Shown one piece after another: positions 1-64,000 of a DNA stretch of 64,000 bases (the stretch's first letter is position 1; each line of letters begins with the position of its first letter). Origin of the DNA: Neptunitalea chrysea (GTDB taxonomy: Bacteria > Bacteroidota > Bacteroidia > Flavobacteriales > Flavobacteriaceae); the NCBI RefSeq assembly GCF_027924145.1, contig NZ_BRVP01000008.1, positions 1 to 64,000 on the forward strand, given 5' to 3'. Under the pieces are notes generated by a model that was given only the letters and a program-made list of their open reading frames with translations, was not told where the DNA came from and did no database searches. The translations under genes were made by a program, and so were the position numbers.

Positions 1-101
1 CTATAGAATGGTTTGTTTTGATACAAAGGAAAGGGTTATTATACATATATTATCATATTAAACTCCAAGATTCTTGACAGCTTTTAAATTGTAACCTTAA
101 G

Positions 102-130
102 AATTGTACTTTTATATCAGGATTCACAGG
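102..130 (+). repeat. Isolated 3' portion of the CRISPR repeat
   Basis: These 29 nt are identical to the last 29 nt of the 47-nt repeat of the array at 9922-11024 and lie in the same orientation. The 5' part, which pairs with tracrRNA, is absent: alignment breaks down left of 102. No further repeat follows at the 77-nt period, so this is not a working mini-array. It retains the TACTTTTA element (107-114) but has no TTG at the matching upstream distance. It is probably a relic of an older array or a recombination footprint. Confidence 0.85.
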
Positions 131-701
131 TCTTTACGCCAATCTTCTAACTTGTACATGATTCGGTTATCTATGGTTTCTCTATGATTTTTGATGACTA
201 TAAAATGTGCTAACTAAAAAGAAATAGTTTTTCCGATAAACATATACAAATGAAAATGTAATTATAGCATTAGGCTACATTCTTTTATAATTCAAAAGTT
301 TCCAATACGTCTTAATTATTTTTTATACTCTTTTTGCATTTCAACAGTATAAATTGGCTATTTAAACAATCTAGAAAACATTACATAACCTACTTCACAA
401 AAGAAAGAAAATTAGAAATTAACTAGATTCAAAATAAAAAGTCTGCTTCAAGCTTAATTTTAAATCTATATATAAAAAAGTTCTTTTTTATTATTTAAAC
501 GTTAATAAACCTTTAATAATAAAAAAACAATAATTTCATACTTAAAAAAATTAATAAATAACGAGATAAAAATCTAACTTTCATTATTATAAACCGTAAA
601 ATATACTTATAAATAAGTATTTTAGCTTCCATATACTTAACATATTTTTAAGCCCCTTTATAATAAACTAAGTGTACGTTTATAAATAAAACTAAAAAAG
701 T
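131..701. other. AT-rich intergenic region upstream of the adhesin gene
   Basis: There is no convincing gene here. The minus strand of 124-213 has a 29-codon open stretch that looks protein-like and stops inside the CRISPR half-repeat (see findings). The rest is very AT-rich. An imperfect inverted repeat around 600-625 and a TACGTTTA promoter-like element at 675-682 precede the adhesin start, but no matching -33 TTG is visible, so the promoter assignment is weak. Confidence 0.5.
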
Positions 702-3700
702 ATGAGAAAACCCCATAACCTGATAGTCTTATCAGCTGCTATTCTATGTTGTATTGTTATTAGTTGGTGCTACAATTTTATTAAAATAACAGATACCCCC
801 CCTATAACTGCAAATAATAACTATAATATTAAAGAAAAACTACTTTTAACTGAATACGAGCTTAAAACCATTTTATTTGATTCACTTGTTGTTGTTTCTG
901 TAAACTCTCCAATTCAGGATCAATGTTCAGGTACAAGTATTAGTTTTAATGCAACAGTTACTGGGGGAACTGGAACCTACTCATATCTTTGGGATTTTGG
1001 AGACGGAGATACTTCTACCCAAACAAGTCCCGCACATTCTTTTTCTCCAACTAACGGATGTGGAAGTCAAACATATACGGTTCAACTTACGGTTACGGAC
1101 GGTATTGGTACTGTTGGATCTGGTACTACTACTATATCAGTACTAAAAAGACCTCATGTAGATATTGAAGACGCCGATGTGCCTTGGGATCCTTTTAGAA
1201 ATTGTGATAACAATCCAACACCTAGTAACCCTAACTATACCATAAATGTTAATAATATATCTAATAGTAGTAGTTGTACTAGCAGCTACACTTTAAATTG
1301 GGGAGATGGCACTTCTAGCGTAACCAATTTATCCTATACAGATTTTCCATTAACACATACCTATACGCAACTTGGAGCCTTTGATCTTACCATTACAGCT
1401 TATGGAAGTAATGGATGTAATAGTTCTAAAACCTATGTAGTTGCTAACCAAACAAACCCAGCAGGAAGTTTAGGAACTTTAGGAAATACCACAGGGCTGT
1501 GTGCTCCCGAAACAGTTCCGTTTACCATAAGTAATTGGGAATACAACTCACCTGGAACAGAATATACTATCGATTTTGGTGATGGTGAGTCTATAACGCT
1601 ACAACATCCCTTAAATACTACAGGAGATGTAGAAACCATTAATCACCTTTACACTACCTCCTCTTGTCCTGATCCAACGTTTACAGCTACTTTAACAGTA
1701 ACTAATGCCTGTGACGGAACGCCTTACACCGCGGGTAATATTCAAATTAGAATTCAGCCAGAAGCAGAGTTTACAGCTCCTGCCTCCGCATGTGTAGGTA
1801 CAACAGTTACATTTACGAATACTACAGAACAGGGCTTTGTGGGAAGTACTTGTTCTACCCATATGAGTGCCGAATGGGATTTTGGTGATCCCTCATCAGG
1901 GAGTAATAATACCTTTAGTTCCTCTGGTACCTCTGCCACCAATGCAACTCACGTTTTTTCGTCTCCCGGCACCTATACAGTATCATTAAGTACTACTAAT
2001 TCCTGTGGCACAAGTACTTTTACCAAAGACATTTGTATTGAAGACAGTGCCCCAACCACCTCTTTCACATTAAGTTCTACTGAAGGATGTAATTCTCTAG
2101 ATACCCAAGTAAGTAATACCACCTCAAGTGCAAACTCGTGTAGCGTATCTTATAATTGGTCGGTTTCCTTTAATAACACAGCTTGTGGTAATTCACCAGG
2201 AAGTAGTTATAACTATTTTTCTAACGGAAGCACCCATACAGACGAAAATCCATCATTTCATTTTCCAAACCCAGGAGAATACGAGGTTACATTAACAGCT
2301 TCTAGCTCTTGCGGAAATGCATCATATACCGAAATCGTAACGGTAAGTACTACACCCGAAGTGGTTATAAATAATATTCCGGATGTTTGTGGGGGATCAT
2401 CCGCTACATTAGACCCTGCCGCTACCGTTACCAATTGCGGATTACAAACACCTACCTATTTATGGAGTTTCCCCGGAGGCTCTCCAAGTACTTCAACAGA
2501 TGAAACTCCGACCAATATACTTTATAGTACGCCCGGGAATTATACCGTAACACTTGAAGTTACTAATGAATGTGGTACCACAACAGCAACCAAAGATTTT
2601 ACAGTAACTCCAGAAGTTCTAGCAGATGCAGGTAGTGATGTTACTTTATGTAACTCAGAAACTGTACAACTTACCGGATCAGGATCAGGGGGTACTGATT
2701 CCAATTTTTCTTATTCATGGTCTCCTACAACCGGACTATCAAATCCTAATACAGCTACACCTATTGCAAACCCAAGTACTACCACTACCTATAACCTCAT
2801 GGTTTCTAACGGAAACTGCTCTGGCTCTAGTGATGTTACTATTTATCGTAATGGTCTGGACGCAGGAAATCTGAGTTCAGATCAGACAATTTGTAGTGGA
2901 GAAACTCCAAGTACCCTAGTAGAAACCCTATCAGCTACAGGAGAAGGTACATTAACATACCAATGGCTAAATTCTGCCGATAATAGTAATTTTACAAACA
3001 TTTCTGGGGCTACATCAGCAACGTATGCTCCACCTTCCCTAACAGAAACAACCTATTATAAAAGAATTGTAACCAGCAGTTTAAATGGTGTAGATTGTAC
3101 CGAAGAAAATAGTGTTATTACCATATATGTAAACAGTGTTCAACCCGGACAAATAGAAGCAGATCAAACCATTTGTAGCGGCGGTACACCAAATACACTA
3201 CAAACAATTACTTCAGCTATAGCCACAGGTACTGTAAGTTATCAATGGCAAAGCTCTTATGATAATGTGAACTTTACAGATATTATAGGGGCTACCTCTG
3301 AAACGTACTCCCCCCCTGCTCTTACTCAAAACACATGGTATCAACGAATCGACACTAGTACACTAAATGGTGTTACCTGTAGTGATATAACAAATGTAGT
3401 ATCTGTTTCATTAACTACGCCTCCATCTATTACTGCACAACCAGAACTTTCACAAACATTGTGTGAAGGGGGTACTCCAATAGATCTTAGTATTACCACT
3501 GATGGTAGTACCTATACATACCAATGGTACAGCAATTCTTCAAATAACACCACAAGTGGAACCGCTATTTCTGGAGCAACATTAGCTACTTACACTCCAG
3601 AAACTAATGCAGTGGGAACGTTATATTATTATTGTATTGTATCGGCAAATGGTGCAGGATGTTATGATGTAAGTGATATTGCTGTAATTGAAATAATTGC

Positions 3701-6700
3701 AGCACCAACAATTATTCAACAACCTACATCACAAGTTATTTGTGAAGGAGATACTCCAAATACTTTTTCGGTAAACTACCAAAACGGAACAGGTACCCCT
3801 ACCTATCAATGGTATAGCAACACTTCTAATGCTACCAGCGGAGGTACAGCAGTTAATGGTGCAACAGCAAGTTCTTATACTCCTCCTGCCACACTTGGTA
3901 CGTTATATTATTATGTAATTCTCACCTTCCCTTCAGGTGGATGTAATACTTTAGTTTCAGATGTAGCTGAAATTACTATTTATCAAACTCCAGTAATTAT
4001 ATCAAGTGAAGTACAAACCATTTGTAGTGAAGATACCTTTTCAATTTCTCCTCAAAATGGTAGTGGAAATACCATTCCTACCGACACACAATACACTTGG
4101 ACCACTCCAAGTGGTACTGGATTTACAGGAGGTAGCCAACAAAATACTCCTGTTGATGTAATTAGTCAACAACTTGTTAACACAACAGATGCTCCAGTAG
4201 TTTCTACATACACCGTTACTCCTGTGAATAACGGATGTACAGGAGCTACATTTACGGTTTCAATAACTGTCAATCCCAAACCTCAACTTAATAATATTCA
4301 AATCACTGAATGCTCTGAAATTGCATTTGATTATAATCCGGTATCGGGTGGTGGAAATAGTATACCAACAGGAACTACCTATACTTGGGATGCGCCTACC
4401 GTTACCGGAGGCATTACGGGAGGTACCACAGGCACAAATGCTACCTCTATAAACGGTACCTTAGAAAACCCTACGAATACTGAACAAACGGCGACTTATT
4501 TAGTTACTCCTACATTGACAAATGGAACAGAAACCTGTACAGGAACTCCTTTTAATTTTGAAGTAACCATAACTCCGGTTCCAGAAATTTCTAACTTAAG
4601 TACAGGTATTTGTAGTGGAGATACATTTATAGTTCAACCAGTAGATGTAATAGATGGTAGTGTTCCCGTAAATACAACGTATAGTTGGACTGCCCCTACT
4701 CCTATTACAGGTATTTCAGGATTAAGTGATGGATCAGGAGACACTATTACAGGCACCTTATCAAATACTACCTCAAACTCTATTACTATTACATATACCG
4801 TTACTCCTATGTATAACAACTGTATAGGAAATGATTTTACATTAGATGTTGTAGTAAGTCCAATGCCAACTGTTGATCCTATTACGGATATAACGGTATG
4901 TAATGGAGATTTGATTTCCGCAACCACATTTACTGGTACTGTTCCCGGAACAACGTATAACTGGACTAATAATATGCCTTCTATTGGTTTATCAGATAGT
5001 GGCACAAACATGACACCCGATTTTACAGCAACTAATAATGGCACAACAGCAGCCACGGCAACTATTACCGTAACACCAGAATTAAATGGATGTATAGGCT
5101 CTCCAATATCCTTCACTATCACCATCAATCCGGCTCCTTTGGCAGAATTTTCAATTCCAGATCAAACCATATGTTCAGGTACTACCAGTAATTCCGTAAC
5201 CTTATCAAGCACCACGCCAAATACAACGATTAGCTGGACAGCAACAATACCATTAGGTATTACCGGTGCAACCACAAGTGGAACTACTACAATCCCCACT
5301 CAAACTTTAGTAAATAGTACAAATGCTCCAATTACCGTTACTTATATAGCAACTGCCATCACCAATGATGCAACAGCTTGTCCCGGGGCTTCATCAACCT
5401 ATTCAATTATTGTAACGCCGGTTCCTTATGTAAACGATCCGCAAACCATAACAACCTGTAGTGCTTCTCCTTTAGATTTTATACCTGCAAATGGAGGAAA
5501 TAACAATATCCCTACAGGAACAACTTTTACATGGAGTGCTCCCACAGGAATTGGTTTTACAGGAGGAACTGCTACTACTAGCCCACAAACATCATTAAAC
5601 GAAACGCTTATTAACACAACCAATAGTACAGTAACTGCAACGTATACAATTACTCCTGAATATGGCGGATGTACAGGAGTTCCTTTTGATGTTACAGTAA
5701 CCATTTATCCTGAAGCCGAAATCCCAAATACAACAATAGACCTATGTAGTGGGGAGAGCTTTTCTTTCGATCCTGCTACAGTAGCTACCATCTTACCAAC
5801 AGGTACTGTTTATAGTTGGGATGCTCCTACTGGATTTGTTTCAGGAGGAACCTCAGGAACGAATGCTACTATCATTACAGGAACTTTATCAAACTCTTTA
5901 AGTACGCAACAAACAGCAACATACATTATTACTCCTATTTCTCCTGATGGAAATTGTGAGGGTGATACCTTTGAACTCTCAGTAAATGTAAATCCCGTAT
6001 TTGATGTTTCATCTGTAGTTTCAGATTACAATGGTTTTGCTATAAGTTCTTCCGGCGCAAATGACGGGACTATTACCCTTACACCTACAGGAGGTACAGG
6101 TAACTATACATTCTCCTGGACGGGACCCGGAGGATATACTGCTACAGCACAAAACATTAGTAATTTAGGTCCTGGGGATTATACAGTTACTATAAGTGAT
6201 GGATTGTGTACAGATATTGTACTTACATTTACACTTACAGAACCATTACCTTTAGTTATTGAAGAAATTATAGCAAATCATATAAATGTTAATTGCTATG
6301 GTGCTAATACCGGAAGTATTGAAGTTACTATTACCCAAGTTTCAATTGGCCCATTTGATTATGCACTTTATGACTCAAATGGAAATATTGTAGAAAGCGT
6401 AACCGATACCATGGTAGAAAATTATGTTTTTGACAATTTATTTGCAAACACCTATTCAGTAAGCGTAACAGATGCTAACGGTACCATAAAATATATTACT
6501 GCAATTGATGTTACACAGCCGTCGGCTCCTTTGGCTATAACTGAAACCATTACAGACTTTAACGGATTTAGTACCAGTTGTAACGGAGCACAAGATGCTG
6601 CTATTGATATTACCGTTACAGGAGGATATTCAGGATACAATTATACATGGTCAGGACCAAATGGTTTTACTTCTACACAGGAAGATATTACCAACCTTTC

Positions 6701-8753
6701 CCCTGGTTCTTACACTATTGACGTGATTGATAGTACAGGGGATTGTACTATAAGCGCTACCTATACAATTACAGAACCTGATGTAGTAACTTTTACAGGC
6801 ATTGTTTCAAATTATAATGGATATGAAGTTGCTTGTAATGATGGTACTAGTGGAACCATTGATATTACTCCAACCGGAGGTACCGGAGTTTACACGTACA
6901 CTTGGACAGGATCTGGTGGTTTTACAGCTACTACTGAAGACTTAACTAATCTTCCTGTTGGAACTTACGAAGTATTTATTACAGATAGCAACGGATGTGC
7001 TACAGCATCACAAAATTTTGTACTCACTGAGCCTACTCCTCTAAGCATTACAGAAAGCCATATAGATGTTATTTGCTACGGAGATGCTACAGGCTCTATA
7101 GATGTAACGCTTATTGGGGGTACTCCTGATACAAATGGATTATATACTTACAACTGGACTGGCCCTAATGGATTTACTTCCTCTAATGAGGATTTAACAA
7201 ATATTGTAGCAGGAACGTATGATTTAATTGGCTATGACGCCAATGGTTGTCAGATAAATTTAAGTGTTACTCTTACGCAACAACCGGAAATTATTATAAC
7301 TCCTAGCACAACGCCTATTAGCTGCTACGGAGCAGATGATGCCACCATATCTTTAGATATTACAGGAGGTAACCCTCCTTATGTGGTTACTTGGGCCAAC
7401 TTTGCTTCAGGTACCTACCAAGATAATCTGGGCGCAGACGATTACCTTATTACTGTTACAGACGCCAGCAATTGTGTGCAAACCATTACAGTTACCATAC
7501 CGCAAGCACCTATTTTTGATATTACTCCGGTAGTAGAACAAATTTCTTGTTATGGGGCTAATGATGGAAGTATTGCCTTAAATCTAGTAGGCGGGCAAGC
7601 TCCTGTAACCTTGGTTTGGAGTGATGGTTCTACCTCTGGTACTACCAGAAATAACCTTCCTCCAGGAACCTATACCGTAACCATTACAGATGCTAAACCT
7701 TGTGTAATTAACCAAACTTTTACCATAACCGAACCTGATCCATTAGTAATTACCGCTAATGTTACAGATGCTTTAGATTGTACAAATTCATTTAGTGGTA
7801 TGGTAGATTTAATTGTTAGTGGTGGTATGCCTCCTTATACTTATGACTGGTCAAACGGTACAACAAATGAAGATTTAATAAATATTACCAACGGAAACTA
7901 TAGTGTAGTGGTTACCGATGCAAATGGTTGTTCTGCCAATGGAGCTTACACTGTTAGCAGGCCTTCTCCATTAGTAATAGATATAACCGATGATGAAATT
8001 GTAGATTGTGATACAAAGCACGTATATCATCAATATACGGCAAGTGCCGTAGGCGGCGTTCCTCCTTATACATTCTCATGGAGCAGCGGACAAGTGTCAG
8101 GCGCTAACAACGAATATATGAGTACTTCTTTAAACAATGGTACCGTATTGGTTACTGTTACCGACGGATACGGATGTAGTGTAACAAACACTTTTACCAC
8201 TACTACTTATGATATTGGCGAGGCATATTTTTTTCCAACATCATATACATACCTAACAAATGAAGTTTTTAGTATTGAAGATCCAATAACTTTTGAAAAT
8301 TATTCGACTGGAGATTTTGTAAGTGTTGCATGGAACTACGGAGATGGAACCTACGCTACTTCCATCACTGGGCAACACACATATAGTACTCCTGGCACCT
8401 ATGTAGTTACACTTACTATTAATTATAACTATGGTTGTCAATCTATTTATACGTACACCATTGTTGTTACAGAAGGTTACCGAGTGATGATTCCAACCGG
8501 TTTTACCCCAAATGGAGATGGAGTGAATGATTACTTTGTTCCTGCTTATATGGGAGTAACTTATCTTGAATTAAAAATATTTGATACTTGGGGAAGCCTC
8601 ATTTACTATGAAAAAGGAGAAACTATTAAAGGATGGGATGGCACTTTAACCAATACCAATGCTGAAAACGGTAACTACTACTATCATATTACCGGAGAAA
8701 CCTTTACTGGTAAGTCTATTAACTATGAAGGAGCCTTTACCTTATTTAAATAA
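702..8753 (+). CDS. Giant multidomain surface adhesin, SprB-like, secreted by T9SS
   Basis: This 2683-residue protein begins with a hydrophobic export signal (about 7-24). Residues about 65-640 are PKD-type domains with DFGDG or WGDG motifs and HTY-like ends. About 641-720 is a further PKD-like unit, 720-1100 holds Ig-like units containing QTICSG, and about 1100-1765 holds PKD-like units with YTWTTP- or TYSWTAP-type strands. About 1767-2470 carries SprB-type repeats (GGTGxYTYTW then GTYxVxxTDxxGC), followed by a last PKD domain. The C-terminus from about 2598 (GFTPNGDGVNDYF ... WDGT ... NYYYHITG) is a type B T9SS sorting domain, which in the family means secretion and surface attachment with help from an SprF-type partner. 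That partner is the next gene. The role is inferred as adhesion or gliding; many paralogues exist in flavobacteria, so sprB itself is not claimed. Confidence 0.9.
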   Translation: MRKPHNLIVLSAAILCCIVISWCYNFIKITDTPPITANNNYNIKEKLLLTEYELKTILFDSLVVVSVNSPIQDQCSGTSISFNATVTGGTGTYSYLWDFGDGDTSTQTSPAHSFSPTNGCGSQTYTVQLTVTDGIGTVGSGTTTISVLKRPHVDIEDADVPWDPFRNCDNNPTPSNPNYTINVNNISNSSSCTSSYTLNWGDGTSSVTNLSYTDFPLTHTYTQLGAFDLTITAYGSNGCNSSKTYVVANQTNPAGSLGTLGNTTGLCAPETVPFTISNWEYNSPGTEYTIDFGDGESITLQHPLNTTGDVETINHLYTTSSCPDPTFTATLTVTNACDGTPYTAGNIQIRIQPEAEFTAPASACVGTTVTFTNTTEQGFVGSTCSTHMSAEWDFGDPSSGSNNTFSSSGTSATNATHVFSSPGTYTVSLSTTNSCGTSTFTKDICIEDSAPTTSFTLSSTEGCNSLDTQVSNTTSSANSCSVSYNWSVSFNNTACGNSPGSSYNYFSNGSTHTDENPSFHFPNPGEYEVTLTASSSCGNASYTEIVTVSTTPEVVINNIPDVCGGSSATLDPAATVTNCGLQTPTYLWSFPGGSPSTSTDETPTNILYSTPGNYTVTLEVTNECGTTTATKDFTVTPEVLADAGSDVTLCNSETVQLTGSGSGGTDSNFSYSWSPTTGLSNPNTATPIANPSTTTTYNLMVSNGNCSGSSDVTIYRNGLDAGNLSSDQTICSGETPSTLVETLSATGEGTLTYQWLNSADNSNFTNISGATSATYAPPSLTETTYYKRIVTSSLNGVDCTEENSVITIYVNSVQPGQIEADQTICSGGTPNTLQTITSAIATGTVSYQWQSSYDNVNFTDIIGATSETYSPPALTQNTWYQRIDTSTLNGVTCSDITNVVSVSLTTPPSITAQPELSQTLCEGGTPIDLSITTDGSTYTYQWYSNSSNNTTSGTAISGATLATYTPETNAVGTLYYYCIVSANGAGCYDVSDIAVIEIIAAPTIIQQPTSQVICEGDTPNTFSVNYQNGTGTPTYQWYSNTSNATSGGTAVNGATASSYTPPATLGTLYYYVILTFPSGGCNTLVSDVAEITIYQTPVIISSEVQTICSEDTFSISPQNGSGNTIPTDTQYTWTTPSGTGFTGGSQQNTPVDVISQQLVNTTDAPVVSTYTVTPVNNGCTGATFTVSITVNPKPQLNNIQITECSEIAFDYNPVSGGGNSIPTGTTYTWDAPTVTGGITGGTTGTNATSINGTLENPTNTEQTATYLVTPTLTNGTETCTGTPFNFEVTITPVPEISNLSTGICSGDTFIVQPVDVIDGSVPVNTTYSWTAPTPITGISGLSDGSGDTITGTLSNTTSNSITITYTVTPMYNNCIGNDFTLDVVVSPMPTVDPITDITVCNGDLISATTFTGTVPGTTYNWTNNMPSIGLSDSGTNMTPDFTATNNGTTAATATITVTPELNGCIGSPISFTITINPAPLAEFSIPDQTICSGTTSNSVTLSSTTPNTTISWTATIPLGITGATTSGTTTIPTQTLVNSTNAPITVTYIATAITNDATACPGASSTYSIIVTPVPYVNDPQTITTCSASPLDFIPANGGNNNIPTGTTFTWSAPTGIGFTGGTATTSPQTSLNETLINTTNSTVTATYTITPEYGGCTGVPFDVTVTIYPEAEIPNTTIDLCSGESFSFDPATVATILPTGTVYSWDAPTGFVSGGTSGTNATIITGTLSNSLSTQQTATYIITPISPDGNCEGDTFELSVNVNPVFDVSSVVSDYNGFAISSSGANDGTITLTPTGGTGNYTFSWTGPGGYTATAQNISNLGPGDYTVTISDGLCTDIVLTFTLTEPLPLVIEEIIANHINVNCYGANTGSIEVTITQVSIGPFDYALYDSNGNIVESVTDTMVENYVFDNLFANTYSVSVTDANGTIKYITAIDVTQPSAPLAITETITDFNGFSTSCNGAQDAAIDITVTGGYSGYNYTWSGPNGFTSTQEDITNLSPGSYTIDVIDSTGDCTISATYTITEPDVVTFTGIVSNYNGYEVACNDGTSGTIDITPTGGTGVYTYTWTGSGGFTATTEDLTNLPVGTYEVFITDSNGCATASQNFVLTEPTPLSITESHIDVICYGDATGSIDVTLIGGTPDTNGLYTYNWTGPNGFTSSNEDLTNIVAGTYDLIGYDANGCQINLSVTLTQQPEIIITPSTTPISCYGADDATISLDITGGNPPYVVTWANFASGTYQDNLGADDYLITVTDASNCVQTITVTIPQAPIFDITPVVEQISCYGANDGSIALNLVGGQAPVTLVWSDGSTSGTTRNNLPPGTYTVTITDAKPCVINQTFTITEPDPLVITANVTDALDCTNSFSGMVDLIVSGGMPPYTYDWSNGTTNEDLINITNGNYSVVVTDANGCSANGAYTVSRPSPLVIDITDDEIVDCDTKHVYHQYTASAVGGVPPYTFSWSSGQVSGANNEYMSTSLNNGTVLVTVTDGYGCSVTNTFTTTTYDIGEAYFFPTSYTYLTNEVFSIEDPITFENYSTGDFVSVAWNYGDGTYATSITGQHTYSTPGTYVVTLTINYNYGCQSIYTYTIVVTEGYRVMIPTGFTPNGDGVNDYFVPAYMGVTYLELKIFDTWGSLIYYEKGETIKGWDGTLTNTNAENGNYYYHITGETFTGKSINYEGAFTLFK

Positions 8754-8773
8754 ACAACCTCAACCTCGTATTT

Positions 8774-9787
8774 ATGAAAAATTATAGTCTCATTATAACC
8801 CTTTTTACCTGTCTCATAACCTACGCACAAGACCCCATATTCACAGAATATTATATGGTACCTCAAACACTAAACCCTGGAGCTACCGCATTACAAGAGT
8901 CTTCTAGTGTAGGACTTTTACACAGGTATCAATGGCCAAACTCAAAAATACCTATTAATAGTGACTATGCCTTTTACAATACCTTTTCTGAAGCTATGAA
9001 TAGCGGAATTGGAGTAAATGTTTTAAGCCAAATAGAATCATTCTCACATTATCGTTTATTACAAGTAAATCTTGCCTATTCGTATAGAGTACAATTATCA
9101 AGAAATTGGTACTTTCATCCTGGTTTAGAGGTAGGATATGGCACTAAAAACTATGGTTTTCAAAATCATGTTTTAGGAGATCAATTTAATATTGATACGG
9201 GTACAATAAATGATTTTTCTATTGATCCTTTGCTACTAAATGAAAATGTTGGGTATTTTGATATTAGCGCAGGAGCCATTATCAATAATGAACAATTTTG
9301 GTTTGGACTTTCTGTAAAGCACCTCAACCGACCTCAAATTTCTTTTACAAATTACGGAAATACCTATTTAGATATGTTCTTTTCGGTAATGGCAAGTTAC
9401 ACCTTTGAATTTCAGGACCAACCTCGATTTATTCCCTACGATACAAAACTATTACTCTCGGCTAATTTTATGCAACAAGGAGAATATAACCGATTAGATT
9501 TGGGAATGGGTTTGAGATTTGACCCCGTTTATGCCGGTTTGGTGCTGGCTACAAACCCTAATAGCAATACAGAAAATGCTCCTATTGTCACCTCTTTAAA
9601 TCCTTATTTAGGGTTTGAATATGACCATTTTAAGGTAGGCTATAGCTACGATGTTATTGTAAACGGTATGGGACAAAGTGGTGGCATTCATGAATTATCG
9701 TTAATTTACATGTTTAACCTTACAAAAGATTGTGATGGTTGCCCTGATTATTACAAAGGCCCAAAAACAAAAACGTATTTATATTAA
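8774..9787 (+). CDS. PorP/SprF family type IX secretion outer-membrane protein
   Basis: This 337-residue protein has a short signal peptide ending near YAQ-DP, followed by the family opening (DPIFTEYYMVPQTLNPGATA) and a series of alternating amphipathic strands typical of an outer-membrane barrel. It starts 20 bp after the adhesin stop codon, so the two are almost certainly co-transcribed. In the Flavobacterium gliding system, SprF is needed to put SprB on the surface, and type B C-terminal domains generally pair with such a protein. I infer that this copy is dedicated to the adhesin at 702-8753. No clear terminator follows it. Confidence 0.9.
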   Translation: MKNYSLIITLFTCLITYAQDPIFTEYYMVPQTLNPGATALQESSSVGLLHRYQWPNSKIPINSDYAFYNTFSEAMNSGIGVNVLSQIESFSHYRLLQVNLAYSYRVQLSRNWYFHPGLEVGYGTKNYGFQNHVLGDQFNIDTGTINDFSIDPLLLNENVGYFDISAGAIINNEQFWFGLSVKHLNRPQISFTNYGNTYLDMFFSVMASYTFEFQDQPRFIPYDTKLLLSANFMQQGEYNRLDLGMGLRFDPVYAGLVLATNPNSNTENAPIVTSLNPYLGFEYDHFKVGYSYDVIVNGMGQSGGIHELSLIYMFNLTKDCDGCPDYYKGPKTKTYLY

Positions 9788-9921
9788 TATTCATAGTAGT
9801 TGTTTGTATTATTATAAATTACGTATTTACAAGTAATAATCTGTATTTGAAGAGTCATTAAATTAGTTTACAGTAAATTAATTCTTATTAAGAATGAAAT
9901 TTAAAAAAAGGATTCAACTTT

Positions 9922-11024
9922 ATTGTACTTTTATATCAGGATTCACAGGCTTGATGATGATAAATGGCATAACATACCAGTTGTGAATTGCTTTCAAAAT
10001 TGTACTTTTATATCAGGATTCACAGGAACTTGCAGTTACGCAAGTTTATAAGTGTAGTTGTGAATTGCTTTCAAAATTGTACTTTTATATCAGGATTCAC
10101 AGGGTCTGACTCATTTAAATCCCATAAGAGATTGTTGTGAATTGCTTTCAAAATTGTACTTTTATATCAGGATTCACAGGTTACTTTTAAATGTAGGTAA
10201 ATGCAGCACAGTTGTGAATTGCTTTCAAAATTGTACTTTTATATCAGGATTCACAGGAGGCTAATGATGAGCTTGATGAAATACAGAGTTGTGAATTGCT
10301 TTCAAAATTGTACTTTTATATCAGGATTCACAGGGCTCAATGAGAAGTTCTACTTTACGGTTTTGTTGTGAATTGCTTTCAAAATTGTACTTTTATATCA
10401 GGATTCACAGGCCCCACCGGAATATTCTGCCTCTACATTGGGTTGTGAATTGCTTTCAAAATTGTACTTTTATATCAGGATTCACAGGTCGTTAGACAGT
10501 CTGCTAGACGAGATTGAGGTTGTGAATTGCTTTCAAAATTGTACTTTTATATCAGGATTAACAGGTTTATAAAGAGTACTTATATAAGTACTCGGTTGTG
10601 AATTGCTTTCAAAATTGTACTTTTATATCAGGATTCACAGGTTTCACCGCATCGCCATTAGTGGGGTTGGTTGTGAATTGCTTTCAAAATTGTACTTTTA
10701 TATCAGGATTCACAGGGACATAGCTTATGAAGAAGAGATAAAGGATGTTGTGAATTGCTTTCAAAATTGTACTTTTATATCAGGATTCACAGGAAAAAAA
10801 TAAAAAAAGAGTACCAAATAAAGGTTGTGAATTGCTTTCAAAATTGTACTTTTATATCAGGATTCACAGGAACAATATTATTGTACAATTGCATGGGCGT
10901 GTTGTGAATTGCTTTCAAAATTGTACTTTTATATCAGGATTCACAGGCAACGCTAGCTTATTGCAACAAGCTAAATTGTTGTGAATTGCTTTCAAAATTG
11001 TACTTTTATATCAGGATTCACAGG
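9922..11024 (+). CRISPR. Type II-C CRISPR array, 14 full repeats, 14 spacers, one terminal half-repeat
   Basis: The full repeats are 47 nt and start at 9980, 10057, 10134, 10211, 10288, 10365, 10442, 10519, 10595, 10670, 10747, 10824, 10901 and 10978. They begin GTTGTGAATTGCTTTC and end ATCAGGATTCACAGG. The copy at 10519 has GATTAACAGG instead of GATTCACAGG. At the left end only the last 28 nt of a repeat remain (9922-9949). Spacers are 30 nt except 10566-10594 (29) and 10642-10669 (28). Orientation is set by the tracrRNA at about 16990: its anti-repeat is complementary to repeat positions 2-25, so crRNA reads on the plus strand. Each repeat contains TTG-N19-TACTTTTA (positions 2-31), close to the Bacteroidota promoter consensus. 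The cas genes lie immediately to the right. Confidence 0.98.
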
Positions 11025-11141
11025 ATACCACCCATAACACACTGGTATTCTGATGAATACCCTGATAATTAGGATTGAAAAATGAAGTACTTTTTAGCAA
11101 TCTCTACTTACAAATTAAAGATTTTTCAATTCCTATTGCCC
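11025..11141. other. Region between the CRISPR array and cas2, probable leader end
   Basis: The degenerate repeat is at the other end of the array, so new spacers are likely added here. The stretch holds a perfect 7-bp hairpin (11044-11050 with 11055-11061, loop TGAT) and a 10-bp inverted repeat (11074-11083 with 11121-11130). Neither is followed by a T tract in the relevant direction, so they are not obvious terminators. cas2 transcription arrives from the right and array transcription from the left. Confidence 0.45.
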
Positions 11142-11507
<366 letters not shown>

Positions 11508-11546
11508 TTACTTTGTTAATCTAATTTAAAACAGCATGCCTTATGT

Positions 11547-12455
11547 TTAAGAATATTCTGAATAAGTAGGATATAAAATTTTCCTACTACTTCCTAAAAA
11601 GCATTCGTATAACGAATTGGTAGTTCTGCTCATAGCTACCATTAAGGGGCTTTTTTTACCGTCAATTACTACATCTATAGCTGGTATACTTAATAAATCT
11701 GTTTTTATTGTTTTAGATAATTCTTCAACCTCTTCTCCACTCTTTTCTATTTCATATACCAACGCATCTACATAAATTCTATAAGGTTCCATAATATCGT
11801 CTGCTAAAGCAAACGCATTGTATTTGTTTTTATGAAAAATACCCACCGAGGGTAATAAGCCGGTACTTACTAAAGCTCTTGCAGTAACAGCTCGCAAAAT
11901 GGCATATCCGTAATTTAATAAATTATTAGGAGCTACTCCTTTTTGGTTTCTACTAAACTCCGGTAAATGTGAAAATAAGTGCTGAAAATAATAAGCAGCT
12001 GCTATTGCCTCATGGTTTTCAGCATCACCACTTCTTACTTCGTTTGCCCAACGCTGCAATTTTTTAGCGTTATAACCACGCTCAATTAAATGAGCCGCCT
12101 GATTACTTATTTTAGCCGCTATGGTTTGTTGCCATAAATTCTTTTTTAATGGTATACTTGCGTTTAATTGGTACCGAAACCGCTCGGTTTGCTCACTATG
12201 GCCTGTTAATGGTTGTAAGAAACTGCAAGGCAAATGTTGTCTATCGCAACCTATTACCGCTGTTTTATTTTGAACCAACTTAGCCATTAAACCATTAGTA
12301 ATGGTAATTTGCGGGTGTTCTAATACAACAAATCCTAAATCTTCTATAGGAACAGTAGCGGGAAGCTTTTCTTCCTCTGGAAAATTGACTACCAGTTGTT
12401 CGTTTTTAGTACTTAGGTAGGCAGGATTACCAAAAAAGAGAGTTCGTTTTATCAT
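11547..12455 (-). CDS. cas1: CRISPR-associated integrase Cas1, type II
   Basis: This 302-residue protein is a typical type II Cas1. The beta-rich N-terminus begins MIKRTLFFGNPAYLS. The helical catalytic half includes NNLLNYGYAILRAVTARAL and GLLPSVGIFHKN (metal-site histidine) and then ADDIMEPYRIYVD (metal-site aspartate region). It catalyses spacer integration together with Cas2. Its start codon lies 2 bp downstream of the cas9 stop codon, so the genes form one transcript and translation is probably coupled. Confidence 0.96.
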   Translation of the reverse strand: MIKRTLFFGNPAYLSTKNEQLVVNFPEEEKLPATVPIEDLGFVVLEHPQITITNGLMAKLVQNKTAVIGCDRQHLPCSFLQPLTGHSEQTERFRYQLNASIPLKKNLWQQTIAAKISNQAAHLIERGYNAKKLQRWANEVRSGDAENHEAIAAAYYFQHLFSHLPEFSRNQKGVAPNNLLNYGYAILRAVTARALVSTGLLPSVGIFHKNKYNAFALADDIMEPYRIYVDALVYEIEKSGEEVEELSKTIKTDLLSIPAIDVVIDGKKSPLMVAMSRTTNSLYECFLGSSRKILYPTYSEYS

Positions 12456-12457
12456 AA

Positions 12458-15400
12458 TCAGGTTTTTGAAGTGTTACCCAATCTATCGACACTAAGTTTG
12501 ACTACAAACTCTTTTTCTTTTGTAAGCTCAATTTTATTTAACTGAGTAAATTCAATCTTATTTACAATTACATCTGAAACATAATAAGGAATACAATATA
12601 GCCTACTACCTGTAAAACTTACTACCTTAAAAATCTCTTTTATTTGTTTTTTTTTTAAGTCATTAAAATCAATCTCGATATTATTTATCTGTTCATCTTT
12701 TGTAGGTACATATACCAAATCATTAGGTGAAAGGTGAAATAATAATTTGCTACCTTTTTCATCTATTTCTGGTACTGAGCTTAGCCCTTGTTTCTGTCTT
12801 TCTATAACTATGTTTAAAGGTATTGTATTGTAAACTCGTTTTTGTTTTTTTTCATCCCAATACAATCCAAAAAATAAGTTAGTTCCTTTAGCAGCTTCAA
12901 CATATTTATCTTTTTTATTACCCTTATAGCCAACCTTGAATTTGCTACCTGCCTCAAAAACTCTAACTTTTAGTATTGGTTCGTGTAATTTTCCATCATT
13001 ATACTGAATAATATTTTTATTCATATCTTCAATACCCTCTGCTGAGAATGCCAATTCTGGATGTTCTGCCAGTACCTTCTTTTTAATCAGTTCTTTTCTT
13101 TTTGAAATTACTTCAGAAATACTATCTTCTTTTAGTTCAATACTAGGTTCATCATAATTTTTCAGATGATTAATTAATATTTTTTGTATCCCTGTATCAG
13201 TTATATTTCCTATACTATTAGTGGTAAAAGTAGCGTCTATATTTTTCCTGGTAGCAGTAAGAATTTTTCCTTTAGGTACTTTTATTCTCGGTAAATTAAC
13301 CAACCCTGATACTGTTTCTTTGTGCATTGGTTTTCTTATAGCCCAGTTAGTACCTTTCTGCTTAACCATTATTTTTTTTCCGTTTTCAATTTTTTCATAA
13401 TAATTGGTAGCCTTATTAATTACCCGAAGATTCTGCTTAAAACTTACTACAATTTCCTCTAGCTCATTTTTTGCATCAACAGTAAAATGACTCCAAGGCT
13501 TTTTAAAAGTTTTAAACCTATCTCTAAAGTTCCCTGTATTATCCTGCCATTTTTCTTTGTTCATTAGCTTGTGTTTTAAATCATACCTTTGATTGGTTGA
13601 TTTTGCATATTCATTGTTTAATAAATTAACATGGTCTTTGGTAGCACAGGCAATAACCAAGGCATCTAAAGCATGGTGACGGTGGTCTATTCGTTTTTTA
13701 TTAAAACCTTTTGATAGCTCTAAAGGCACAGTAGGTAAAAATTTCTGATGATTTTTATTCCAAGAAGTAAAATCATTACTATTTGTTAATTCATTCATTC
13801 TCTCAAACCGAGGTAAAATCAATTCATTCCATTTATCATTTAATCCCCAATCTTGTTTTAATCTAGTTGTTATTTTACCGTTAACCGGAACAACTTTTTT
13901 AGAGTTTATGCCTTCGTCATCTTTTTCAGTTCTAACAATATTAGACAATAAGCCAGATATAAATTTGCTAATGTAACGAGTGTCATTCAATTGCCGTTCA
14001 ATCATCTTTTCAGGAATTTCTTCTAGCAACAGCTTATTTTTCTTAGCTCTATTTTTAGAATAATTTTCTTTAACAAATGTTATATATGCTTCTTCCAATA
14101 AAATTTCTCTTTCACCCAAACTCGTAGTAACTTTTTGCCCGTAATGGTTTTTAATAAACTCTAAACCAAGTTGTTTATCTTTCAAACTATTCACCTCTGC
14201 TTCACATATCACTTTGTTACTAAAACTATCATCAAAATACCTACTTTGAGGAATGATATGTTCTATTTGATAAGCAGCAGTAAATAATTTACCCAATGGA
14301 ATAATCTCTCCTGTATAGGGTGATCTATATTTCTGCTCTAACCAAAGTTTATAGCGTTGAATTTCTGACTTTGTAGGTTGTGGACTTCTACTAATCTTTT
14401 CAATTTCAGCAGGAATTTCTATACCAGAATTAAGCACTCCGTCTTCATATATCTTTAATGCCTCTTGCTGCATGGGCGAATATGGCCTTACACTTTCTAC
14501 TGATTTGTCATTTATCAATTCGGCAAGCATCGTTTTAATGCGCAAATTAGTATTCTCATTTTCTGTAATTTTACTAGATAAACTTTTACGTTTATCTGCC
14601 GGATTTTTCATATCTCTGCCTAGTTCAATATGAATTTCATCAAAATAATCCTTTACACCGTTACCGTATTGCTTCCATATATCTTTTACAACTCTAAGTG
14701 TTTCCGTTACAACTTGCTCTACAATAGGATTTCTTAAAGAGTGCTGTTTAAAATATGCTAAGTAGTTCTCCAAATCTGCAACAGAATTCCATTTTTCTGC
14801 TAGATTGGCTTCTGAATGGCGGTCATAAACAATGTATTGAGCTAGCCATAATTGTAATCCCTGAAAATGATTTTCTTTTGTTAAACCAATTGCCTTTTCT
14901 CTTACTCTATTTTTAATTTCTTCATCAAACTCTCCACTAATAATTTTATCAATCCGCTTTTTTGTTTCCTTGTCAATAATATCCCAATTCCAGTATTTCC
15001 CAATTCTCATTAACGGCAATAGTTTTTTTATTGCTTTCTCAGAATACCTACCATAATCACTATCAAAAGGTTTAAACTTTATAAAATTTTCTGTAAAGGA
15101 AACTTCGTCTAAATTATATTTATTAGCAAAAGATTTCAATGCTTTTTCAAATTCAATTTTATCGGTAACCGAATAAATGATATGCCATAAATGCTGTTCT
15201 ACTTCACGTATAAGGAAATGTTCTGAAACATTTTCTACTTTACTTAATCTTCTCCTAATCTCATACCCAGTCTCATTCATCGGGTATTTTTTAGATTCAT
15301 CTTTTTCAGCATCATATATGTAGTTCCAACGATATTTTCCTATTTCTTTTAGTATTTCTGTTTTTAAAGCTCTGGCTTTTGCATTAGGAAACTTTTCTCT

Positions 15401-16888
15401 TACTATTGGTTCAATAAAATAAGTAAGAACATCTATATGACCAACCTCTTTTTGGTTCATCAAAAACTCAAAAACATTTTCTAAATCTTCAGCCCCTTTA
15501 ATAAATTGAATTGTTACATCTTTATCGTCTTCTTTGGCATAAATTTTCAAGTTATACAACCACTGCCAAACCCTAAATTCCTGATAATAAGGATTCGATT
15601 TTGGAATAGCTTTTAGGTATAATACTTGTTCGCTTCCATCTTTATCTGTATAAGTTCTAAATTCTAATGAACAGTTTCCAATAGATGATTTTTGACTTTT
15701 TAATGGGCGTTGATAGAAGATAATATCATTTAAAAACAAATGAATAAAATCGCGTTTACTTAATTGTAATTGATGTGCTTCATTGCTTCTATACAATTCA
15801 CGTATACAATCACTGTATAAGTCATTAGTAAATAATTCGGGTTGTAGTTCTATTTGCTTTTGTAGAATTCGATTTAATTCATATTTATAAAACTTACGCT
15901 CAATAGTTCTTACTAACTGTCCCTTTATTTTTTGTTTAGGGTTGTTTAATAAATTCTTGTAAATATATACTCCAACAGTGGTATCAGATTGATGTATATC
16001 CTGTTCAGTTTTCTTTTTAATTAAAGTCCAATCATCTTCTTTTGGTGCTCTAAAACTTCTTTTTTCTTCACCTTCTTTATTAATTTTTACAGATCCATCA
16101 TCATTTATATCAGTTGTTACAATAAAATCTTTAATCTTATCTTTCCAATCAGATAAATCGGTTTTACTAGATCTTCTATAGACCCAACCATTTTCTAAAG
16201 TTAATGAATACCATATTTCTCCTTTTCTATTTGGTTCTTCATCTGCTCTTACATCAATAACTTTTAGAGAATAAAATTCTACTAGTTTATTAGGATTCTC
16301 TTCTTCCTCTTCGCCACGTAATTGATAATACCCTCGCTTCTGATTAAAATTAAGGATAATCCAAGCTAATTCTTCTTTATCAATTTTATGCGACAATGCT
16401 TTTTTACGTAAATAGTAAATAGTCCAGTCGTAAGGAATTTTAACACCATGTCCGTTTGCCTTAAAATCGGCTACCATTTCGGCAAAAGAATTCCGAAACA
16501 AAAATACAAGCTTACCTTCATCATTTTCTTTCCATGCTAATTTAGGCTCAGTTCCTTTTAAAAATTGTCCGAAACGTTTTTCAAAATCAATTTGTGTAGC
16601 ATAATGTTTAGGAAGAAAGTCTAGACTATTAAGAACTCGGTGCAATCGTTCTCTACGAAGAAGTTGCCTTTCTCGTAACCTCCTTACGCCTCTATAACCC
16701 GTTCTTTCAGCAGTTTGAGAAATGGAATTTCCTTTCCCAAAGTCTCCTAAAATATCTTGACTCATTGGGATAATTCTACTTCCCATACCCAAAATATTTC
16801 CTTGCTTATTTTCAAAATCTTGTTCAATCAAAGACCAACCTATAGAATTAGTACCAAGGTCTAAACCTAATATCTTTTTTACCTCCAT
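12458..16888 (-). CDS. cas9: CRISPR-associated endonuclease Cas9, subtype II-C
   Basis: This 1476-residue protein is the RNA-guided double-strand DNA nuclease of the system. RuvC-I is at the N-terminus (KKILGLDLGTNSIGW, catalytic D10), followed by an arginine-rich bridge helix at about 60-86. RuvC-II has the catalytic glutamate in HIELGRDM (E755). The HNH domain has YQIEHIIPQSRYFDD (catalytic H877) and a later NSL element. RuvC-III has DHRHHALDALV (H1072, D1075). All nuclease residues are therefore present and the reading frame is intact. The length fits the long Bacteroidota branch of II-C rather than the roughly 1000-1100-residue Neisseria/Campylobacter forms. The C-terminal PAM-reading domain cannot be interpreted by eye. 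The tracrRNA gene lies about 100 bp upstream on the opposite strand. A TAAATTTG promoter-like element (minus strand, 16897-16904) sits only about 10 bp before the start, implying a very short leader if it is used. Confidence 0.98.
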   Translation of the reverse strand: MEVKKILGLDLGTNSIGWSLIEQDFENKQGNILGMGSRIIPMSQDILGDFGKGNSISQTAERTGYRGVRRLRERQLLRRERLHRVLNSLDFLPKHYATQIDFEKRFGQFLKGTEPKLAWKENDEGKLVFLFRNSFAEMVADFKANGHGVKIPYDWTIYYLRKKALSHKIDKEELAWIILNFNQKRGYYQLRGEEEEENPNKLVEFYSLKVIDVRADEEPNRKGEIWYSLTLENGWVYRRSSKTDLSDWKDKIKDFIVTTDINDDGSVKINKEGEEKRSFRAPKEDDWTLIKKKTEQDIHQSDTTVGVYIYKNLLNNPKQKIKGQLVRTIERKFYKYELNRILQKQIELQPELFTNDLYSDCIRELYRSNEAHQLQLSKRDFIHLFLNDIIFYQRPLKSQKSSIGNCSLEFRTYTDKDGSEQVLYLKAIPKSNPYYQEFRVWQWLYNLKIYAKEDDKDVTIQFIKGAEDLENVFEFLMNQKEVGHIDVLTYFIEPIVREKFPNAKARALKTEILKEIGKYRWNYIYDAEKDESKKYPMNETGYEIRRRLSKVENVSEHFLIREVEQHLWHIIYSVTDKIEFEKALKSFANKYNLDEVSFTENFIKFKPFDSDYGRYSEKAIKKLLPLMRIGKYWNWDIIDKETKKRIDKIISGEFDEEIKNRVREKAIGLTKENHFQGLQLWLAQYIVYDRHSEANLAEKWNSVADLENYLAYFKQHSLRNPIVEQVVTETLRVVKDIWKQYGNGVKDYFDEIHIELGRDMKNPADKRKSLSSKITENENTNLRIKTMLAELINDKSVESVRPYSPMQQEALKIYEDGVLNSGIEIPAEIEKISRSPQPTKSEIQRYKLWLEQKYRSPYTGEIIPLGKLFTAAYQIEHIIPQSRYFDDSFSNKVICEAEVNSLKDKQLGLEFIKNHYGQKVTTSLGEREILLEEAYITFVKENYSKNRAKKNKLLLEEIPEKMIERQLNDTRYISKFISGLLSNIVRTEKDDEGINSKKVVPVNGKITTRLKQDWGLNDKWNELILPRFERMNELTNSNDFTSWNKNHQKFLPTVPLELSKGFNKKRIDHRHHALDALVIACATKDHVNLLNNEYAKSTNQRYDLKHKLMNKEKWQDNTGNFRDRFKTFKKPWSHFTVDAKNELEEIVVSFKQNLRVINKATNYYEKIENGKKIMVKQKGTNWAIRKPMHKETVSGLVNLPRIKVPKGKILTATRKNIDATFTTNSIGNITDTGIQKILINHLKNYDEPSIELKEDSISEVISKRKELIKKKVLAEHPELAFSAEGIEDMNKNIIQYNDGKLHEPILKVRVFEAGSKFKVGYKGNKKDKYVEAAKGTNLFFGLYWDEKKQKRVYNTIPLNIVIERQKQGLSSVPEIDEKGSKLLFHLSPNDLVYVPTKDEQINNIEIDFNDLKKKQIKEIFKVVSFTGSRLYCIPYYVSDVIVNKIEFTQLNKIELTKEKEFVVKLSVDRLGNTSKT

Positions 16889-16989
16889 TTTTTAATCAAA
16901 TTTATCTAACGATTTTAAATATAATAATTAATATATATTCATATTTATGGGAAACCGTAATGATAGTTAACTAATTTTTTATATCTTTA

Positions 16990-17073
16990 CTATACAATTT
17001 TGAAAGCAATTCACAATAAGGATTATTCCGTTGTGAAAACATTTAGCGCCTCGACTATCTTCGGGGCTTTTTA
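16990..17073 (+). ncRNA. tracrRNA of the type II-C system
   Basis: Positions 16993-17016 are a perfect 24-nt reverse complement of CRISPR repeat positions 2-25 (the anti-repeat). The sequence continues with AATAAGGATTATTCCG (17015-17030), resembling the AATAAGG nexus start of other II-C tracrRNAs, and ends in a terminator hairpin at 17048-17073. A TATCTTTA element at 16982-16989 resembles the -10 consensus and would start the RNA at about 16995, just at the anti-repeat; no good -33 TTG is seen. It is divergent from cas9. The exact 5' end is inferred. Confidence 0.92.
17048..17073 (+). terminator. Intrinsic terminator of the tracrRNA
   Basis: The 7-bp stem GCCTCGA / TCGGGGC (one G-U pair, loop CTATCT) is followed directly by TTTTTA. 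Confidence 0.85.
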
Positions 17074-17558
17074 TTTTCTGTTAAATTCTCCATTGTAGCC
17101 TCCGCCTCAACAAATTAAAGTAGACCAATCACTATAGTGTTCAATATTTTTAAGCTCAACTAACACAGTAGCTTTAAGAATTATGTTTTTTTATACCTAT
17201 AAATATTAACTATAAAAATAACAATTTCATGTTAAAAAAGAACTACTCAATTATGAGTAATATAAATAAGATGGGGTGTTACAATGATTTCATACAGCAT
17301 CATTAATCTTTCTCCTCACAACCTAATATTTCACAATACCCATAAAAATACTCTCGAAAACAATTCAACCTTTCTTACAAAGCATTCATTACACAATCAT
17401 TAGCCTCTCCATCGGGTAAAAGCAGTTGTAGTGGTTTAAACAAACAATGAATTTGTATTACATCTGAAGAAATAAATAGCCATGATACCATTTTTATAAA
17501 TAGTACTTATATCAATTTTAAACACTATCACATATTAGCTTTATGTTATAAAGTATCG
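17074..17558. other. Intergenic region with a possible decayed reading frame
   Basis: No intact gene is visible in these 485 bp. On the minus strand, 17491-17375 is a 38-codon frame from an ATG, and the same frame continues past one TAA stop for 23 more codons to 17303 with protein-like composition (for example LLLPDGEANDCVMNAL, then FREYFYGYCEILGCEEKD). It could be the end of a decayed gene; no family is recognised. Confidence 0.35.
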
Positions 17559-18176
17559 TTACATAACCCCAAAAATGGCCACTCCGTACACTAAAAAACG
17601 TACAAAACGTAACAATCCAAAAGCCAAGTAACTTTTAAAAGGAAACTTAATTATACCCGCTGCCATACTAGACAAGGCAAAAGGCAATGGTAGCGTTGCT
17701 CCTACTATAATCAAGAGACCTCCCCATTTACGCATATTTTTAATGTGTTTTGACATAGAACCTTCCAGATAATTAAATACGCTTGGAATATTAGCAATAC
17801 TACGTCCCATAGCATACGAGATAATACCTCCTGTATAGGATAAGGTAGCTAAAGCTGCTAAGTACAAATATGGGTGCGCTAACTTACTAGACCATGCAAT
17901 AAATATTTCAGGAGGAATAAGTCCTAAGATACTCTCTGAAGCAAAAAACATACCCAACACCCCTAATGGTGGAAAATGCTCTGTGGCATAGGCCAGGGCA
18001 TCGTTAATGTCTATCACAAAAAAATGCACACACACTAATGCAATAATAAAAATAACTATAGGTATAATTGCCTTGTAGATACTTTTACCAACAAAAGAGT
18101 AAAAGCCTGTATAGGAGTAATATTGATGTAAAAGCCTTAATCGGCTTTTTCTAGTGGTATTCGATTTGGTATTCAT
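17559..18176 (-). CDS. DedA/VTT-domain membrane protein, YqaA-like
   Basis: This integral membrane protein has hydrophobic segments near IIPIVIFIIALVCVHFFV, a central PPLGVLGMFFASESILGLIPPEIFIAW region with the GxxP-E pattern of the DedA/SNARE-associated family, and a C-terminal GGLLIIVGATLPLPFALSSMAAG motif typical of VTT proteins. Members act in lipid carrier or phospholipid scrambling and envelope homeostasis; the substrate here is unknown. I chose the internal ATG at 18176 (MNTKSNTTRK, 205 residues), because the 15 residues upstream (MWYVHIAAIF...) are unlike the family and lie in the divergent intergenic region. Confidence 0.8.
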   Translation of the reverse strand: MNTKSNTTRKSRLRLLHQYYSYTGFYSFVGKSIYKAIIPIVIFIIALVCVHFFVIDINDALAYATEHFPPLGVLGMFFASESILGLIPPEIFIAWSSKLAHPYLYLAALATLSYTGGIISYAMGRSIANIPSVFNYLEGSMSKHIKNMRKWGGLLIIVGATLPLPFALSSMAAGIIKFPFKSYLAFGLLRFVRFLVYGVAIFGVM

Positions 18177-18358
18177 AGCAGCATTTTTTACAAAAATAGC
18201 AGCTATATGTACGTACCACAACTCTAAAATGGTAAGAATACGTTAATGTTTTTTCATTTTTAATAATTTGAAACCTACCCTTACTCTGTAATATGATACC
18301 TTTAGAAAACTCTTTAATTACAACGTAAAAGAATAAAAAAACGTATATATATTTAAAT

Positions 18359-18787
18359 ATGAAAAAATATACAGAAACAAACATTTGGCAAAACATCTTG
18401 CGTATACTATTAGGTGCTTTTATGATATTAGCCGCCATAGGACATATGACGGTACAACGGGAAGAATTTCAGGCGCAGGTACCTAATTGGGTACCGCTTT
18501 CTAAAGATTTTGTTGTAATAGCCTCAGGAGTTATTGAACTTCTATTAGGATTAGTAATGGTATTCTTATATCAATACAAAGTATACGTAGGCTTAGCACT
18601 GGCTATCTTCTATGTACTCATTTTTCCTGGTAATATTGCTCAGTATCTAAAACATACCAATGCCTTTGGGTTAAATACAGACAAGGCTCGGCTAATTCGA
18701 TTATTCTTTCAACCAGTTTTAATACTTTGGGCACTTTGGTCTACAGGAGCTTTAAAAGTGCTTATACAAAAAAAGCCGAATCAATAA
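18359..18787 (+). CDS. DoxX-family small membrane protein
   Basis: This 142-residue protein has four predicted membrane segments (about 13-30, 50-70, 76-92 and 112-128). The family pattern RILLGAFMILAAIGH near the N-terminus, followed by ASGVIELLLGLVM and FPGNIAQYLKHTNAFGLNTD, matches the DoxX/DoxD-like COG4270 group. The biochemical role is not known with confidence; relatives are linked to respiratory or thiol redox functions. It stands alone, divergent from the DedA-like gene, and its stop codon lies inside the loop of a terminator hairpin shared with the convergent symporter gene. Confidence 0.8.
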   Translation: MKKYTETNIWQNILRILLGAFMILAAIGHMTVQREEFQAQVPNWVPLSKDFVVIASGVIELLLGLVMVFLYQYKVYVGLALAIFYVLIFPGNIAQYLKHTNAFGLNTDKARLIRLFFQPVLILWALWSTGALKVLIQKKPNQ

Positions 18788-18797
18788 TTCGGCTTTT
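18771..18797. terminator. Bidirectional terminator overlapping the DoxX-like stop codon
   Basis: A perfect 10-bp stem (AAAAGCCGAA / TTCGGCTTTT) has a 7-nt loop that contains the TAA stop of the upstream gene. A and T runs on both sides suit both convergent genes. Confidence 0.85.
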
Positions 18798-18818
18798 CAA
18801 TATATTTTATAGGTAAGC

Positions 18819-20477
18819 TTATTTAGCGCTCCAGAACATAGCGTATAAGAAAGCTAAAATAATCATTACAGCAAATGCTCCAATATTAAATACGCTTCCT
18901 GTTTTAAACAGTCCGCCACCTAAACTAATTCCTTTAGGACTATCTTCTCCTTTACCTTCAGATAAACTTACTATAACAATAATTAACATCGTTAAAACTG
19001 CCGTTAATCCCATTTGGTTCATAAATGGCAAGTCTAATAATAACGGATTAGAAATATTGGCCATATTTGGTATTTTAAAGTAAAACGCAATCGGAATAGA
19101 AGCTAATACCCCAACAATAGCACCTTTGTTAGTTGCTTTCTTCCAGAATAATCCTAATAAGAATACCGCTAAAATACCTGGGCTTACAATACCCGTATAC
19201 TCTTGTATAAACTGGAATGCCTGATCGATACCCCCTAATAACGGAGCCATAAAACAACCAATAACCAAAGCAGCAGCAGCAGAAATTCTACCCACATTTA
19301 CGGTAGTTCTGTCATTTGCATTTGGGTTAATATATTGCTTATAAATATCCATTGTAAATATGGTAGATGTAGAGTTAAGCATAGATGCTAAAGAAGATAC
19401 AACCGCAGCAGCTAATGCAGCAAAAGCCACCCCTTTAAGTCCTACTGGTAAAAACTGTAGTAACCATGGGTATGCTTTATCAGCATGTTGCATATCAGGC
19501 AAATTACTCGTTCCTAAATGCCCTAGTTTTGCTAACATTTCTGGGTCGTTGGCAATTACATAAGCAGCAATACCAGGAATAACTACTACAAAAGGAATTA
19601 ATAACTTTAAGAACGCCGCCATTAAAATACCTCTTTGAGATTCTTGTAATGATTTAGCCGCTAAAGTTCTTTGAATAATATATTGGTTAAAGCCCCAATA
19701 GTATAAGTTGGCAACCCACATACCTCCTACTAATACCCAAATACCCGGTAAATCACTGTATCCTTTATGGGTTTCATCAAGTATCATGGCAAAATGATCT
19801 GGAGCCCTTTCGGTAATAATCTCAAATCCTTTTACTATTCCTTCACCATCAGCAACCGTATTTAACGCCAAATAAGTGGTTATAATACCCCCTAAGACTA
19901 AGAATACTACCTGTATAACATCTGTCCATGCTACAGCAGATAAACCTCCGTATAAAGAGTAAGCAGCAGCAAATAATGCCAAACCTATTACTCCATACAT
20001 TAAAGGAACTCCCATAATTGTTTGTATAGCTAATGCTCCTAAGTATAATACAGAAGCAAGGTTTACAAACACATATAACCCAATCCAGAAAACGGCCAAA
20101 ATGGTTTTTAAGTTTGTAGAATATCTTTTCTCTATAAACTCAGGAATGGTATATAATCCTTTCTGAATGAAAATTGGCAAAAAGTATTTCCCAACAATAA
20201 TTAACGTTAGGGCTGCCATCCACTCATAAGAGGCTATGGCTAATCCGGTTGCAAAACCAGATCCCGACATTCCAATAAATTGTTCTGCAGAAATATTCGC
20301 CGCGATTAGTGAAGCTCCAATTGCCCACCATGGTAATGATTTACTTGCTAAGAAATAATCTTCGGCATTACGCTCCTTATCTTTCTTTCCTCTAGATACA
20401 AACAAACCAACTCCAAGAATTAATATTGCGTATCCTATAAACACAACATAATCCCAAAAATCAAAAGATGAACTCAT
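18819..20477 (-). CDS. Sodium/solute symporter, vSGLT-like sodium/sugar transporter
   Basis: This 552-residue SSS-family transporter has about 14 hydrophobic segments. It carries the family signatures NISAEQFIGMSGSGF, TIPEFIEKRY, YSLYGGLSAVAWTDVIQ and NLYYWGFNQYIIQRTLAAKS, then FAALAAAVVSSLASMLNSTS, the Na2-site segment in this fold. The resemblance to the Vibrio sodium/galactose symporter is strong along the whole length, so a hexose substrate is the best guess, but sugar identity cannot be read from sequence by eye. It acts in the inner membrane using the sodium gradient, which fits a marine lifestyle. It is monocistronic, with 175 bp of AT-rich DNA separating it from the next gene. Confidence 0.9.
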   Translation of the reverse strand: MSSSFDFWDYVVFIGYAILILGVGLFVSRGKKDKERNAEDYFLASKSLPWWAIGASLIAANISAEQFIGMSGSGFATGLAIASYEWMAALTLIIVGKYFLPIFIQKGLYTIPEFIEKRYSTNLKTILAVFWIGLYVFVNLASVLYLGALAIQTIMGVPLMYGVIGLALFAAAYSLYGGLSAVAWTDVIQVVFLVLGGIITTYLALNTVADGEGIVKGFEIITERAPDHFAMILDETHKGYSDLPGIWVLVGGMWVANLYYWGFNQYIIQRTLAAKSLQESQRGILMAAFLKLLIPFVVVIPGIAAYVIANDPEMLAKLGHLGTSNLPDMQHADKAYPWLLQFLPVGLKGVAFAALAAAVVSSLASMLNSTSTIFTMDIYKQYINPNANDRTTVNVGRISAAAALVIGCFMAPLLGGIDQAFQFIQEYTGIVSPGILAVFLLGLFWKKATNKGAIVGVLASIPIAFYFKIPNMANISNPLLLDLPFMNQMGLTAVLTMLIIVIVSLSEGKGEDSPKGISLGGGLFKTGSVFNIGAFAVMIILAFLYAMFWSAK

Positions 20478-20652
20478 AAATATAATTTAGTTAGTATAGT
20501 TAGATAATTTATTTGAATTGTAAATGTAATTATTTTGACAAAATTAACCCTCTAAATTTGTCATATTCTGAAACTGAATACTGAAAAATTAACGAACTTA
20601 AAACAAACACTTATTAAGCATGTGTATAATGACTTAAATTTCAATAGGTTGA

Positions 20653-22500
20653 TTACATTTTTAGAATATTAAATTCAATTGTTGACATATTATAGACTCT
20701 ATGTGTCTGCTTTTTAAAATCTTCTGGTTTTGCCTTGTAGATATTCTTAACAAAAGTTTGCGGATTCATATCAATTAACGGAAACCATGAACTTTGTATT
20801 TGTACTTGAATCTTATGTCCTTTTTTAAAAGTATGTAGTACATCTTGTAGTTTTATGTTAACCTCCTCTACCTTGTTTGGTTGAAAGGGCTCAGGAGTTT
20901 CAAAACTATTTCTAAAACGACCTCTCATTACCTCACTTCTCACCATCATATGATAATTACTCATTTTTAAATAATCTTGTGTTTCTTCGAAGTCTTCTGC
21001 ATATTCCGGAAATACATCAATAACCTTCACAATCCAATCAGCATCGGTTCCGGTGGTAGACACTTTTAATTTTGCCATAATATCTCCGGCTAGGGTAACA
21101 TCTTCCCCCAATACTTCTGTTTCAAAAACCAACACATCTGGTCTTCTTGCAGCAAAGCGCTGATCATCGGTCATATATTTTCTTGGGGTAAACACAAACT
21201 TAATATCTTCAGAATAGGGTACCGGCTTTTTAGGATCGCTCACAAACTCAGCAAACGAAAATTCGCGTGTCATTACTTTTGACAAACGCTCATTAGCCTC
21301 TAAACCTAAAACTTCTTTATTCGTATTTACAGGTGGCCATGTATCAAATTGTTTCCATTCATTTAATCCTGTATCATACATATACGCTTCTGGTAACTCT
21401 GACTTTCCTTTACCATTATCTTTTAAAAAATGGCGGAAAAACTTACTCTGGATATTTCCTTGAAAAAATGCCGAAATACTATCTCCAAAGTATACATTAC
21501 CAATAGCCTGCCTTCCATGTTTTCTTGCCCAGTCACCATGGCTCCATGGTCCCAATACTATCGTATTGTATATCTTCTTATTTTTTTCAACCTGAGCATA
21601 GGAGTTCAATGGTCCGTATAAATCTTCTGCATCAAACCACCCTCCTACAAACATTACTGCGGGCTTTTCAGGTAGTTTATCTAAATACTGTACCAATCCT
21701 CTCGATTTCCAAAAGGTATCGTAATTAGGATGATCTTTTATTTGCTCATAAAATACATTCTCTTTAGAATCATACGCATCTAAGGTTGATAGTGGCATAT
21801 GATCTAAAAAAAACTGATATTGATCCTTTGCCTTTACATCAGGAAATTTATACCAAGATTTTGTTGTAGGTTGGTCTTTCATATACCCAAACAATCCGGT
21901 AATTCTCCAATAACTCAATAAGAAAGCTCCATTATGGTGAAAATCATCAAAAAAGAAATCGCCAATACATGCTTGTGGAGAAACTGCTTTTAAAGCCGGA
22001 TGCCCCGATAGCAAGGAATAAGAAGCATAAAATCCGGGATAAGAAATTCCCCATGTACCTACATTGCCATTATTGTTAGCAACATTTTTTACCAGCCAGT
22101 CTATGGTATCATACGTATCGGAAGCTTCATCTACTTCTTTCCCTTTCTTGTTAGGGATATAAGCTCGCATGTTATCATAAACGCCTTCACTATTCCAACG
22201 CCCACGTACATCCTGATATACTACAATATACCCCTCTTTCATCATTCCTTCATCCGGACCAATTGATTTTTTAAATTTATCTGGTCCATAAGGCCTGCAA
22301 CTGTACGGAGTACGCTGCATTATTATCGGATATTTTTTGCTGGTATCTTTTGGACTGTAAATTGTGGTATGTAAGTGTATACCATCTCTCATTTTAATAG
22401 AGACCTCCTGCTTTGTGTAATGTTCTTTTACCACATACTCTTGTGCCTGAGATACATAGACACAAAAAAGCAGTAAAACCAAGTATCTTAGCTTCATCAT
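20653..22500 (-). CDS. Secreted CocE/NonD-family (peptidase S15) serine hydrolase
   Basis: This 615-residue protein has a signal peptide (cleavage probably after VSQA). The alpha/beta-hydrolase half contains QDVRGRWNSEG and the nucleophile motif GTWGISYPGF (S153), then FVGGWFDAEDLYGP with the likely catalytic aspartate and GPWSHGDWA with the histidine. The C-terminal half (from about 440, VLVFETEVLGEDVTLAG onward) is the jelly-roll domain of X-Pro dipeptidyl peptidases and acylases. Relatives hydrolyse peptides, alpha-amino acid esters or beta-lactam side chains; this copy probably acts in the periplasm or outside on peptide-like substrates. It could start at the second ATG (22497). Confidence 0.87.
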   Translation of the reverse strand: MMKLRYLVLLLFCVYVSQAQEYVVKEHYTKQEVSIKMRDGIHLHTTIYSPKDTSKKYPIIMQRTPYSCRPYGPDKFKKSIGPDEGMMKEGYIVVYQDVRGRWNSEGVYDNMRAYIPNKKGKEVDEASDTYDTIDWLVKNVANNNGNVGTWGISYPGFYASYSLLSGHPALKAVSPQACIGDFFFDDFHHNGAFLLSYWRITGLFGYMKDQPTTKSWYKFPDVKAKDQYQFFLDHMPLSTLDAYDSKENVFYEQIKDHPNYDTFWKSRGLVQYLDKLPEKPAVMFVGGWFDAEDLYGPLNSYAQVEKNKKIYNTIVLGPWSHGDWARKHGRQAIGNVYFGDSISAFFQGNIQSKFFRHFLKDNGKGKSELPEAYMYDTGLNEWKQFDTWPPVNTNKEVLGLEANERLSKVMTREFSFAEFVSDPKKPVPYSEDIKFVFTPRKYMTDDQRFAARRPDVLVFETEVLGEDVTLAGDIMAKLKVSTTGTDADWIVKVIDVFPEYAEDFEETQDYLKMSNYHMMVRSEVMRGRFRNSFETPEPFQPNKVEEVNIKLQDVLHTFKKGHKIQVQIQSSWFPLIDMNPQTFVKNIYKAKPEDFKKQTHRVYNMSTIEFNILKM

Positions 22501-22679
22501 ATTTGTTTGTTTGCTAGCCTAAATATATTTCTAATTATCAAAAACACCTTCACTTAAACTAAAATTAACATTTACCATATTCAAAAAGACAAAAAAACTA
22601 TATAAAAAGTAAAATAAACTTTACTTTTAGATAAAAATACATTACTTTTGAACATCATTAATTAAAAAACATCATATTT

Positions 22680-23168
22680 ATGAAAACACGTTATTTATTT
22701 CCACACCGATACAAAAACTTCGGTTGGATTTTGTTTGGGGTATCTATTGTGCTAGGCATCATGATGCACATTACAAATGATTTATTTGACGGAGATTCTT
22801 TAATCGTTCCTTTTTTAGCTATTTACAATGATCCGTTTTTAGGAAGTGACGGAGGACAATTCTTTCAAATTATTAAAACTGGTATTTTTGATGAGCTATT
22901 AATTACCGGAATTATTTTTGGAGGGGTTTTGGTAGGCTTTTCTAAACTTAAGATTGAAGATGAATTTACCAGTAAATTACGTTCCGAATCACTTATATGG
23001 GCATTTTACGTTACCTCTATTCTTAATGTATTAATTTCGTTATTTATTTACGGAGGTATCTACCTTACCTTTCTGGTATACAATTTATTCTTTCAATTAA
23101 TCTTCTTTATCATAAGATTCCATTATGTACTGTACAAATCCAATAAAGAAATGAGTTATGAAGAATAA
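22680..23168 (+). CDS. Small multi-pass membrane protein paired with an HTH regulator
   Basis: This 162-residue protein has about four hydrophobic segments (about 15-31, 75-90, 106-126 and 128-150) and no recognised catalytic motif. Its 3' end overlaps the start of the HTH gene by 11 bp (ATG inside GAGTTATGAAGAATAA), so translation is likely coupled. Pairs of a short membrane protein and a Cro/XRE-type regulator are common in Bacteroidota and Firmicutes, where the membrane partner is thought to sense a signal or sequester the regulator. That role is inferred, not shown. Confidence 0.65.
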   Translation: MKTRYLFPHRYKNFGWILFGVSIVLGIMMHITNDLFDGDSLIVPFLAIYNDPFLGSDGGQFFQIIKTGIFDELLITGIIFGGVLVGFSKLKIEDEFTSKLRSESLIWAFYVTSILNVLISLFIYGGIYLTFLVYNLFFQLIFFIIRFHYVLYKSNKEMSYEE

Positions 23169-23358
23169 TATAAAAGTACAAAGAGCCATAAAGGATGTTA
23201 CTCAGGCGCAGTTAGCTGAAATTATTAATGTTAGTCGTCAAACCATTAATGCCATGGAAAAAGGTAAGTATGTACCCTCTACGGTGTTAGCTTTAAAACT
23301 AGCTCAGTTTTTTGAAGTATCTGTAGAGACTATTTTTCAACTAGAAGAAACCGATTAA
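23158..23358 (+). CDS. Small Cro/C1 (XRE)-type transcriptional regulator
   Basis: The 66 residues are almost entirely one helix-turn-helix domain. The core TQAQLAEIINVSRQTINAME is the YozG/YgzD-like pattern of minimal regulators, followed by ALKLAQFFEVSVETIFQLEE. It has no sensor domain; the upstream co-translated membrane protein may supply that. Its target is unknown, possibly its own operon. A strong bidirectional terminator follows at 23388-23423. Confidence 0.85.
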   Translation: MKNNIKVQRAIKDVTQAQLAEIINVSRQTINAMEKGKYVPSTVLALKLAQFFEVSVETIFQLEETD

Positions 23359-23387
23359 TCGTTATATTCAGTTCATTCATCAATCAA

Positions 23388-23423
23388 AAAACGTCCTATT
23401 CCAAACCCAGAATAGGACGTTTT
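23388..23423. terminator. Bidirectional intrinsic terminator
   Basis: A perfect 14-bp stem (AAAACGTCCTATTC with its complement; loop 23402-23409) lies between the convergent HTH and dsbD genes. Confidence 0.9.
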
Positions 23424-23447
23424 CAATATATAAGCTATTGTTATTCT

Positions 23448-25397
23448 TTATCTTTCAGAGTTCGTTACCCCTTCTTTTAACCATTCCAAATAAGCTTCTA
23501 AAGGCTCATATTGCATTGGCTTGTTTAGATACTCAAAATCAGTAGTCATTAACATATAATATGGTTGAGACGTAGTTTTAAAGTTAATATAACGCATTGT
23601 AGACCATTTATCTCCTACCGTTTCTATTTCCTTTACACTACCATTATCATACTCATACTTAAATTGTTCGTTCTCTGGTAATTTCATTCTATCGTCGGTA
23701 TACAAAGAGATAATTACAATTCTATCTTTTAATATTTTATTTACCTCTGGGTCTGTCCAAATTAACTCTTCTACCTTTCTACAGTTTACACAAGCCCATC
23801 CTGTAAAGTCAAGCATTACTAATTTATCATGTTCTTTAGCATATGCTAAACCTTCATCTAAATCTTGGAAAACAGTTAAATCACTTTCTTCGCCTTTATC
23901 TTTAAAAATTGAATAGAACGATGGTGGTGGAAAACCACTTAACATCTGTAATTTATTAACTCCAAATAAACCTAATGCCAAATAAACAGCAAAAACTCCT
24001 GTAACAATCCCCAACCCTATTCTTCCTTTAGAAATCTTTCCTTTTCCATCATGCGGAAATCTATATACACCAAATATATAAAGTGTTAGCAGTACAAATA
24101 TCACTACCCAGATACCTACAAATATTTCACGTTTTAAAATACCCCAGTGCATTACTAAATCTGCATTAGATAAAAACTTAAGTGCAAACGCCAATTCTAA
24201 GAATCCTAATACCACCTTCGTTGTGGTCATCCAACCACCCGATTTTGGTAACGATTTTAGCATATTAGGGAACAATGCGAAAAATGCAAACGGTAACGCC
24301 AAGGCTAAACCAAAGGCTCCCATACCAACTGTTAGCAACATAGCACCTCCGTCAGATGCTAAAGAACCTGCTAGCAATGATCCTAAAATAGGTCCAGTAC
24401 ACGAAAAAGAAACAATGGCTAAAGTTACTGCCATAAAGAAAATACCAACTATTCCTCCGACACTTGAGGCATTGTCCATTTTATTAGACCATGATGTTGG
24501 CAACGTAATTTCATAATACCCGAAAAATGAAAATGCAAAAAATAAGAAGATGACAAAAAATGCCGTATTCAAAATTGCATTCGTAGAGATATTCCCAAGC
24601 ACATCCGGATTCATACTATCTATAACATGAAAAGGAACACTTAACAATAAATAGATTAATACAATAAAAAAGCCATATAGAAAAGCATTAGCTTTTCCCT
24701 TACTCGATTTCTCGTTACGCTTTGTAAAAAATGATACTGTTAAAGGTATAATAGGAAAAACACATGGGGTTAATAAAGCTATAAATCCACCTATGAAGCC
24801 CAATACAAAAACTTCCCAATAACTTTTTTCTTTTTGTGCTCCTTCTAAATAATGTGTATTTTTAGCCACAAACTCAAGTTTATCCGCTTCCTCTATATCA
24901 TGTTGTGTCAATTCCTTTTTCTTTACCTCAGCCTTTTGTCCTGTTAGTGAAAAAGCAAAATCCTCAGACCCATTAATACATACCAATTTACATACTTGGT
25001 AATCAAGCTTACCGTAAATAGCTTTAATATCTCCCTTTAATAAATGTACGCGTTGTTTAACGAATAGTTCATCTTTAAAAAAGGTTTCATCAACCTCAAA
25101 AATATCGTTGTATTCCGTATACGTATCTCCTTCTTCTGCAATACCTACCAACTCATAATCCGTTCCTAAATTTTCAAATTTAATAGTCATTGGAAGCGAC
25201 CCACCCTCTTTTGTAAACTGAGAATATACGTGCCAATCACGCTCTATGGTTGCTTTAAAAATTAAATTGAAATCGGTATCTGAAATCTTTTCTACCTTAT
25301 AGAACCACTTTACCGGTTCGTTCATTTCCTGGTTCCCTAGCTGTGCAAATCCGGATATTCCGGTTAATAGAAGTAGTACTACTAATAATTTTCTCAT
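23448..25397 (-). CDS. dsbD: Thiol:disulfide interchange protein DsbD
   Basis: This 649-residue protein moves reducing power from cytoplasmic thioredoxin to the periplasm. After a signal peptide (ending near GFAQ), the N-terminal DsbC-like domain carries the cysteine pair in YQVCKLVC (C136, C140). The membrane domain has ALLTPCVFP (C212) and VSFSCTGPILGS (C333), the conserved transmembrane pair. The C-terminal thioredoxin domain has GWACVNCRKVEE (C536, C539). All six redox cysteines are therefore present. Its start overlaps the tilS stop by one base (TAATG), so it is translated from the tilS transcript. It may serve cytochrome c maturation or disulfide repair, together with the TlpA-type protein encoded at 53792. 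Confidence 0.93.
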   Translation of the reverse strand: MRKLLVVLLLLTGISGFAQLGNQEMNEPVKWFYKVEKISDTDFNLIFKATIERDWHVYSQFTKEGGSLPMTIKFENLGTDYELVGIAEEGDTYTEYNDIFEVDETFFKDELFVKQRVHLLKGDIKAIYGKLDYQVCKLVCINGSEDFAFSLTGQKAEVKKKELTQHDIEEADKLEFVAKNTHYLEGAQKEKSYWEVFVLGFIGGFIALLTPCVFPIIPLTVSFFTKRNEKSSKGKANAFLYGFFIVLIYLLLSVPFHVIDSMNPDVLGNISTNAILNTAFFVIFLFFAFSFFGYYEITLPTSWSNKMDNASSVGGIVGIFFMAVTLAIVSFSCTGPILGSLLAGSLASDGGAMLLTVGMGAFGLALALPFAFFALFPNMLKSLPKSGGWMTTTKVVLGFLELAFALKFLSNADLVMHWGILKREIFVGIWVVIFVLLTLYIFGVYRFPHDGKGKISKGRIGLGIVTGVFAVYLALGLFGVNKLQMLSGFPPPSFYSIFKDKGEESDLTVFQDLDEGLAYAKEHDKLVMLDFTGWACVNCRKVEELIWTDPEVNKILKDRIVIISLYTDDRMKLPENEQFKYEYDNGSVKEIETVGDKWSTMRYINFKTTSQPYYMLMTTDFEYLNKPMQYEPLEAYLEWLKEGVTNSER

Positions 25398-26707
25398 TAC
25401 GATTGCAGTTGTATTTTTAAAATTGATGTTGTTATGTTGGTTACACTAAAACGCTGATCGGCTCGCTTTCCTATAATCCAAATGATATCTGTTCCTGAAC
25501 ATAAAAGCCATTGAGTATCTTTGTCGATTACAGAATATTTTTCGTCTTTGTAAAACTTGCTCACCTTCTTCTTTCCACGCATTCCAAATGGATAAAAATA
25601 GTCTCCGTTTTCTCGTTTCCTTACAATAAGCGGCAAATTTAACTTTTCTCTATCAACATATATAATAGATTCCCCTCTTTCTTGCATTTCATTTACCATT
25701 TCTATAGTTAAATTTAAGGGTTCATTAATTATAGATGGTAATTTATTGAAGCTATATACGACTTCCGATTCATAACTTAAAGGTCGTAATAACAAATTGT
25801 TTTGATGTTTGCTTAATTCGTGTGAATCCGATACAATCTTTTTACCCGTTTCACCCTTCAGTAAATTTTCTAAATCTTTCCAAGCTGTAAATCCATACCC
25901 TTTAAACAGCTCGTACAAATAAGCTGATAATGGTGTCAAATCTTGTAAAAAAGCAATTGATATTTTAAACACATCCTCCTCTTCTTTCACAAATAATCTA
26001 GCCTTCACCTCCGCTATCTGTGTTTCTAAAATTTCTTTGGTTCCTGTTAAAAACGTTTGTGTTTTTATAAAATTGTTCAAAAAGTTAGGATGTAACTCTT
26101 CTAAAAGCGGCACTATATGATGTCGTATGTTATTCCTTAAGTACTTATCAGATGCATTACTACTATCATCTCTCCATTTTATACTCTGCTCTTTTGCATA
26201 AGTTAAAATGGTCTCTCTTGAAAATGGCAATAATGGACGAATCACTTTATTATTCACTTCAGGTATTCCCGAAAGTCCTTCAATACCCGTACCCCTTGAA
26301 AGATTTATTAAAAAAGTTTCTAACCTATCATTAGCATGATGGGCAATTACAATAGTATCTAAGTAATGTGCTTCGCATAATTCATAAAACCAATTATATC
26401 GTAATTCTCTAGCAGCTAATTGCGTATTCAGTCCTTTTTCATTCGCATATTGTAGCGTATCAAAACGAACTGTAAAAAATGGGAAGTCATAAAATTCAGC
26501 TACTTCTTTTACCTGTTTTTCATCCCCATCACTCTCCTCTCCACGTAGTTGAAAATTACAATGAGCCACATAAACTTTTACATGAAGTTGCTTGAAAAGA
26601 TGTAACAACACCATACTATCTACTCCTCCACTTACCGCAAGCAGTAGTTTTTTCTGAAATACATCAGGAAACGTTTTTAAAATGTGATGTTTAAATTCGC
26701 TGAACAT
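25397..26707 (-). CDS. tilS: tRNA(Ile)-lysidine synthetase
   Basis: This 436-residue PP-loop ATPase modifies C34 of tRNA-Ile(CAU) to lysidine, an essential step for AUA decoding. The ATP-binding P-loop SGGVDS is at 26-31, followed by VAHCNFQLRGEES, TIVIAHHANDRLETFLINLSRGTG and KYLRNNIRHHIVPLL, all characteristic. The C-terminal TilS domain ends with CSGTDIIWIIGKRADQRF. It overlaps dsbD by one base and is 41 bp downstream of the pabB-like gene, so the three may form one minus-strand unit. Confidence 0.95.
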   Translation of the reverse strand: MFSEFKHHILKTFPDVFQKKLLLAVSGGVDSMVLLHLFKQLHVKVYVAHCNFQLRGEESDGDEKQVKEVAEFYDFPFFTVRFDTLQYANEKGLNTQLAARELRYNWFYELCEAHYLDTIVIAHHANDRLETFLINLSRGTGIEGLSGIPEVNNKVIRPLLPFSRETILTYAKEQSIKWRDDSSNASDKYLRNNIRHHIVPLLEELHPNFLNNFIKTQTFLTGTKEILETQIAEVKARLFVKEEEDVFKISIAFLQDLTPLSAYLYELFKGYGFTAWKDLENLLKGETGKKIVSDSHELSKHQNNLLLRPLSYESEVVYSFNKLPSIINEPLNLTIEMVNEMQERGESIIYVDREKLNLPLIVRKRENGDYFYPFGMRGKKKVSKFYKDEKYSVIDKDTQWLLCSGTDIIWIIGKRADQRFSVTNITTSILKIQLQS

Positions 26708-26748
26708 ACGTCAAAGATACTAAGTTCTTTGTTAGAAATTCTTAAGTT

Positions 26749-28053
26749 CTAATTAACCTTTTCACAAAGCACTCGTTTCATGGCATTTGCCTTGAGAAGG
26801 CATTCTTCATATTCCTTTTCGGGGTCTGATAAGGAGGTTATAGCACTTCCAACCGAAAATGAAGCATATTGTTTGGTTGAATTGTAAAGAATACTTCTGA
26901 TTACCACATTAAAATCAAAATCTCCATTGGGTTCAAAATATCCTACAGAGCCACTATACAAACCTCTTTTGGTTTCTTCCAATTCCTCTATAATATTCAT
27001 AGCTGAAATCTTTGGTGCTCCAGTCATACTCCCCATCGGAAATGTACTTTTTATTAAGTCTACAGAATTTACATCCATCGGCACCTCTGCAACAACGGTT
27101 GAAATTAACTGATGTACTTGTTCAAAAGTATAGACTTCACATAACTCCGCTACCTTAACACTTCCTTTGGTTGCAAAATGCGATAGATCATTTCTTACTA
27201 AATCAACGATCATAATATTCTCTGCCCGCTCTTTGGTGTCATTTTTTAGGGTATGAATCAAAGCCTTATCTTCCCCTTCATCGGTAGATCGTTTTGCTGT
27301 ACCTTTAATGGGTTGTGAAATAACCTCTGTCTCTTTTCTTTTTATGTATCGCTCTGGTGAAGCTGAAAGTAAATAATTTCCTTCTAATTTTAAAAAAGTA
27401 GCAAATGGTGGTGTAGATATTGCATTGAGTTTTTTATAAATACTTAACGGATTAATCGTTGCATTTTCAGCATAAAACTCCATACATAAATTAGCCTCAT
27501 AAATATCTCCTCTATGCATATATTCTTGCATTGTTTCCACCTTTTTTAAATAATCAGGCCTTGAAATTCTATCGCAAACTTGTAGAACATCATTCATATG
27601 CTCCTCAAAAATCATTGTGTCTTGAATTTCTTGTAAGTCACTTTCTATTTCTTCATCAACCATTCCCAAATAAGAAAAAATTAACTCATTCCCCTTTAAG
27701 TAAATAATTTTTTTAGGTTGAAAAAAATAAAGCAAATCAAATGCTAACGCATCGATATTATTAGATATTAAAGCTTCAGTTTCATTTTTTAAATCATAAC
27801 TTAAATATCCAAAAATGTAATCGTTGGTCGTTTTTTGATACTCTTTCAATGCTTCAAAGCCATCGTTGGTGTCTTTCTTTTTTAAAACGGTAAGCGCATC
27901 TACTGCTAAAACAGCATCAAATTCACTGTATTGATCAAAATATTCATTGGAATCTAACCAAATAACTTCCTCAAAACCAGAAGACCATTGTAGTAACTTT
28001 TCTTTAAGTAAGCTATTTGTGGGGATCGAAAAAATTTGGGTCTTTCTCTTCAT
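26749..28053 (-). CDS. pabB: Aminodeoxychorismate synthase component I (PabB-like)
   Basis: This chorismate-binding enzyme (434 residues from the chosen start) has the C-terminal catalytic motifs SASPERYIKR, PIKGTAKRS, ERAENIMIVDLVRNDL, FPMGSMTGAPK and YSGSVGYFEPNGDFDFNVVIR. The PIKGT lysine is typical of PabB, where TrpE has PIAGT, so production of aminodeoxychorismate for folate is favoured over anthranilate. Start choice: an in-frame ATG 37 codons upstream (28164) would add a hydrophobic, low-similarity N-terminus overlapping the arg leader, so I use the ATG at 28053 (MKRKTQIF). Confidence 0.88.
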   Translation of the reverse strand: MKRKTQIFSIPTNSLLKEKLLQWSSGFEEVIWLDSNEYFDQYSEFDAVLAVDALTVLKKKDTNDGFEALKEYQKTTNDYIFGYLSYDLKNETEALISNNIDALAFDLLYFFQPKKIIYLKGNELIFSYLGMVDEEIESDLQEIQDTMIFEEHMNDVLQVCDRISRPDYLKKVETMQEYMHRGDIYEANLCMEFYAENATINPLSIYKKLNAISTPPFATFLKLEGNYLLSASPERYIKRKETEVISQPIKGTAKRSTDEGEDKALIHTLKNDTKERAENIMIVDLVRNDLSHFATKGSVKVAELCEVYTFEQVHQLISTVVAEVPMDVNSVDLIKSTFPMGSMTGAPKISAMNIIEELEETKRGLYSGSVGYFEPNGDFDFNVVIRSILYNSTKQYASFSVGSAITSLSDPEKEYEECLLKANAMKRVLCEKVN

Positions 28054-28099
28054 TGATATAAAAAAGTGTGGCAAATTTAACAAACTATTAAAAAAAAGA

Positions 28100-28124
28100 T
28101 TGTTTTTATTTAAAAATATATTTG
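28100..28124 (+). promoter_or_regulatory. Candidate promoter of the arginine operon
   Basis: TATATTTG at 28117-28124 matches the Bacteroidota -10 consensus TAnnTTTG exactly. The nearest TTG (28100-28102) is only 14 nt upstream, shorter than the usual roughly 17-23, so the -33 element is uncertain. Initiation would fall about 28130, giving the first Arg leader peptide a leader of only a few bases. Confidence 0.5.
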
Positions 28125-28136
28125 TAACATTGTTAT

Positions 28137-28211
28137 ATGAAAAATAGTTTTTTAAACATAACACCTAGATTCCCTTATAGTTCTCCCGAACGCCGCCGCT
28201 GTAATAACTAA
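28137..28211 (+). CDS. Arginine-rich leader peptide 1 of the arg operon
   Basis: This 24-codon reading frame starts with ATG and ends in the sequence SSPERRRCNN before TAA. The three consecutive arginines are all CGC (28191-28199), a codon that looks rare in the surrounding AT-rich genes, which mostly use AGA and CGT. It lies between a consensus -10 element and the arginine biosynthetic genes, so its likely role is ribosome stalling under arginine shortage. A 7-bp stem (28203-28209 with 28230-28236) followed by T-rich DNA lies just after it. Translation is inferred from context. Confidence 0.65.
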   Translation: MKNSFLNITPRFPYSSPERRRCNN

Positions 28212-28259
28212 TTAGTAGTTGGTTAAAGAAGTTATTGATTTATTTTTCATTTTTATTCC

Positions 28260-28355
28260 ATGTTTTTAAACTCATTTTACATATATCTTAGAAATCAATT
28301 TCAGCATACTGAAATTAGCTTTCACTTACCCCGTACTGTACGTCGCCGCCCGTAA
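28260..28355 (+). CDS. Arginine-rich leader peptide 2 of the arg operon
   Basis: This 31-codon frame starts MFLNSFYIYLRN and ends FHLPRTVRRRP before TAA. Arginine codons are at positions 11 (AGA), 25 (CGT), 28 (CGT), 29 and 30 (CGC CGC). Codons 27-30 (28338-28349) are at the same time the 5' arm of the terminator-like hairpin at 28338-28370. A ribosome stalled on them would block the hairpin and let transcription reach the arg genes. This is the arrangement expected for translation-controlled attenuation. No expression data can be seen here. Confidence 0.72.
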   Translation: MFLNSFYIYLRNQFQHTEISFHLPRTVRRRP

Positions 28356-28370
28356 GGGTGATACTTTTTT
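28338..28370 (+). terminator. Attenuator hairpin overlapping the Arg codons of leader 2
   Basis: The stem GTA(CG)TCGCC / GGTGATAC forms 8 pairs (one G-U) with a 2-nt bulge, and loop 28348-28356 contains the leader stop codon. TTTTTT follows at once (28365-28370). A competing pairing exists between 28324-28330 and 28381-28387 (ACTTACC / GGTGAGT, one G-U). Confidence 0.65.
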
Positions 28371-28447
28371 ATAGAACTTAGGTGAGTCCGGTTCTTTTCT
28401 CCAGAAAGAATATCCTTTTTATTATAATTAATTCTTAAATTGTTGAA

Positions 28448-29092
28448 ATGAAGATTGTTGTTGCCAATAAATCTCATAGTAAATATGCTACTATCATTTG
28501 CGAAACTATGGCAGAATCAGCCAAGGTTCGTGGAACTGGTATTGCCAAAAGAACTCCAGAATATGTTATCACAAAAATGGAAAATAGCAATGCTGTTATA
28601 GCGTTAGAGGGCGATAAATTCGCTGGGTTTTGCTATATCGAAGTGTGGAGTCATGAAAAATTTGTGGCCAACTCTGGATTAATTGTGCACCCCGATTACA
28701 GAAATATGGGACTGGCAAAACGCATAAAAAAAGAGATTTTTAATTTATCAAGGGAAAAATTTCCCAAGGCCAAAATATTTGGTATTACCACCGGATTGGC
28801 TGTTATGAAAATTAACTACGAATTAGGTTATAAACCTGTAACCTTTTCAGAGTTAACCGATGATCCTACCTTCTGGAAAGGTTGCCAAACATGTAAAAAC
28901 TACGATATTTTACAGCGTACAGAACAAAAAATGTGTTTGTGTACTGGTATGCTTTATGATTCTGAGATAAAAAAAACAAAAAAAAATAAGCAAGCATCAC
29001 ACGATCATAGCTACGACAAAAAAGTATTACAACGATTAAAAAATATCAAACAACATTTATTCTTACCTAAAGAAAAAGAACACAAAAAATGA
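28448..29092 (+). CDS. GNAT acyltransferase, likely first step of arginine synthesis (ArgA-like)
   Basis: This 214-residue protein has a GNAT fold: strand 4 and the acyl-CoA loop appear as SGLIVHPDYRNMGLAKRIKKEIF, an R/QxxGxG/A-like segment at about 74-95. Being the first structural gene of the arg operon, it most likely makes N-acyl-glutamate (acetyl or succinyl) from glutamate and acyl-CoA, the step otherwise done by ArgA or ArgJ, neither of which is in the cluster. The C-terminal part has a cysteine cluster, CQTCKNYD then MCLCTGM, suggesting a metal site not usual in GNATs, followed by a lysine-rich tail. It overlaps argG by 4 bp (ATGA). Confidence 0.75.
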   Translation: MKIVVANKSHSKYATIICETMAESAKVRGTGIAKRTPEYVITKMENSNAVIALEGDKFAGFCYIEVWSHEKFVANSGLIVHPDYRNMGLAKRIKKEIFNLSREKFPKAKIFGITTGLAVMKINYELGYKPVTFSELTDDPTFWKGCQTCKNYDILQRTEQKMCLCTGMLYDSEIKKTKKNKQASHDHSYDKKVLQRLKNIKQHLFLPKEKEHKK

Positions 29093-30276
29093 AAAAACTA
29101 ATTTTAGCCTACAGTGGTGGTTTAGACACCTCATATTGCGCAAAATATTTATCTAAAGAAAAGGGTTTTGAAGTACATGCAGTTAGCGTAAATACTGGTG
29201 GTTTTTCTGAAACTGAAATTAAAATAATGGAAGAAAAAGCATATGCCATTGGTGTTGCTTCTTATGTAAGTATTAATGCTTTAACCTCTTTTTACCAAAA
29301 AGTAGTAAGATATTTAATTTACGGAAACATTCTTAAAAATAACACATATCCACTTTCTGTTAGTGCAGAACGTATAGTGCAAGCAATTGAAATTATTAAC
29401 CACGCTAAAAAAATTGGGGCTCAATATATTGCTCACGGTAGTACCGGTGCCGGTAATGACCAAGTAAGATTTGATATGATTTTTCAAATATTAGCTCCTG
29501 AAATTGAAATCATTACTCCAATTAGAGATTTACAATTATCTAGAGAGTCTGAAATAGCGTACCTAGAAGAAAACGGAATTGAATACAGCTGGGAAAAAGC
29601 AAAATATTCTATTAACAAAGGATTGTGGGGTACCAGTGTTGGAGGTAGTGAAACATTAACTTCTCACGGTACTTTACCAGAAGAAGCCTACCCTAGTCAA
29701 TTAGAGGAAACTACTCCTAAGAAAGTTGTATTAACCTTTACAAAAGGAGAACTTACGGCTATTGATGGAAATAAAAATGCACCTCAGATAAACATTCAGT
29801 TGTTAAGTGAAATGGCATCTAAATATGCTATTGGAAGAGATATACATGTAGGTGATACTATTATTGGTATTAAAGGTAGAGTTGGTTTTGAAGCCGCTGC
29901 TCCTATCATTATTATTAAAGCACACCATTTGTTAGAAAAACATGTACTTACTAAATGGCAACAACACCATAAAGAGTATTTAGCTAACTGGTACGGTATG
30001 TTATTACATGAAGGTCAATACCTTGATGAAGTAATGAGAAATATTGAGTCTTTTTTAGCCGACTCTCAGAAAAATGTATCAGGTGATGTATTTGCAACCT
30101 TATTACCATACAGATTCCAATTAGACGGTATTGCTTCTGAGCACGACTTAATGAATGCATCCTTTGGAAGTTATGGTGAAATGAATAAAGGATGGACAGC
30201 TGAAGATGCTAAAGGCTTTATTAAGCTTACTTCAAATCAGAACAAAATTTATTATCACGTAAACGGAGAGTTATGA
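29089..30276 (+). CDS. argG: Argininosuccinate synthase
   Basis: This 395-residue enzyme condenses citrulline and aspartate with ATP. The P-loop LAYSGGLDTSYCAKYL is at the N-terminus, with AHGSTGAGNDQVRFD and ISPIRD-like (ITPIRDLQLSRE) segments and SINKGLWGTSVGGSE following, all family signatures. It overlaps the GNAT gene and argC by 4 bp each (ATGA), so translation is coupled. Placing argG early in the cluster, directly behind the attenuator, is typical of flavobacterial arg operons. Confidence 0.96.
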   Translation: MKKLILAYSGGLDTSYCAKYLSKEKGFEVHAVSVNTGGFSETEIKIMEEKAYAIGVASYVSINALTSFYQKVVRYLIYGNILKNNTYPLSVSAERIVQAIEIINHAKKIGAQYIAHGSTGAGNDQVRFDMIFQILAPEIEIITPIRDLQLSRESEIAYLEENGIEYSWEKAKYSINKGLWGTSVGGSETLTSHGTLPEEAYPSQLEETTPKKVVLTFTKGELTAIDGNKNAPQINIQLLSEMASKYAIGRDIHVGDTIIGIKGRVGFEAAAPIIIIKAHHLLEKHVLTKWQQHHKEYLANWYGMLLHEGQYLDEVMRNIESFLADSQKNVSGDVFATLLPYRFQLDGIASEHDLMNASFGSYGEMNKGWTAEDAKGFIKLTSNQNKIYYHVNGEL

Positions 30277-31250
30277 TACAAGTTGGTATTGCAGGAAGTG
30301 CGGGATACACCGCAGGAGAACTTATAAGAATACTTTTAAATCATCCTAAAGCGGAAATTAATTTTGCTTATAGTACTTCTAACGCTGGTAATTTGGTAAG
30401 CAGTATTCATCAAGATTTAGAAGGTGAAACAAACCTTACATTTACAGACAAAGTAAACCCGAACGTGAATATAGTTTTCTTATGCTTAGGTCATGGAAAT
30501 TCTAAGAAATTCTTAGAGGCGAATACCTTTGCAGCGCATACTAAAGTACTTGATTTAAGTAACGATTTCCGTTTAGAAAAAGATGCTTCGTTTAACGGAA
30601 GAGATTTTGTATACGGGCTCCCTGAGTTTCAGAAACAAGAAATTATAAATGCTCATAACATTGCCAATCCGGGGTGTTTTGCTACCGCTATTCAGTTAGC
30701 GCTATTACCATTAGCTAATGAGAAGTTATTGCAGAATGATGTACATATACATGCGGTAACTGGTAGTACTGGTGCCGGACAATCGTTATCAGAAACGAGT
30801 CATTTTACATGGCGTAACAATAATTTCTCGTATTACAAGCCTTTTACACATCAGCATTTAGGTGAAATTTCAGAAACGTTGGTCTCATTACAAGGAGCCT
30901 TTTCTGAGGAATTAAACTTTATGCCTTACAGAGGCGATTTTACTAGAGGTATTTTTGTTACGGCATATACAAAATATGAAGGAAGTTTGGAAGAAGCTAA
31001 AGAGCTGTTTAAAACTTTCTATAAAGATGCTGTATTCACTACGGTTTCAGATACGCCATTACATTTAAAACAAGTAGTGAACACCAATAAATGTTTGCTA
31101 CATGTACACAAACACGAGAATAAAATTTTAATTACCAGTTGTATAGATAACTTATTAAAAGGTGCTAGCGGACAAGCAGTTCATAACATGAATCTAATGT
31201 TTGGACTAGAAGAAACTACAGGATTGCATTTAAAAGCAAGTTATTTTTAA
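30273..31250 (+). CDS. argC: N-acyl-gamma-glutamyl-phosphate reductase
   Basis: This 325-residue enzyme reduces the acyl-glutamyl phosphate with NADPH. The N-terminal Rossmann motif is GIAGSAGYTAGELIRIL. The catalytic cysteine is in NPGCFATAIQLALLPL, and the later histidine region has TGSTGAGQSLSETSHF and PFTHQHLGEI. In this operon the acyl group may be acetyl or succinyl, depending on the carbamoyltransferase (see argF'). It follows argG with a 4-bp overlap; a 40-bp gap precedes proC. Confidence 0.95.
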   Translation: MIQVGIAGSAGYTAGELIRILLNHPKAEINFAYSTSNAGNLVSSIHQDLEGETNLTFTDKVNPNVNIVFLCLGHGNSKKFLEANTFAAHTKVLDLSNDFRLEKDASFNGRDFVYGLPEFQKQEIINAHNIANPGCFATAIQLALLPLANEKLLQNDVHIHAVTGSTGAGQSLSETSHFTWRNNNFSYYKPFTHQHLGEISETLVSLQGAFSEELNFMPYRGDFTRGIFVTAYTKYEGSLEEAKELFKTFYKDAVFTTVSDTPLHLKQVVNTNKCLLHVHKHENKILITSCIDNLLKGASGQAVHNMNLMFGLEETTGLHLKASYF

Positions 31251-31290
31251 TCATTGATTTCTAATTAAAGGAAGCTAAACTTTTACTACC

Positions 31291-32085
31291 ATGAAAATAG
31301 CCATATTAGGAGCCGGAAATTTAGGATTGGCGATTGCCAAAGGACTCATTGTTAATAATGCCATTACTTCGCTATACCTTACCAAACGGTCTGTTTCTTC
31401 TATAGAAAATTATGCCGACTATGGCAATGTTTTCACTACTACAAGCAACAAAGAGGCGGTTGAAAAATCTGATATTATTTTATTAGCTGTTCAGCCAAGA
31501 CATTTAGAAGGTGTCTTACATGAAATTAAAGACATACTTACTGAAAAGCATGTACTGATCTCAACTGTAACCGGATTTAAAATACCGAAAATTGAAGCTA
31601 TTGTTGGTAGCGATCAATTTATTGTAAGAGCCATGCCAAATACCGCTATTTCAGTAGGTAAGTCTATGACATGTATTTGCTCTAATGAAAAAGGTAAAAA
31701 ACGTGTAAATGTTGCTATGGCTATTTTTAAACGTCTAGGAAATGCAATAGAGATTCCCGAAGAGCAAATGCAGGCAGCAACGGTAATATGCGCCAGCGGT
31801 ATTGCTTTTTGGATGCGTTTGATACGAGCTACGACACAAGGGGCTATTCAGTTAGGATTTGAATCTAATGAAGCGCTGGAAATGTCTATGCACACCTGTT
31901 TAGGTGCAGCTAGCTTATTGGTAGAGTCAGGACATCATCCCGAACAAGAAATTGACCGTGTAACCACTCCAGGAGGTTGTACCATAGAAGGCCTTAACGA
32001 AATGGAACACGAAGGGTTAAGCTCCTCGTTAATTAAAGGTCTAATTGCTTCTTTTGATAAAATCAATCAAATTTCTAAATCGTAA
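31291..32085 (+). CDS. proC: Pyrroline-5-carboxylate reductase
   Basis: This 264-residue NAD(P)H-dependent enzyme makes proline from pyrroline-5-carboxylate. The dinucleotide fold is MKIAILGAGNLGLAIAKGL, the middle has FIVRAMPNTAISVGKSMT, and the C-terminal signature VTTPGGCTIEGLNEME is clear. Its place inside the arginine operon links proline and arginine synthesis, since both derive from glutamate semialdehyde or ornithine. It sits 2 bp from argD, so it is not a chance neighbour. Confidence 0.93.
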   Translation: MKIAILGAGNLGLAIAKGLIVNNAITSLYLTKRSVSSIENYADYGNVFTTTSNKEAVEKSDIILLAVQPRHLEGVLHEIKDILTEKHVLISTVTGFKIPKIEAIVGSDQFIVRAMPNTAISVGKSMTCICSNEKGKKRVNVAMAIFKRLGNAIEIPEEQMQAATVICASGIAFWMRLIRATTQGAIQLGFESNEALEMSMHTCLGAASLLVESGHHPEQEIDRVTTPGGCTIEGLNEMEHEGLSSSLIKGLIASFDKINQISKS

Positions 32086-32087
32086 GT

Positions 32088-33221
32088 ATGAAACTATTTA
32101 ATGTTTACCCATTATATGATATCACCCCTGTAAAAGGTAACGATGTATTTGTTTATGACAACAAAGGTGTTGAATATTTAGACCTGTACGGAGGGCATGC
32201 TGTAATTTCTATTGGGCATGCGCATCCTAAATATGTTTCTAATATTCAGGAACAAGTTGCTAAACTAGGGTTTTACTCTAACGCTATACACAATCCGTTA
32301 CAGAAGGAATTAGCGGAAAAACTCGGAGAATTGTCTGGTTGTGATTCGTATAACCTATTCTTATGTAATTCAGGTGCAGAAGCAAATGAGAATGCGCTCA
32401 AAGTAGCCTCGTTTGTTACCGGTAAATCTAGAGTGATTTCGTTTAGAAATTCTTTTCACGGAAGAACCTCAGCAACCGTTGCCGCAACTGATAATCCAAA
32501 AATTGTTGCCCCAATCAATGCCCAACAAAAAGTTACCTTTTTAGAACTTGGAGATATTGACAGTGTTAAAACAGAACTTGAAAAAGGAGATGTTTGTGCT
32601 GTTATTTTAGAGTTTATTCAAGGGGTTGGTGGTTTAGATGAAACCACTGCTGAATTTTATGAAAACGTAGATACGCTTTGTAAAGCAAACAACACCTTTT
32701 TAATAGCAGACGAAGTACAAGCAGGATACGGTAGAACCGGAAACTTTTTCGCCTTTCAGGCATACAATGTAACGCCTGATGTGATCTCCATGGCAAAAGG
32801 AATGGGGAACGGATTCCCTATTGGTGGGATTTTATTACATCCTTCTATTGAGGCATGGTTTGGAATGTTAGGTACTACTTTTGGTGGTAACCACCTGGCC
32901 TGCGCTGCCGGAATTGCTGTATTAGATGTAATGAAGGATGAAAGCCTTATGGAACATGTAAAAGTGCTTTCTGAATATTTTAAGAAAAAAGCAACTGAAA
33001 TTCCAGGGGTTAAAACCATCAAAGGACGTGGATTGATGCTTGGTTTAGAATTTGATTTTGAAGTAGCTGAACTACGTAAAAAGCTTATCTACGATTATCA
33101 TATTTTCACTGGTAGTGCTAAAAACAAAAAGTTATTACGTATTCTACCTCCGTTAACTGTTCAGAAAGAACATATTGATACTTTTTTAACTGCCTTAAAA
33201 TCGATTTTGCAGCCCGTATAA
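32088..33221 (+). CDS. argD: N-acyl-ornithine aminotransferase
   Basis: This 377-residue class III PLP aminotransferase has the N-terminal DNKGVEYLDLYGGHAV, the phosphate-binding CNSGAEANENALKVA, SFHGRTSATVAATD, and the cofactor region FLIADEVQAGYGRTG followed by the PLP lysine in ISMAKGMGNGFPIGG. It converts N-acyl-glutamate semialdehyde to N-acyl-ornithine. In the operon it precedes the acyl-ornithine carbamoyltransferase, matching the pathway order. Confidence 0.94.
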   Translation: MKLFNVYPLYDITPVKGNDVFVYDNKGVEYLDLYGGHAVISIGHAHPKYVSNIQEQVAKLGFYSNAIHNPLQKELAEKLGELSGCDSYNLFLCNSGAEANENALKVASFVTGKSRVISFRNSFHGRTSATVAATDNPKIVAPINAQQKVTFLELGDIDSVKTELEKGDVCAVILEFIQGVGGLDETTAEFYENVDTLCKANNTFLIADEVQAGYGRTGNFFAFQAYNVTPDVISMAKGMGNGFPIGGILLHPSIEAWFGMLGTTFGGNHLACAAGIAVLDVMKDESLMEHVKVLSEYFKKKATEIPGVKTIKGRGLMLGLEFDFEVAELRKKLIYDYHIFTGSAKNKKLLRILPPLTVQKEHIDTFLTALKSILQPV

Positions 33222-33242
33222 TATGAAATTGACAACGTAAAA

Positions 33243-34193
33243 ATGAAAGAATATTTAGATATATCAGATATTAACAACCTCCACGAAATAATAGATGAAG
33301 CTATTTCATTAAAAAAAGCCCCGTATTCTTTTGAGGAATTGGGCAAACATAAAACTATTGGACTATTGTTTTTTAACTCTAGTCTACGTACCAGACTAAG
33401 CACACAAAAAGCAGCCCAACAATTGGGGATGCATTGTATTGTAATAAATTTTGGTGCAGATGCCTGGGGATTAGAATTTGAAGATGGTACTGTTATGAAT
33501 GGTAGCACCACTGAACACATCAAAGAAGCCGCTGCCGTTATATCTCAATATTGTGATATTATAGCTATTAGAGCCTTCCCTACATTAACTGATAAGGAAA
33601 AAGATTTATCGGAGCATGTGCTAAACAACTTTAAGAAATACGGTAGTGTACCTATTGTGAATATGGAAAGTGCTACGGCACATCCTTTACAGGCTTTAGC
33701 AGATGCTATTACCATAACCGAACTTAAAAAAACAGCTAAACCTAAGGTGGTTTTAAGTTGGGCTCCGCATCCTAAAGCACTACCCCATGCCGTAGCTAAT
33801 TCGTTTACAAAAATGATGCAACGTATGGATGTTGATTTTGTGATTACCCACCCTGAAGGATATGAATTAAATCCGGAAGTGACCAAGGATACGCCTATTG
33901 TGTACGATCAGGAAGAAGCTTTTAAAGATGCCGATTTTATCTATGTGAAAAACTGGAGTAATTACAAGGAGTATGGTAAAGTAGTAAATAACGATCCAAG
34001 CTGGACCATCTCTAACAAACAAATGGCTGTTACCAATAACGCTAAGTTTATGCACTGTCTTCCGGTACGTAGAAATGTAATTGTAGCCGATGAAGTGATA
34101 GACAGTGATGCTTCTGTAGTTATTGAACAAGCTAACAACCGTACTTATTCAGCGCAAGTAGTTTTAAAAAGAATTTTAGAGCATTTAAAATAA
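33243..34193 (+). CDS. argF': N-acyl-ornithine carbamoyltransferase (ArgF' type)
   Basis: This 316-residue enzyme belongs to the N-acetyl/N-succinyl-ornithine carbamoyltransferase branch rather than ordinary ornithine carbamoyltransferase. The carbamoyl-phosphate site is FFNSSLRTRLSTQ (44-56), with MESATAHPLQALAD, SWAPHPKALPHAV, ITHPEGYEL and MHCLPVRRN following. By family knowledge, position 90 (Bacteroides fragilis numbering) decides acyl specificity: Pro90 prefers succinyl-ornithine, while the corresponding Glu92 of Xanthomonas prefers acetyl. An ungapped alignment here gives Thr90 in NGSTTEHIKEA, so the substrate cannot be assigned. The pathway must deacylate N-acyl-citrulline afterwards, a job for the downstream argE. 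Confidence 0.93.
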   Translation: MKEYLDISDINNLHEIIDEAISLKKAPYSFEELGKHKTIGLLFFNSSLRTRLSTQKAAQQLGMHCIVINFGADAWGLEFEDGTVMNGSTTEHIKEAAAVISQYCDIIAIRAFPTLTDKEKDLSEHVLNNFKKYGSVPIVNMESATAHPLQALADAITITELKKTAKPKVVLSWAPHPKALPHAVANSFTKMMQRMDVDFVITHPEGYELNPEVTKDTPIVYDQEEAFKDADFIYVKNWSNYKEYGKVVNNDPSWTISNKQMAVTNNAKFMHCLPVRRNVIVADEVIDSDASVVIEQANNRTYSAQVVLKRILEHLK

Positions 34194-34197
34194 ACCC

Positions 34198-34974
34198 ATG
34201 GAACTAAAAATCATTAAAATAGGTGGAAACGTAATAGAAAATGAAACGGCTCTAGAAGCCTTCATTACCGATTTTGCAGCTGTTAAAGGACCCAAAATTT
34301 TGGTTCATGGTGGTGGTAAATTAGCCACACAATTAGCTGAAAAAATAGGAATTGAAACTACTATGGTAGAAGGTCGCCGTATTACAGATGCTGAAACTCT
34401 AAAGGTTATTACCATGGTATATGGTGGTTTTGCTAATAAAAACATTGTTGCCAAATTACAAGGGAATGGCTGTAACGCTATTGGTTTGTCAGGTGCAGAT
34501 GGTAATGCCATACAGGCTATAAAACGCCCTGTTAAAACTATTGATTACGGTTATGTAGGCGATGTTACAGGGATTAGCGAACAAACCATTGATGCCTTAT
34601 TAAAAAGTGGATTAACACCTGTATTCTGTGCTATCACCCATGATGGTAACGGTCAGCTTTTTAATACCAATGCCGATACCATAGCTGCTACCATTGCGGT
34701 AGGGATGAGCAATATTTATAACACTGCTCTTTACTATTGTTTTGAGAAAAATGGGGTGATGAAAGATATTAATAATGAAGATTCAGTTATTGAACATATT
34801 AACACTGAAAATTACCCAACACTATTAGCGGAAAAGATTGTTACTGAAGGAATGATTCCTAAATTGTACAATGCTTTTGAAGCCTTAAAACAAAATGTAA
34901 AAAAGGTTTGTATTGGCAATACAAAAATGATTGTAGAAAACAGCCAACAAAAACACACAACAATTACGTTATGA
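34198..34974 (+). CDS. argB: N-acyl-glutamate kinase
   Basis: This 258-residue amino-acid kinase has the opening IIKIGGNVIENE, the phosphate loop LVHGGGKLATQLAEK and, near the end, FNTNADTIAATIAVGM and a nucleotide-binding KNGVMKDINNED. It phosphorylates N-acyl-glutamate, the step before argC. It overlaps argE by 4 bp (ATGA at 34971-34974), so translation is coupled. Confidence 0.94.
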   Translation: MELKIIKIGGNVIENETALEAFITDFAAVKGPKILVHGGGKLATQLAEKIGIETTMVEGRRITDAETLKVITMVYGGFANKNIVAKLQGNGCNAIGLSGADGNAIQAIKRPVKTIDYGYVGDVTGISEQTIDALLKSGLTPVFCAITHDGNGQLFNTNADTIAATIAVGMSNIYNTALYYCFEKNGVMKDINNEDSVIEHINTENYPTLLAEKIVTEGMIPKLYNAFEALKQNVKKVCIGNTKMIVENSQQKHTTITL

Positions 34975-36038
34975 TTATTCAGGAACATTTAACCGAACAA
35001 GCCACCGAGCTACTGAGACAACTAATAGAGACTCCTTCATTTTCATCTGAAGAGGAAGGTACTGCTGCTCTTATTGAAAAATGGCTTACCAAATTCGATA
35101 TTCCTTTTCAACGCAAGCAACATAATATTTATGCATTTAATAAACATTATAAAGAGGGTAAACCTTTATTATTATTAAACTCCCACCATGATACCGTAAA
35201 GCCAAATACGGGCTATACCAAAGATCCGTTTAAAGTTATTGAAGAAGACGGTAAATTATACGGTTTGGGAAGTAACGATGCTGGAGGATGTTTAGTAAGC
35301 TTGCTTGCAACCTTTGTTCATTTCTATGAAAAAGAAAATCTATCGCATAACATCGTAATTGTAGCGTCCGCTGAAGAAGAAAGTTCTGGTCCTAATGGTT
35401 TAAACAGTATGTTAACACATTTACCAAAAATTGATGTAGCCATTGTTGGAGAACCTACCCTAATGAATCTAGCAATAGCTGAAAAAGGATTGTTGGTATT
35501 TGATGCCGTGGTAAAAGGAACTCCTAGTCATGCGGCACATCCTAACAACAATAATGCTATCTACAATTGTATAGACGTTTTAAAATGGTTTGAACAGAAG
35601 AAATTTGAGAACGTATCTGAGGTATTAGGAGAAGTAAAACTCACTGTTACTCAAATTAAAGCAGGTAAACAACATAATGTAGTACCGGCAGAAGTAGAAT
35701 TGGTAATAGATGTAAGAGTAAACGATAAATATACCAATGCAGAAATAGCAGAAATTTTAGCTAGAGAAGCACCATGTGAAGTAAAAGCACGATCGTTACG
35801 CTTAAACTCGTCTTCTATAAATAAAAAGCACGATTTGGTAAAAGCTGGTATTGCTTTAGGTAGAGTAACCTATGGCTCTCCTACCCTTTCAGATCAATCG
35901 GTATTATCATGCCAGTCTTTAAAGTTAGGCCCTGGAGATTCTACCCGATCGCACTCAGCAGATGAATTCATCTATCTTCATGAAATTGAAGAAGGAATTG
36001 ATCTTTACATTAAAATTTTAAGCACCTTTTTACAATAA
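34971..36038 (+). CDS. argE: M20-family deacylase, N-acyl-citrulline/ornithine deacetylase (ArgE-like)
   Basis: This M20 metallopeptidase (355 residues from the chosen start) has the metal-binding motifs NSHHDTVKP (His, Asp), YGLGSNDAGGCLVS (Asp) and SAEEESSGPNGL (the Glu pair), then GEPTLMNLAIAEKGLL. With the ArgF'-type carbamoyltransferase its natural substrate should be N-acyl-citrulline. I use the ATG at 34971, which overlaps the argB stop; the upstream in-frame ATG at 34908 lies well inside argB and adds unrelated residues. It is 5 bp from argH. Confidence 0.9.
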   Translation: MIIQEHLTEQATELLRQLIETPSFSSEEEGTAALIEKWLTKFDIPFQRKQHNIYAFNKHYKEGKPLLLLNSHHDTVKPNTGYTKDPFKVIEEDGKLYGLGSNDAGGCLVSLLATFVHFYEKENLSHNIVIVASAEEESSGPNGLNSMLTHLPKIDVAIVGEPTLMNLAIAEKGLLVFDAVVKGTPSHAAHPNNNNAIYNCIDVLKWFEQKKFENVSEVLGEVKLTVTQIKAGKQHNVVPAEVELVIDVRVNDKYTNAEIAEILAREAPCEVKARSLRLNSSSINKKHDLVKAGIALGRVTYGSPTLSDQSVLSCQSLKLGPGDSTRSHSADEFIYLHEIEEGIDLYIKILSTFLQ

Positions 36039-36043
36039 TTATT

Positions 36044-37330
36044 ATGAAACTTTGGGATAAAGGTTTTAGTACCGATAAAAAAATAGACCATTTTACCGTT
36101 GGTAATGACAGACAACTAGACTTATTACTAGGCAAATACGATGTGCAAGCATCTAAAGCACATGCTAAGATGTTAGGCAACATTGGCATTTTAACCACTA
36201 AGGAAACACTGGATGTTATTTTAGCCTTAGATGAAATAGCTATTACTATTGACAATGATGAGTTTACTATTGAGGATACGTTTGAAGATATGCATTCTAA
36301 GATAGAATTTCTATTAGTTCAAAAATTAGGAGATACCGGAAAAAAAATACATACAGCTCGCTCAAGAAACGATCAGGTTTTAGTGGCGGTTCATTTGTAC
36401 CTAAAAGAGGAAATAAACGAAATAAAGGTGCAAGTTAAAGAGCTATTTAATCTACTTATGAGTAATGCTGAAGCCTATAAAGACATTCTTATACCTGGCT
36501 ATACCCATTTACAGGTAGCTATGCCTTCTTCGTTTGGGTTATGGTTTTCGGCGTATGCAGAAAGCTTAATAGACGATGTATACTTTTTAAATGCAGCCTT
36601 TAAAGTTGTAGATCAAAACCCTTTAGGAAGTGCAGCCGGGTATGGTAGTTCTTTCAATATCAACAGAACCTTCACTACTAAAGAACTTGACTTTACGACG
36701 ATGAAATACAATGTAGTGGCTGCACAAATGAGTAGAGGTAAATCTGAGAAAAGCACAGCCTTTGCGGTGAGTAGTATTGCTGCTACCCTGGCTAAAATGA
36801 GTATGGACATTTGTTTGTATATGAGTCAGAACTTTAACTTTATAAGCTTCCCAGATGAGCTTACCACCGGAAGTAGTATTATGCCTCATAAGAAAAATCC
36901 AGATGTATTTGAATTGATTAGAGGGAAATGCAATGTATTACAAGGACTACCTCAACAACTAGCCTTATTAACAACCAATTTACCAAGTGGCTATCATAGA
37001 GATTTACAGCTATCTAAAGAGCTATTGGTACCAGCTTTACAAGAGTTAAAATCGTGTTTAGAAATGGCGGTATTTACACTTCGGGATATTAAAATAAATA
37101 CCAATATCTTAAACGATTCTAAATACAATTATTTATTTAGCGTAGATACCTTAAACAAGTTGGTTCAAGACGGTATGCCGTTTAGAGATGCCTATAAAAA
37201 AATAGGTATGGAAATTCAAAAAGGACATTTTGTTCCTGATAAAAATGTACATCATACCCACGAAGGTAGTATTGGAAATCTTTGTTTAGAAGATATTCAA
37301 CACAAAATGGAATTGGCTCTAAAATTATGA
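36044..37330 (+). CDS. argH: Argininosuccinate lyase
   Basis: This 428-residue member of the fumarase/aspartase superfamily cleaves argininosuccinate to arginine and fumarate. It contains HTARSRNDQVLVA, PGYTHLQVAMPSSFGLW and the superfamily signature TGSSIMPHKKNPDVFE with its catalytic-loop serine. It is the last gene of the arg operon. An imperfect 18-bp inverted repeat at 37348-37398 follows and may end transcription. Confidence 0.95.
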   Translation: MKLWDKGFSTDKKIDHFTVGNDRQLDLLLGKYDVQASKAHAKMLGNIGILTTKETLDVILALDEIAITIDNDEFTIEDTFEDMHSKIEFLLVQKLGDTGKKIHTARSRNDQVLVAVHLYLKEEINEIKVQVKELFNLLMSNAEAYKDILIPGYTHLQVAMPSSFGLWFSAYAESLIDDVYFLNAAFKVVDQNPLGSAAGYGSSFNINRTFTTKELDFTTMKYNVVAAQMSRGKSEKSTAFAVSSIAATLAKMSMDICLYMSQNFNFISFPDELTTGSSIMPHKKNPDVFELIRGKCNVLQGLPQQLALLTTNLPSGYHRDLQLSKELLVPALQELKSCLEMAVFTLRDIKINTNILNDSKYNYLFSVDTLNKLVQDGMPFRDAYKKIGMEIQKGHFVPDKNVHHTHEGSIGNLCLEDIQHKMELALKL

Positions 37331-37347
37331 TTTTCAAAATTTTAATA

Positions 37348-37398
37348 ACCCTATTTTACTAGAATCATATTTATAATTAAATTCTATAAAATTAGGGT
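37348..37398. repeat. Imperfect inverted repeat after the arg operon
   Basis: Arms 37348-37365 and 37381-37398 (ACCCTATTTTACTAGAAT with its near complement) pair at 15 of 18 positions around a 15-nt loop. There is no long T tract on either side, so terminator function is only a possibility. Confidence 0.5.
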
Positions 37399-37455
37399 GG
37401 TTGCTTTATAAAGCTATTATTTTTTTATATAGTTTTGTGCAAAACTGGAGTCCGT

Positions 37456-38646
37456 ATGAAACAATCTTCTTTTAGATTATATTTTATAGATCTTATTCGT
37501 GCTTTTGCTATTTGTATGATGCTTCAAGGGCATTTTACCGATAGTCTTTTAGGACATGAATATAGAGATCCTAATAATATTTTCTATTCGGTTTGGTTGT
37601 ATTTTAGAGGTATTACAGCTCCTACTTTTTTTACTGTTTCCGGTTTTATTTTCACGTATCTTTTAATTAAAGATTCTGTACATACCGGTTGGGATAATAT
37701 TCGTGTTAGAAAAGGAATCAGACGTGGTTTTTATTTAATTGGTATTGGGTATGCATTACGTACCAATATTGCCGGACTATTAATAGGACAAATCTACGAT
37801 GGGTTTTATATGATAGATGTATTACAATGTATAGGTTTATCTCTAATATTAATAGTTACTATTTACTTATTAACGCAAAATACACCTAAGTGGTTGATGC
37901 CATTATTATTGCTTTCAGCTACACTATTCTTATTTACTTTTGAACCCGTATATTCGCAACTAACGTTTGATTATATGCCTAAAATGTTTGCTAATTACTT
38001 TACCAAAGCAAACGGATCTGTTTTCACTATTTTTCCATGGTTTGGTTATACCGCATTCGGTTCGTTTTTAGCATATGTTTTTAATCATTATAAAGGACAT
38101 AAACATATTTATATATACGCTATAAGTACAGCGCTAATTTTGGGTGTAGCATTATTATTTGGTAGTTCTCCTTTCTTTTATAAAATGTATGAAGTAACCG
38201 GAATTGAAATATTTAACATGATATTTGATAACAACTACCTATACGCTAGACTAGGAAATGTTATGTTTTCATTTGCATTTTTCATGTTACTACAAAATGT
38301 ACTTACCTACCGCAAGTTTATAGAAATAGGACAAAATACCTTATCAATATATATAATACACTTCATGTTATTATATGGTAGCTTTACAGGCTTAGGGTTG
38401 TATAAATTCTTTAATCATTCGTTATCTCCGTATGTCATTGTACCAGGAGCTATTATTTTTGTACTTACTAATGTATTTATTTCATTTAAATACAACCTAT
38501 ACAAACCAGAAATAGACAAGAAAACAGCTTTAGTCAAGCAAGAAGTTATGCTGTTAACTATAGAAGCATATTATATTATTATAAATACAGCAATACGTAT
38601 TAAGAATAAAATAGTAGCTATGCTTTCTGGTTACCGAAACTCATGA
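37456..38646 (+). CDS. Multi-pass membrane acyltransferase-like protein (DUF1624/HGSNAT-like)
   Basis: This is a membrane protein of 396 residues from the chosen start with about ten hydrophobic segments. The N-terminal FIDLIRAFAICMMLQGHFTDSLLG, followed by FRGITAPTFFTVSGFIFTYLL, resembles the heparan-alpha-glucosaminide N-acetyltransferase/DUF1624 group, with the conserved histidine in MLQGHF. These proteins move acyl groups to sugars or related acceptors in the membrane; the acceptor here is unknown. I use the ATG at 37456 (MKQSSFRL) rather than 37435. Its 3' end overlaps the convergent AraC-type gene by 6 bp. Confidence 0.72.
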   Translation: MKQSSFRLYFIDLIRAFAICMMLQGHFTDSLLGHEYRDPNNIFYSVWLYFRGITAPTFFTVSGFIFTYLLIKDSVHTGWDNIRVRKGIRRGFYLIGIGYALRTNIAGLLIGQIYDGFYMIDVLQCIGLSLILIVTIYLLTQNTPKWLMPLLLLSATLFLFTFEPVYSQLTFDYMPKMFANYFTKANGSVFTIFPWFGYTAFGSFLAYVFNHYKGHKHIYIYAISTALILGVALLFGSSPFFYKMYEVTGIEIFNMIFDNNYLYARLGNVMFSFAFFMLLQNVLTYRKFIEIGQNTLSIYIIHFMLLYGSFTGLGLYKFFNHSLSPYVIVPGAIIFVLTNVFISFKYNLYKPEIDKKTALVKQEVMLLTIEAYYIIINTAIRIKNKIVAMLSGYRNS

Positions 38647-39573
38647 TAACATAGAACGGTATTGCTTAGGGGTAATTTTTTCTATTTTTTTAAACTGTCT
38701 GTTAAAATAGCTTACATTGTTAAAACCTGATTGAAAAGCTACATCCCTAAGTTTGAATTTAGAATTCTTAATTAATTTCTTAGCAAACTTAATACGTTCT
38801 GCATTTAAATAATCAATCGGTGTTTCTCCTAGCGTATTCTTAAAGGTCTTAAAGAAACTAGATTTACTCATACAGGCCTTATCGGCCAGTTTATCCACAT
38901 TTATTTCCTCTGTTAAATGCTCTCGTATATATTTTACCACAAAGGCTATTCTGTTATCATCTAAGAGTGGTGTTGTATCATTTAAAAGTAGCACCCTAGC
39001 TTTGGTTTGTAATAACCTAACAATTAACTCCTTTATCATTAAATCTAACAATACATCTTTCGCTTTACTACCTTCTACAAAAGTTATAATTAAACGGTCT
39101 ACCAATGCCTGTAGATTTGTGTTATTATTTAAATGAATAGCTAAGTCATCTAAGTTGTAACTATCATTCTCAAATTCAATTCGAGTTTGATCATTAAAAA
39201 AGGCAACAGTTTCTTTTATTTTGTCCGATGCAATCCCTAAGGCTAAACATTCTGTTGGCTTCTCCAACGTTGCCGTAGGAAAGTCAATAATCATTTTTTC
39301 GTTAGCAGGTAACACCACAGACTCTCCTGGTAAAAACTCAAAATTCTTCATTTGGTTAAGGTGCATCACCTTCTTTCCAGATATCATACTAGCTATAACA
39401 GGATAACTAAATTCTAAATAAACATTCTCGGCTTTTAGTCTTGTTTCGTAGATATTCAATTCAGCAAAATCGGCCGTATAAACAGTGCGGTTTTCCACCA
39501 GCGTGTCAATCTTTCTCAGACTTTTATAATTTATCAAATTAGCATTCAAAACCTCAATATTTATTGATATCAT
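38641..39573 (-). CDS. AraC-family transcriptional regulator
   Basis: This 310-residue protein has an unrecognised N-terminal sensor part and a C-terminal AraC DNA-binding domain with two helix-turn-helix units ([20 protein letters not shown] and [20 protein letters not shown], then [12 protein letters not shown]). It is divergent from the aldehyde dehydrogenase gene with only about 90 bp between the start codons. By position it is the obvious candidate regulator of the ALDH/DUF779 pair. The AraC/ALDH/DUF779 set is a recurring neighbourhood for alcohol and aldehyde use. Confidence 0.88.
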
Positions 39574-39664
39574 ACTAATGTACTACAAAAAAATACAAAT
39601 GTTCAATTATTTAAATAAAATTTTGATCAATTTTAACATCAGTAATCAAAATCAAATAATTTTT

Positions 39665-41191
39665 ATGGATACTATGACACAATCTTTCCCATTTGTAGGT
39701 AAAGAAGTTTCCTTTAAGGAACACTACGATAATTTCATTGGAGGCCAGTGGGTTGCCCCTGTAAAAGGTGAATATTTTGATAATACTTCCCCTATAAACG
39801 GACAGTTAATTGCTAAAGCAGCTAGATCTACTAAAGAAGATATTGAACTAGCTTTAGATGCAGCTCATGAAGCTTATAAAACTTGGAGTCGTACCTCTCC
39901 AACTGAGAGAAGTGCTGTTTTATTAAAAATAGCAGACGTCATGGAACAAAATTTAGAGTACTTAGCAACTGTTGAAACCATTGACAATGGTAAAGCTATT
40001 AGAGAAACTTTAAATGCCGACCTTCCTTTATGTATTGACCATTTTAGATATTTTGCAGGTGTTATTAGAGGAGAAGAAAGTACTATAGCCGAATTAGACG
40101 AGAACACCGTGAGTATTGCTCTGCATGAACCACTTGGGGTTGTTGGGCAAATTATCCCATGGAATTTCCCATTATTAATGGCGGTTTGGAAAATAGCACC
40201 GGCAATTGCTGCTGGTAATACTACAGTTGTAAAAGCAGCTGAACAAACCCCCACTTCTATTTTAGTTTTAATGGAACTTATTCAGGATATCATTCCGGCT
40301 GGTGTTATTAATATAGTAAACGGCTTTGGTGTTGAAGCTGGTAAACCATTAGCACAATCTCCAAGAATTTCTAAAGTTGCCTTTACAGGTGAAACTACCA
40401 CTGGTAGATTAATTTTACAATATGCTTCTGAAAACATTATTCGTACTACAATGGAATTAGGTGGTAAATCACCTAACATCTTCTTTAAATCTGTTGGAGA
40501 TGCCGATGATGATTTCTTTGATAAAGCCATAGAAGGTGCTGTTATGTTTGCCTTAAATCAAGGCGAAGTTTGTACTTGTCCTTCAAGAATGTTGGTACAC
40601 GAAGACATTTACGACAAATTTATGGAGCGTGTAGTAGCCAGAACAAAAGCTATTGTATGTGGTAATCCGTTAGACCCAGCAACTATGATGGGAGCTCAGG
40701 CTAGTAATGATCAGAAAGAGAAAATTATGTCGTACCTGAAAATAGGTAAAGAAGAAGGTGCTGAAGTATTATGTGGTGGTGACGAAAACCATTTAGGTGG
40801 AGAATTTGAAAACGGACACTACATTCAGCCTACCATCTTTAAAGGACACAATAAAATGAGAGTATTCCAAGAAGAAATCTTTGGTCCTGTTGTAGCTGTT
40901 ACTACTTTTAAAACAACAGAAGAAGCCTTAGAAATTGCAAACGATACCTTATACGGACTAGGTGCCGGTGTATGGACGCGTGATGCACATGAAATGTATC
41001 AAGTACCCCGACAAATTTTAGCTGGTAGAGTTTGGGTAAATAATTATCATGCATACCCCGCTCATGCCCCATTTGGTGGTTACAAAAAATCTGGATTTGG
41101 GCGTGAGAACCATAAAATGATGTTAGAACACTACAGACAAACCAAAAACATGCTTATTTCTTATAGTAAGCAAAAACTTGGTTTCTTTTAA
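39665..41191 (+). CDS. NAD-dependent aldehyde dehydrogenase (ExaC/AcoD-type)
   Basis: This enzyme is 508 residues from the ATG at 39665. It has the NAD site [29 protein letters not shown], catalytic Glu264 in MELGGKSPN and catalytic Cys303 in [11 protein letters not shown]. The GEVCTCPSR version is typical of the ExaC/AcoD acetaldehyde dehydrogenase group. The longer in-frame extension from 39578 is AT-driven and lacks similarity, so it is not used. Together with DUF779 downstream it suggests oxidation of short aldehydes from alcohol or amino-alcohol catabolism. A 9-bp terminator hairpin follows at 41213. Confidence 0.93.
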
Positions 41192-41212
41192 ATTATGTAT
41201 TGGGCAAATAAT

Positions 41213-41240
41213 AAGGGCAGTTTTGTACTGCCCTTGTTTG
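41213..41240 (+). terminator. Terminator hairpin after aldehyde dehydrogenase
   Basis: The 9-bp stem AAGGGCAGT / ACTGCCCTT (loop 41222-41226) is followed by GTTTGTT. Confidence 0.75.
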
Positions 41241-41351
41241 TTCAAAGCCAATTACTTAAGGGTATACCAAAAATAACATTTAACCTTAATTACCAAGTAA
41301 CCTATTTCATGGAAAGCCCGCGAAACAGTATAATTGAATATGGGGTTTAAT

Positions 41352-41369
41352 TACGAGACAAGTCTCGTA
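41352..41369. promoter_or_regulatory. Perfect inverted repeat, candidate operator before the DUF779 gene
   Basis: TACGAGAC-AA-GTCTCGTA is an 8-bp dyad with a 2-nt centre, about 30 bp before the chosen DUF779 start and after the ALDH terminator. Its size suits a dimeric regulator. No regulator can be assigned. Confidence 0.45.
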
Positions 41370-41399
41370 GCATTAAATATCGATCATCGAGAAAAAGTT

Positions 41400-41765
41400 A
41401 TGATTACGAATATAGAAAAGATTAGTGCCACAGATAAAGCAAGAGAACTAATAGCCAAGCTGCAGGATAGAAACGGAGCTATTATGTTTCACCAAAGTGG
41501 CGGATGCTGCGATGGGTCGCAACCTATGTGCTTTACCACAGATGATTTTAAAATAGGAGAATCTGATATTAAATTGGGAACTATATACGGTGCCGATTTT
41601 TGGATGAGTAAAGACCAATACGAATATTGGAAACATACACACCTAACCTTAGATGTGGTGCCAGGTAGAGGATCAAGTTTCTCTTTGGAAATACCAATGG
41701 GCGTCCGATTTATTATTCATTCAAGATTATTAACCTCTGAAGAACGCAAAGTGTTAAATATCTAA
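41400..41765 (+). CDS. DUF779 protein, aldehyde dehydrogenase partner
   Basis: This 121-residue protein has the family core AIMFHQSGGCCDGSQPMCF with a paired cysteine, then GTIYGADFWMSKDQYEYWKHTHLTLDVVPGRGSSFSLE. DUF779 genes are commonly found beside ExaC/AcoD-type aldehyde dehydrogenases, but no activity has been firmly assigned. I use the ATG at 41400; the in-frame ATG at 41334 would put a perfect inverted repeat inside the coding region and lengthen the protein beyond the family norm. Confidence 0.85.
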   Translation: MITNIEKISATDKARELIAKLQDRNGAIMFHQSGGCCDGSQPMCFTTDDFKIGESDIKLGTIYGADFWMSKDQYEYWKHTHLTLDVVPGRGSSFSLEIPMGVRFIIHSRLLTSEERKVLNI

Positions 41766-41801
41766 TTTAAAAAAAGCTACCTTTGCATAAATTTATATGT
41801 A

Positions 41802-43151
41802 ATGGGTACTTTTGAAGATTTAAAACTTACCAAGTTTTTAGATAATGTTATAGAAGATTTAGGGTATACTACTCCTACTCCAATTCAGGAGCAGGCATTT
41901 CCTGTAATTCTTTCAGGTAAAGATGTTGTAGGTATTGCCCAAACCGGTACCGGAAAAACATTTGCATACCTATTACCTATTTTAAGAGAATTAAAATTCT
42001 CTAAGCAGCAAACTCCTCGTGTTTTAATATTAGTACCTACAAGAGAGTTAGTAGTACAAGTTGTTGAAGCTGTAGAACAGTTAACCGCCTACATGAATGT
42101 ACGCGTTGCAGGTGTTTATGGTGGAGTTAATATGAATACTCATATTGCACTAGTGCAAGAAGGGCAAGATATTATTGTAGCTACCCCTGGTAGATTGTAC
42201 GACTTGGCTATTAGCCGTATGCTAAGCCTTAAAGCGATTCAAAAGTTGGTTATTGATGAAGTAGATGTAATGCTAGACCTTGGGTTTAGATTTCAGTTAA
42301 TGAACATTTTTGACCTGCTACCCGAAAAACGTCAGAATATTATGTTCTCTGCTACTATGACCACAGAAGTAGATGACCTTATTACAGACTTTTTCTTATT
42401 TCCTGAAAAAATCTCAGTAGCCGAATCAGGTACACCTTTAGACAATATTCAGCAAACTCGTTATGAAGTACCTAACTTCTATACCAAAATTAATTTGGTA
42501 AGTAGTTTGTTAAAAGATAAAGAGACCTTTAAAAAGGTAGTTATATTCTCTCCTGATAAAAAGAAAGCAGATATTCTATTTGAAAATTTAGAAGAAATGT
42601 TTTTGGGACAATGTGCTATTATCCACTCCAATAAAACACAGAATTATCGTTTACGAGCTATCGAAAATTTTGATAATGGTAAGAAACGCGTATTGGTAGC
42701 CAGTGATATTATTGCTCGTGGATTAGATTTTGATCAACTATCGCATGTTATCAGTATTGATGTACCGGAGTATCCAGAAAACTATATTCACCGTATTGGT
42801 AGAACAGGTAGGGCTGAAAAAGAAGGAAAATCAATTTTATTTTCTACGCCTAAAGAAGCAGAATACCTTATTGCTATACAAGAATTAATGCAAAAGCAAA
42901 TTACTTTATTAGAAAATCCAGATGATTTAGAATTTAATGAGCAGTTGCTACCTGAAGAACGTGATAAGGTAAGAGAGCGCAATAACCCTACTAAAGTAGT
43001 AGAAGATGAACGTGGAGCTGCCTTCCATGATAAAAAGGAGAAAAACAGAAAGATTAATATGGGAGGTTCTTATCGTAGAGAACTTGCTAAAAAATATAAA
43101 AAGCCTAAAACACGTGGTGATAAAAATGCTAACAAGAAAAAAAGGAGATGA
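41802..43151 (+). CDS. DEAD-box ATP-dependent RNA helicase
   Basis: This 449-residue protein has the Q-motif (PTPIQEQAFP), motif I AQTGTGKT (46-53), motif Ia PTREL (79-83), TPGR, motif II as DEVD (152-155) in place of DEAD, SAT, and the C-terminal ARGLDFD and HRIGRTGRA motifs. The basic C-terminal tail (from about 390, rich in Lys and Arg) likely binds RNA. It probably acts in ribosome assembly or RNA decay, with no specific target evident. Its stop codon overlaps the hairpin that ends the convergent reductase gene. Confidence 0.93.
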   Translation: MGTFEDLKLTKFLDNVIEDLGYTTPTPIQEQAFPVILSGKDVVGIAQTGTGKTFAYLLPILRELKFSKQQTPRVLILVPTRELVVQVVEAVEQLTAYMNVRVAGVYGGVNMNTHIALVQEGQDIIVATPGRLYDLAISRMLSLKAIQKLVIDEVDVMLDLGFRFQLMNIFDLLPEKRQNIMFSATMTTEVDDLITDFFLFPEKISVAESGTPLDNIQQTRYEVPNFYTKINLVSSLLKDKETFKKVVIFSPDKKKADILFENLEEMFLGQCAIIHSNKTQNYRLRAIENFDNGKKRVLVASDIIARGLDFDQLSHVISIDVPEYPENYIHRIGRTGRAEKEGKSILFSTPKEAEYLIAIQELMQKQITLLENPDDLEFNEQLLPEERDKVRERNNPTKVVEDERGAAFHDKKEKNRKINMGGSYRRELAKKYKKPKTRGDKNANKKKRR

Positions 43152-43163
43152 AACATCATCTCC
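43130..43163 (-). terminator. Terminator of the flavin reductase gene, inside the helicase 3' end
   Basis: The 8-bp stem GGAGATGA / TCATCTCC (43144-43151 with 43156-43163) is followed on the minus strand by CTTTTTTTCTTG. The helicase stop codon is part of the stem. Confidence 0.7.
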
Positions 43164-43169
43164 CCTGAA

Positions 43170-43703
43170 CTATGCTTCTAAAAATTGGTTGAGCTTATCC
43201 TGATGCTCTTTTGAAAGAGCTTCATCTGTAATTTTTAAATCGGATGCAGAAAAATGTTTACTGTATGAAGGCAAAGAAAACGTTGTAATAACTTCCCCTC
43301 CAAAACGTGGTAATAATAACGAAGTCGCTTCTAACGATTTTGAAGCTCCAAACTTACCTTCAGAGGTGCTCATTAAAAAGATTTTCTTTCCTTCAAGAAA
43401 ATTACGGTTAAAACGAGACATCCAATCAATCAAGTTTTTAAAATAAGCAGACATATTTCCATTATGTTCATTTACAGAAATAACAAGTCCGTCTGAATCT
43501 TGTATATCATTTACCAATTCAACCAAGGCATTTTTAAAACCTTCCTTGCGTTCTTCATCCTCACTGTAAATAGGAAATGGCATTTCGCTCATATCAAGTG
43601 TATCAACACTTAGCCCCTCTATTAAACTTACAGTATACTTTACTAATTGAAAATTGATAGATTTTGAAGAATTACTTCCTGCAAAAGCAATTATTTTTTC
43701 CAT
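43170..43703 (-). CDS. NAD(P)H-dependent FMN reductase-like flavodoxin-fold protein
   Basis: This 177-residue flavodoxin-fold protein begins MEKIIAFAGSNSSKSINFQLV, the FMN phosphate loop of the NADPH-dependent FMN reductase family, followed by SVNEHNGNMSAYFKNLIDWMSR, the variant of the usual P-E-Y-N motif. Members reduce quinones, azo compounds or FMN in the cytosol; the substrate is unknown. It is a single gene convergent with the helicase. Confidence 0.85.
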   Translation of the reverse strand: MEKIIAFAGSNSSKSINFQLVKYTVSLIEGLSVDTLDMSEMPFPIYSEDEERKEGFKNALVELVNDIQDSDGLVISVNEHNGNMSAYFKNLIDWMSRFNRNFLEGKKIFLMSTSEGKFGASKSLEATSLLLPRFGGEVITTFSLPSYSKHFSASDLKITDEALSKEHQDKLNQFLEA

Positions 43704-43792
43704 TTTTTACTAATTTTATTTAAAGATATAGCATTAATAGCTTGTAATTGCAATAACTATAGTAAATTACCGGTTTTATACATCAATATTAT

Positions 43793-44677
43793 ATGAAAAT
43801 TCCTAAGAAGCTTTCTATTTCTAACGATCAGTTAGAGGTAACTATTAAAAAAGAAGGTGCCGAAATTTGCAGCATTAAAGACACTAGTGGAACTGAATAT
43901 ATCTGGGATGCAAATCCTGAAATTTGGGGTAGTCACGCCCCTGTACTCTTCCCTATTATAGGGAGTTTAAAGGAGAGTCATTTCACTTACAATGGCAAAA
44001 GATATTGTACTCCAAAACACGGGTTTATACGTTACAATGAAAATTTAAAAGTAGCTAATCAAACCACCAGTTCAATTACACTAAACTATACGTATACAGA
44101 GGACTCTCTGGTAATCTATCCGTTTAAATTCGATTTTTCAATTACCTTTTCCCTTGAAGGAAAACAATTGAAAGTACAGCATTCAATAAAAAATTTAGGA
44201 GACGAAACAATGTTTTTCTCCATTGGAGGGCATCCGGCTTTTAAATGCCCTTTAAAAGATGGTGAAAACTATGATGACTACCTACTGGTATTTGAAACAG
44301 AGGAAACCTGTGAAACCCACCTATTAGATAGCCAAGGTTTACAATCGGGTACCACTGCACCTCTATTAAAAGGTGATAAAATTTTGCGTCTGCAACATGA
44401 ACTTTTTAAAGATGATGCACTTATTCTAAAAGATTTAACCTCTCGTAAAGTGAGTCTTTGTCATGAAACAAAGGGCGAAATATTATCAGTATCTTTTCCT
44501 GAGTTCAATTATTTGGGTATTTGGGCAAAACCATCAGGGGATTTTGTATGTATTGAGCCATGGTTAGGAGTAACCGATAATGCTGATACCAATGGAGATT
44601 TCACCAAAAAAGAAGGTAATTTACAACTCGCATCAAGTGCTCAGTTTGATGTTTCTTTTTACATTGATATACATTAA
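43793..44677 (+). CDS. Aldose 1-epimerase family protein (LacX-like)
   Basis: This 294-residue protein of the galactose mutarotase superfamily has the segments ICSIKDTSGTEYIWDANPEIW, HAPVLFPIIG, PKHGFIRYNE and FSIGGHPAFKCPL (catalytic histidine), then FVCIEPWLGVTDN (catalytic glutamate). It is nearer to the short LacX/YeaD-like branch than to GalM. It may interconvert anomers of a hexose or hexose phosphate. A bidirectional terminator follows directly. Confidence 0.88.
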   Translation: MKIPKKLSISNDQLEVTIKKEGAEICSIKDTSGTEYIWDANPEIWGSHAPVLFPIIGSLKESHFTYNGKRYCTPKHGFIRYNENLKVANQTTSSITLNYTYTEDSLVIYPFKFDFSITFSLEGKQLKVQHSIKNLGDETMFFSIGGHPAFKCPLKDGENYDDYLLVFETEETCETHLLDSQGLQSGTTAPLLKGDKILRLQHELFKDDALILKDLTSRKVSLCHETKGEILSVSFPEFNYLGIWAKPSGDFVCIEPWLGVTDNADTNGDFTKKEGNLQLASSAQFDVSFYIDIH

Positions 44678-44682
44678 AATAA

Positions 44683-44715
44683 AAAATCCGAAGTGTTTAA
44701 AACACTTCGGATTTT
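44683..44715. terminator. Bidirectional intrinsic terminator
   Basis: A perfect 15-bp stem (AAAATCCGAAGTGTT and its complement) with a TAA loop separates the convergent epimerase and lysozyme-like genes. Confidence 0.92.
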
Positions 44716-44737
44716 CAATTACTACTTTACTATTGCT

Positions 44738-45409
44738 CTAAATAACTTTCGCCTTTCTATCGGCTTTAATAAAAGAAAGATCATATCCGGCAAACTTCTT
44801 CATGTAAAACTTTATAGAAGTACCATTAGCATCTCTAAAAACATGACTTCCTGAGGTACGCAAAAACTTTTTCACGTTACCGGCACCACCTAAATGAGCC
44901 GCTGCCAGAATGCCAGATTCTGTTACATAAACACCATTAATCCTTTTACCGACATATTTTTTTATCTCCTTTCGTAAAATGGCTTTATTTCTTGCCATAT
45001 ACGCTATTAAGACTTTTTCCTGAAGTTCAGGATCATTTAAAAACTTCTTGGTATCATGAATACCAAAAGCTCTTAACGTTTTTTTACCAAACTGGTATTT
45101 TCCTAAATACCCTAATTGATTGGTAACAAAGTAATTCCCTCTTGACTCTTTATAACCTAACGCCTCTTTAAAACCTGTAAACGATTTCCCTGTAAAAGGA
45201 GGAGTTATTAACTCTGCCTTACTAATGGTTTTAAAAGATGGTTCAGTAATAGAAAATTTAGCAATTAAAGAATCTGGAATTGTTTTTTTTATTTTTTCTT
45301 TTTCTAAAGGTTTCTTATATTCGGTTTTAGTTTTGTTTTTACTATATCCGAAATAAATAAAACCTAAACATAATAATGATAGAACAATTTTAACTGCATT
45401 CTTTTTCAT
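44738..45409 (-). CDS. Lysozyme-like/transglycosylase-fold envelope protein
   Basis: This 223-residue protein has an N-terminal membrane anchor or signal (about 6-22) and a lysine-rich linker. The C-terminal domain has GFKEALGYKESRGNY, with a glutamate in the place of the catalytic Glu of lytic transglycosylases, followed by NQLGYLGKYQFGKKTL, ILAAAHLGGAGNVKKFL and SIKFYMKKFAGYDLS. It most likely cleaves or binds peptidoglycan in the periplasm. It lies downstream of mltG but 356 bp away, with its own TACATTTG promoter-like element (minus strand, 45495-45502). Confidence 0.72.
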   Translation of the reverse strand: MKKNAVKIVLSLLCLGFIYFGYSKNKTKTEYKKPLEKEKIKKTIPDSLIAKFSITEPSFKTISKAELITPPFTGKSFTGFKEALGYKESRGNYFVTNQLGYLGKYQFGKKTLRAFGIHDTKKFLNDPELQEKVLIAYMARNKAILRKEIKKYVGKRINGVYVTESGILAAAHLGGAGNVKKFLRTSGSHVFRDANGTSIKFYMKKFAGYDLSFIKADRKAKVI

Positions 45410-45765
45410 TTATTTTATTTTCTCTAAAAGTGTTGTTAAACAACTGAAAAAGAACAATATAAACTGTTATTCTTCCTCTCAGAAATTAGGGCGACAAATG
45501 TACAAACTTTTTATCTACCTAAAAAACAAATAGTTAAAATTATATTAATATTAAAAAAGAATCAAAACTTAAACAAATAGTTCGTTTTATTTATAAAATC
45601 AGTAAAAAATTTCCAAAAAAAAGCTTACAAGATTAACATATTCATAATACATATCACTTTTTAAAGCTCTAAAACACCGTTTTTTTTCAAAATTAGCCTA
45701 AAAGTTTAACCTTCATTAACATTTAGACTTATAGATTTATCAATTTTTGTTACAAATAAAACAGC
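45410..45765. other. AT-rich intergenic region between mltG and the lysozyme-like gene
   Basis: No reading frame of note is present. On the minus strand TACATTTG (45495-45502) matches the -10 consensus for the lysozyme-like gene; the nearest CAA on the plus strand, corresponding to -33 TTG, is 24 nt away, at the edge of the accepted spacing. Nothing else is recognised. Confidence 0.45.
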
Positions 45766-46809
45766 TTAATAAGACTGTTTACTAACCCATTTATGATATT
45801 GAGATGCGTTTCTAAGATGCTGAGAAAGAGTTTTTGAAAACTTATGATAACCAAAATTTGTAACATCGGCTACAAAGAAATAATAGTCATGATGTTCGTA
45901 ATTTAACACGGCATCTATAGATGATATATCGGGCATTGCTATAGGCCCTGGAGGTACACCAGACGCATAATAAGTATTATATGGTGAAGTTGATGTGGCA
46001 TCTTTATGCTTATTTAAAACACGCTTAATAACAAAATCATCGTCCCCTATTTTCTTTCTATAAGCAAATATAACTGTAGGGTCTGCTCCTAATAACCAAT
46101 TCGATTTTATACGGTTAATATATACCCCTGCTACACGTTTGCGTTCACTTACCTTCGCTGTTTCTTTTTGAACAATAGATGCAACGGTTACCACCTGAAC
46201 TGGTGTTAAGTTTAATGCCTTTGCCTTGTTTAATCGGTCTTCATTCCAAAATAAATTGTACTCCTTAAGCATTCTATTCCTAAACTCACTACCGGAAGTA
46301 TTCCAAAAAAACTCATAGGTATTAGGGATATAAATAGCCAAAGCAGTAGCTTTTGTAAAACCATTTTCTTTTAAAAATTCAGCATCATACATTGCTTCTA
46401 ATAACTCTGTACTATCAGCTTCTATCTGAGTACTAATTCTACCAGCCAATTTCTCTAATGTATCCTGATTATTAAAAGTTATTTGAATAGGAATATTATT
46501 AACTCTAAGTGTATTTACAATATCATTATTATTCATACCCTTTTTAATAATGTAATATCCAGGCTTTACATTGGATGCATACCCTTTTTTTTCAGCTAAT
46601 TGTACAAATGCATCAATATCCTTCAAAAGAGGTGTCAATTGTTCTTTTACATCATCAAATGTATCAATACTACCTATGTAAAGATGTGCCTCTTCATTAT
46701 TGAAACTTGTATTGGGTTCAAACAATATATTATAAATACGATATACAAAAATACCACCTGCTACTACTCCAAGTAGCGCAATAATAACTACTAACTTTTT
46801 TATATTCAT
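45766..46809 (-). CDS. mltG: Endolytic murein transglycosylase
   Basis: This 347-residue YceG-like protein has a single N-terminal membrane segment (about 5-24). The catalytic domain contains YIPNTYEFFWNTSG, VQVVTVASIVQKETAK with the catalytic glutamate, RKRVAGVYINRI, LLGADPTVIFAY and the family ending SPYNTYYASGVPPGPIAMP, then YYFFVAD. MltG cuts nascent glycan strands and helps set their length. The start overlaps the GNAT gene by 4 bp, giving the operon dapF-GNAT-mltG, all linked to cell-wall supply. Confidence 0.94.
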   Translation of the reverse strand: MNIKKLVVIIALLGVVAGGIFVYRIYNILFEPNTSFNNEEAHLYIGSIDTFDDVKEQLTPLLKDIDAFVQLAEKKGYASNVKPGYYIIKKGMNNNDIVNTLRVNNIPIQITFNNQDTLEKLAGRISTQIEADSTELLEAMYDAEFLKENGFTKATALAIYIPNTYEFFWNTSGSEFRNRMLKEYNLFWNEDRLNKAKALNLTPVQVVTVASIVQKETAKVSERKRVAGVYINRIKSNWLLGADPTVIFAYRKKIGDDDFVIKRVLNKHKDATSTSPYNTYYASGVPPGPIAMPDISSIDAVLNYEHHDYYFFVADVTNFGYHKFSKTLSQHLRNASQYHKWVSKQSY

Positions 46810-47330
46810 GCTTTTATTTTCTGAAAAAGAAGTTCATTTTTATAGGCACCATCAACTAAAACCCAATCCGCTTTAAGTCCGGTTAGTTTAAAGCCTAGCT
46901 TTTCAAACAGACGAATACTGGCTTCATTATCCTCTGATATATTGGCATAAACCTGATGCAAATTCAATTTTTTAAAACAATACTTTAACACCAAGGAAAG
47001 AGACTCTGCCCCGATTCCTTTTTTTCTATAGGTGTCTACTACAATAATCCCCACTCCTGCTCGCTTATTTTTTGCATCAAAATCAAAAATATCAATAAAA
47101 CCACATAATAGATTTTCTTCTGTTGTTACAATTGACAATCGAAGTTGTTTTACATCAAAAATATCTCTGTGACTATTTTCTAAATATTGCTTTAAAATAA
47201 ATTTGGAGTAAGGTGTAATTGTTTCGCTTACCTCCCAAACATTCTCATCATTTTCTATTTGATATAGAAAATCAAGATCTTCTGGCTCTAAGGCTCTTAA
47301 ATAACAATATGTACCTTTAAGTGTTAACAT
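46806..47330 (-). CDS. RimJ/RimL-like GNAT acetyltransferase
   Basis: This 174-residue protein has the N-terminal LKGTYCYLRALEPEDLDFLYQIEND, the acyl-CoA loop VGIIVVDTYRKKGIGAESLSL and the C-terminal NEASIRLFEKLGFKLTG, all typical of the RimJ/RimL/SpeG group. The acceptor amine is unknown. It overlaps both neighbours by a few bases (7 bp with dapF, 4 bp with mltG), so it is translated together with cell-wall genes. Confidence 0.85.
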   Translation of the reverse strand: MLTLKGTYCYLRALEPEDLDFLYQIENDENVWEVSETITPYSKFILKQYLENSHRDIFDVKQLRLSIVTTEENLLCGFIDIFDFDAKNKRAGVGIIVVDTYRKKGIGAESLSLVLKYCFKKLNLHQVYANISEDNEASIRLFEKLGFKLTGLKADWVLVDGAYKNELLFQKIKA

Positions 47331-48106
47331 ATAATTGTACCTTCGAATACAAAGGTGGCTTTTCCTTTTAAGAATATGTTTTTAAACAATTTATCACTCT
47401 CCTCCGTAAAACTTACCTGAAGGGTCCCTCCAAGCGTTTCTAAGGTAATCTGTGTACTTTCTGTTTTACCATTAGCATACATAGCTAATGCTACAGCAGT
47501 AACTCCTGTACCACAAGAAAGTGTTTCATCTTCTACACCGCGCTCATATGTACGAACTGCAAAAGTGTCAGCTGACATTTTTTCAACGAAATTGACATTA
47601 CTACCAGCTTCATTATAAGGTGTACCATAACGTATTGCTTTTCCATTCGAAAATACATCATAGTTCTTTATATCTTCTACTTCTTGTACGTGATGCGGAG
47701 ATCCAGTGTTTAAAAAACTATAAACATCAAAAATTTCAAGGGTATCAACATCTATCATTTGTAAGCTTACAACATCTCCATCTATCTCTGCATAGTGCTT
47801 CCCATCAATGGCGTTAAAAGTAGCCTCGTCTTTAATAACTCCAAGTTGTTTTGCAAAAGCTACTAAACATCTACCCCCATTACCGCACATGGTACTCTCA
47901 TTTCCATCTGCATTATAATACACCATTTTAAAATCATGTTCTTCATCATTCTCTAAAAGAATCAACCCATCGGCACCAACACCAAATTTCCTGTCGCACA
48001 ACTTATTAATTAACGTAATATCGTGTTTAGGAAAGGTATCTTCTCTGTTATCAACCATTATAAAATCGTTTCCAGCACCTTGATATTTATAAAAATTAAG
48101 CCTCAT
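47324..48106 (-). CDS. dapF: Diaminopimelate epimerase
   Basis: This 260-residue enzyme converts LL- to meso-diaminopimelate for lysine and peptidoglycan. The two catalytic cysteines are in ESTMCGNGGRCLVAF and ETLSCGTGVTAVALA, and the N-terminus KYQGAGNDFIMVDNR is the family signature. It is the first gene of the dapF-GNAT-mltG minus-strand operon. Confidence 0.96.
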   Translation of the reverse strand: MRLNFYKYQGAGNDFIMVDNREDTFPKHDITLINKLCDRKFGVGADGLILLENDEEHDFKMVYYNADGNESTMCGNGGRCLVAFAKQLGVIKDEATFNAIDGKHYAEIDGDVVSLQMIDVDTLEIFDVYSFLNTGSPHHVQEVEDIKNYDVFSNGKAIRYGTPYNEAGSNVNFVEKMSADTFAVRTYERGVEDETLSCGTGVTAVALAMYANGKTESTQITLETLGGTLQVSFTEESDKLFKNIFLKGKATFVFEGTIIC

Positions 48107-48267
48107 TACCTCTTATTAATTCTGCAAATATACATTATTTAGACAGGTTTTTCCTTTGTTAAAATGTGGTTAAAGTTAAACAGAATAAATATTTATGGAA
48201 TAATTTTAGAGTATTAAAAAGAAAATATTAAAATTTTAAGAATTGTATAAACCAAAAGAAAAGCAAA

Positions 48268-49674
48268 ATGAAAAAGTACTTTAGTTTGTTGTTTGTTGCT
48301 ATCTTAGGAGGTGTAATTACTTTAGCCTCTTATAAATTATTTTTAGAGAAACCTTATTACGTAACCGAAGGTGCAAACGAAAATGCAGCACAGACCTTTA
48401 CAACCAATTTTAACCATGCCCCGACCCCGGCATTAGATGAAGAAGGATTTACCAATGCGGCCGATAAAACAGTTCATGCCGTAGTACACGTTAAGAACAC
48501 TTCTATTGCCACAGATCAATCTGTTTATAGTTTTATGTTTGGATCTGGAGGACAACAACGTGCTCAGGTAGGTACTGGTTCTGGTGTTATTATTTCTCCT
48601 GACGGATATATAGTTACAAACAACCATGTTATTGAAAACGCTACTAAGCTAGAAATTACCTTAAATAATAATAAAATATATGAAGCAACTTTAGTGGGCA
48701 CCGATCCTTCTACTGATATCGCTTTATTAAAAATTGATGCCGACGAAAGATTACCTTATCTAGCGTTTGGAAATTCTGATAACACCAAAATTGGTGAGTG
48801 GGTATTGGCAGTAGGTAATCCGTTTAACTTAACCTCTACGGTAACTGCAGGTATTATTAGTGCCAAAGCAAGAGATTTAAATCCGTATGACGATAAGATT
48901 CAGTCTTTTATTCAAACAGATGCTGCTGTAAATCCGGGTAATAGTGGTGGTGCATTAGTGAATACTGCCGGAGACCTTATTGGCATTAACACAGCTATTA
49001 CATCGCAAACAGGTAATTATGTAGGATATTCATTTGCAGTGCCAAGCAATATTGCTAAGAAAGTAGTAGATGACTTATTAGAATATGGAAATGTACAAAA
49101 AGGTATTCTAGGTGTTTCTGGTAGAAGTTTAAATTCAACTATTGCAAATGAAATAGGTGTTAAATACACAGAAGGTTTTTATGTAGCAGGTGTTGAAGGA
49201 GATTCTGGTGCAGACAAAGCGGGGCTTCAGGAAGGAGATATTATTAAAAAAATAGATAATATTAAGATTAAACAATTTTCTGATCTAACGGGTTATTTAA
49301 CTTCCAAAAGACCTGGAGATAATGTACAGGTATCATTCGAAAGAGATGGAGATTATAAAAGCGTTAAAGTTACTCTTACTAAAAAAGAGACCTATTCTAT
49401 TACTGGATTAGGATTAACGGTTAAAAATCTATCTACAAAAGACAAAAAGAGCTTTGGAGTGAGCAATGGTGTTAAAATTACCAAAGAAGCTACCTTCTAT
49501 AGCAACCGAAACTTAGAACTTGAAGGTAAAGTTCTTATTAGTATTAATAATGAGCCAATTTCTTCTATAGACGATGTAAAAGAGGTAATGAGTAGTGTAT
49601 CGAACGGTTATAACAACCGTAATGTACTTGTTGTTATTAACAAGAATGGTGAAAAAGAAAGATACTTCTTTTAA
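48268..49674 (+). CDS. degP: Periplasmic serine protease HtrA/DegP
   Basis: This 468-residue protease has an N-terminal membrane or signal segment (about 5-25). The trypsin-like domain carries the triad His120 (IVTNNHVIEN), Asp150 (DPSTDIALLKI) and Ser226 (NPGNSGGAL). One clear PDZ domain follows at about 275-370 (KGILGVSGRSL ... GLQEGDIIKKID), and a shorter second PDZ-like part lies at the end (about 390-465). It degrades or refolds damaged envelope proteins. It is monocistronic, with a terminator at 49701. Confidence 0.93.
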   Translation: MKKYFSLLFVAILGGVITLASYKLFLEKPYYVTEGANENAAQTFTTNFNHAPTPALDEEGFTNAADKTVHAVVHVKNTSIATDQSVYSFMFGSGGQQRAQVGTGSGVIISPDGYIVTNNHVIENATKLEITLNNNKIYEATLVGTDPSTDIALLKIDADERLPYLAFGNSDNTKIGEWVLAVGNPFNLTSTVTAGIISAKARDLNPYDDKIQSFIQTDAAVNPGNSGGALVNTAGDLIGINTAITSQTGNYVGYSFAVPSNIAKKVVDDLLEYGNVQKGILGVSGRSLNSTIANEIGVKYTEGFYVAGVEGDSGADKAGLQEGDIIKKIDNIKIKQFSDLTGYLTSKRPGDNVQVSFERDGDYKSVKVTLTKKETYSITGLGLTVKNLSTKDKKSFGVSNGVKITKEATFYSNRNLELEGKVLISINNEPISSIDDVKEVMSSVSNGYNNRNVLVVINKNGEKERYFF

Positions 49675-49700
49675 AATGTAGCTATAAAAAATTAGCAAGA

Positions 49701-49725
49701 AAGCTCCTTAAGGGGCTTTTTTTAT
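49701..49725 (+). terminator. Intrinsic terminator after htrA
   Basis: The stem AAGCTCC / GGGGCTT (one G-U pair, loop TTAA) is followed by TTTTTT. Confidence 0.88.
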
Positions 49726-49805
49726 ACCCCAAAACTTTTACGAAAACGTTTGAAATATGTAGTTTTGTATTAAATTAGTATTTATTATACACAAATAAAC
49801 TAAAA

Positions 49806-51254
49806 ATGACAAGTAACTCCACTTACGAAAAAGAACTTGCCTTTCAGGCTGATAGAAGGCGGGCTACAGTAGAATTCATAAAAGTTATTAGTGATCTATG
49901 GTATGAGAAATCAATTGAACTTGTATTTTTTAGAAACCAGCTTATTGATAACAATGTTAGTCAAATTTTAAACTTACACGAATATGCTGCCGAATTTGTG
50001 GGGAAACCCATTTCTGTATTTGATACTACCGAAATTGCGAAAGCCATATATTCATCGGGCCTTCCTCCTGCCAAATTAGATATAGGCAAACTTACTTATG
50101 AATACCAATTGGAAGATGATAAACATGGTAATGCACGTGCCTTTGTACTAAATAAGTTAAAAGCCGCCAGTAAAACCAACAAAATAAAACCTAGAGATGT
50201 AGTATTGTATGGGTTTGGTAGAATTGGTAGATTGCTAGCAAGAGAACTTATGACCAAAGTGGGTAAAGGAGGTCAATTACGTTTAAGAGCAATTGTTACT
50301 CGTGATGCAAATACGGCAGAATCATTAGAAAAAAGAGCTGCTTTGTTAAGGAGTGATTCGGTACACGGACATTTTCCGGGGGTAGTTACCGTAGATTTAG
50401 ATAATGAAGCTCTTACCATTAATGGTACAACAGTTCACATGATATCTGCTCATGCACCCGAAAATATAGATTATACCGAATATGGCATAGACAACGCTCT
50501 TATTATAGACAACACAGGTGCATTTAGAGATAAGGACGCTTTAGGGAGACACCTTATGGCAAAGGGAACAAGTCACGTTTTACTAACTGCTCCTGGTAAA
50601 GAAATACCCAATGTTGTACACGGTGTAAATCATTTACATTACAGCCCTAAAGAACATTCTATATTTTCTGCAGCATCATGTACCACAAATGCTATTACCC
50701 CTATTTTAAAAGTTATTGAAGATTCTTTGGGTGTTGTAAAAGGACATCTAGAAACTATACATGCATATACCAACGACCAGAATTTGGTAGATAACATGCA
50801 CAAAAAATACAGACGTGGTAGAGCCGCGGCACTTAATATGGTTATTACAGAAACCGGTGCAGGAAAAGCTGTTGCTAAAGCGTTACCCGAATTAAGTGGC
50901 AAACTAACTTCAAATGCAATAAGGGTTCCTGTACCAAATGGTTCCTTAGCTGTATTAAACTTAGAGGTAGAAAAAACAACATCTGTTGAAGATGTACAAA
51001 ACATTCTTAAAAAGTCCGCTTTAGAAGGTAGTCTTGTAGAGCAAATTCAATATTCGTTAAGTAATGAGCTAGTTTCTTCTGATATTATTGGAAGTTCAGC
51101 TCCTTCTATTTATGATAGTAAAGCCACAATAGTTGATAAAGAAGGTAAAAATGTTATACTATACATATGGTATGATAACGAATATGGCTACTCTCATCAA
51201 GTTATACGCTTGGCTAAATACATAGCTCAGGTAAGAAGATTTACTTATTATTAA
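49806..51254 (+). CDS. gap: Glyceraldehyde-3-phosphate dehydrogenase with N-terminal extension
   Basis: This 482-residue protein has a normal GAPDH core from about residue 130: the NAD-binding GFGRIGR at 136-142, the catalytic cysteine C292 in SAASCTTNAITP, HAYTNDQN, RRGRAAALNM and the C-terminal WYDNEYGYSHQV. Ahead of it are about 130 residues (MTSNSTYEKELAFQADRRRA onward) absent from the usual 330-335-residue enzyme. Long GAPDHs of this kind occur as a second isoform in Bacteroidota and some Proteobacteria, and may serve gluconeogenesis or NADP-dependent work; direction here is unknown. A perfect 30-bp palindromic terminator follows. Confidence 0.93.
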   Translation: MTSNSTYEKELAFQADRRRATVEFIKVISDLWYEKSIELVFFRNQLIDNNVSQILNLHEYAAEFVGKPISVFDTTEIAKAIYSSGLPPAKLDIGKLTYEYQLEDDKHGNARAFVLNKLKAASKTNKIKPRDVVLYGFGRIGRLLARELMTKVGKGGQLRLRAIVTRDANTAESLEKRAALLRSDSVHGHFPGVVTVDLDNEALTINGTTVHMISAHAPENIDYTEYGIDNALIIDNTGAFRDKDALGRHLMAKGTSHVLLTAPGKEIPNVVHGVNHLHYSPKEHSIFSAASCTTNAITPILKVIEDSLGVVKGHLETIHAYTNDQNLVDNMHKKYRRGRAAALNMVITETGAGKAVAKALPELSGKLTSNAIRVPVPNGSLAVLNLEVEKTTSVEDVQNILKKSALEGSLVEQIQYSLSNELVSSDIIGSSAPSIYDSKATIVDKEGKNVILYIWYDNEYGYSHQVIRLAKYIAQVRRFTYY

Positions 51255-51280
51255 GTATTTATATTGTTAGTATCGTTTGT

Positions 51281-51311
51281 AAAAACCCGAGTGTATACAC
51301 TCGGGTTTTTT
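51281..51311. terminator. Intrinsic terminator after gap
   Basis: AAAAACCCGAGTGTA is followed directly by its perfect complement, ending in a T run (51296-51312). Confidence 0.92.
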
Positions 51312-51445
51312 TATATAATATTTATAACCTATACAACAGACCTGATTTGATTTTTATGTACTCTCGTTTACCTCATTTATTACCATGTCCAGAAAAATAA
51401 TTGTAAGAAATTAAGAATGGGAGAAATTACCAAAAATTGATGTGC

Positions 51446-51706
51446 CCTATTAAAAGAGAAACATTACCGAATGAATTTAGAAAAAACATACAACTAGGAA
51501 ACTCTACTTCTGTAAGGCTACTTTAGACTAAAAAAGATAGCTATTAAAGCTGCTAAAGCAATGGGATTAAAATTGACAGGTGTTGACATTACCAGATTGT
51601 AAAAAGGATCACTGTTACTTTAGGTGAATTCATCTCCCCGATTAGAAGCTATTGAATAGGCTTAAAAATTTATAAGAAAAATTTCAATTGGTATAAGGAT
51701 TTATAA
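51446..51706 (+). pseudogene. Remnant of a RimK-like ATP-grasp gene
   Basis: Translation pieces in shifting frames read PIKRETLPNEFRKN, GNSTSVRLL, then after a frameshift KKIAIKAAKAMGLKLTGVDI, KGSLLL, VNSSPRLEAIE and finally KIYKKNFNWYKDL. These correspond in order to the C-terminal half of RimK-type ribosomal protein S6 modification enzymes (the AAKAMGL-GVDI and VNSSP motifs). At least three in-frame stops and two frame changes separate them, and no N-terminal half is visible. It is a clear decayed gene fragment. Confidence 0.8.
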
Positions 51707-51753
51707 GATTTTTTTGTAAGTTTAGACGCCCAAGTTTTACTAATTAATCACAT

Positions 51754-52161
51754 ATGTTATCAACTATATCTAACCTACAGGTAAAAGCAAAGTATACCTT
51801 AGAGTTTGGTACTCTATACATTTACGACTATTTTGTAGTAGCTATACTAAATGAAGGTATAATGCTAAATAAAGATGTATGCTTAAAAGAAATGCTACAT
51901 TTTAAAAAACATTTTGGAGATGATATTCCATTTGCTTACATCACTATACGAAAAAACTCTTACTCTGTAGACCCTACTGCTTATTTCACATTAAGAAAAG
52001 CAAAAAACTTAAAAGCCTTTGCGATTGTTTCTAAAAAAGAAATAGATTTCTACAATTATAAAATTGAGAAATCCTTTTTTAAACAAGGTAATATGAAAAT
52101 CTTTTACGAGACAAAGAGTGCTCTTAAATGGGTAAATAAAATAATGAGAATAGAAATGTAG
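51754..52161 (+). CDS. Conserved hypothetical protein, 135 residues
   Basis: I do not recognise this family by motif. The protein is soluble-looking, basic, and of alternating strand and helix character, with EFGTLYIYDYFVVAILNEGI and FKKHFGDDIPFAYITIRKNS near the middle and a lysine-rich C-terminal half. The composition resembles small STAS/SpoIIAA-like proteins of Bacteroidota, but this is only an impression. It is convergent with hutH, with 6 bp between the stop codons, and lies downstream of the RimK remnant. Confidence 0.6.
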   Translation: MLSTISNLQVKAKYTLEFGTLYIYDYFVVAILNEGIMLNKDVCLKEMLHFKKHFGDDIPFAYITIRKNSYSVDPTAYFTLRKAKNLKAFAIVSKKEIDFYNYKIEKSFFKQGNMKIFYETKSALKWVNKIMRIEM

Positions 52162-52167
52162 TCTCCA

Positions 52168-53682
52168 TTAGTTCAGATAGACTTCTGAAATATCTACCAA
52201 ATAAGCCTCGATAAAATCAATTGATTTTTCAATGTCTATATGTAAAATACGGTCCTGTTCAACAAACGGGATCTCTTTTATATAGGCCGCTAAAAATTCT
52301 TCAATGATTCCAGAACTTTTTAAAGGTCTTCTAAATTCAATCGCTTGCGAGGCATTTAGCAATTCTATTGCTAAAATACGTTCTACGTTATCTAAAATAC
52401 GTAAACATTTAGTAGCGGCATTTGCCCCCATACTTACATGATCTTCTTGTCCGTTTGAAGAAACAATACTATCTATGCTACTAGGAGAAGCCAATTGTTT
52501 ATTCTGACTAACAATACTCGCCGCGGTATATTGAGGAATCATAAAACCAGAATTAATACCGGGATCATTTACCAGAAAAACAGGTAATTCACGTAAACCT
52601 GAAACTAATTGAAATATTCTACGTTCTGATATATTTCCTAACTCCGCTAGGGCTATCCCTAAATAATCTAAACCAAGTGCAAGTGGTTGTCCGTGGAAAT
52701 TACCTCCAGAAATAATTCTATCTTCTTTTACAAAAATATTTGGATTATCAGTAACGGAATTTATTTCTGTCTTAAAAGTTTTTCTAACAAAGGTAAGCGT
52801 GTCTTTTGTAGCCCCATGAACCTGTGGTATGCATCTAAAAGAATACGGATCTTGTACATGTTTCTTTTCTCTTGAAATAAGCTCACTGCCCTCTAAGAAA
52901 CTTAACATACGTTCGGCAGTCTTTATTTGTCCTCTATGTGGTCTTATCAAATGAATAAGCTCAGAGAAAGGTTCAATTCTTCCATCAAAAGCCTCTAAAG
53001 ATATAGCCCCAATTAAGTCGGCTAAATACGAAAGTTTATACGATTTAAGCAAACAATGAACACCATAAGCACTCATAAATTGAGTTCCGTTTAAAAGCGC
53101 CAGTCCCTCTTTTGATTTTAACACTATTGGTTCCCAACCAAATTTTTCTTTTAAAACTGAAGCATCTACAATGTCGTTATTTAAATACACATCCCCGATT
53201 CCTAATAGTGGTAAAGACAAATGAGCCAACGGAGCTAAATCACCTGATGCTCCAAGTGAACCCTGTGTATATACAACCGGAATAACATCGTTATTAAAAA
53301 AATCAATCAGTCTTTTTACTGTAGCTAGTTGCACCCCACTATGACCATAACTAAGTGACTGAACCTTTAATAACAACATCAATTTTACAATTTCTTTAGG
53401 TACTCTCTCTCCTATTCCACAGGCATGAGATTTCACTAAATTCTCTTGTAGTTTGGTAAGGTTATTAGTAGAAATTTTTACATTATATAAAGCCCCAAAC
53501 CCAGTATTTATACCATAAATAGGTTCTTTATGTGCCTGTAATTTCTCATCTAAATAGGTTCTGCTTTTCTCAATCAAATATTTAGATTCGTCTGATAACT
53601 TGATTTTTTTATTTTCAGAAATAATTTTATTTATTTCCGATAAATCAAGTATATTGCTGCTTATATAATGTGTATTCGTCAT
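52168..53682 (-). CDS. hutH: Histidine ammonia-lyase
   Basis: This 504-residue enzyme deaminates histidine to urocanate. The self-made MIO cofactor comes from A145-S146-G147 in GSLGASGDLAPLAHLSLP. INTGFGALYNV, NGTQFMSAYGVH and SGGNFHGQPLALGLDY are family signatures. No hutU, hutI or hutG lies next to it in this window, so the rest of the pathway must be elsewhere. The upstream region is shared with the divergent TlpA-type gene. Confidence 0.95.
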   Translation of the reverse strand: MTNTHYISSNILDLSEINKIISENKKIKLSDESKYLIEKSRTYLDEKLQAHKEPIYGINTGFGALYNVKISTNNLTKLQENLVKSHACGIGERVPKEIVKLMLLLKVQSLSYGHSGVQLATVKRLIDFFNNDVIPVVYTQGSLGASGDLAPLAHLSLPLLGIGDVYLNNDIVDASVLKEKFGWEPIVLKSKEGLALLNGTQFMSAYGVHCLLKSYKLSYLADLIGAISLEAFDGRIEPFSELIHLIRPHRGQIKTAERMLSFLEGSELISREKKHVQDPYSFRCIPQVHGATKDTLTFVRKTFKTEINSVTDNPNIFVKEDRIISGGNFHGQPLALGLDYLGIALAELGNISERRIFQLVSGLRELPVFLVNDPGINSGFMIPQYTAASIVSQNKQLASPSSIDSIVSSNGQEDHVSMGANAATKCLRILDNVERILAIELLNASQAIEFRRPLKSSGIIEEFLAAYIKEIPFVEQDRILHIDIEKSIDFIEAYLVDISEVYLN

Positions 53683-53791
53683 TTAGTTGATTTCTAATAA
53701 GGCATCAAAAATCCGTATAAACATTATAAATTCCAAATGAAAGGGATTACTACTTAATAATTATTTAATTTTTTTGTTTTAAAATACTAAT

Positions 53792-55159
53792 ATGAAAAGA
53801 CTTTCTTTATTACTAGCTGCATTAGTTATATTTAGCTGTACCAAAGCACCTAAAACTTATATGATTTTTAGTGGCAAAGTAACGAATATGAACTCTGAAA
53901 CAGTACGTGTTTCTGGGCACGGACTTAAAGAAGAACTTCCAATAGATAACAACGGAAATTTTTCTGATACTTTAAAAATTGAAGAACCGGGTTACTATAC
54001 TTTTAAAATAGGGAATGAGACCTCTACCTTCTATTTAGCTAATGGTGAAGACATTAACCTTACCATAGATACCAAATTATTTGACGAAAGTATCGCTTAC
54101 ACAGGTGAAGGTGCTCCTGAAAATAATTATTTAGCACAAAAATATTTAAGTGATGAAGCGATTACTGCAGATGCTGTTAGCTTCTACTCATTACCTGAAG
54201 ATCAATATATAGCTAAAATAGATAGTCTTGAAGCAGCACACAAAGATGCGCTAAGTAAAGCAGGCGTATCTGATGAATTTGAAGATTTAGAAGATAAAAA
54301 CTTAATGTATGAATCATATGTTGCTTTAAACAGATATCCAAGTTATCATGCATATTACGGCAAAGCGCCCAACTATGAGCCTTCTGATGCGATCATGGAA
54401 TTTAAATCAAAATTAGATTACGACAACGAAGCAGATGCTAAAAACTACAATAACTATATAAGCTTGGTGCTATCAGATTTCGGAACTAAATTAAAAGAAG
54501 TTAGTAAAGACTCAACAATGTATAAAGCTGTTGCCTTAATAGAAGAAAAGAAGAGTCCTACTATTCAAGAAAGTATTATGAGTAACCTTGCTTATGAAAT
54601 TAGACCAGGAAATGAAGAAACAGCAAGATACTATTTTCATGAATTCAATAAAATTTCAAATGATGACGAGTTCAAAGAAGCTATATTAAAAAAATATACA
54701 CTTGTAAAGACTCTTGTAAAAGGAGCTCCGTCTTCTAATTTTATCTATGAAGGGATTGATGGTAAAGAACATAGCCTTGATGAATATAAAGGAAAATATG
54801 TTTATATTGATATTTGGGCTACATGGTGTGGACCATGTAAAAGAGAAATTCCTTTCCTAAAAAAGGTGGAGGAAGAATTTAAAGATAAGAATATCGAATT
54901 CATTGGTATATCTGTAGATGTTAAAGCGGATAAACAAAAATGGATAACTTTTATAGAAGAGAATCAACTTGTAGGTACGCAATTATTTGCTGACAAGGAT
55001 TGGAATTCTGAGTTTATGAAAGCTTATGGGGTGAATTCTATTCCAAGATTTATTTTATTAGATACAGAAGGAAAAATTTTAAGTGCAGATGCATTGAGAC
55101 CATCTCAAACTGAAGAATTAACAGACCTATTAAACTCATTAGAAAGTATAAATATCTAA
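53792..55159 (+). CDS. TlpA-type thiol:disulfide oxidoreductase lipoprotein
   Basis: This 455-residue lipoprotein has the lipobox LVIFSCTK, so it is anchored to a membrane. Residues about 20-110 form a beta-rich domain like those preceding Bacteroidota thioredoxins (DUF4369-like), and about 110-310 is helical and unassigned. The thioredoxin domain from about 315 carries the active site WATWCGPCKRE (C346, C349). Such proteins act as periplasmic reductants or oxidants. The DsbD at 23448 could supply electrons. It is monocistronic with a strong terminator. Confidence 0.88.
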   Translation: MKRLSLLLAALVIFSCTKAPKTYMIFSGKVTNMNSETVRVSGHGLKEELPIDNNGNFSDTLKIEEPGYYTFKIGNETSTFYLANGEDINLTIDTKLFDESIAYTGEGAPENNYLAQKYLSDEAITADAVSFYSLPEDQYIAKIDSLEAAHKDALSKAGVSDEFEDLEDKNLMYESYVALNRYPSYHAYYGKAPNYEPSDAIMEFKSKLDYDNEADAKNYNNYISLVLSDFGTKLKEVSKDSTMYKAVALIEEKKSPTIQESIMSNLAYEIRPGNEETARYYFHEFNKISNDDEFKEAILKKYTLVKTLVKGAPSSNFIYEGIDGKEHSLDEYKGKYVYIDIWATWCGPCKREIPFLKKVEEEFKDKNIEFIGISVDVKADKQKWITFIEENQLVGTQLFADKDWNSEFMKAYGVNSIPRFILLDTEGKILSADALRPSQTEELTDLLNSLESINI

Positions 55160-55177
55160 TGGTATAAGTGATATTTT

Positions 55178-55214
55178 AAAAAAGGTGGAATAATTTCATT
55201 ATTCCACCTTTTTT
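55178..55214. terminator. Bidirectional intrinsic terminator
   Basis: A perfect 17-bp stem (AAAAAAGGTGGAATAAT and its complement, loop TTC) lies between the convergent TlpA-type and nnr genes. Confidence 0.93.
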
Positions 55215-55218
55215 ATTT

Positions 55219-56730
55219 TTAAGTTCTCTCGAATAAATTTAAATAGGCATCCCCTATATAATCAATAATTTCGGTAGCGGTTAAAGCCTGATAACTATTT
55301 TTCTCTACAGACAAATCACCTGCCTTTCCATGTAAATAGACACCAAAAATAGTAGCATTTAAAGGTGGATACCCCTGAGCCACTAAACCTGCAATTATAC
55401 CCGTTAATACATCTCCACTACCCGCGGTAGCCATACCTGGATTTCCGGTAGTATTTATATACATTTCGTTATGATAAACCGTTATGGTATACGCTCCTTT
55501 TACAACCACTATCAGATCATTAGCTTTAGAAAACGCTTTAACCTTATCTATTTTTTCAAAATCATCTTTCCACTCTCCTATTAAACGTTTTAACTCACCC
55601 GGATGTGGCGTTAAAATGGTTTTAGGTGCTAGTTTTCCAATCAAATCCTTTTCCTTTGCTAAAATATTAAGTCCGTCTGCATCAATAACTAAAGGTGTTT
55701 CAATGTTTTCTAAAAAACTTCTAAACGCCTTTACCGTTACCGGTTTTATATTTAGCCCCATGCCTAATGCTACCACAGAAGGTTTTATATCGTATTTTAT
55801 TTCAGATATATATTCTTCGTGCATACAGGTAAGCACCATAATTTCAGGTAAAGCAGTTTGAAATATTTGATACCCACACTTGGGTACATAAGAAGTAACA
55901 AGCCCTGCACCTGAGTTTAATGCTGCTTCCGATGACAACATTGCTGCTCCTATTTTACCGTAACTACCACCTACAACCAAAACATGCCCGTACGTATTTT
56001 TATGAGAAAACTTCTCTCTAGGTTTATACATATTAATAACTTCTGCCTTCCCTATTAAATAAATATCAGAACTAATCTCTTGTATAAATGTTTCGTCTAA
56101 ACCAATATCTAAAATTTCCCAATCATTAGTAAATACTCCCGTATCTGGTAAAAAAAAGGGTAATTTGGGGAGTTGTAGACTTAGTGTATAATTTGTATTT
56201 ATAACAGCATTTTTATCTTCAGGAACTGCTTCCATATATAAACCAGAAGGTATATCTACAGCAACTACAAAAGCATTACTATTATTAATACCTTTAATTA
56301 TAGTAGCTACCCAATTTACAGGAGGTCTATTAAGACCTTGTCCAAAAATGGCATCAATAACAATATCCTCTTTTAAAATGGCAGGAAGCTCATCTTCTTT
56401 ATTTAAGACTTGCGGCCACACATTCATCTTCTTTAATCGGTCATAGTTAACCAGAAAATCAGTGGATCTTTTAGTACTAAAATTTATAATATAAACATGA
56501 ACCGAATAATTTTCCTTCAGCAACAAACGGGCTAAAGCCAAACCATCCCCACCATTATTTCCTACCCCACAAAATATATGAATCGTAACTGGTGCATTCT
56601 GAAGCCTCGAATGAATCCATTCAAAAATTTGACTAGCCGCACGCTCCATTAATTCAACACTGGTAATATTCTGTTTTTTTATTGTAAAATCATCAGCTTC
56701 TTTTAACTGTTTAGCATTTAAAATTTTCAT
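55219..56730 (-). CDS. nnr: Bifunctional NAD(P)HX epimerase and ADP-dependent dehydratase
   Basis: This 503-residue enzyme repairs hydrated NADH and NADPH. The N-terminal YjeF_N epimerase half has MERAASQIFEWI, FCGVGNNGGDGLALARLL and DAIFGQGLNRP. The C-terminal carbohydrate-kinase-like half has VLVVGGSYGKIGAAMLSSEA, PLVIDADGLNIL, TILTPHPGELKRLIG and the nucleotide site NPGMATAGSGDVLTGIIAGL. Both halves look complete. Confidence 0.95.
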   Translation of the reverse strand: MKILNAKQLKEADDFTIKKQNITSVELMERAASQIFEWIHSRLQNAPVTIHIFCGVGNNGGDGLALARLLLKENYSVHVYIINFSTKRSTDFLVNYDRLKKMNVWPQVLNKEDELPAILKEDIVIDAIFGQGLNRPPVNWVATIIKGINNSNAFVVAVDIPSGLYMEAVPEDKNAVINTNYTLSLQLPKLPFFLPDTGVFTNDWEILDIGLDETFIQEISSDIYLIGKAEVINMYKPREKFSHKNTYGHVLVVGGSYGKIGAAMLSSEAALNSGAGLVTSYVPKCGYQIFQTALPEIMVLTCMHEEYISEIKYDIKPSVVALGMGLNIKPVTVKAFRSFLENIETPLVIDADGLNILAKEKDLIGKLAPKTILTPHPGELKRLIGEWKDDFEKIDKVKAFSKANDLIVVVKGAYTITVYHNEMYINTTGNPGMATAGSGDVLTGIIAGLVAQGYPPLNATIFGVYLHGKAGDLSVEKNSYQALTATEIIDYIGDAYLNLFERT

Positions 56731-56783
56731 TTATTAATGATTACTTAAATTATTTGTTAATTTAATAAAAACATATATAAAGC

Positions 56784-56813
56784 TTGTCCTTTTATTTAAT
56801 TATGCTACATTTG
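56784..56813 (+). promoter_or_regulatory. Promoter of the threonine operon
   Basis: TTG (56784-56786), a 19-nt spacer and TACATTTG (56806-56813) match the Bacteroidota housekeeping promoter exactly. Start of transcription is expected near 56819, some 20 nt before the leader peptide. Confidence 0.8.
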
Positions 56814-56837
56814 AAAAAACAAGTTATTTAAACTTAA

Positions 56838-56954
56838 ATGTACACAAAAACTAACACATATAATGTTTTTAACACCACGCTTTCTTCTTGGCGTAGTGCT
56901 TTAGTTTTTGGTATTACCACTACAACCATTATTATTACCCCTTTTGGGGTCTAA
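56838..56954 (+). CDS. thrL: Threonine/isoleucine-rich leader peptide of the thr operon
   Basis: This 38-codon frame contains the run ITTTTIIIT at positions 26-34 and further Thr codons at 3, 5, 7, 13 and 14. It lies directly after a consensus promoter and 111 bp before thrA. By analogy with enterobacterial thrL, ribosomes stalling at the Thr/Ile codons would control readthrough. A 6-bp stem within the leader (56893-56898 with 56918-56923) and an ACCCC/GGGGT hairpin (56937-56950) are visible. A T run is at 56984-56989, but no strong GC-rich stem sits immediately before it, so the terminator structure is not resolved. Confidence 0.82.
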   Translation: MYTKTNTYNVFNTTLSSWRSALVFGITTTTIIITPFGV

Positions 56955-57065
56955 TTTATTACATATCATTCGGTCGGCTCGTATTTTTTATTCATATAAA
57001 AAATAAGATTAACTATAATTAATTCATACATTTATTGATCTCTGTTATCAGAAAAAAAGAAACTC

Positions 57066-59513
57066 ATGAAAGTTTTAAAATTTGGCGGTACTTCTGTTGC
57101 TAATGCCGAGAATATTCAGAAAGTGAAAGCAATAGTTGCTTCAGAAAAGGTAGAAAAAAATATGGTTATAGTAGTATCTGCGCTAGGTGGCGTTACAGAT
57201 TTACTTTTAAAGACAGCTAGTTTAGCTGTTAACCATGACGAAACGTATAAAGAAACACTTCAATACATTGAAGATCGTCATTTAGAAACCATTCAAAACT
57301 TAATTCCAATAACGTCTCAAAGCCCTATTATAAGTAAGGTCAAGCAAGATTTAAATCAGTTAGAAACTTTGTTTGAGGGATTATTCTTATTAGGTGAAAT
57401 GACACCAAGAACTTCTGATAAAATTGTAAGTTATGGTGAGTTATTGTCTTCTTATATCATTTCAGAATATTTTAAAGCATCACAGCTAGACGCAGCTTTA
57501 AAAGATTCAAGAGACCTAATAAAAACTAATAATCAATTTGGGAAAGCACTAGTTGATTTTAAATTAACGAATACCAATTGTTACTTTTATTTTAAAAGTG
57601 CTAAACAATTAATTACTGTTGTACCAGGGTTTGTTTCGAGCACGTTAGAAGGTGAAACTACTACCTTAGGACGGGGAGGTTCTGATTATACAGCAGCTAT
57701 CATTGCAGGAGCTACCGATGCTAATCTATTAGAAATATGGACAGATGTTAGTGGTATGTATACTGCTAACCCTAAAGTGGTTAAACAAGCTAAGGCTATA
57801 GAAAAAATATCTTACGAGGAAGCAATGGAGCTTTCACATTTTGGTGCCAAGGTTTTATACCCGCCAACAGTACAGCCGGTGTTACAAAAACAAATTCCGA
57901 TTCTTATAAAGAATACATTTAAACCAGAAGAAATTGGCACACTCATAGTTAAAGATGAAAAGAGTACAGAACTTCCTGTAAAAGGAATTTCTAATGTAGA
58001 CAAAGTAGCCTTACTTACTTTAGAAGGTGTAGGTATGGTTGGTATACCTGGCATTTCTAAACGCTTATTTGAAGTGTTATCTCAAGAAAGTATCAGTGTA
58101 ATTTTAATTACCCAAGCATCTTCTGAGCATTCTATATGTTTAGGTATTAGTGCTGCCGATACCACTAGAGCTAAGGTTGCTGTTAACGAAGCCTTTGCTT
58201 ATGAAATTTCTCTAAAAAAAATTGAACCAGCCAATATAGAAAGTGGTTTATCTATTATTGCGTTAGTTGGTGATCAAATGAAGAGCCATCAGGGGCTTAG
58301 CGGTAAAATGTTTAGTACCCTTGGTAAAAACAATGTAAATATAAGAGCTATAGCTCAAGGTGCATCGGAAAGAAATATTTCTGCGGTAATTGACGAGAAA
58401 GATGTAAACAAGGCGTTAAATGCTTTACATGAACGTTTCTTTGAAGAACAAACGAAACAACTTAATCTTTTTGTTACCGGTGTTGGTAATGTAGGTGAAA
58501 AGTTCTTAGCTCAAATTCACCAACAGAAAAAATTCTTAAAAGAACGTCTGAAATTAAATGTTAGAGTGATTGCTTTATCTAACTCTAAAAAAATGGTATT
58601 TAATGAAAATGGTATCTCATTAAGTAATTGGAAAGAAGAGCTCGCCGCAGGGGAAGTTGCTTCTTTAAACGGTTTCTTTGAAAAGGTAAAAGGCCTAAAC
58701 TTACGTAACAGCATTTTTGTTGATAATACTGCAAATGATGTAGTTGCCGCCACCTATGCCCCCTATTTAAGAAATAGTATTGCTGTGGTTACCTGTAATA
58801 AAATTGCTGCTGCATCCGATTATAAAAATTATCAGCTACTTAAAAAGCTATCGTTTAATTACAATGCTCCATTTTTATTTGAAACCAATGTAGGTGCAGG
58901 GCTACCTATAATTGATACCCTTAAAAACTTAATTGCATCGGGTGATAGTATACATACCATAAAAGCAGTGCTTTCGGGTAGTTTAAATTTTGTTTTCAAC
59001 AATTTTAAAGAATCCAGCACTTTCCATGATGTGGTACAACAAGCTAAAAAAGAAGGTTATACAGAACCAGATCCAAAAATTGATTTAAGCGGTGTAGATG
59101 TTGCTAGAAAAATATTAATTCTGGCAAGAGAAAGCGGCTATCAAATAGATATGGAAAATATTGAAAACCTTCCGTTCTTACCACAAGAAAGTCTTGATAC
59201 GCCAACGGTACCAGAGTTTTTTGAAACGTTAAAAACACATGATGCACATTTTAATGCACTTTATGAAAAAGCAAAAGCTAACGGTGCAAGATTAAAATAT
59301 GTTGCCACTTTTGAAAACGGAAAAGCAAAAGTTGGGTTAGAAGAAATTCCATCTGATCATCCGTTTTATAATTTAGAAGGGAAAGATAATATTGTATTAT
59401 TCTATACAGACCGCTATCAGGAACAACCATTACTTATTAAAGGTGCAGGAGCTGGTGCCGATGTAACTGCATCAGGTATTTTTGCTGATATCATACGTGT
59501 AGGAAGTAATTAA
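57066..59513 (+). CDS. thrA: Bifunctional aspartate kinase/homoserine dehydrogenase
   Basis: This 815-residue enzyme has an aspartokinase half (MKVLKFGGTSVANAENI, FVSSTLEGETTTLGRGGSDYTA), two ACT regulatory regions (about 315-465, including GMVGIPGISKRLFEVLSQ and SGKMFSTLGKNNVNIRAIAQG) and a homoserine dehydrogenase half (VTGVGNVGEKFLAQI, ETNVGAGLPIIDTLKNLIASGD, LSGSLNFVFN, GYTEPDPKIDLSGVDVARK). It catalyses the first and third steps from aspartate. Feedback by threonine through the ACT domains is expected from the family. It is the first gene of thrABC. Confidence 0.97.
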   Translation: MKVLKFGGTSVANAENIQKVKAIVASEKVEKNMVIVVSALGGVTDLLLKTASLAVNHDETYKETLQYIEDRHLETIQNLIPITSQSPIISKVKQDLNQLETLFEGLFLLGEMTPRTSDKIVSYGELLSSYIISEYFKASQLDAALKDSRDLIKTNNQFGKALVDFKLTNTNCYFYFKSAKQLITVVPGFVSSTLEGETTTLGRGGSDYTAAIIAGATDANLLEIWTDVSGMYTANPKVVKQAKAIEKISYEEAMELSHFGAKVLYPPTVQPVLQKQIPILIKNTFKPEEIGTLIVKDEKSTELPVKGISNVDKVALLTLEGVGMVGIPGISKRLFEVLSQESISVILITQASSEHSICLGISAADTTRAKVAVNEAFAYEISLKKIEPANIESGLSIIALVGDQMKSHQGLSGKMFSTLGKNNVNIRAIAQGASERNISAVIDEKDVNKALNALHERFFEEQTKQLNLFVTGVGNVGEKFLAQIHQQKKFLKERLKLNVRVIALSNSKKMVFNENGISLSNWKEELAAGEVASLNGFFEKVKGLNLRNSIFVDNTANDVVAATYAPYLRNSIAVVTCNKIAAASDYKNYQLLKKLSFNYNAPFLFETNVGAGLPIIDTLKNLIASGDSIHTIKAVLSGSLNFVFNNFKESSTFHDVVQQAKKEGYTEPDPKIDLSGVDVARKILILARESGYQIDMENIENLPFLPQESLDTPTVPEFFETLKTHDAHFNALYEKAKANGARLKYVATFENGKAKVGLEEIPSDHPFYNLEGKDNIVLFYTDRYQEQPLLIKGAGAGADVTASGIFADIIRVGSN

Positions 59514-59518
59514 AAATT

Positions 59519-60445
59519 ATGAAAGCAGTAAAAATATTTTGTCCAGGTACCATTGCGAACGTTTCATGTGGTTTTGATGTTTTAGGTTTATGTCTAGATT
59601 CCGTAGGTGATGAAATGATTATTAGGAAGTCTGAAATACCCGGAATACATATTACTAAAATAGTAGGCGCCGATTTACCATTAGCTACCCAAAAAAATGT
59701 AGCCGGCGTAGCTGCATTAGCGATGCTAAAAGAAATTACCTATGAAGGTGGATTTGAAATAGAGATATACAAAAAAATAAAAGCAGGAAGTGGTATTGGT
59801 AGCAGTGCAGCCAGTGCTGCAGGAGCAGTATTTGGTATTAATGAATTACTTGGGAACCCTTTTACCAATGCCAAACTTGTTGAGTTTGCTATGCAAGGCG
59901 AAGCGTTAGCAAGTGGTGCACCACACGCCGATAATGTAGCCCCCGCCCTTATGGGAGGTGCTACATTGGTAAGAAGTTACACCCCATTAGATGTAATAGG
60001 GCTACCTACACCATCAGAGTTATATGCTACAGTAGTACATCCACAGATTGAAGTAAAAACAGCAGATTCAAGAGCAATATTAAAACATAATGTTACTCTT
60101 AAAAAAGCAATACAGCAATGGGGAAATGTTGGTGGTTTTGTGAGTGGACTGTTTTTAAACGATTATGAACTAATTTCAAGATCTTTAGAAGATGTTATAG
60201 TAGAACCTATTAGATCGGTGCTTATACCCTACTTTAAAGCAGTTAAAACTGCTAGTAAAGATGCAGGAGCATTGGGTAGCGGCATCTCAGGATCGGGACC
60301 TTCTATATTTGCACTAAGCAAAGGAGCAGAAACTGCTAATGAAGTTGCCGATGCTATACGCAAAATTTATGAACATACAGAAATACCATTTGACATCCAT
60401 ACCTCAAAAGTAAACCCTACAGGATGTAAAATTTTACCATTATGA
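59519..60445 (+). CDS. thrB: Homoserine kinase
   Basis: This 308-residue GHMP kinase has the N-terminal PGTIANVSCGFDVLGLCLD, the ATP loop IKAGSGIGSSAASAAGAVFG and the C-terminal GSGISGSGPSIFALSKG. It is 5 bp downstream of thrA and overlaps thrC by 4 bp (ATGA). Confidence 0.96.
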   Translation: MKAVKIFCPGTIANVSCGFDVLGLCLDSVGDEMIIRKSEIPGIHITKIVGADLPLATQKNVAGVAALAMLKEITYEGGFEIEIYKKIKAGSGIGSSAASAAGAVFGINELLGNPFTNAKLVEFAMQGEALASGAPHADNVAPALMGGATLVRSYTPLDVIGLPTPSELYATVVHPQIEVKTADSRAILKHNVTLKKAIQQWGNVGGFVSGLFLNDYELISRSLEDVIVEPIRSVLIPYFKAVKTASKDAGALGSGISGSGPSIFALSKGAETANEVADAIRKIYEHTEIPFDIHTSKVNPTGCKILPL

Positions 60446-61740
60446 AATACTATAGTCTAAATACAAAAACACATAAAGTAAGCTTTAAAGAAGCAGTAAT
60501 AAATGGCATAGCACCAGATAGAGGATTGTACTTCCCAGAGTTGATAACTCCTTTAGAAAACGATTTTATAACCTCCATTGAAAACTATACAAACGAAGAA
60601 ATAGCCTTTAAAGTGATTTCTCAATTTGTTGGAGATGAAATTGACACTGAATCTTTAAAAGAAATTATAAAAGACACCTTAGTGTTTGACTTCCCTACAG
60701 TTAAAATAGAAGATAACATCTATTCACTTGAGTTATTTCATGGTCCTACCATGGCATTTAAAGATGTTGGTGGTAGATTTATGGCGCGTTGCCTTGGTTA
60801 TTTTAATAAAGATAAAGATACAAAACAAGAACAAGTAAGTGTATTAGTAGCTACATCTGGTGATACAGGAGGAGCAGTTGCCAGTGGTTTCTTGGGGGTA
60901 GAAGGTGTTAATGTGGTTATACTATACCCTAGTGGCAAGGTTAGTGATATTCAAGAAAAGCAATTAACTACCTTAGGACAAAACATTACTGCACTTGAAG
61001 TGAATGGTGTTTTTGATGACTGCCAGGATATGGTAAAATCTGCTTTCTTAGACGACACTTTAAAGAGTCAGAATCTAACCTCTGCCAACTCCATCAATGT
61101 AGCACGTTGGTTACCACAAATGTTTTACTTTTTCTTTGCATACAAACAACTAAAACAGCTAAACAAAGAATTTGTTTTTGTAGTTCCTAGTGGAAATTTC
61201 GGTAATATCTGTGCTGGTATGATGGCTTCTAAACTAGGTTTACCAGTAAAACAATTTGTTGCCGCTACTAATGTAAACGATACCGTACCAAGATTTTTAG
61301 AAACAGGTAGTTATCATCCTAAACCTTCTAAACAAACTATTTCGAATGCAATGGATGTAGGGAATCCAAGTAACTTTGTTAGAATACAAGAAATCTACAA
61401 CCAAAGTTTAGAAGAACTAAAGGCTCATTTCTCATCTTTCAGTTATACCGATGAAGATACCAAAAAAGCCATGAAAGATATTTATAATCATTCAGGTTAT
61501 GTAGCAGATCCGCATGGAGCAGTAGGGTATTTAGGTGCTAAAAATTACTTAACAACTCATGATGATTTATGTGTTTTCCTAGAGACAGCGCATCCTGTAA
61601 AATTTTTAGATGTAGTAACAGACACCTTAGCCATTGATGTACCCATCCCTCCACAAATTCAAGCAGTTATGGGAGGTGAGAAAAAAAGTACCACTATCTC
61701 TACCTATGAAGAACTAAAAACGTTTTTATTAAACAGATAA
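60442..61740 (+). CDS. thrC: Threonine synthase
   Basis: This 432-residue PLP enzyme has the cofactor lysine in FHGPTMAFKDVGGRFMAR, then VATSGDTGGAVASGF, VVPSGNFGNICAGMMASK and the C-terminal DPHGAVGYLGAKNY. It ends the thrABC operon. A long hairpin at 61752-61788 lies just after the stop codon. Confidence 0.96.
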   Translation: MKYYSLNTKTHKVSFKEAVINGIAPDRGLYFPELITPLENDFITSIENYTNEEIAFKVISQFVGDEIDTESLKEIIKDTLVFDFPTVKIEDNIYSLELFHGPTMAFKDVGGRFMARCLGYFNKDKDTKQEQVSVLVATSGDTGGAVASGFLGVEGVNVVILYPSGKVSDIQEKQLTTLGQNITALEVNGVFDDCQDMVKSAFLDDTLKSQNLTSANSINVARWLPQMFYFFFAYKQLKQLNKEFVFVVPSGNFGNICAGMMASKLGLPVKQFVAATNVNDTVPRFLETGSYHPKPSKQTISNAMDVGNPSNFVRIQEIYNQSLEELKAHFSSFSYTDEDTKKAMKDIYNHSGYVADPHGAVGYLGAKNYLTTHDDLCVFLETAHPVKFLDVVTDTLAIDVPIPPQIQAVMGGEKKSTTISTYEELKTFLLNR

Positions 61741-61751
61741 CAAAATCATAT

Positions 61752-61788
61752 AAACCATGATTTTCTATTTATATAGAAGTCATGGTTT
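61752..61788. terminator. Terminator-like hairpin after thrC
   Basis: Outer arms AAACCATGA / TCATGGTTT and inner arms TTCTAT / ATAGAA form a nearly continuous stem of about 15 bp with a 4-nt loop. The T run after it is short. Confidence 0.65.
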
Positions 61789-61879
61789 TATGCTTACTCA
61801 TAAAGTGTTAAATATTTACATCTTTGTAAGGCTTCTAAACAAATTTCCACTACATCATAGAAATTAAAACTAATATTCT

Positions 61880-62569
61880 ATGAAAAAACTTCTAAGTGGA
61901 ATGTTTGCAATATCACTTATAATTGCATGTAACAACACTACCAAAAAAGCGGAAGAACCTGCTCGCGAAAGTACTAAAGAACCTGAAACATCTACCCCTG
62001 ATTTAACAGCTTACGGAATTGAACAAGGGGGAAATCCATTAGGGCTACCAGTAAACTCCATAGCTCCTGATGTAACCTTAACTTTTCAGGATGGTAATAC
62101 AAAATCACTTTCTGAATTATATAAAGAGCAACCATTAGTGGTATTCTTCTATCGTGGATATTGGTGTCCGTATTGCAGTAAGTACTTATCTGAAATGGCT
62201 ACAGAAGCACAAGATTTAGAAATGCTAGGAGCTAAATTAATTGCAGTTACCCCTGAGACTTACGGAAATGTAAATAAGACCAAACTGAATTCGCAAGCCA
62301 CTTTCGATATCGTTTCTGATACCTCAGGAGATATCATGAACGCTTTTAAAGTAAACTTTGATGTTACCAATGATTATCAAGAAAAGCTTAAAAATGGAGC
62401 ATCATTAGATTTAAGAGATGTAAATTCTTCAAAGGAAGCCATTTTACCTATACCAGCAACCTATGTAATAAATCAAGAAGGTAAAATAGTTTATAGTTTT
62501 ACAAATCCTGATTATAAACAAAGAGCTCCTATAAGTGAAATTTCAAAACATATTCCTCCTAAAATGTAA
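61880..62569 (+). CDS. Peroxiredoxin-like (AhpC/TSA, thioredoxin-fold) lipoprotein
   Basis: This 229-residue lipoprotein has a signal ending in the lipobox SLIIACNN. After a low-complexity linker rich in Glu, Lys and Thr, the thioredoxin-fold domain has NSIAPDVTLTFQDGNTKSLSEL and the redox motif YRGYWCPYCSKYLSE (C96, C99), the arrangement of the Prx-like family, then ILPIPATYVINQEGKIVY. It probably removes peroxides or reduces disulfides on the periplasmic side. It is a single gene with its own terminator. Confidence 0.87.
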   Translation: MKKLLSGMFAISLIIACNNTTKKAEEPARESTKEPETSTPDLTAYGIEQGGNPLGLPVNSIAPDVTLTFQDGNTKSLSELYKEQPLVVFFYRGYWCPYCSKYLSEMATEAQDLEMLGAKLIAVTPETYGNVNKTKLNSQATFDIVSDTSGDIMNAFKVNFDVTNDYQEKLKNGASLDLRDVNSSKEAILPIPATYVINQEGKIVYSFTNPDYKQRAPISEISKHIPPKM

Positions 62570-62597
62570 AAATTAACAACTTGAGTCGTCCTAAAAT

Positions 62598-62626
62598 AAA
62601 AAAGCCGCTATAAAAGCGGCTTTTTT
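62598..62626. terminator. Bidirectional intrinsic terminator
   Basis: A 12-bp stem (AAAAAAGCCGCT and its complement, loop ATAAA) lies between convergent genes. Confidence 0.92.
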
Positions 62627-62642
62627 ACTATCTGAATATATT

Positions 62643-64000
62643 TTATTTCGTTAAGATAAATTCACATCTTCTGTTTATAGAATGCTCTATTTCAGAACAA
62701 TGGTCTCCGCATGGCACTAAAGGTCTACTTTCGCCATAACCATTAAACTTTAAACGCTTTCTAGATATTCCATTTTTAATCAAATAATCAACAGCTGCTT
62801 TAGCCCTGTTAGAAGATAAATGGATGTTATAAGGCTCAGTACCTTGTGAATCGGTATGCGCATTAATTTCAATTTCCATTGTAGGGTACTCTTTTAATAA
62901 ATCTACAACAAAATTAAGTGTATTAGCAGCCTGAGGTTTTATATTCCATCGGTCAAAATCAAAGTAAATATTTTCAAGTTCTATATAAATAACCCCATCA
63001 CTTCTTCGTTTAACTTCAGGAATTCTATCAACAAAAGACTCCATAATAAGCTCTATCGCATAGTAGAAAACACCATCTTCCCCTGTTGTAAACTCATCCT
63101 CATACGGAACATAAAAATCTTTTTCAGCTCTTATTCTATATGTCGTATTTGGTTTCGTTCTAAATTTATAATGACCATCCTCTTCAACAGTCACTTCCCC
63201 TACCAAATTATCTTCCATATCATATAACACTACTTTCGTCCCCGGAAGAAAATCTCTAGAGACCTTATCTATCACATCTCCTTCAACCACATATTGGTTA
63301 GAGTTATCTTCACGAACGAACGTATATAAGAAATCAGATCCTTCTCTATTAGAGCTAAAATACCCCATTTCCTTTTCAGGATTTAAAGAATATGCAAAAT
63401 CGTCCATACCACTATTTAAAGTAGCCCCTAAATTTAAAGGGTCAGAAAATTCAGACTCTTCAAATTTTGTACTAAATATATCTAACCCTCCAAGACCTTT
63501 AAGACCGTCTGAAGCAAAGTAAAGCACAGAGTCCTTGGTCATAAAAGGAAATTGTTCCCTTCTACTCGTATTAATTTTACTTCCCAAGTTTGTAGGATAT
63601 CCATAAGATCCATCTTCATTAACATCTACATAATATAAATCTAACGATCCAAATCCGCCTGGCATATCACTTGAAAAATACAAACGTTTACCATCTGCAC
63701 TAAGCGATGGATGTTCTGTATTGTAATCAGATGACGAAAAAGGTAACTCTGTAACATTGCTCCATTCTCCATCAACATATTCAGCCTTAAATAAGCGAAC
63801 ACTAGCAAATTTATGATCTCCAACCTTAACACGTTTTTCAGCTGTTCTATTAAAATACATTGTCTTCCCATCCTCCGTAAACGTAGGAGAACTCTCGTGT
63901 GAATCTGTATTTATTTCTTCTGAAAACAATTGTACGTTATCCAATCTACCATTATCGCCTATCGTTCCTTCATATAAATCTAAATATGGTCTTCCATTCC
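62643..64000 (-). CDS. OmpA-family outer-membrane protein with WD40-like (PD40) repeats, 5' part cut off
   Basis: The reading frame is still open at the right edge of the window (the codons before 63944 read NGRPYLDLYEGTIGDNGR), so the N-terminus is missing; the TTG at 63944 is not a credible start. The visible part has PD40 beta-propeller repeats (SPTFTEDGKTMYFNRT, HPSLSADGKRLYFSSDMPGG, QFPFMTKDSVLYFASDG, YFSSNREG). A carboxypeptidase-regulatory-like beta domain (VEGDVIDKVSRDFLPGTKVV) follows, and a complete OmpA peptidoglycan-binding domain ends the protein (INAHTDSQGTEPYNIHLSS, RAKAAVDYLIKNGI, GYGESRPL). Such proteins often follow PorP/SprF genes, linking outer membrane and cell wall; what precedes it here is outside the window. 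Confidence 0.92.
   Translation of the reverse strand, partial: NGRPYLDLYEGTIGDNGRLDNVQLFSEEINTDSHESSPTFTEDGKTMYFNRTAEKRVKVGDHKFASVRLFKAEYVDGEWSNVTELPFSSSDYNTEHPSLSADGKRLYFSSDMPGGFGSLDLYYVDVNEDGSYGYPTNLGSKINTSRREQFPFMTKDSVLYFASDGLKGLGGLDIFSTKFEESEFSDPLNLGATLNSGMDDFAYSLNPEKEMGYFSSNREGSDFLYTFVREDNSNQYVVEGDVIDKVSRDFLPGTKVVLYDMEDNLVGEVTVEEDGHYKFRTKPNTTYRIRAEKDFYVPYEDEFTTGEDGVFYYAIELIMESFVDRIPEVKRRSDGVIYIELENIYFDFDRWNIKPQAANTLNFVVDLLKEYPTMEIEINAHTDSQGTEPYNIHLSSNRAKAAVDYLIKNGISRKRLKFNGYGESRPLVPCGDHCSEIEHSINRRCEFILTK

Follow-up and report, generated by a model that had tools for sequence, protein, structure and literature searches.

Reading frames and genes at the arg locus

Within the stretch of Neptunitalea chrysea DNA that was analysed, here called the window (64,000 nucleotides), two short open reading frames with terminal runs of arginine codons are followed by a nine-gene arg operon led by a gene for a GNAT acetyltransferase (Table 1), whose product is probably the supplier of N-acetylglutamate. 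The preliminary description of this DNA had reported both reading frames, each with a run of three arginines near its stop codon, and had singled out their CGC codons as unusual. Both points stand: CGC accounts for 5.8% of the 496 arginine codons in 40 coding sequences of the window, against 51% for AGA. Three consecutive arginines (RRR) occur twice in the 18,551 residues encoded by these sequences.

Table 1. Features of the arginine locus, with positions in the window
Feature	Position	Strand	Details
Putative promoter	28100..28124	+	TTG at 28100-28102 and -7 box TATATTTG at 28117-28124, 20 nt before the leader 1 ATG; from sequence
Leader peptide 1	28137..28211	+	24 aa, MKNSFLNITPRFPYSSPERRRCNN; CGC CGC CGC at 28191-28199
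Leader peptide 2	28260..28355	+	31 aa, MFLNSFYIYLRNQFQHTEISFHLPRTVRRRP; Arg codons at 28332-28334 and 28341-28349 (CGT CGC CGC), then CCG TAA
Hairpin H1	28347..28360	+	CGCCC-GUAA-GGGUG
Hairpin H2	28373..28395	+	AGAACU-UA-GG-UGAGU-CC-GGUUCU
GNAT acetyltransferase, operon gene 1	28448..29092	+	NCBIfam N-acetyltransferase match, weak, below cut-off
argG-like argininosuccinate synthase	29089..30276	+	
argC	30273..31250	+	
proC	31291..32085	+	
argD-like aminotransferase	32088..33221	+	
N-acetylornithine carbamoyltransferase	33243..34193	+	
argB	34198..34974	+	
ArgE/DapE family deacylase	34968..36038	+	
argH	36044..37330	+	

A promoter element had also been placed ahead of leader 1, and what lies there is a -7 box of the Bacteroidota type, TAnnTTTG, which is given as the flavobacterial sigma-A -7 consensus in a published account (PMC9723704). 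No other strict box occurs within the 650 nt ahead of the GNAT gene, and this one immediately precedes leader 1, so that, judged from sequence, a transcription start downstream of leader 2 (beyond 28355) is not indicated.

Arginine-codon leaders in Flavobacteriaceae and beyond

Of 199 genomes sampled in the family, 131 contain the GNAT gene, and the 130 strong matches were taken together with their upstream DNA. We counted as a leader any reading frame of 8–65 aa that starts with ATG, has at least three arginines among its last 12 residues and stops 20–420 nt before the GNAT gene. Such a leader is present in 113 of the 130 genomes and lacking by this rule in 17, against a mean of 7.55 and a maximum of 11 in 20 rounds of dinucleotide shuffling and six of 130 on the reverse strand. 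When a loose promoter-like box was added to the same criteria, which is our rule for leader 1, 54 of the 130 genomes qualified, shuffles giving 0.3 on average and the reverse strand none, and the tandem arrangement is therefore real and common to many genera. On a GNAT tree the tandem label changes 13 times compared with 41.4 when shuffled, a result that, with few supported branches in the tree, shows clustering only. Among the best 80 GNAT matches, a named set overlapping the 130 genomes, leader 2 is present in all 80 (loose rule), the loop motif of hairpin H2 in 78, and leader 1 with its promoter box in 22. Zobellia, Winogradskyella and Nonlabens are among the genera in which the module occurs. 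The two serial arginine sensors of the preliminary description are thus upheld as an arrangement, but it is leader 2 with H1 and H2 that forms the core shared almost throughout the family, leader 1 belonging to a part of it. A hairpin of the form CUAA..UUAG follows leader 1 in 27 of the 54 tandem genomes (10.4 in shuffles). At three loci (L067, L073 and L075) leader 1 is intact and leader 2 or the H1–H2 module is gone or degraded.

Under a looser rule leader 2 could be picked in 121 of the 130 genomes, and in 98 of these it ends in Arg-Pro; in the remaining 23 the stop codon is differently placed. Within the 98, which were selected for the Arg-Pro end, arginine is encoded at codon -2 in 98, at -3 in 94 and at -4 in 50, and codons -14 to -9 are mixed. 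The preliminary description had made a role for the leaders depend on conservation of the arginine runs in relatives, and this is what comparison brought out, the runs being kept where the N-terminal parts drift. Arginine is written CGC or CGT in 94% of 405 instances in the last 14 codons of the same 98 leaders, and in 90% of 210 instances in the last nine codons of leader 1, a preference that stands despite the dominance of AGA in the genes of the window.

In 17 of 48 tandem genomes picked by hand the strict promoter box starts 11–20 nt before the ATG of leader 1; before leader 2 it is found in none of 45 tandem genomes and in 26 of 69 single-leader genomes, the background being 1.2%. The loose form TAnnTTT, for which the background is 6.5% with several in-frame starts allowed, precedes leader 1 in 44 of the 48 tandem genomes and leader 2 in 38 of the 69 single-leader genomes and in 24 of the 45 tandem genomes, where the sequence is rich in T and more than one start was again permitted. 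The promoter box thus appears to track the first leader, and an internal promoter may lie ahead of leader 2 in tandem genomes. If transcription starts a few bases past the box, the first leader has almost no 5' UTR.

The textbook control of arg genes by arginine is exerted by ArgR, a protein repressor. We found no match to PF01316, the ArgR family, in any of 60 genomes (N. chrysea itself, 36 others of the family and 23 of the order), with nine of 14 controls positive, including Bacteroides, and eight of them over the cut-off. ArgR control was rejected on this ground, in agreement with the preliminary description, which had set the leaders apart from it.

The GNAT gene is present in 124 of 296 genomes of the phylum, and 80 further GNAT-bearing genomes were examined, 78 from other families of Bacteroidota and two of genus g128. 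PF01316 is matched in three of the 80: in G439 and G447, which belong to one genus of family f25, argR adjoins the GNAT gene on the same strand and there is no leader by our rule; G248 has five identical weaker matches. An exchange of ArgR for the leader fits this pattern, for which G439 and G447, both of one genus, are the basis. Of the 80 genomes, 40 have a leader by our rule, against a shuffled mean of 12.55, a maximum of 20 and nine on the reverse strand, so about a third of these leaders may be due to chance. The convincing cases come from family f37 (MQNTLAHRIDFIPVRPIPRRR and its kin) and from families such as f17, f19 and f22 (for example FSPSRRRPYMPRA and LRRFRRPSGV). At four f37 loci (L207–L210) the beginning of the leader is able to base-pair with sequence farther downstream, in L208 AGAATTGAC with GTCAATTCT, giving a long helix that translation would open. 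In the Flavobacterium-like genomes of g128 (L159–L171) the box lies approximately 316–338 nt before the GNAT gene and the leaders, where they could be read, have scattered arginines, for example MNKTSLHITSLSRTNRPTTSPEVRML. Three genomes of family f36 (G242, G379 and G414) have the GNAT match inside an open frame of 588–630 aa, perhaps a fusion. From the 68 family genomes without the GNAT gene, 20 were tested, and 18 of these have no argG above the cut-off; in the other two a leader that starts with GTG and ends in arginines precedes a different acetyltransferase gene and argG.

The RNA module that follows the arginine codons of leader 2

Directly 3' of the arginine codons of leader 2 lies a conserved RNA module of two hairpins. 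H1 is small and GC-rich; its 5' arm contains the last arginine codon, and the stop codon falls within its loop. In alignment A2 94.1% of its cells are paired, with few compensatory changes. H2 follows some 12 nt further on and has a stem of mostly six or seven pairs, a short bulge and the cap GG-UGNGU-CC, its loop motif G[GA]UGNG[UC][UC]C being present at 115 of the 130 family loci. It covaries strongly, with two-sided changes in seven of its eight pairs against two of five for H1. In the alignment of 99 matches to the whole module 90.5% of cells are paired and nine of 13 pairs show two-sided changes; the covariation score is 0.233, shuffles giving 0.133 (sd 0.007) and sliding of the structure 0.156 at most, figures from an alignment that was fitted to the model of the module (R1) and so leans towards structure.

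Model R1 was built from 80 loci and, at E values up to 0.1, matches 99 of the loci L001–L100 and 25 of L101–L130, or 44 of the 50 loci outside the training set. Its match in the window, a locus that belongs to the training set, covers 28333-28404 with 75.5 bits. In 40 whole genomes, with 124 candidates scored per genome, 16 had a single strong place (E below 1e-8), always the GNAT locus, and in the other 24 the matches were weak (E 0.002–0.92) or there were none. A general role of the module in other operons was rejected, strong places being found only at the GNAT locus and none at the trp, his and ilv loci. Elsewhere, R1 gave no match at 27 loci of other families (among L176–L210) or at the g128 loci L159, L162 and L165, the H2 motif was not found in the g128 genomes (L159–L171), and hairpins resembling H1 at the stop codon, tested in 28 cases from other families, had mostly weak z values. 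Weak R1 matches were recorded at L147 and L148 (E 0.002 and 0.006; genomes G209 and G212, other families of the order) and in the two argG-bearing genomes without the GNAT gene (20.3 and 14.3 bits). No Rfam family reached its gathering score in the window; the sole match in the region, to a snoRNA on the other strand, is at chance level (E 2.9), and a known Rfam element was discarded as an explanation.

At L081, L102 and L112 the leader, H1 and H2 are found together well upstream of the GNAT gene, which indicates that the module belongs to the leader. These loci share with L341 and L342 a block, GCCGACGATTTAGAGTTA, upstream of the leader. At the 115 loci with the loop motif, the motif lies 53–113 nt before the GNAT ATG; H2 moves with the leader, and a tie to the GNAT start was rejected. 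Pairing of CGCC in H1 with GGUG in the loop of H2 was also considered and, judged by eye, is not supported by sequences with an altered H1 (L012).

The strongest match of a terminator finder in the window is H1 itself, at -8.7 kcal/mol. The leaders of the same genome that precede trpE (L338; WWW, MKMRITNTWWWYNLRQTS), hisG (L336; TTG start, HHYY) and ilvD (L337; Ile and Val codons, MNNELIYSIRISIVISQKR) have strong hairpins of -16.5, -20.0 and -13.3 kcal/mol, respectively, each with a U-tract. The H1–H2 module does not look like a canonical terminator, in contrast to these classical leaders. The same finder, which is permissive, reported something in the last 330 nt of 45 of the 130 arg regions. 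A run of at least four T follows H2 at 19 of 115 loci, and H2 was rejected as an intrinsic terminator because most loci are without a U-tract after it; the T residues peak 9–12 nt after H1, just before H2, and A residues come after H2. C exceeds G after H2 at 100 of the 115 loci, a count made without a control set and compatible with Rho. H1 and H2 do not overlap, and in the single folds covered by the analysis no classical switch between mutually exclusive hairpins is apparent. The output of the module may be a weak terminator at H1, Rho, or a partner of H2. Of the attenuation proposed in the preliminary description, then, the sensor is supported by comparison, but a strong intrinsic terminator, such as N. 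chrysea has at its trp, his and ilv leaders, is missing here.

Proposed arginine control and known leader systems

Each leader is a short reading frame in which codons for arginine, the product of the operon downstream, are clustered, and these codons are kept where other residues drift (98 Arg-Pro-ending leaders of 121 picked). On this comparative evidence, all of it drawn from sequence, we consider it likely that the leaders are part of a ribosome-mediated attenuator that measures charged Arg-tRNA by codon; codon-sensing control of the arg operon is well supported by the comparison. That ribosomes stall, in which sense control works and how the output comes about we infer as follows. Transcription would begin just before leader 1. 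With arginine plentiful, ribosomes would read both arginine runs and leave, H1 and H2 would fold, and in most transcripts the arg genes would be either not reached or not expressed. With Arg-tRNA in short supply, a ribosome would halt on the arginine codons from which the 5' arm of H1 is built, and its footprint would hold H1 open and allow expression of the operon; given the usual extent of the ribosome footprint, a ribosome whose A site holds the last arginine codon would extend just over H1, with H2 left clear. In those members of the family that have it, leader 1 would add a further sensor in series, and our guess for the output is premature termination of transcription, possibly by Rho, in or after the H1–H2 region. 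In its widest form our working hypothesis is a Bacteroidota-wide arginine attenuator that replaced a lost ArgR, with an output in Flavobacteriaceae unlike that of the trp, his and ilv leaders, in which the stalled ribosome masks H1, H2 with a partner decides on elongation, and many genera have two arginine sensors in series. This fuller version is put forward tentatively, as falling somewhat short of an even chance.

The leader could alternatively act on translation or on mRNA stability, the position of the ribosome on leader 2 altering decay or re-initiation at the GNAT gene. The missing strong terminator in the window suits such a scheme, as does the Salmonella speF leader orf34, which senses arginine codons and acts through mRNA decay and Rho (PMC6386406). 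The variable distance between H2 and the GNAT gene, greater still in L081, L102 and L112, makes a direct grip on the GNAT start unlikely, and we regard this explanation as a serious contender with perhaps one chance in a handful or a little better. Rather less probable is that H2 is itself the sensor or the binding site of a ligand, an RNA-binding protein or the ribosome, with the leader serving only for tuning. The strong covariation of H2 and its nearly fixed loop would be accounted for in this way, but arginine leaders persist in many genomes of other families and of g128 that are negative for R1, and the codons already provide a sensor for arginine.

A sensor in the nascent peptide, as in TnaC or the fungal AAP, with an Arg-Arg-Pro C-terminus that stalls the ribosome on free arginine, is suggested by the Arg-Pro-stop end of most picked leaders; proline before a stop codon is, moreover, a slow context. 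Yet where the stem of H1 is CGCAC/GUGCG (L007 and L012) the peptide becomes RRTSVRV or RRTFVRA, and elsewhere the stop codon moves (RRPLGV and the like), the arginine codons and the hairpin staying in each case. The peptide end varies with H1, so the proline codon and the stop look fixed by the RNA and not by the peptide; with no conserved peptide at an arrest site, and with the stop shifted in 23 of the 121 leaders, we rejected peptide arrest as very improbable. Fortuitous reading frames in a T-rich 5' UTR, for which it speaks that short frames are common and that some leader calls in other families are due to chance, are practically dismissed by the shuffle counts for single and tandem leaders and by the covarying RNA module attached to the arginine codons.

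If codon sensing by the leaders is correct, most of the arginine-making flavobacterial genomes examined (113 of 130) would rely not on ArgR but on ribosomes that count arginine codons, in some genera twice, beside a hairpin module absent from Rfam. Arginine control in a large group with no ArgR found would then have an explanation, and attenuation that does without a strong intrinsic terminator would have an example open to testing. A full-text search of the literature gave no leader attenuator of an arg operon in Bacteroidota among the matches listed, as judged by titles and the beginnings of abstracts, and an earlier prediction is possible.

Several known leaders resemble the one described here in part. 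In Salmonella speF orf34, too, consecutive arginine codons of a leader sense arginine, and Rho and decay are used, no intrinsic terminator having been found there; it differs in controlling ornithine decarboxylase, in having a conserved peptide domain, and in the bacteria and RNA structures concerned (PMC6386406). The arginine codons of the Staphylococcus aureus rbfL leader peptide likewise sense arginine supply, but they are AGA and AGG, and the leader blocks the ribosome-binding site of a biofilm regulator and so represses it (PMC13009471). Conserved amino-acid codons within leader-ORF hairpins are also described for uORF motifs such as uORFC-8-2 upstream of cysS, a system that differs in responding to cysteine, in belonging to alphaproteobacteria and in ending in an intrinsic terminator (PMC8632094). 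With ArgR the leader has in common the control of arg genes by arginine, exerted there through a protein. The classical attenuators trpL, hisL and ilv, and with them the leaders of trpE, hisG and ilvD in N. chrysea, also place ahead of a biosynthetic operon a short reading frame in which codons for the amino acid made by the pathway stand in a row. The arg leader departs from them in that it is without a strong hairpin and U-tract, in that an exclusive antiterminator was not found in single folds, and in its use of arginine codons, the two leaders in series of many genomes, and a hairpin, H1, that holds the last arginine codon and the stop. In kind it would be leader-peptide attenuation, linked to an RNA module absent from Rfam, but specific for arginine and often doubled.
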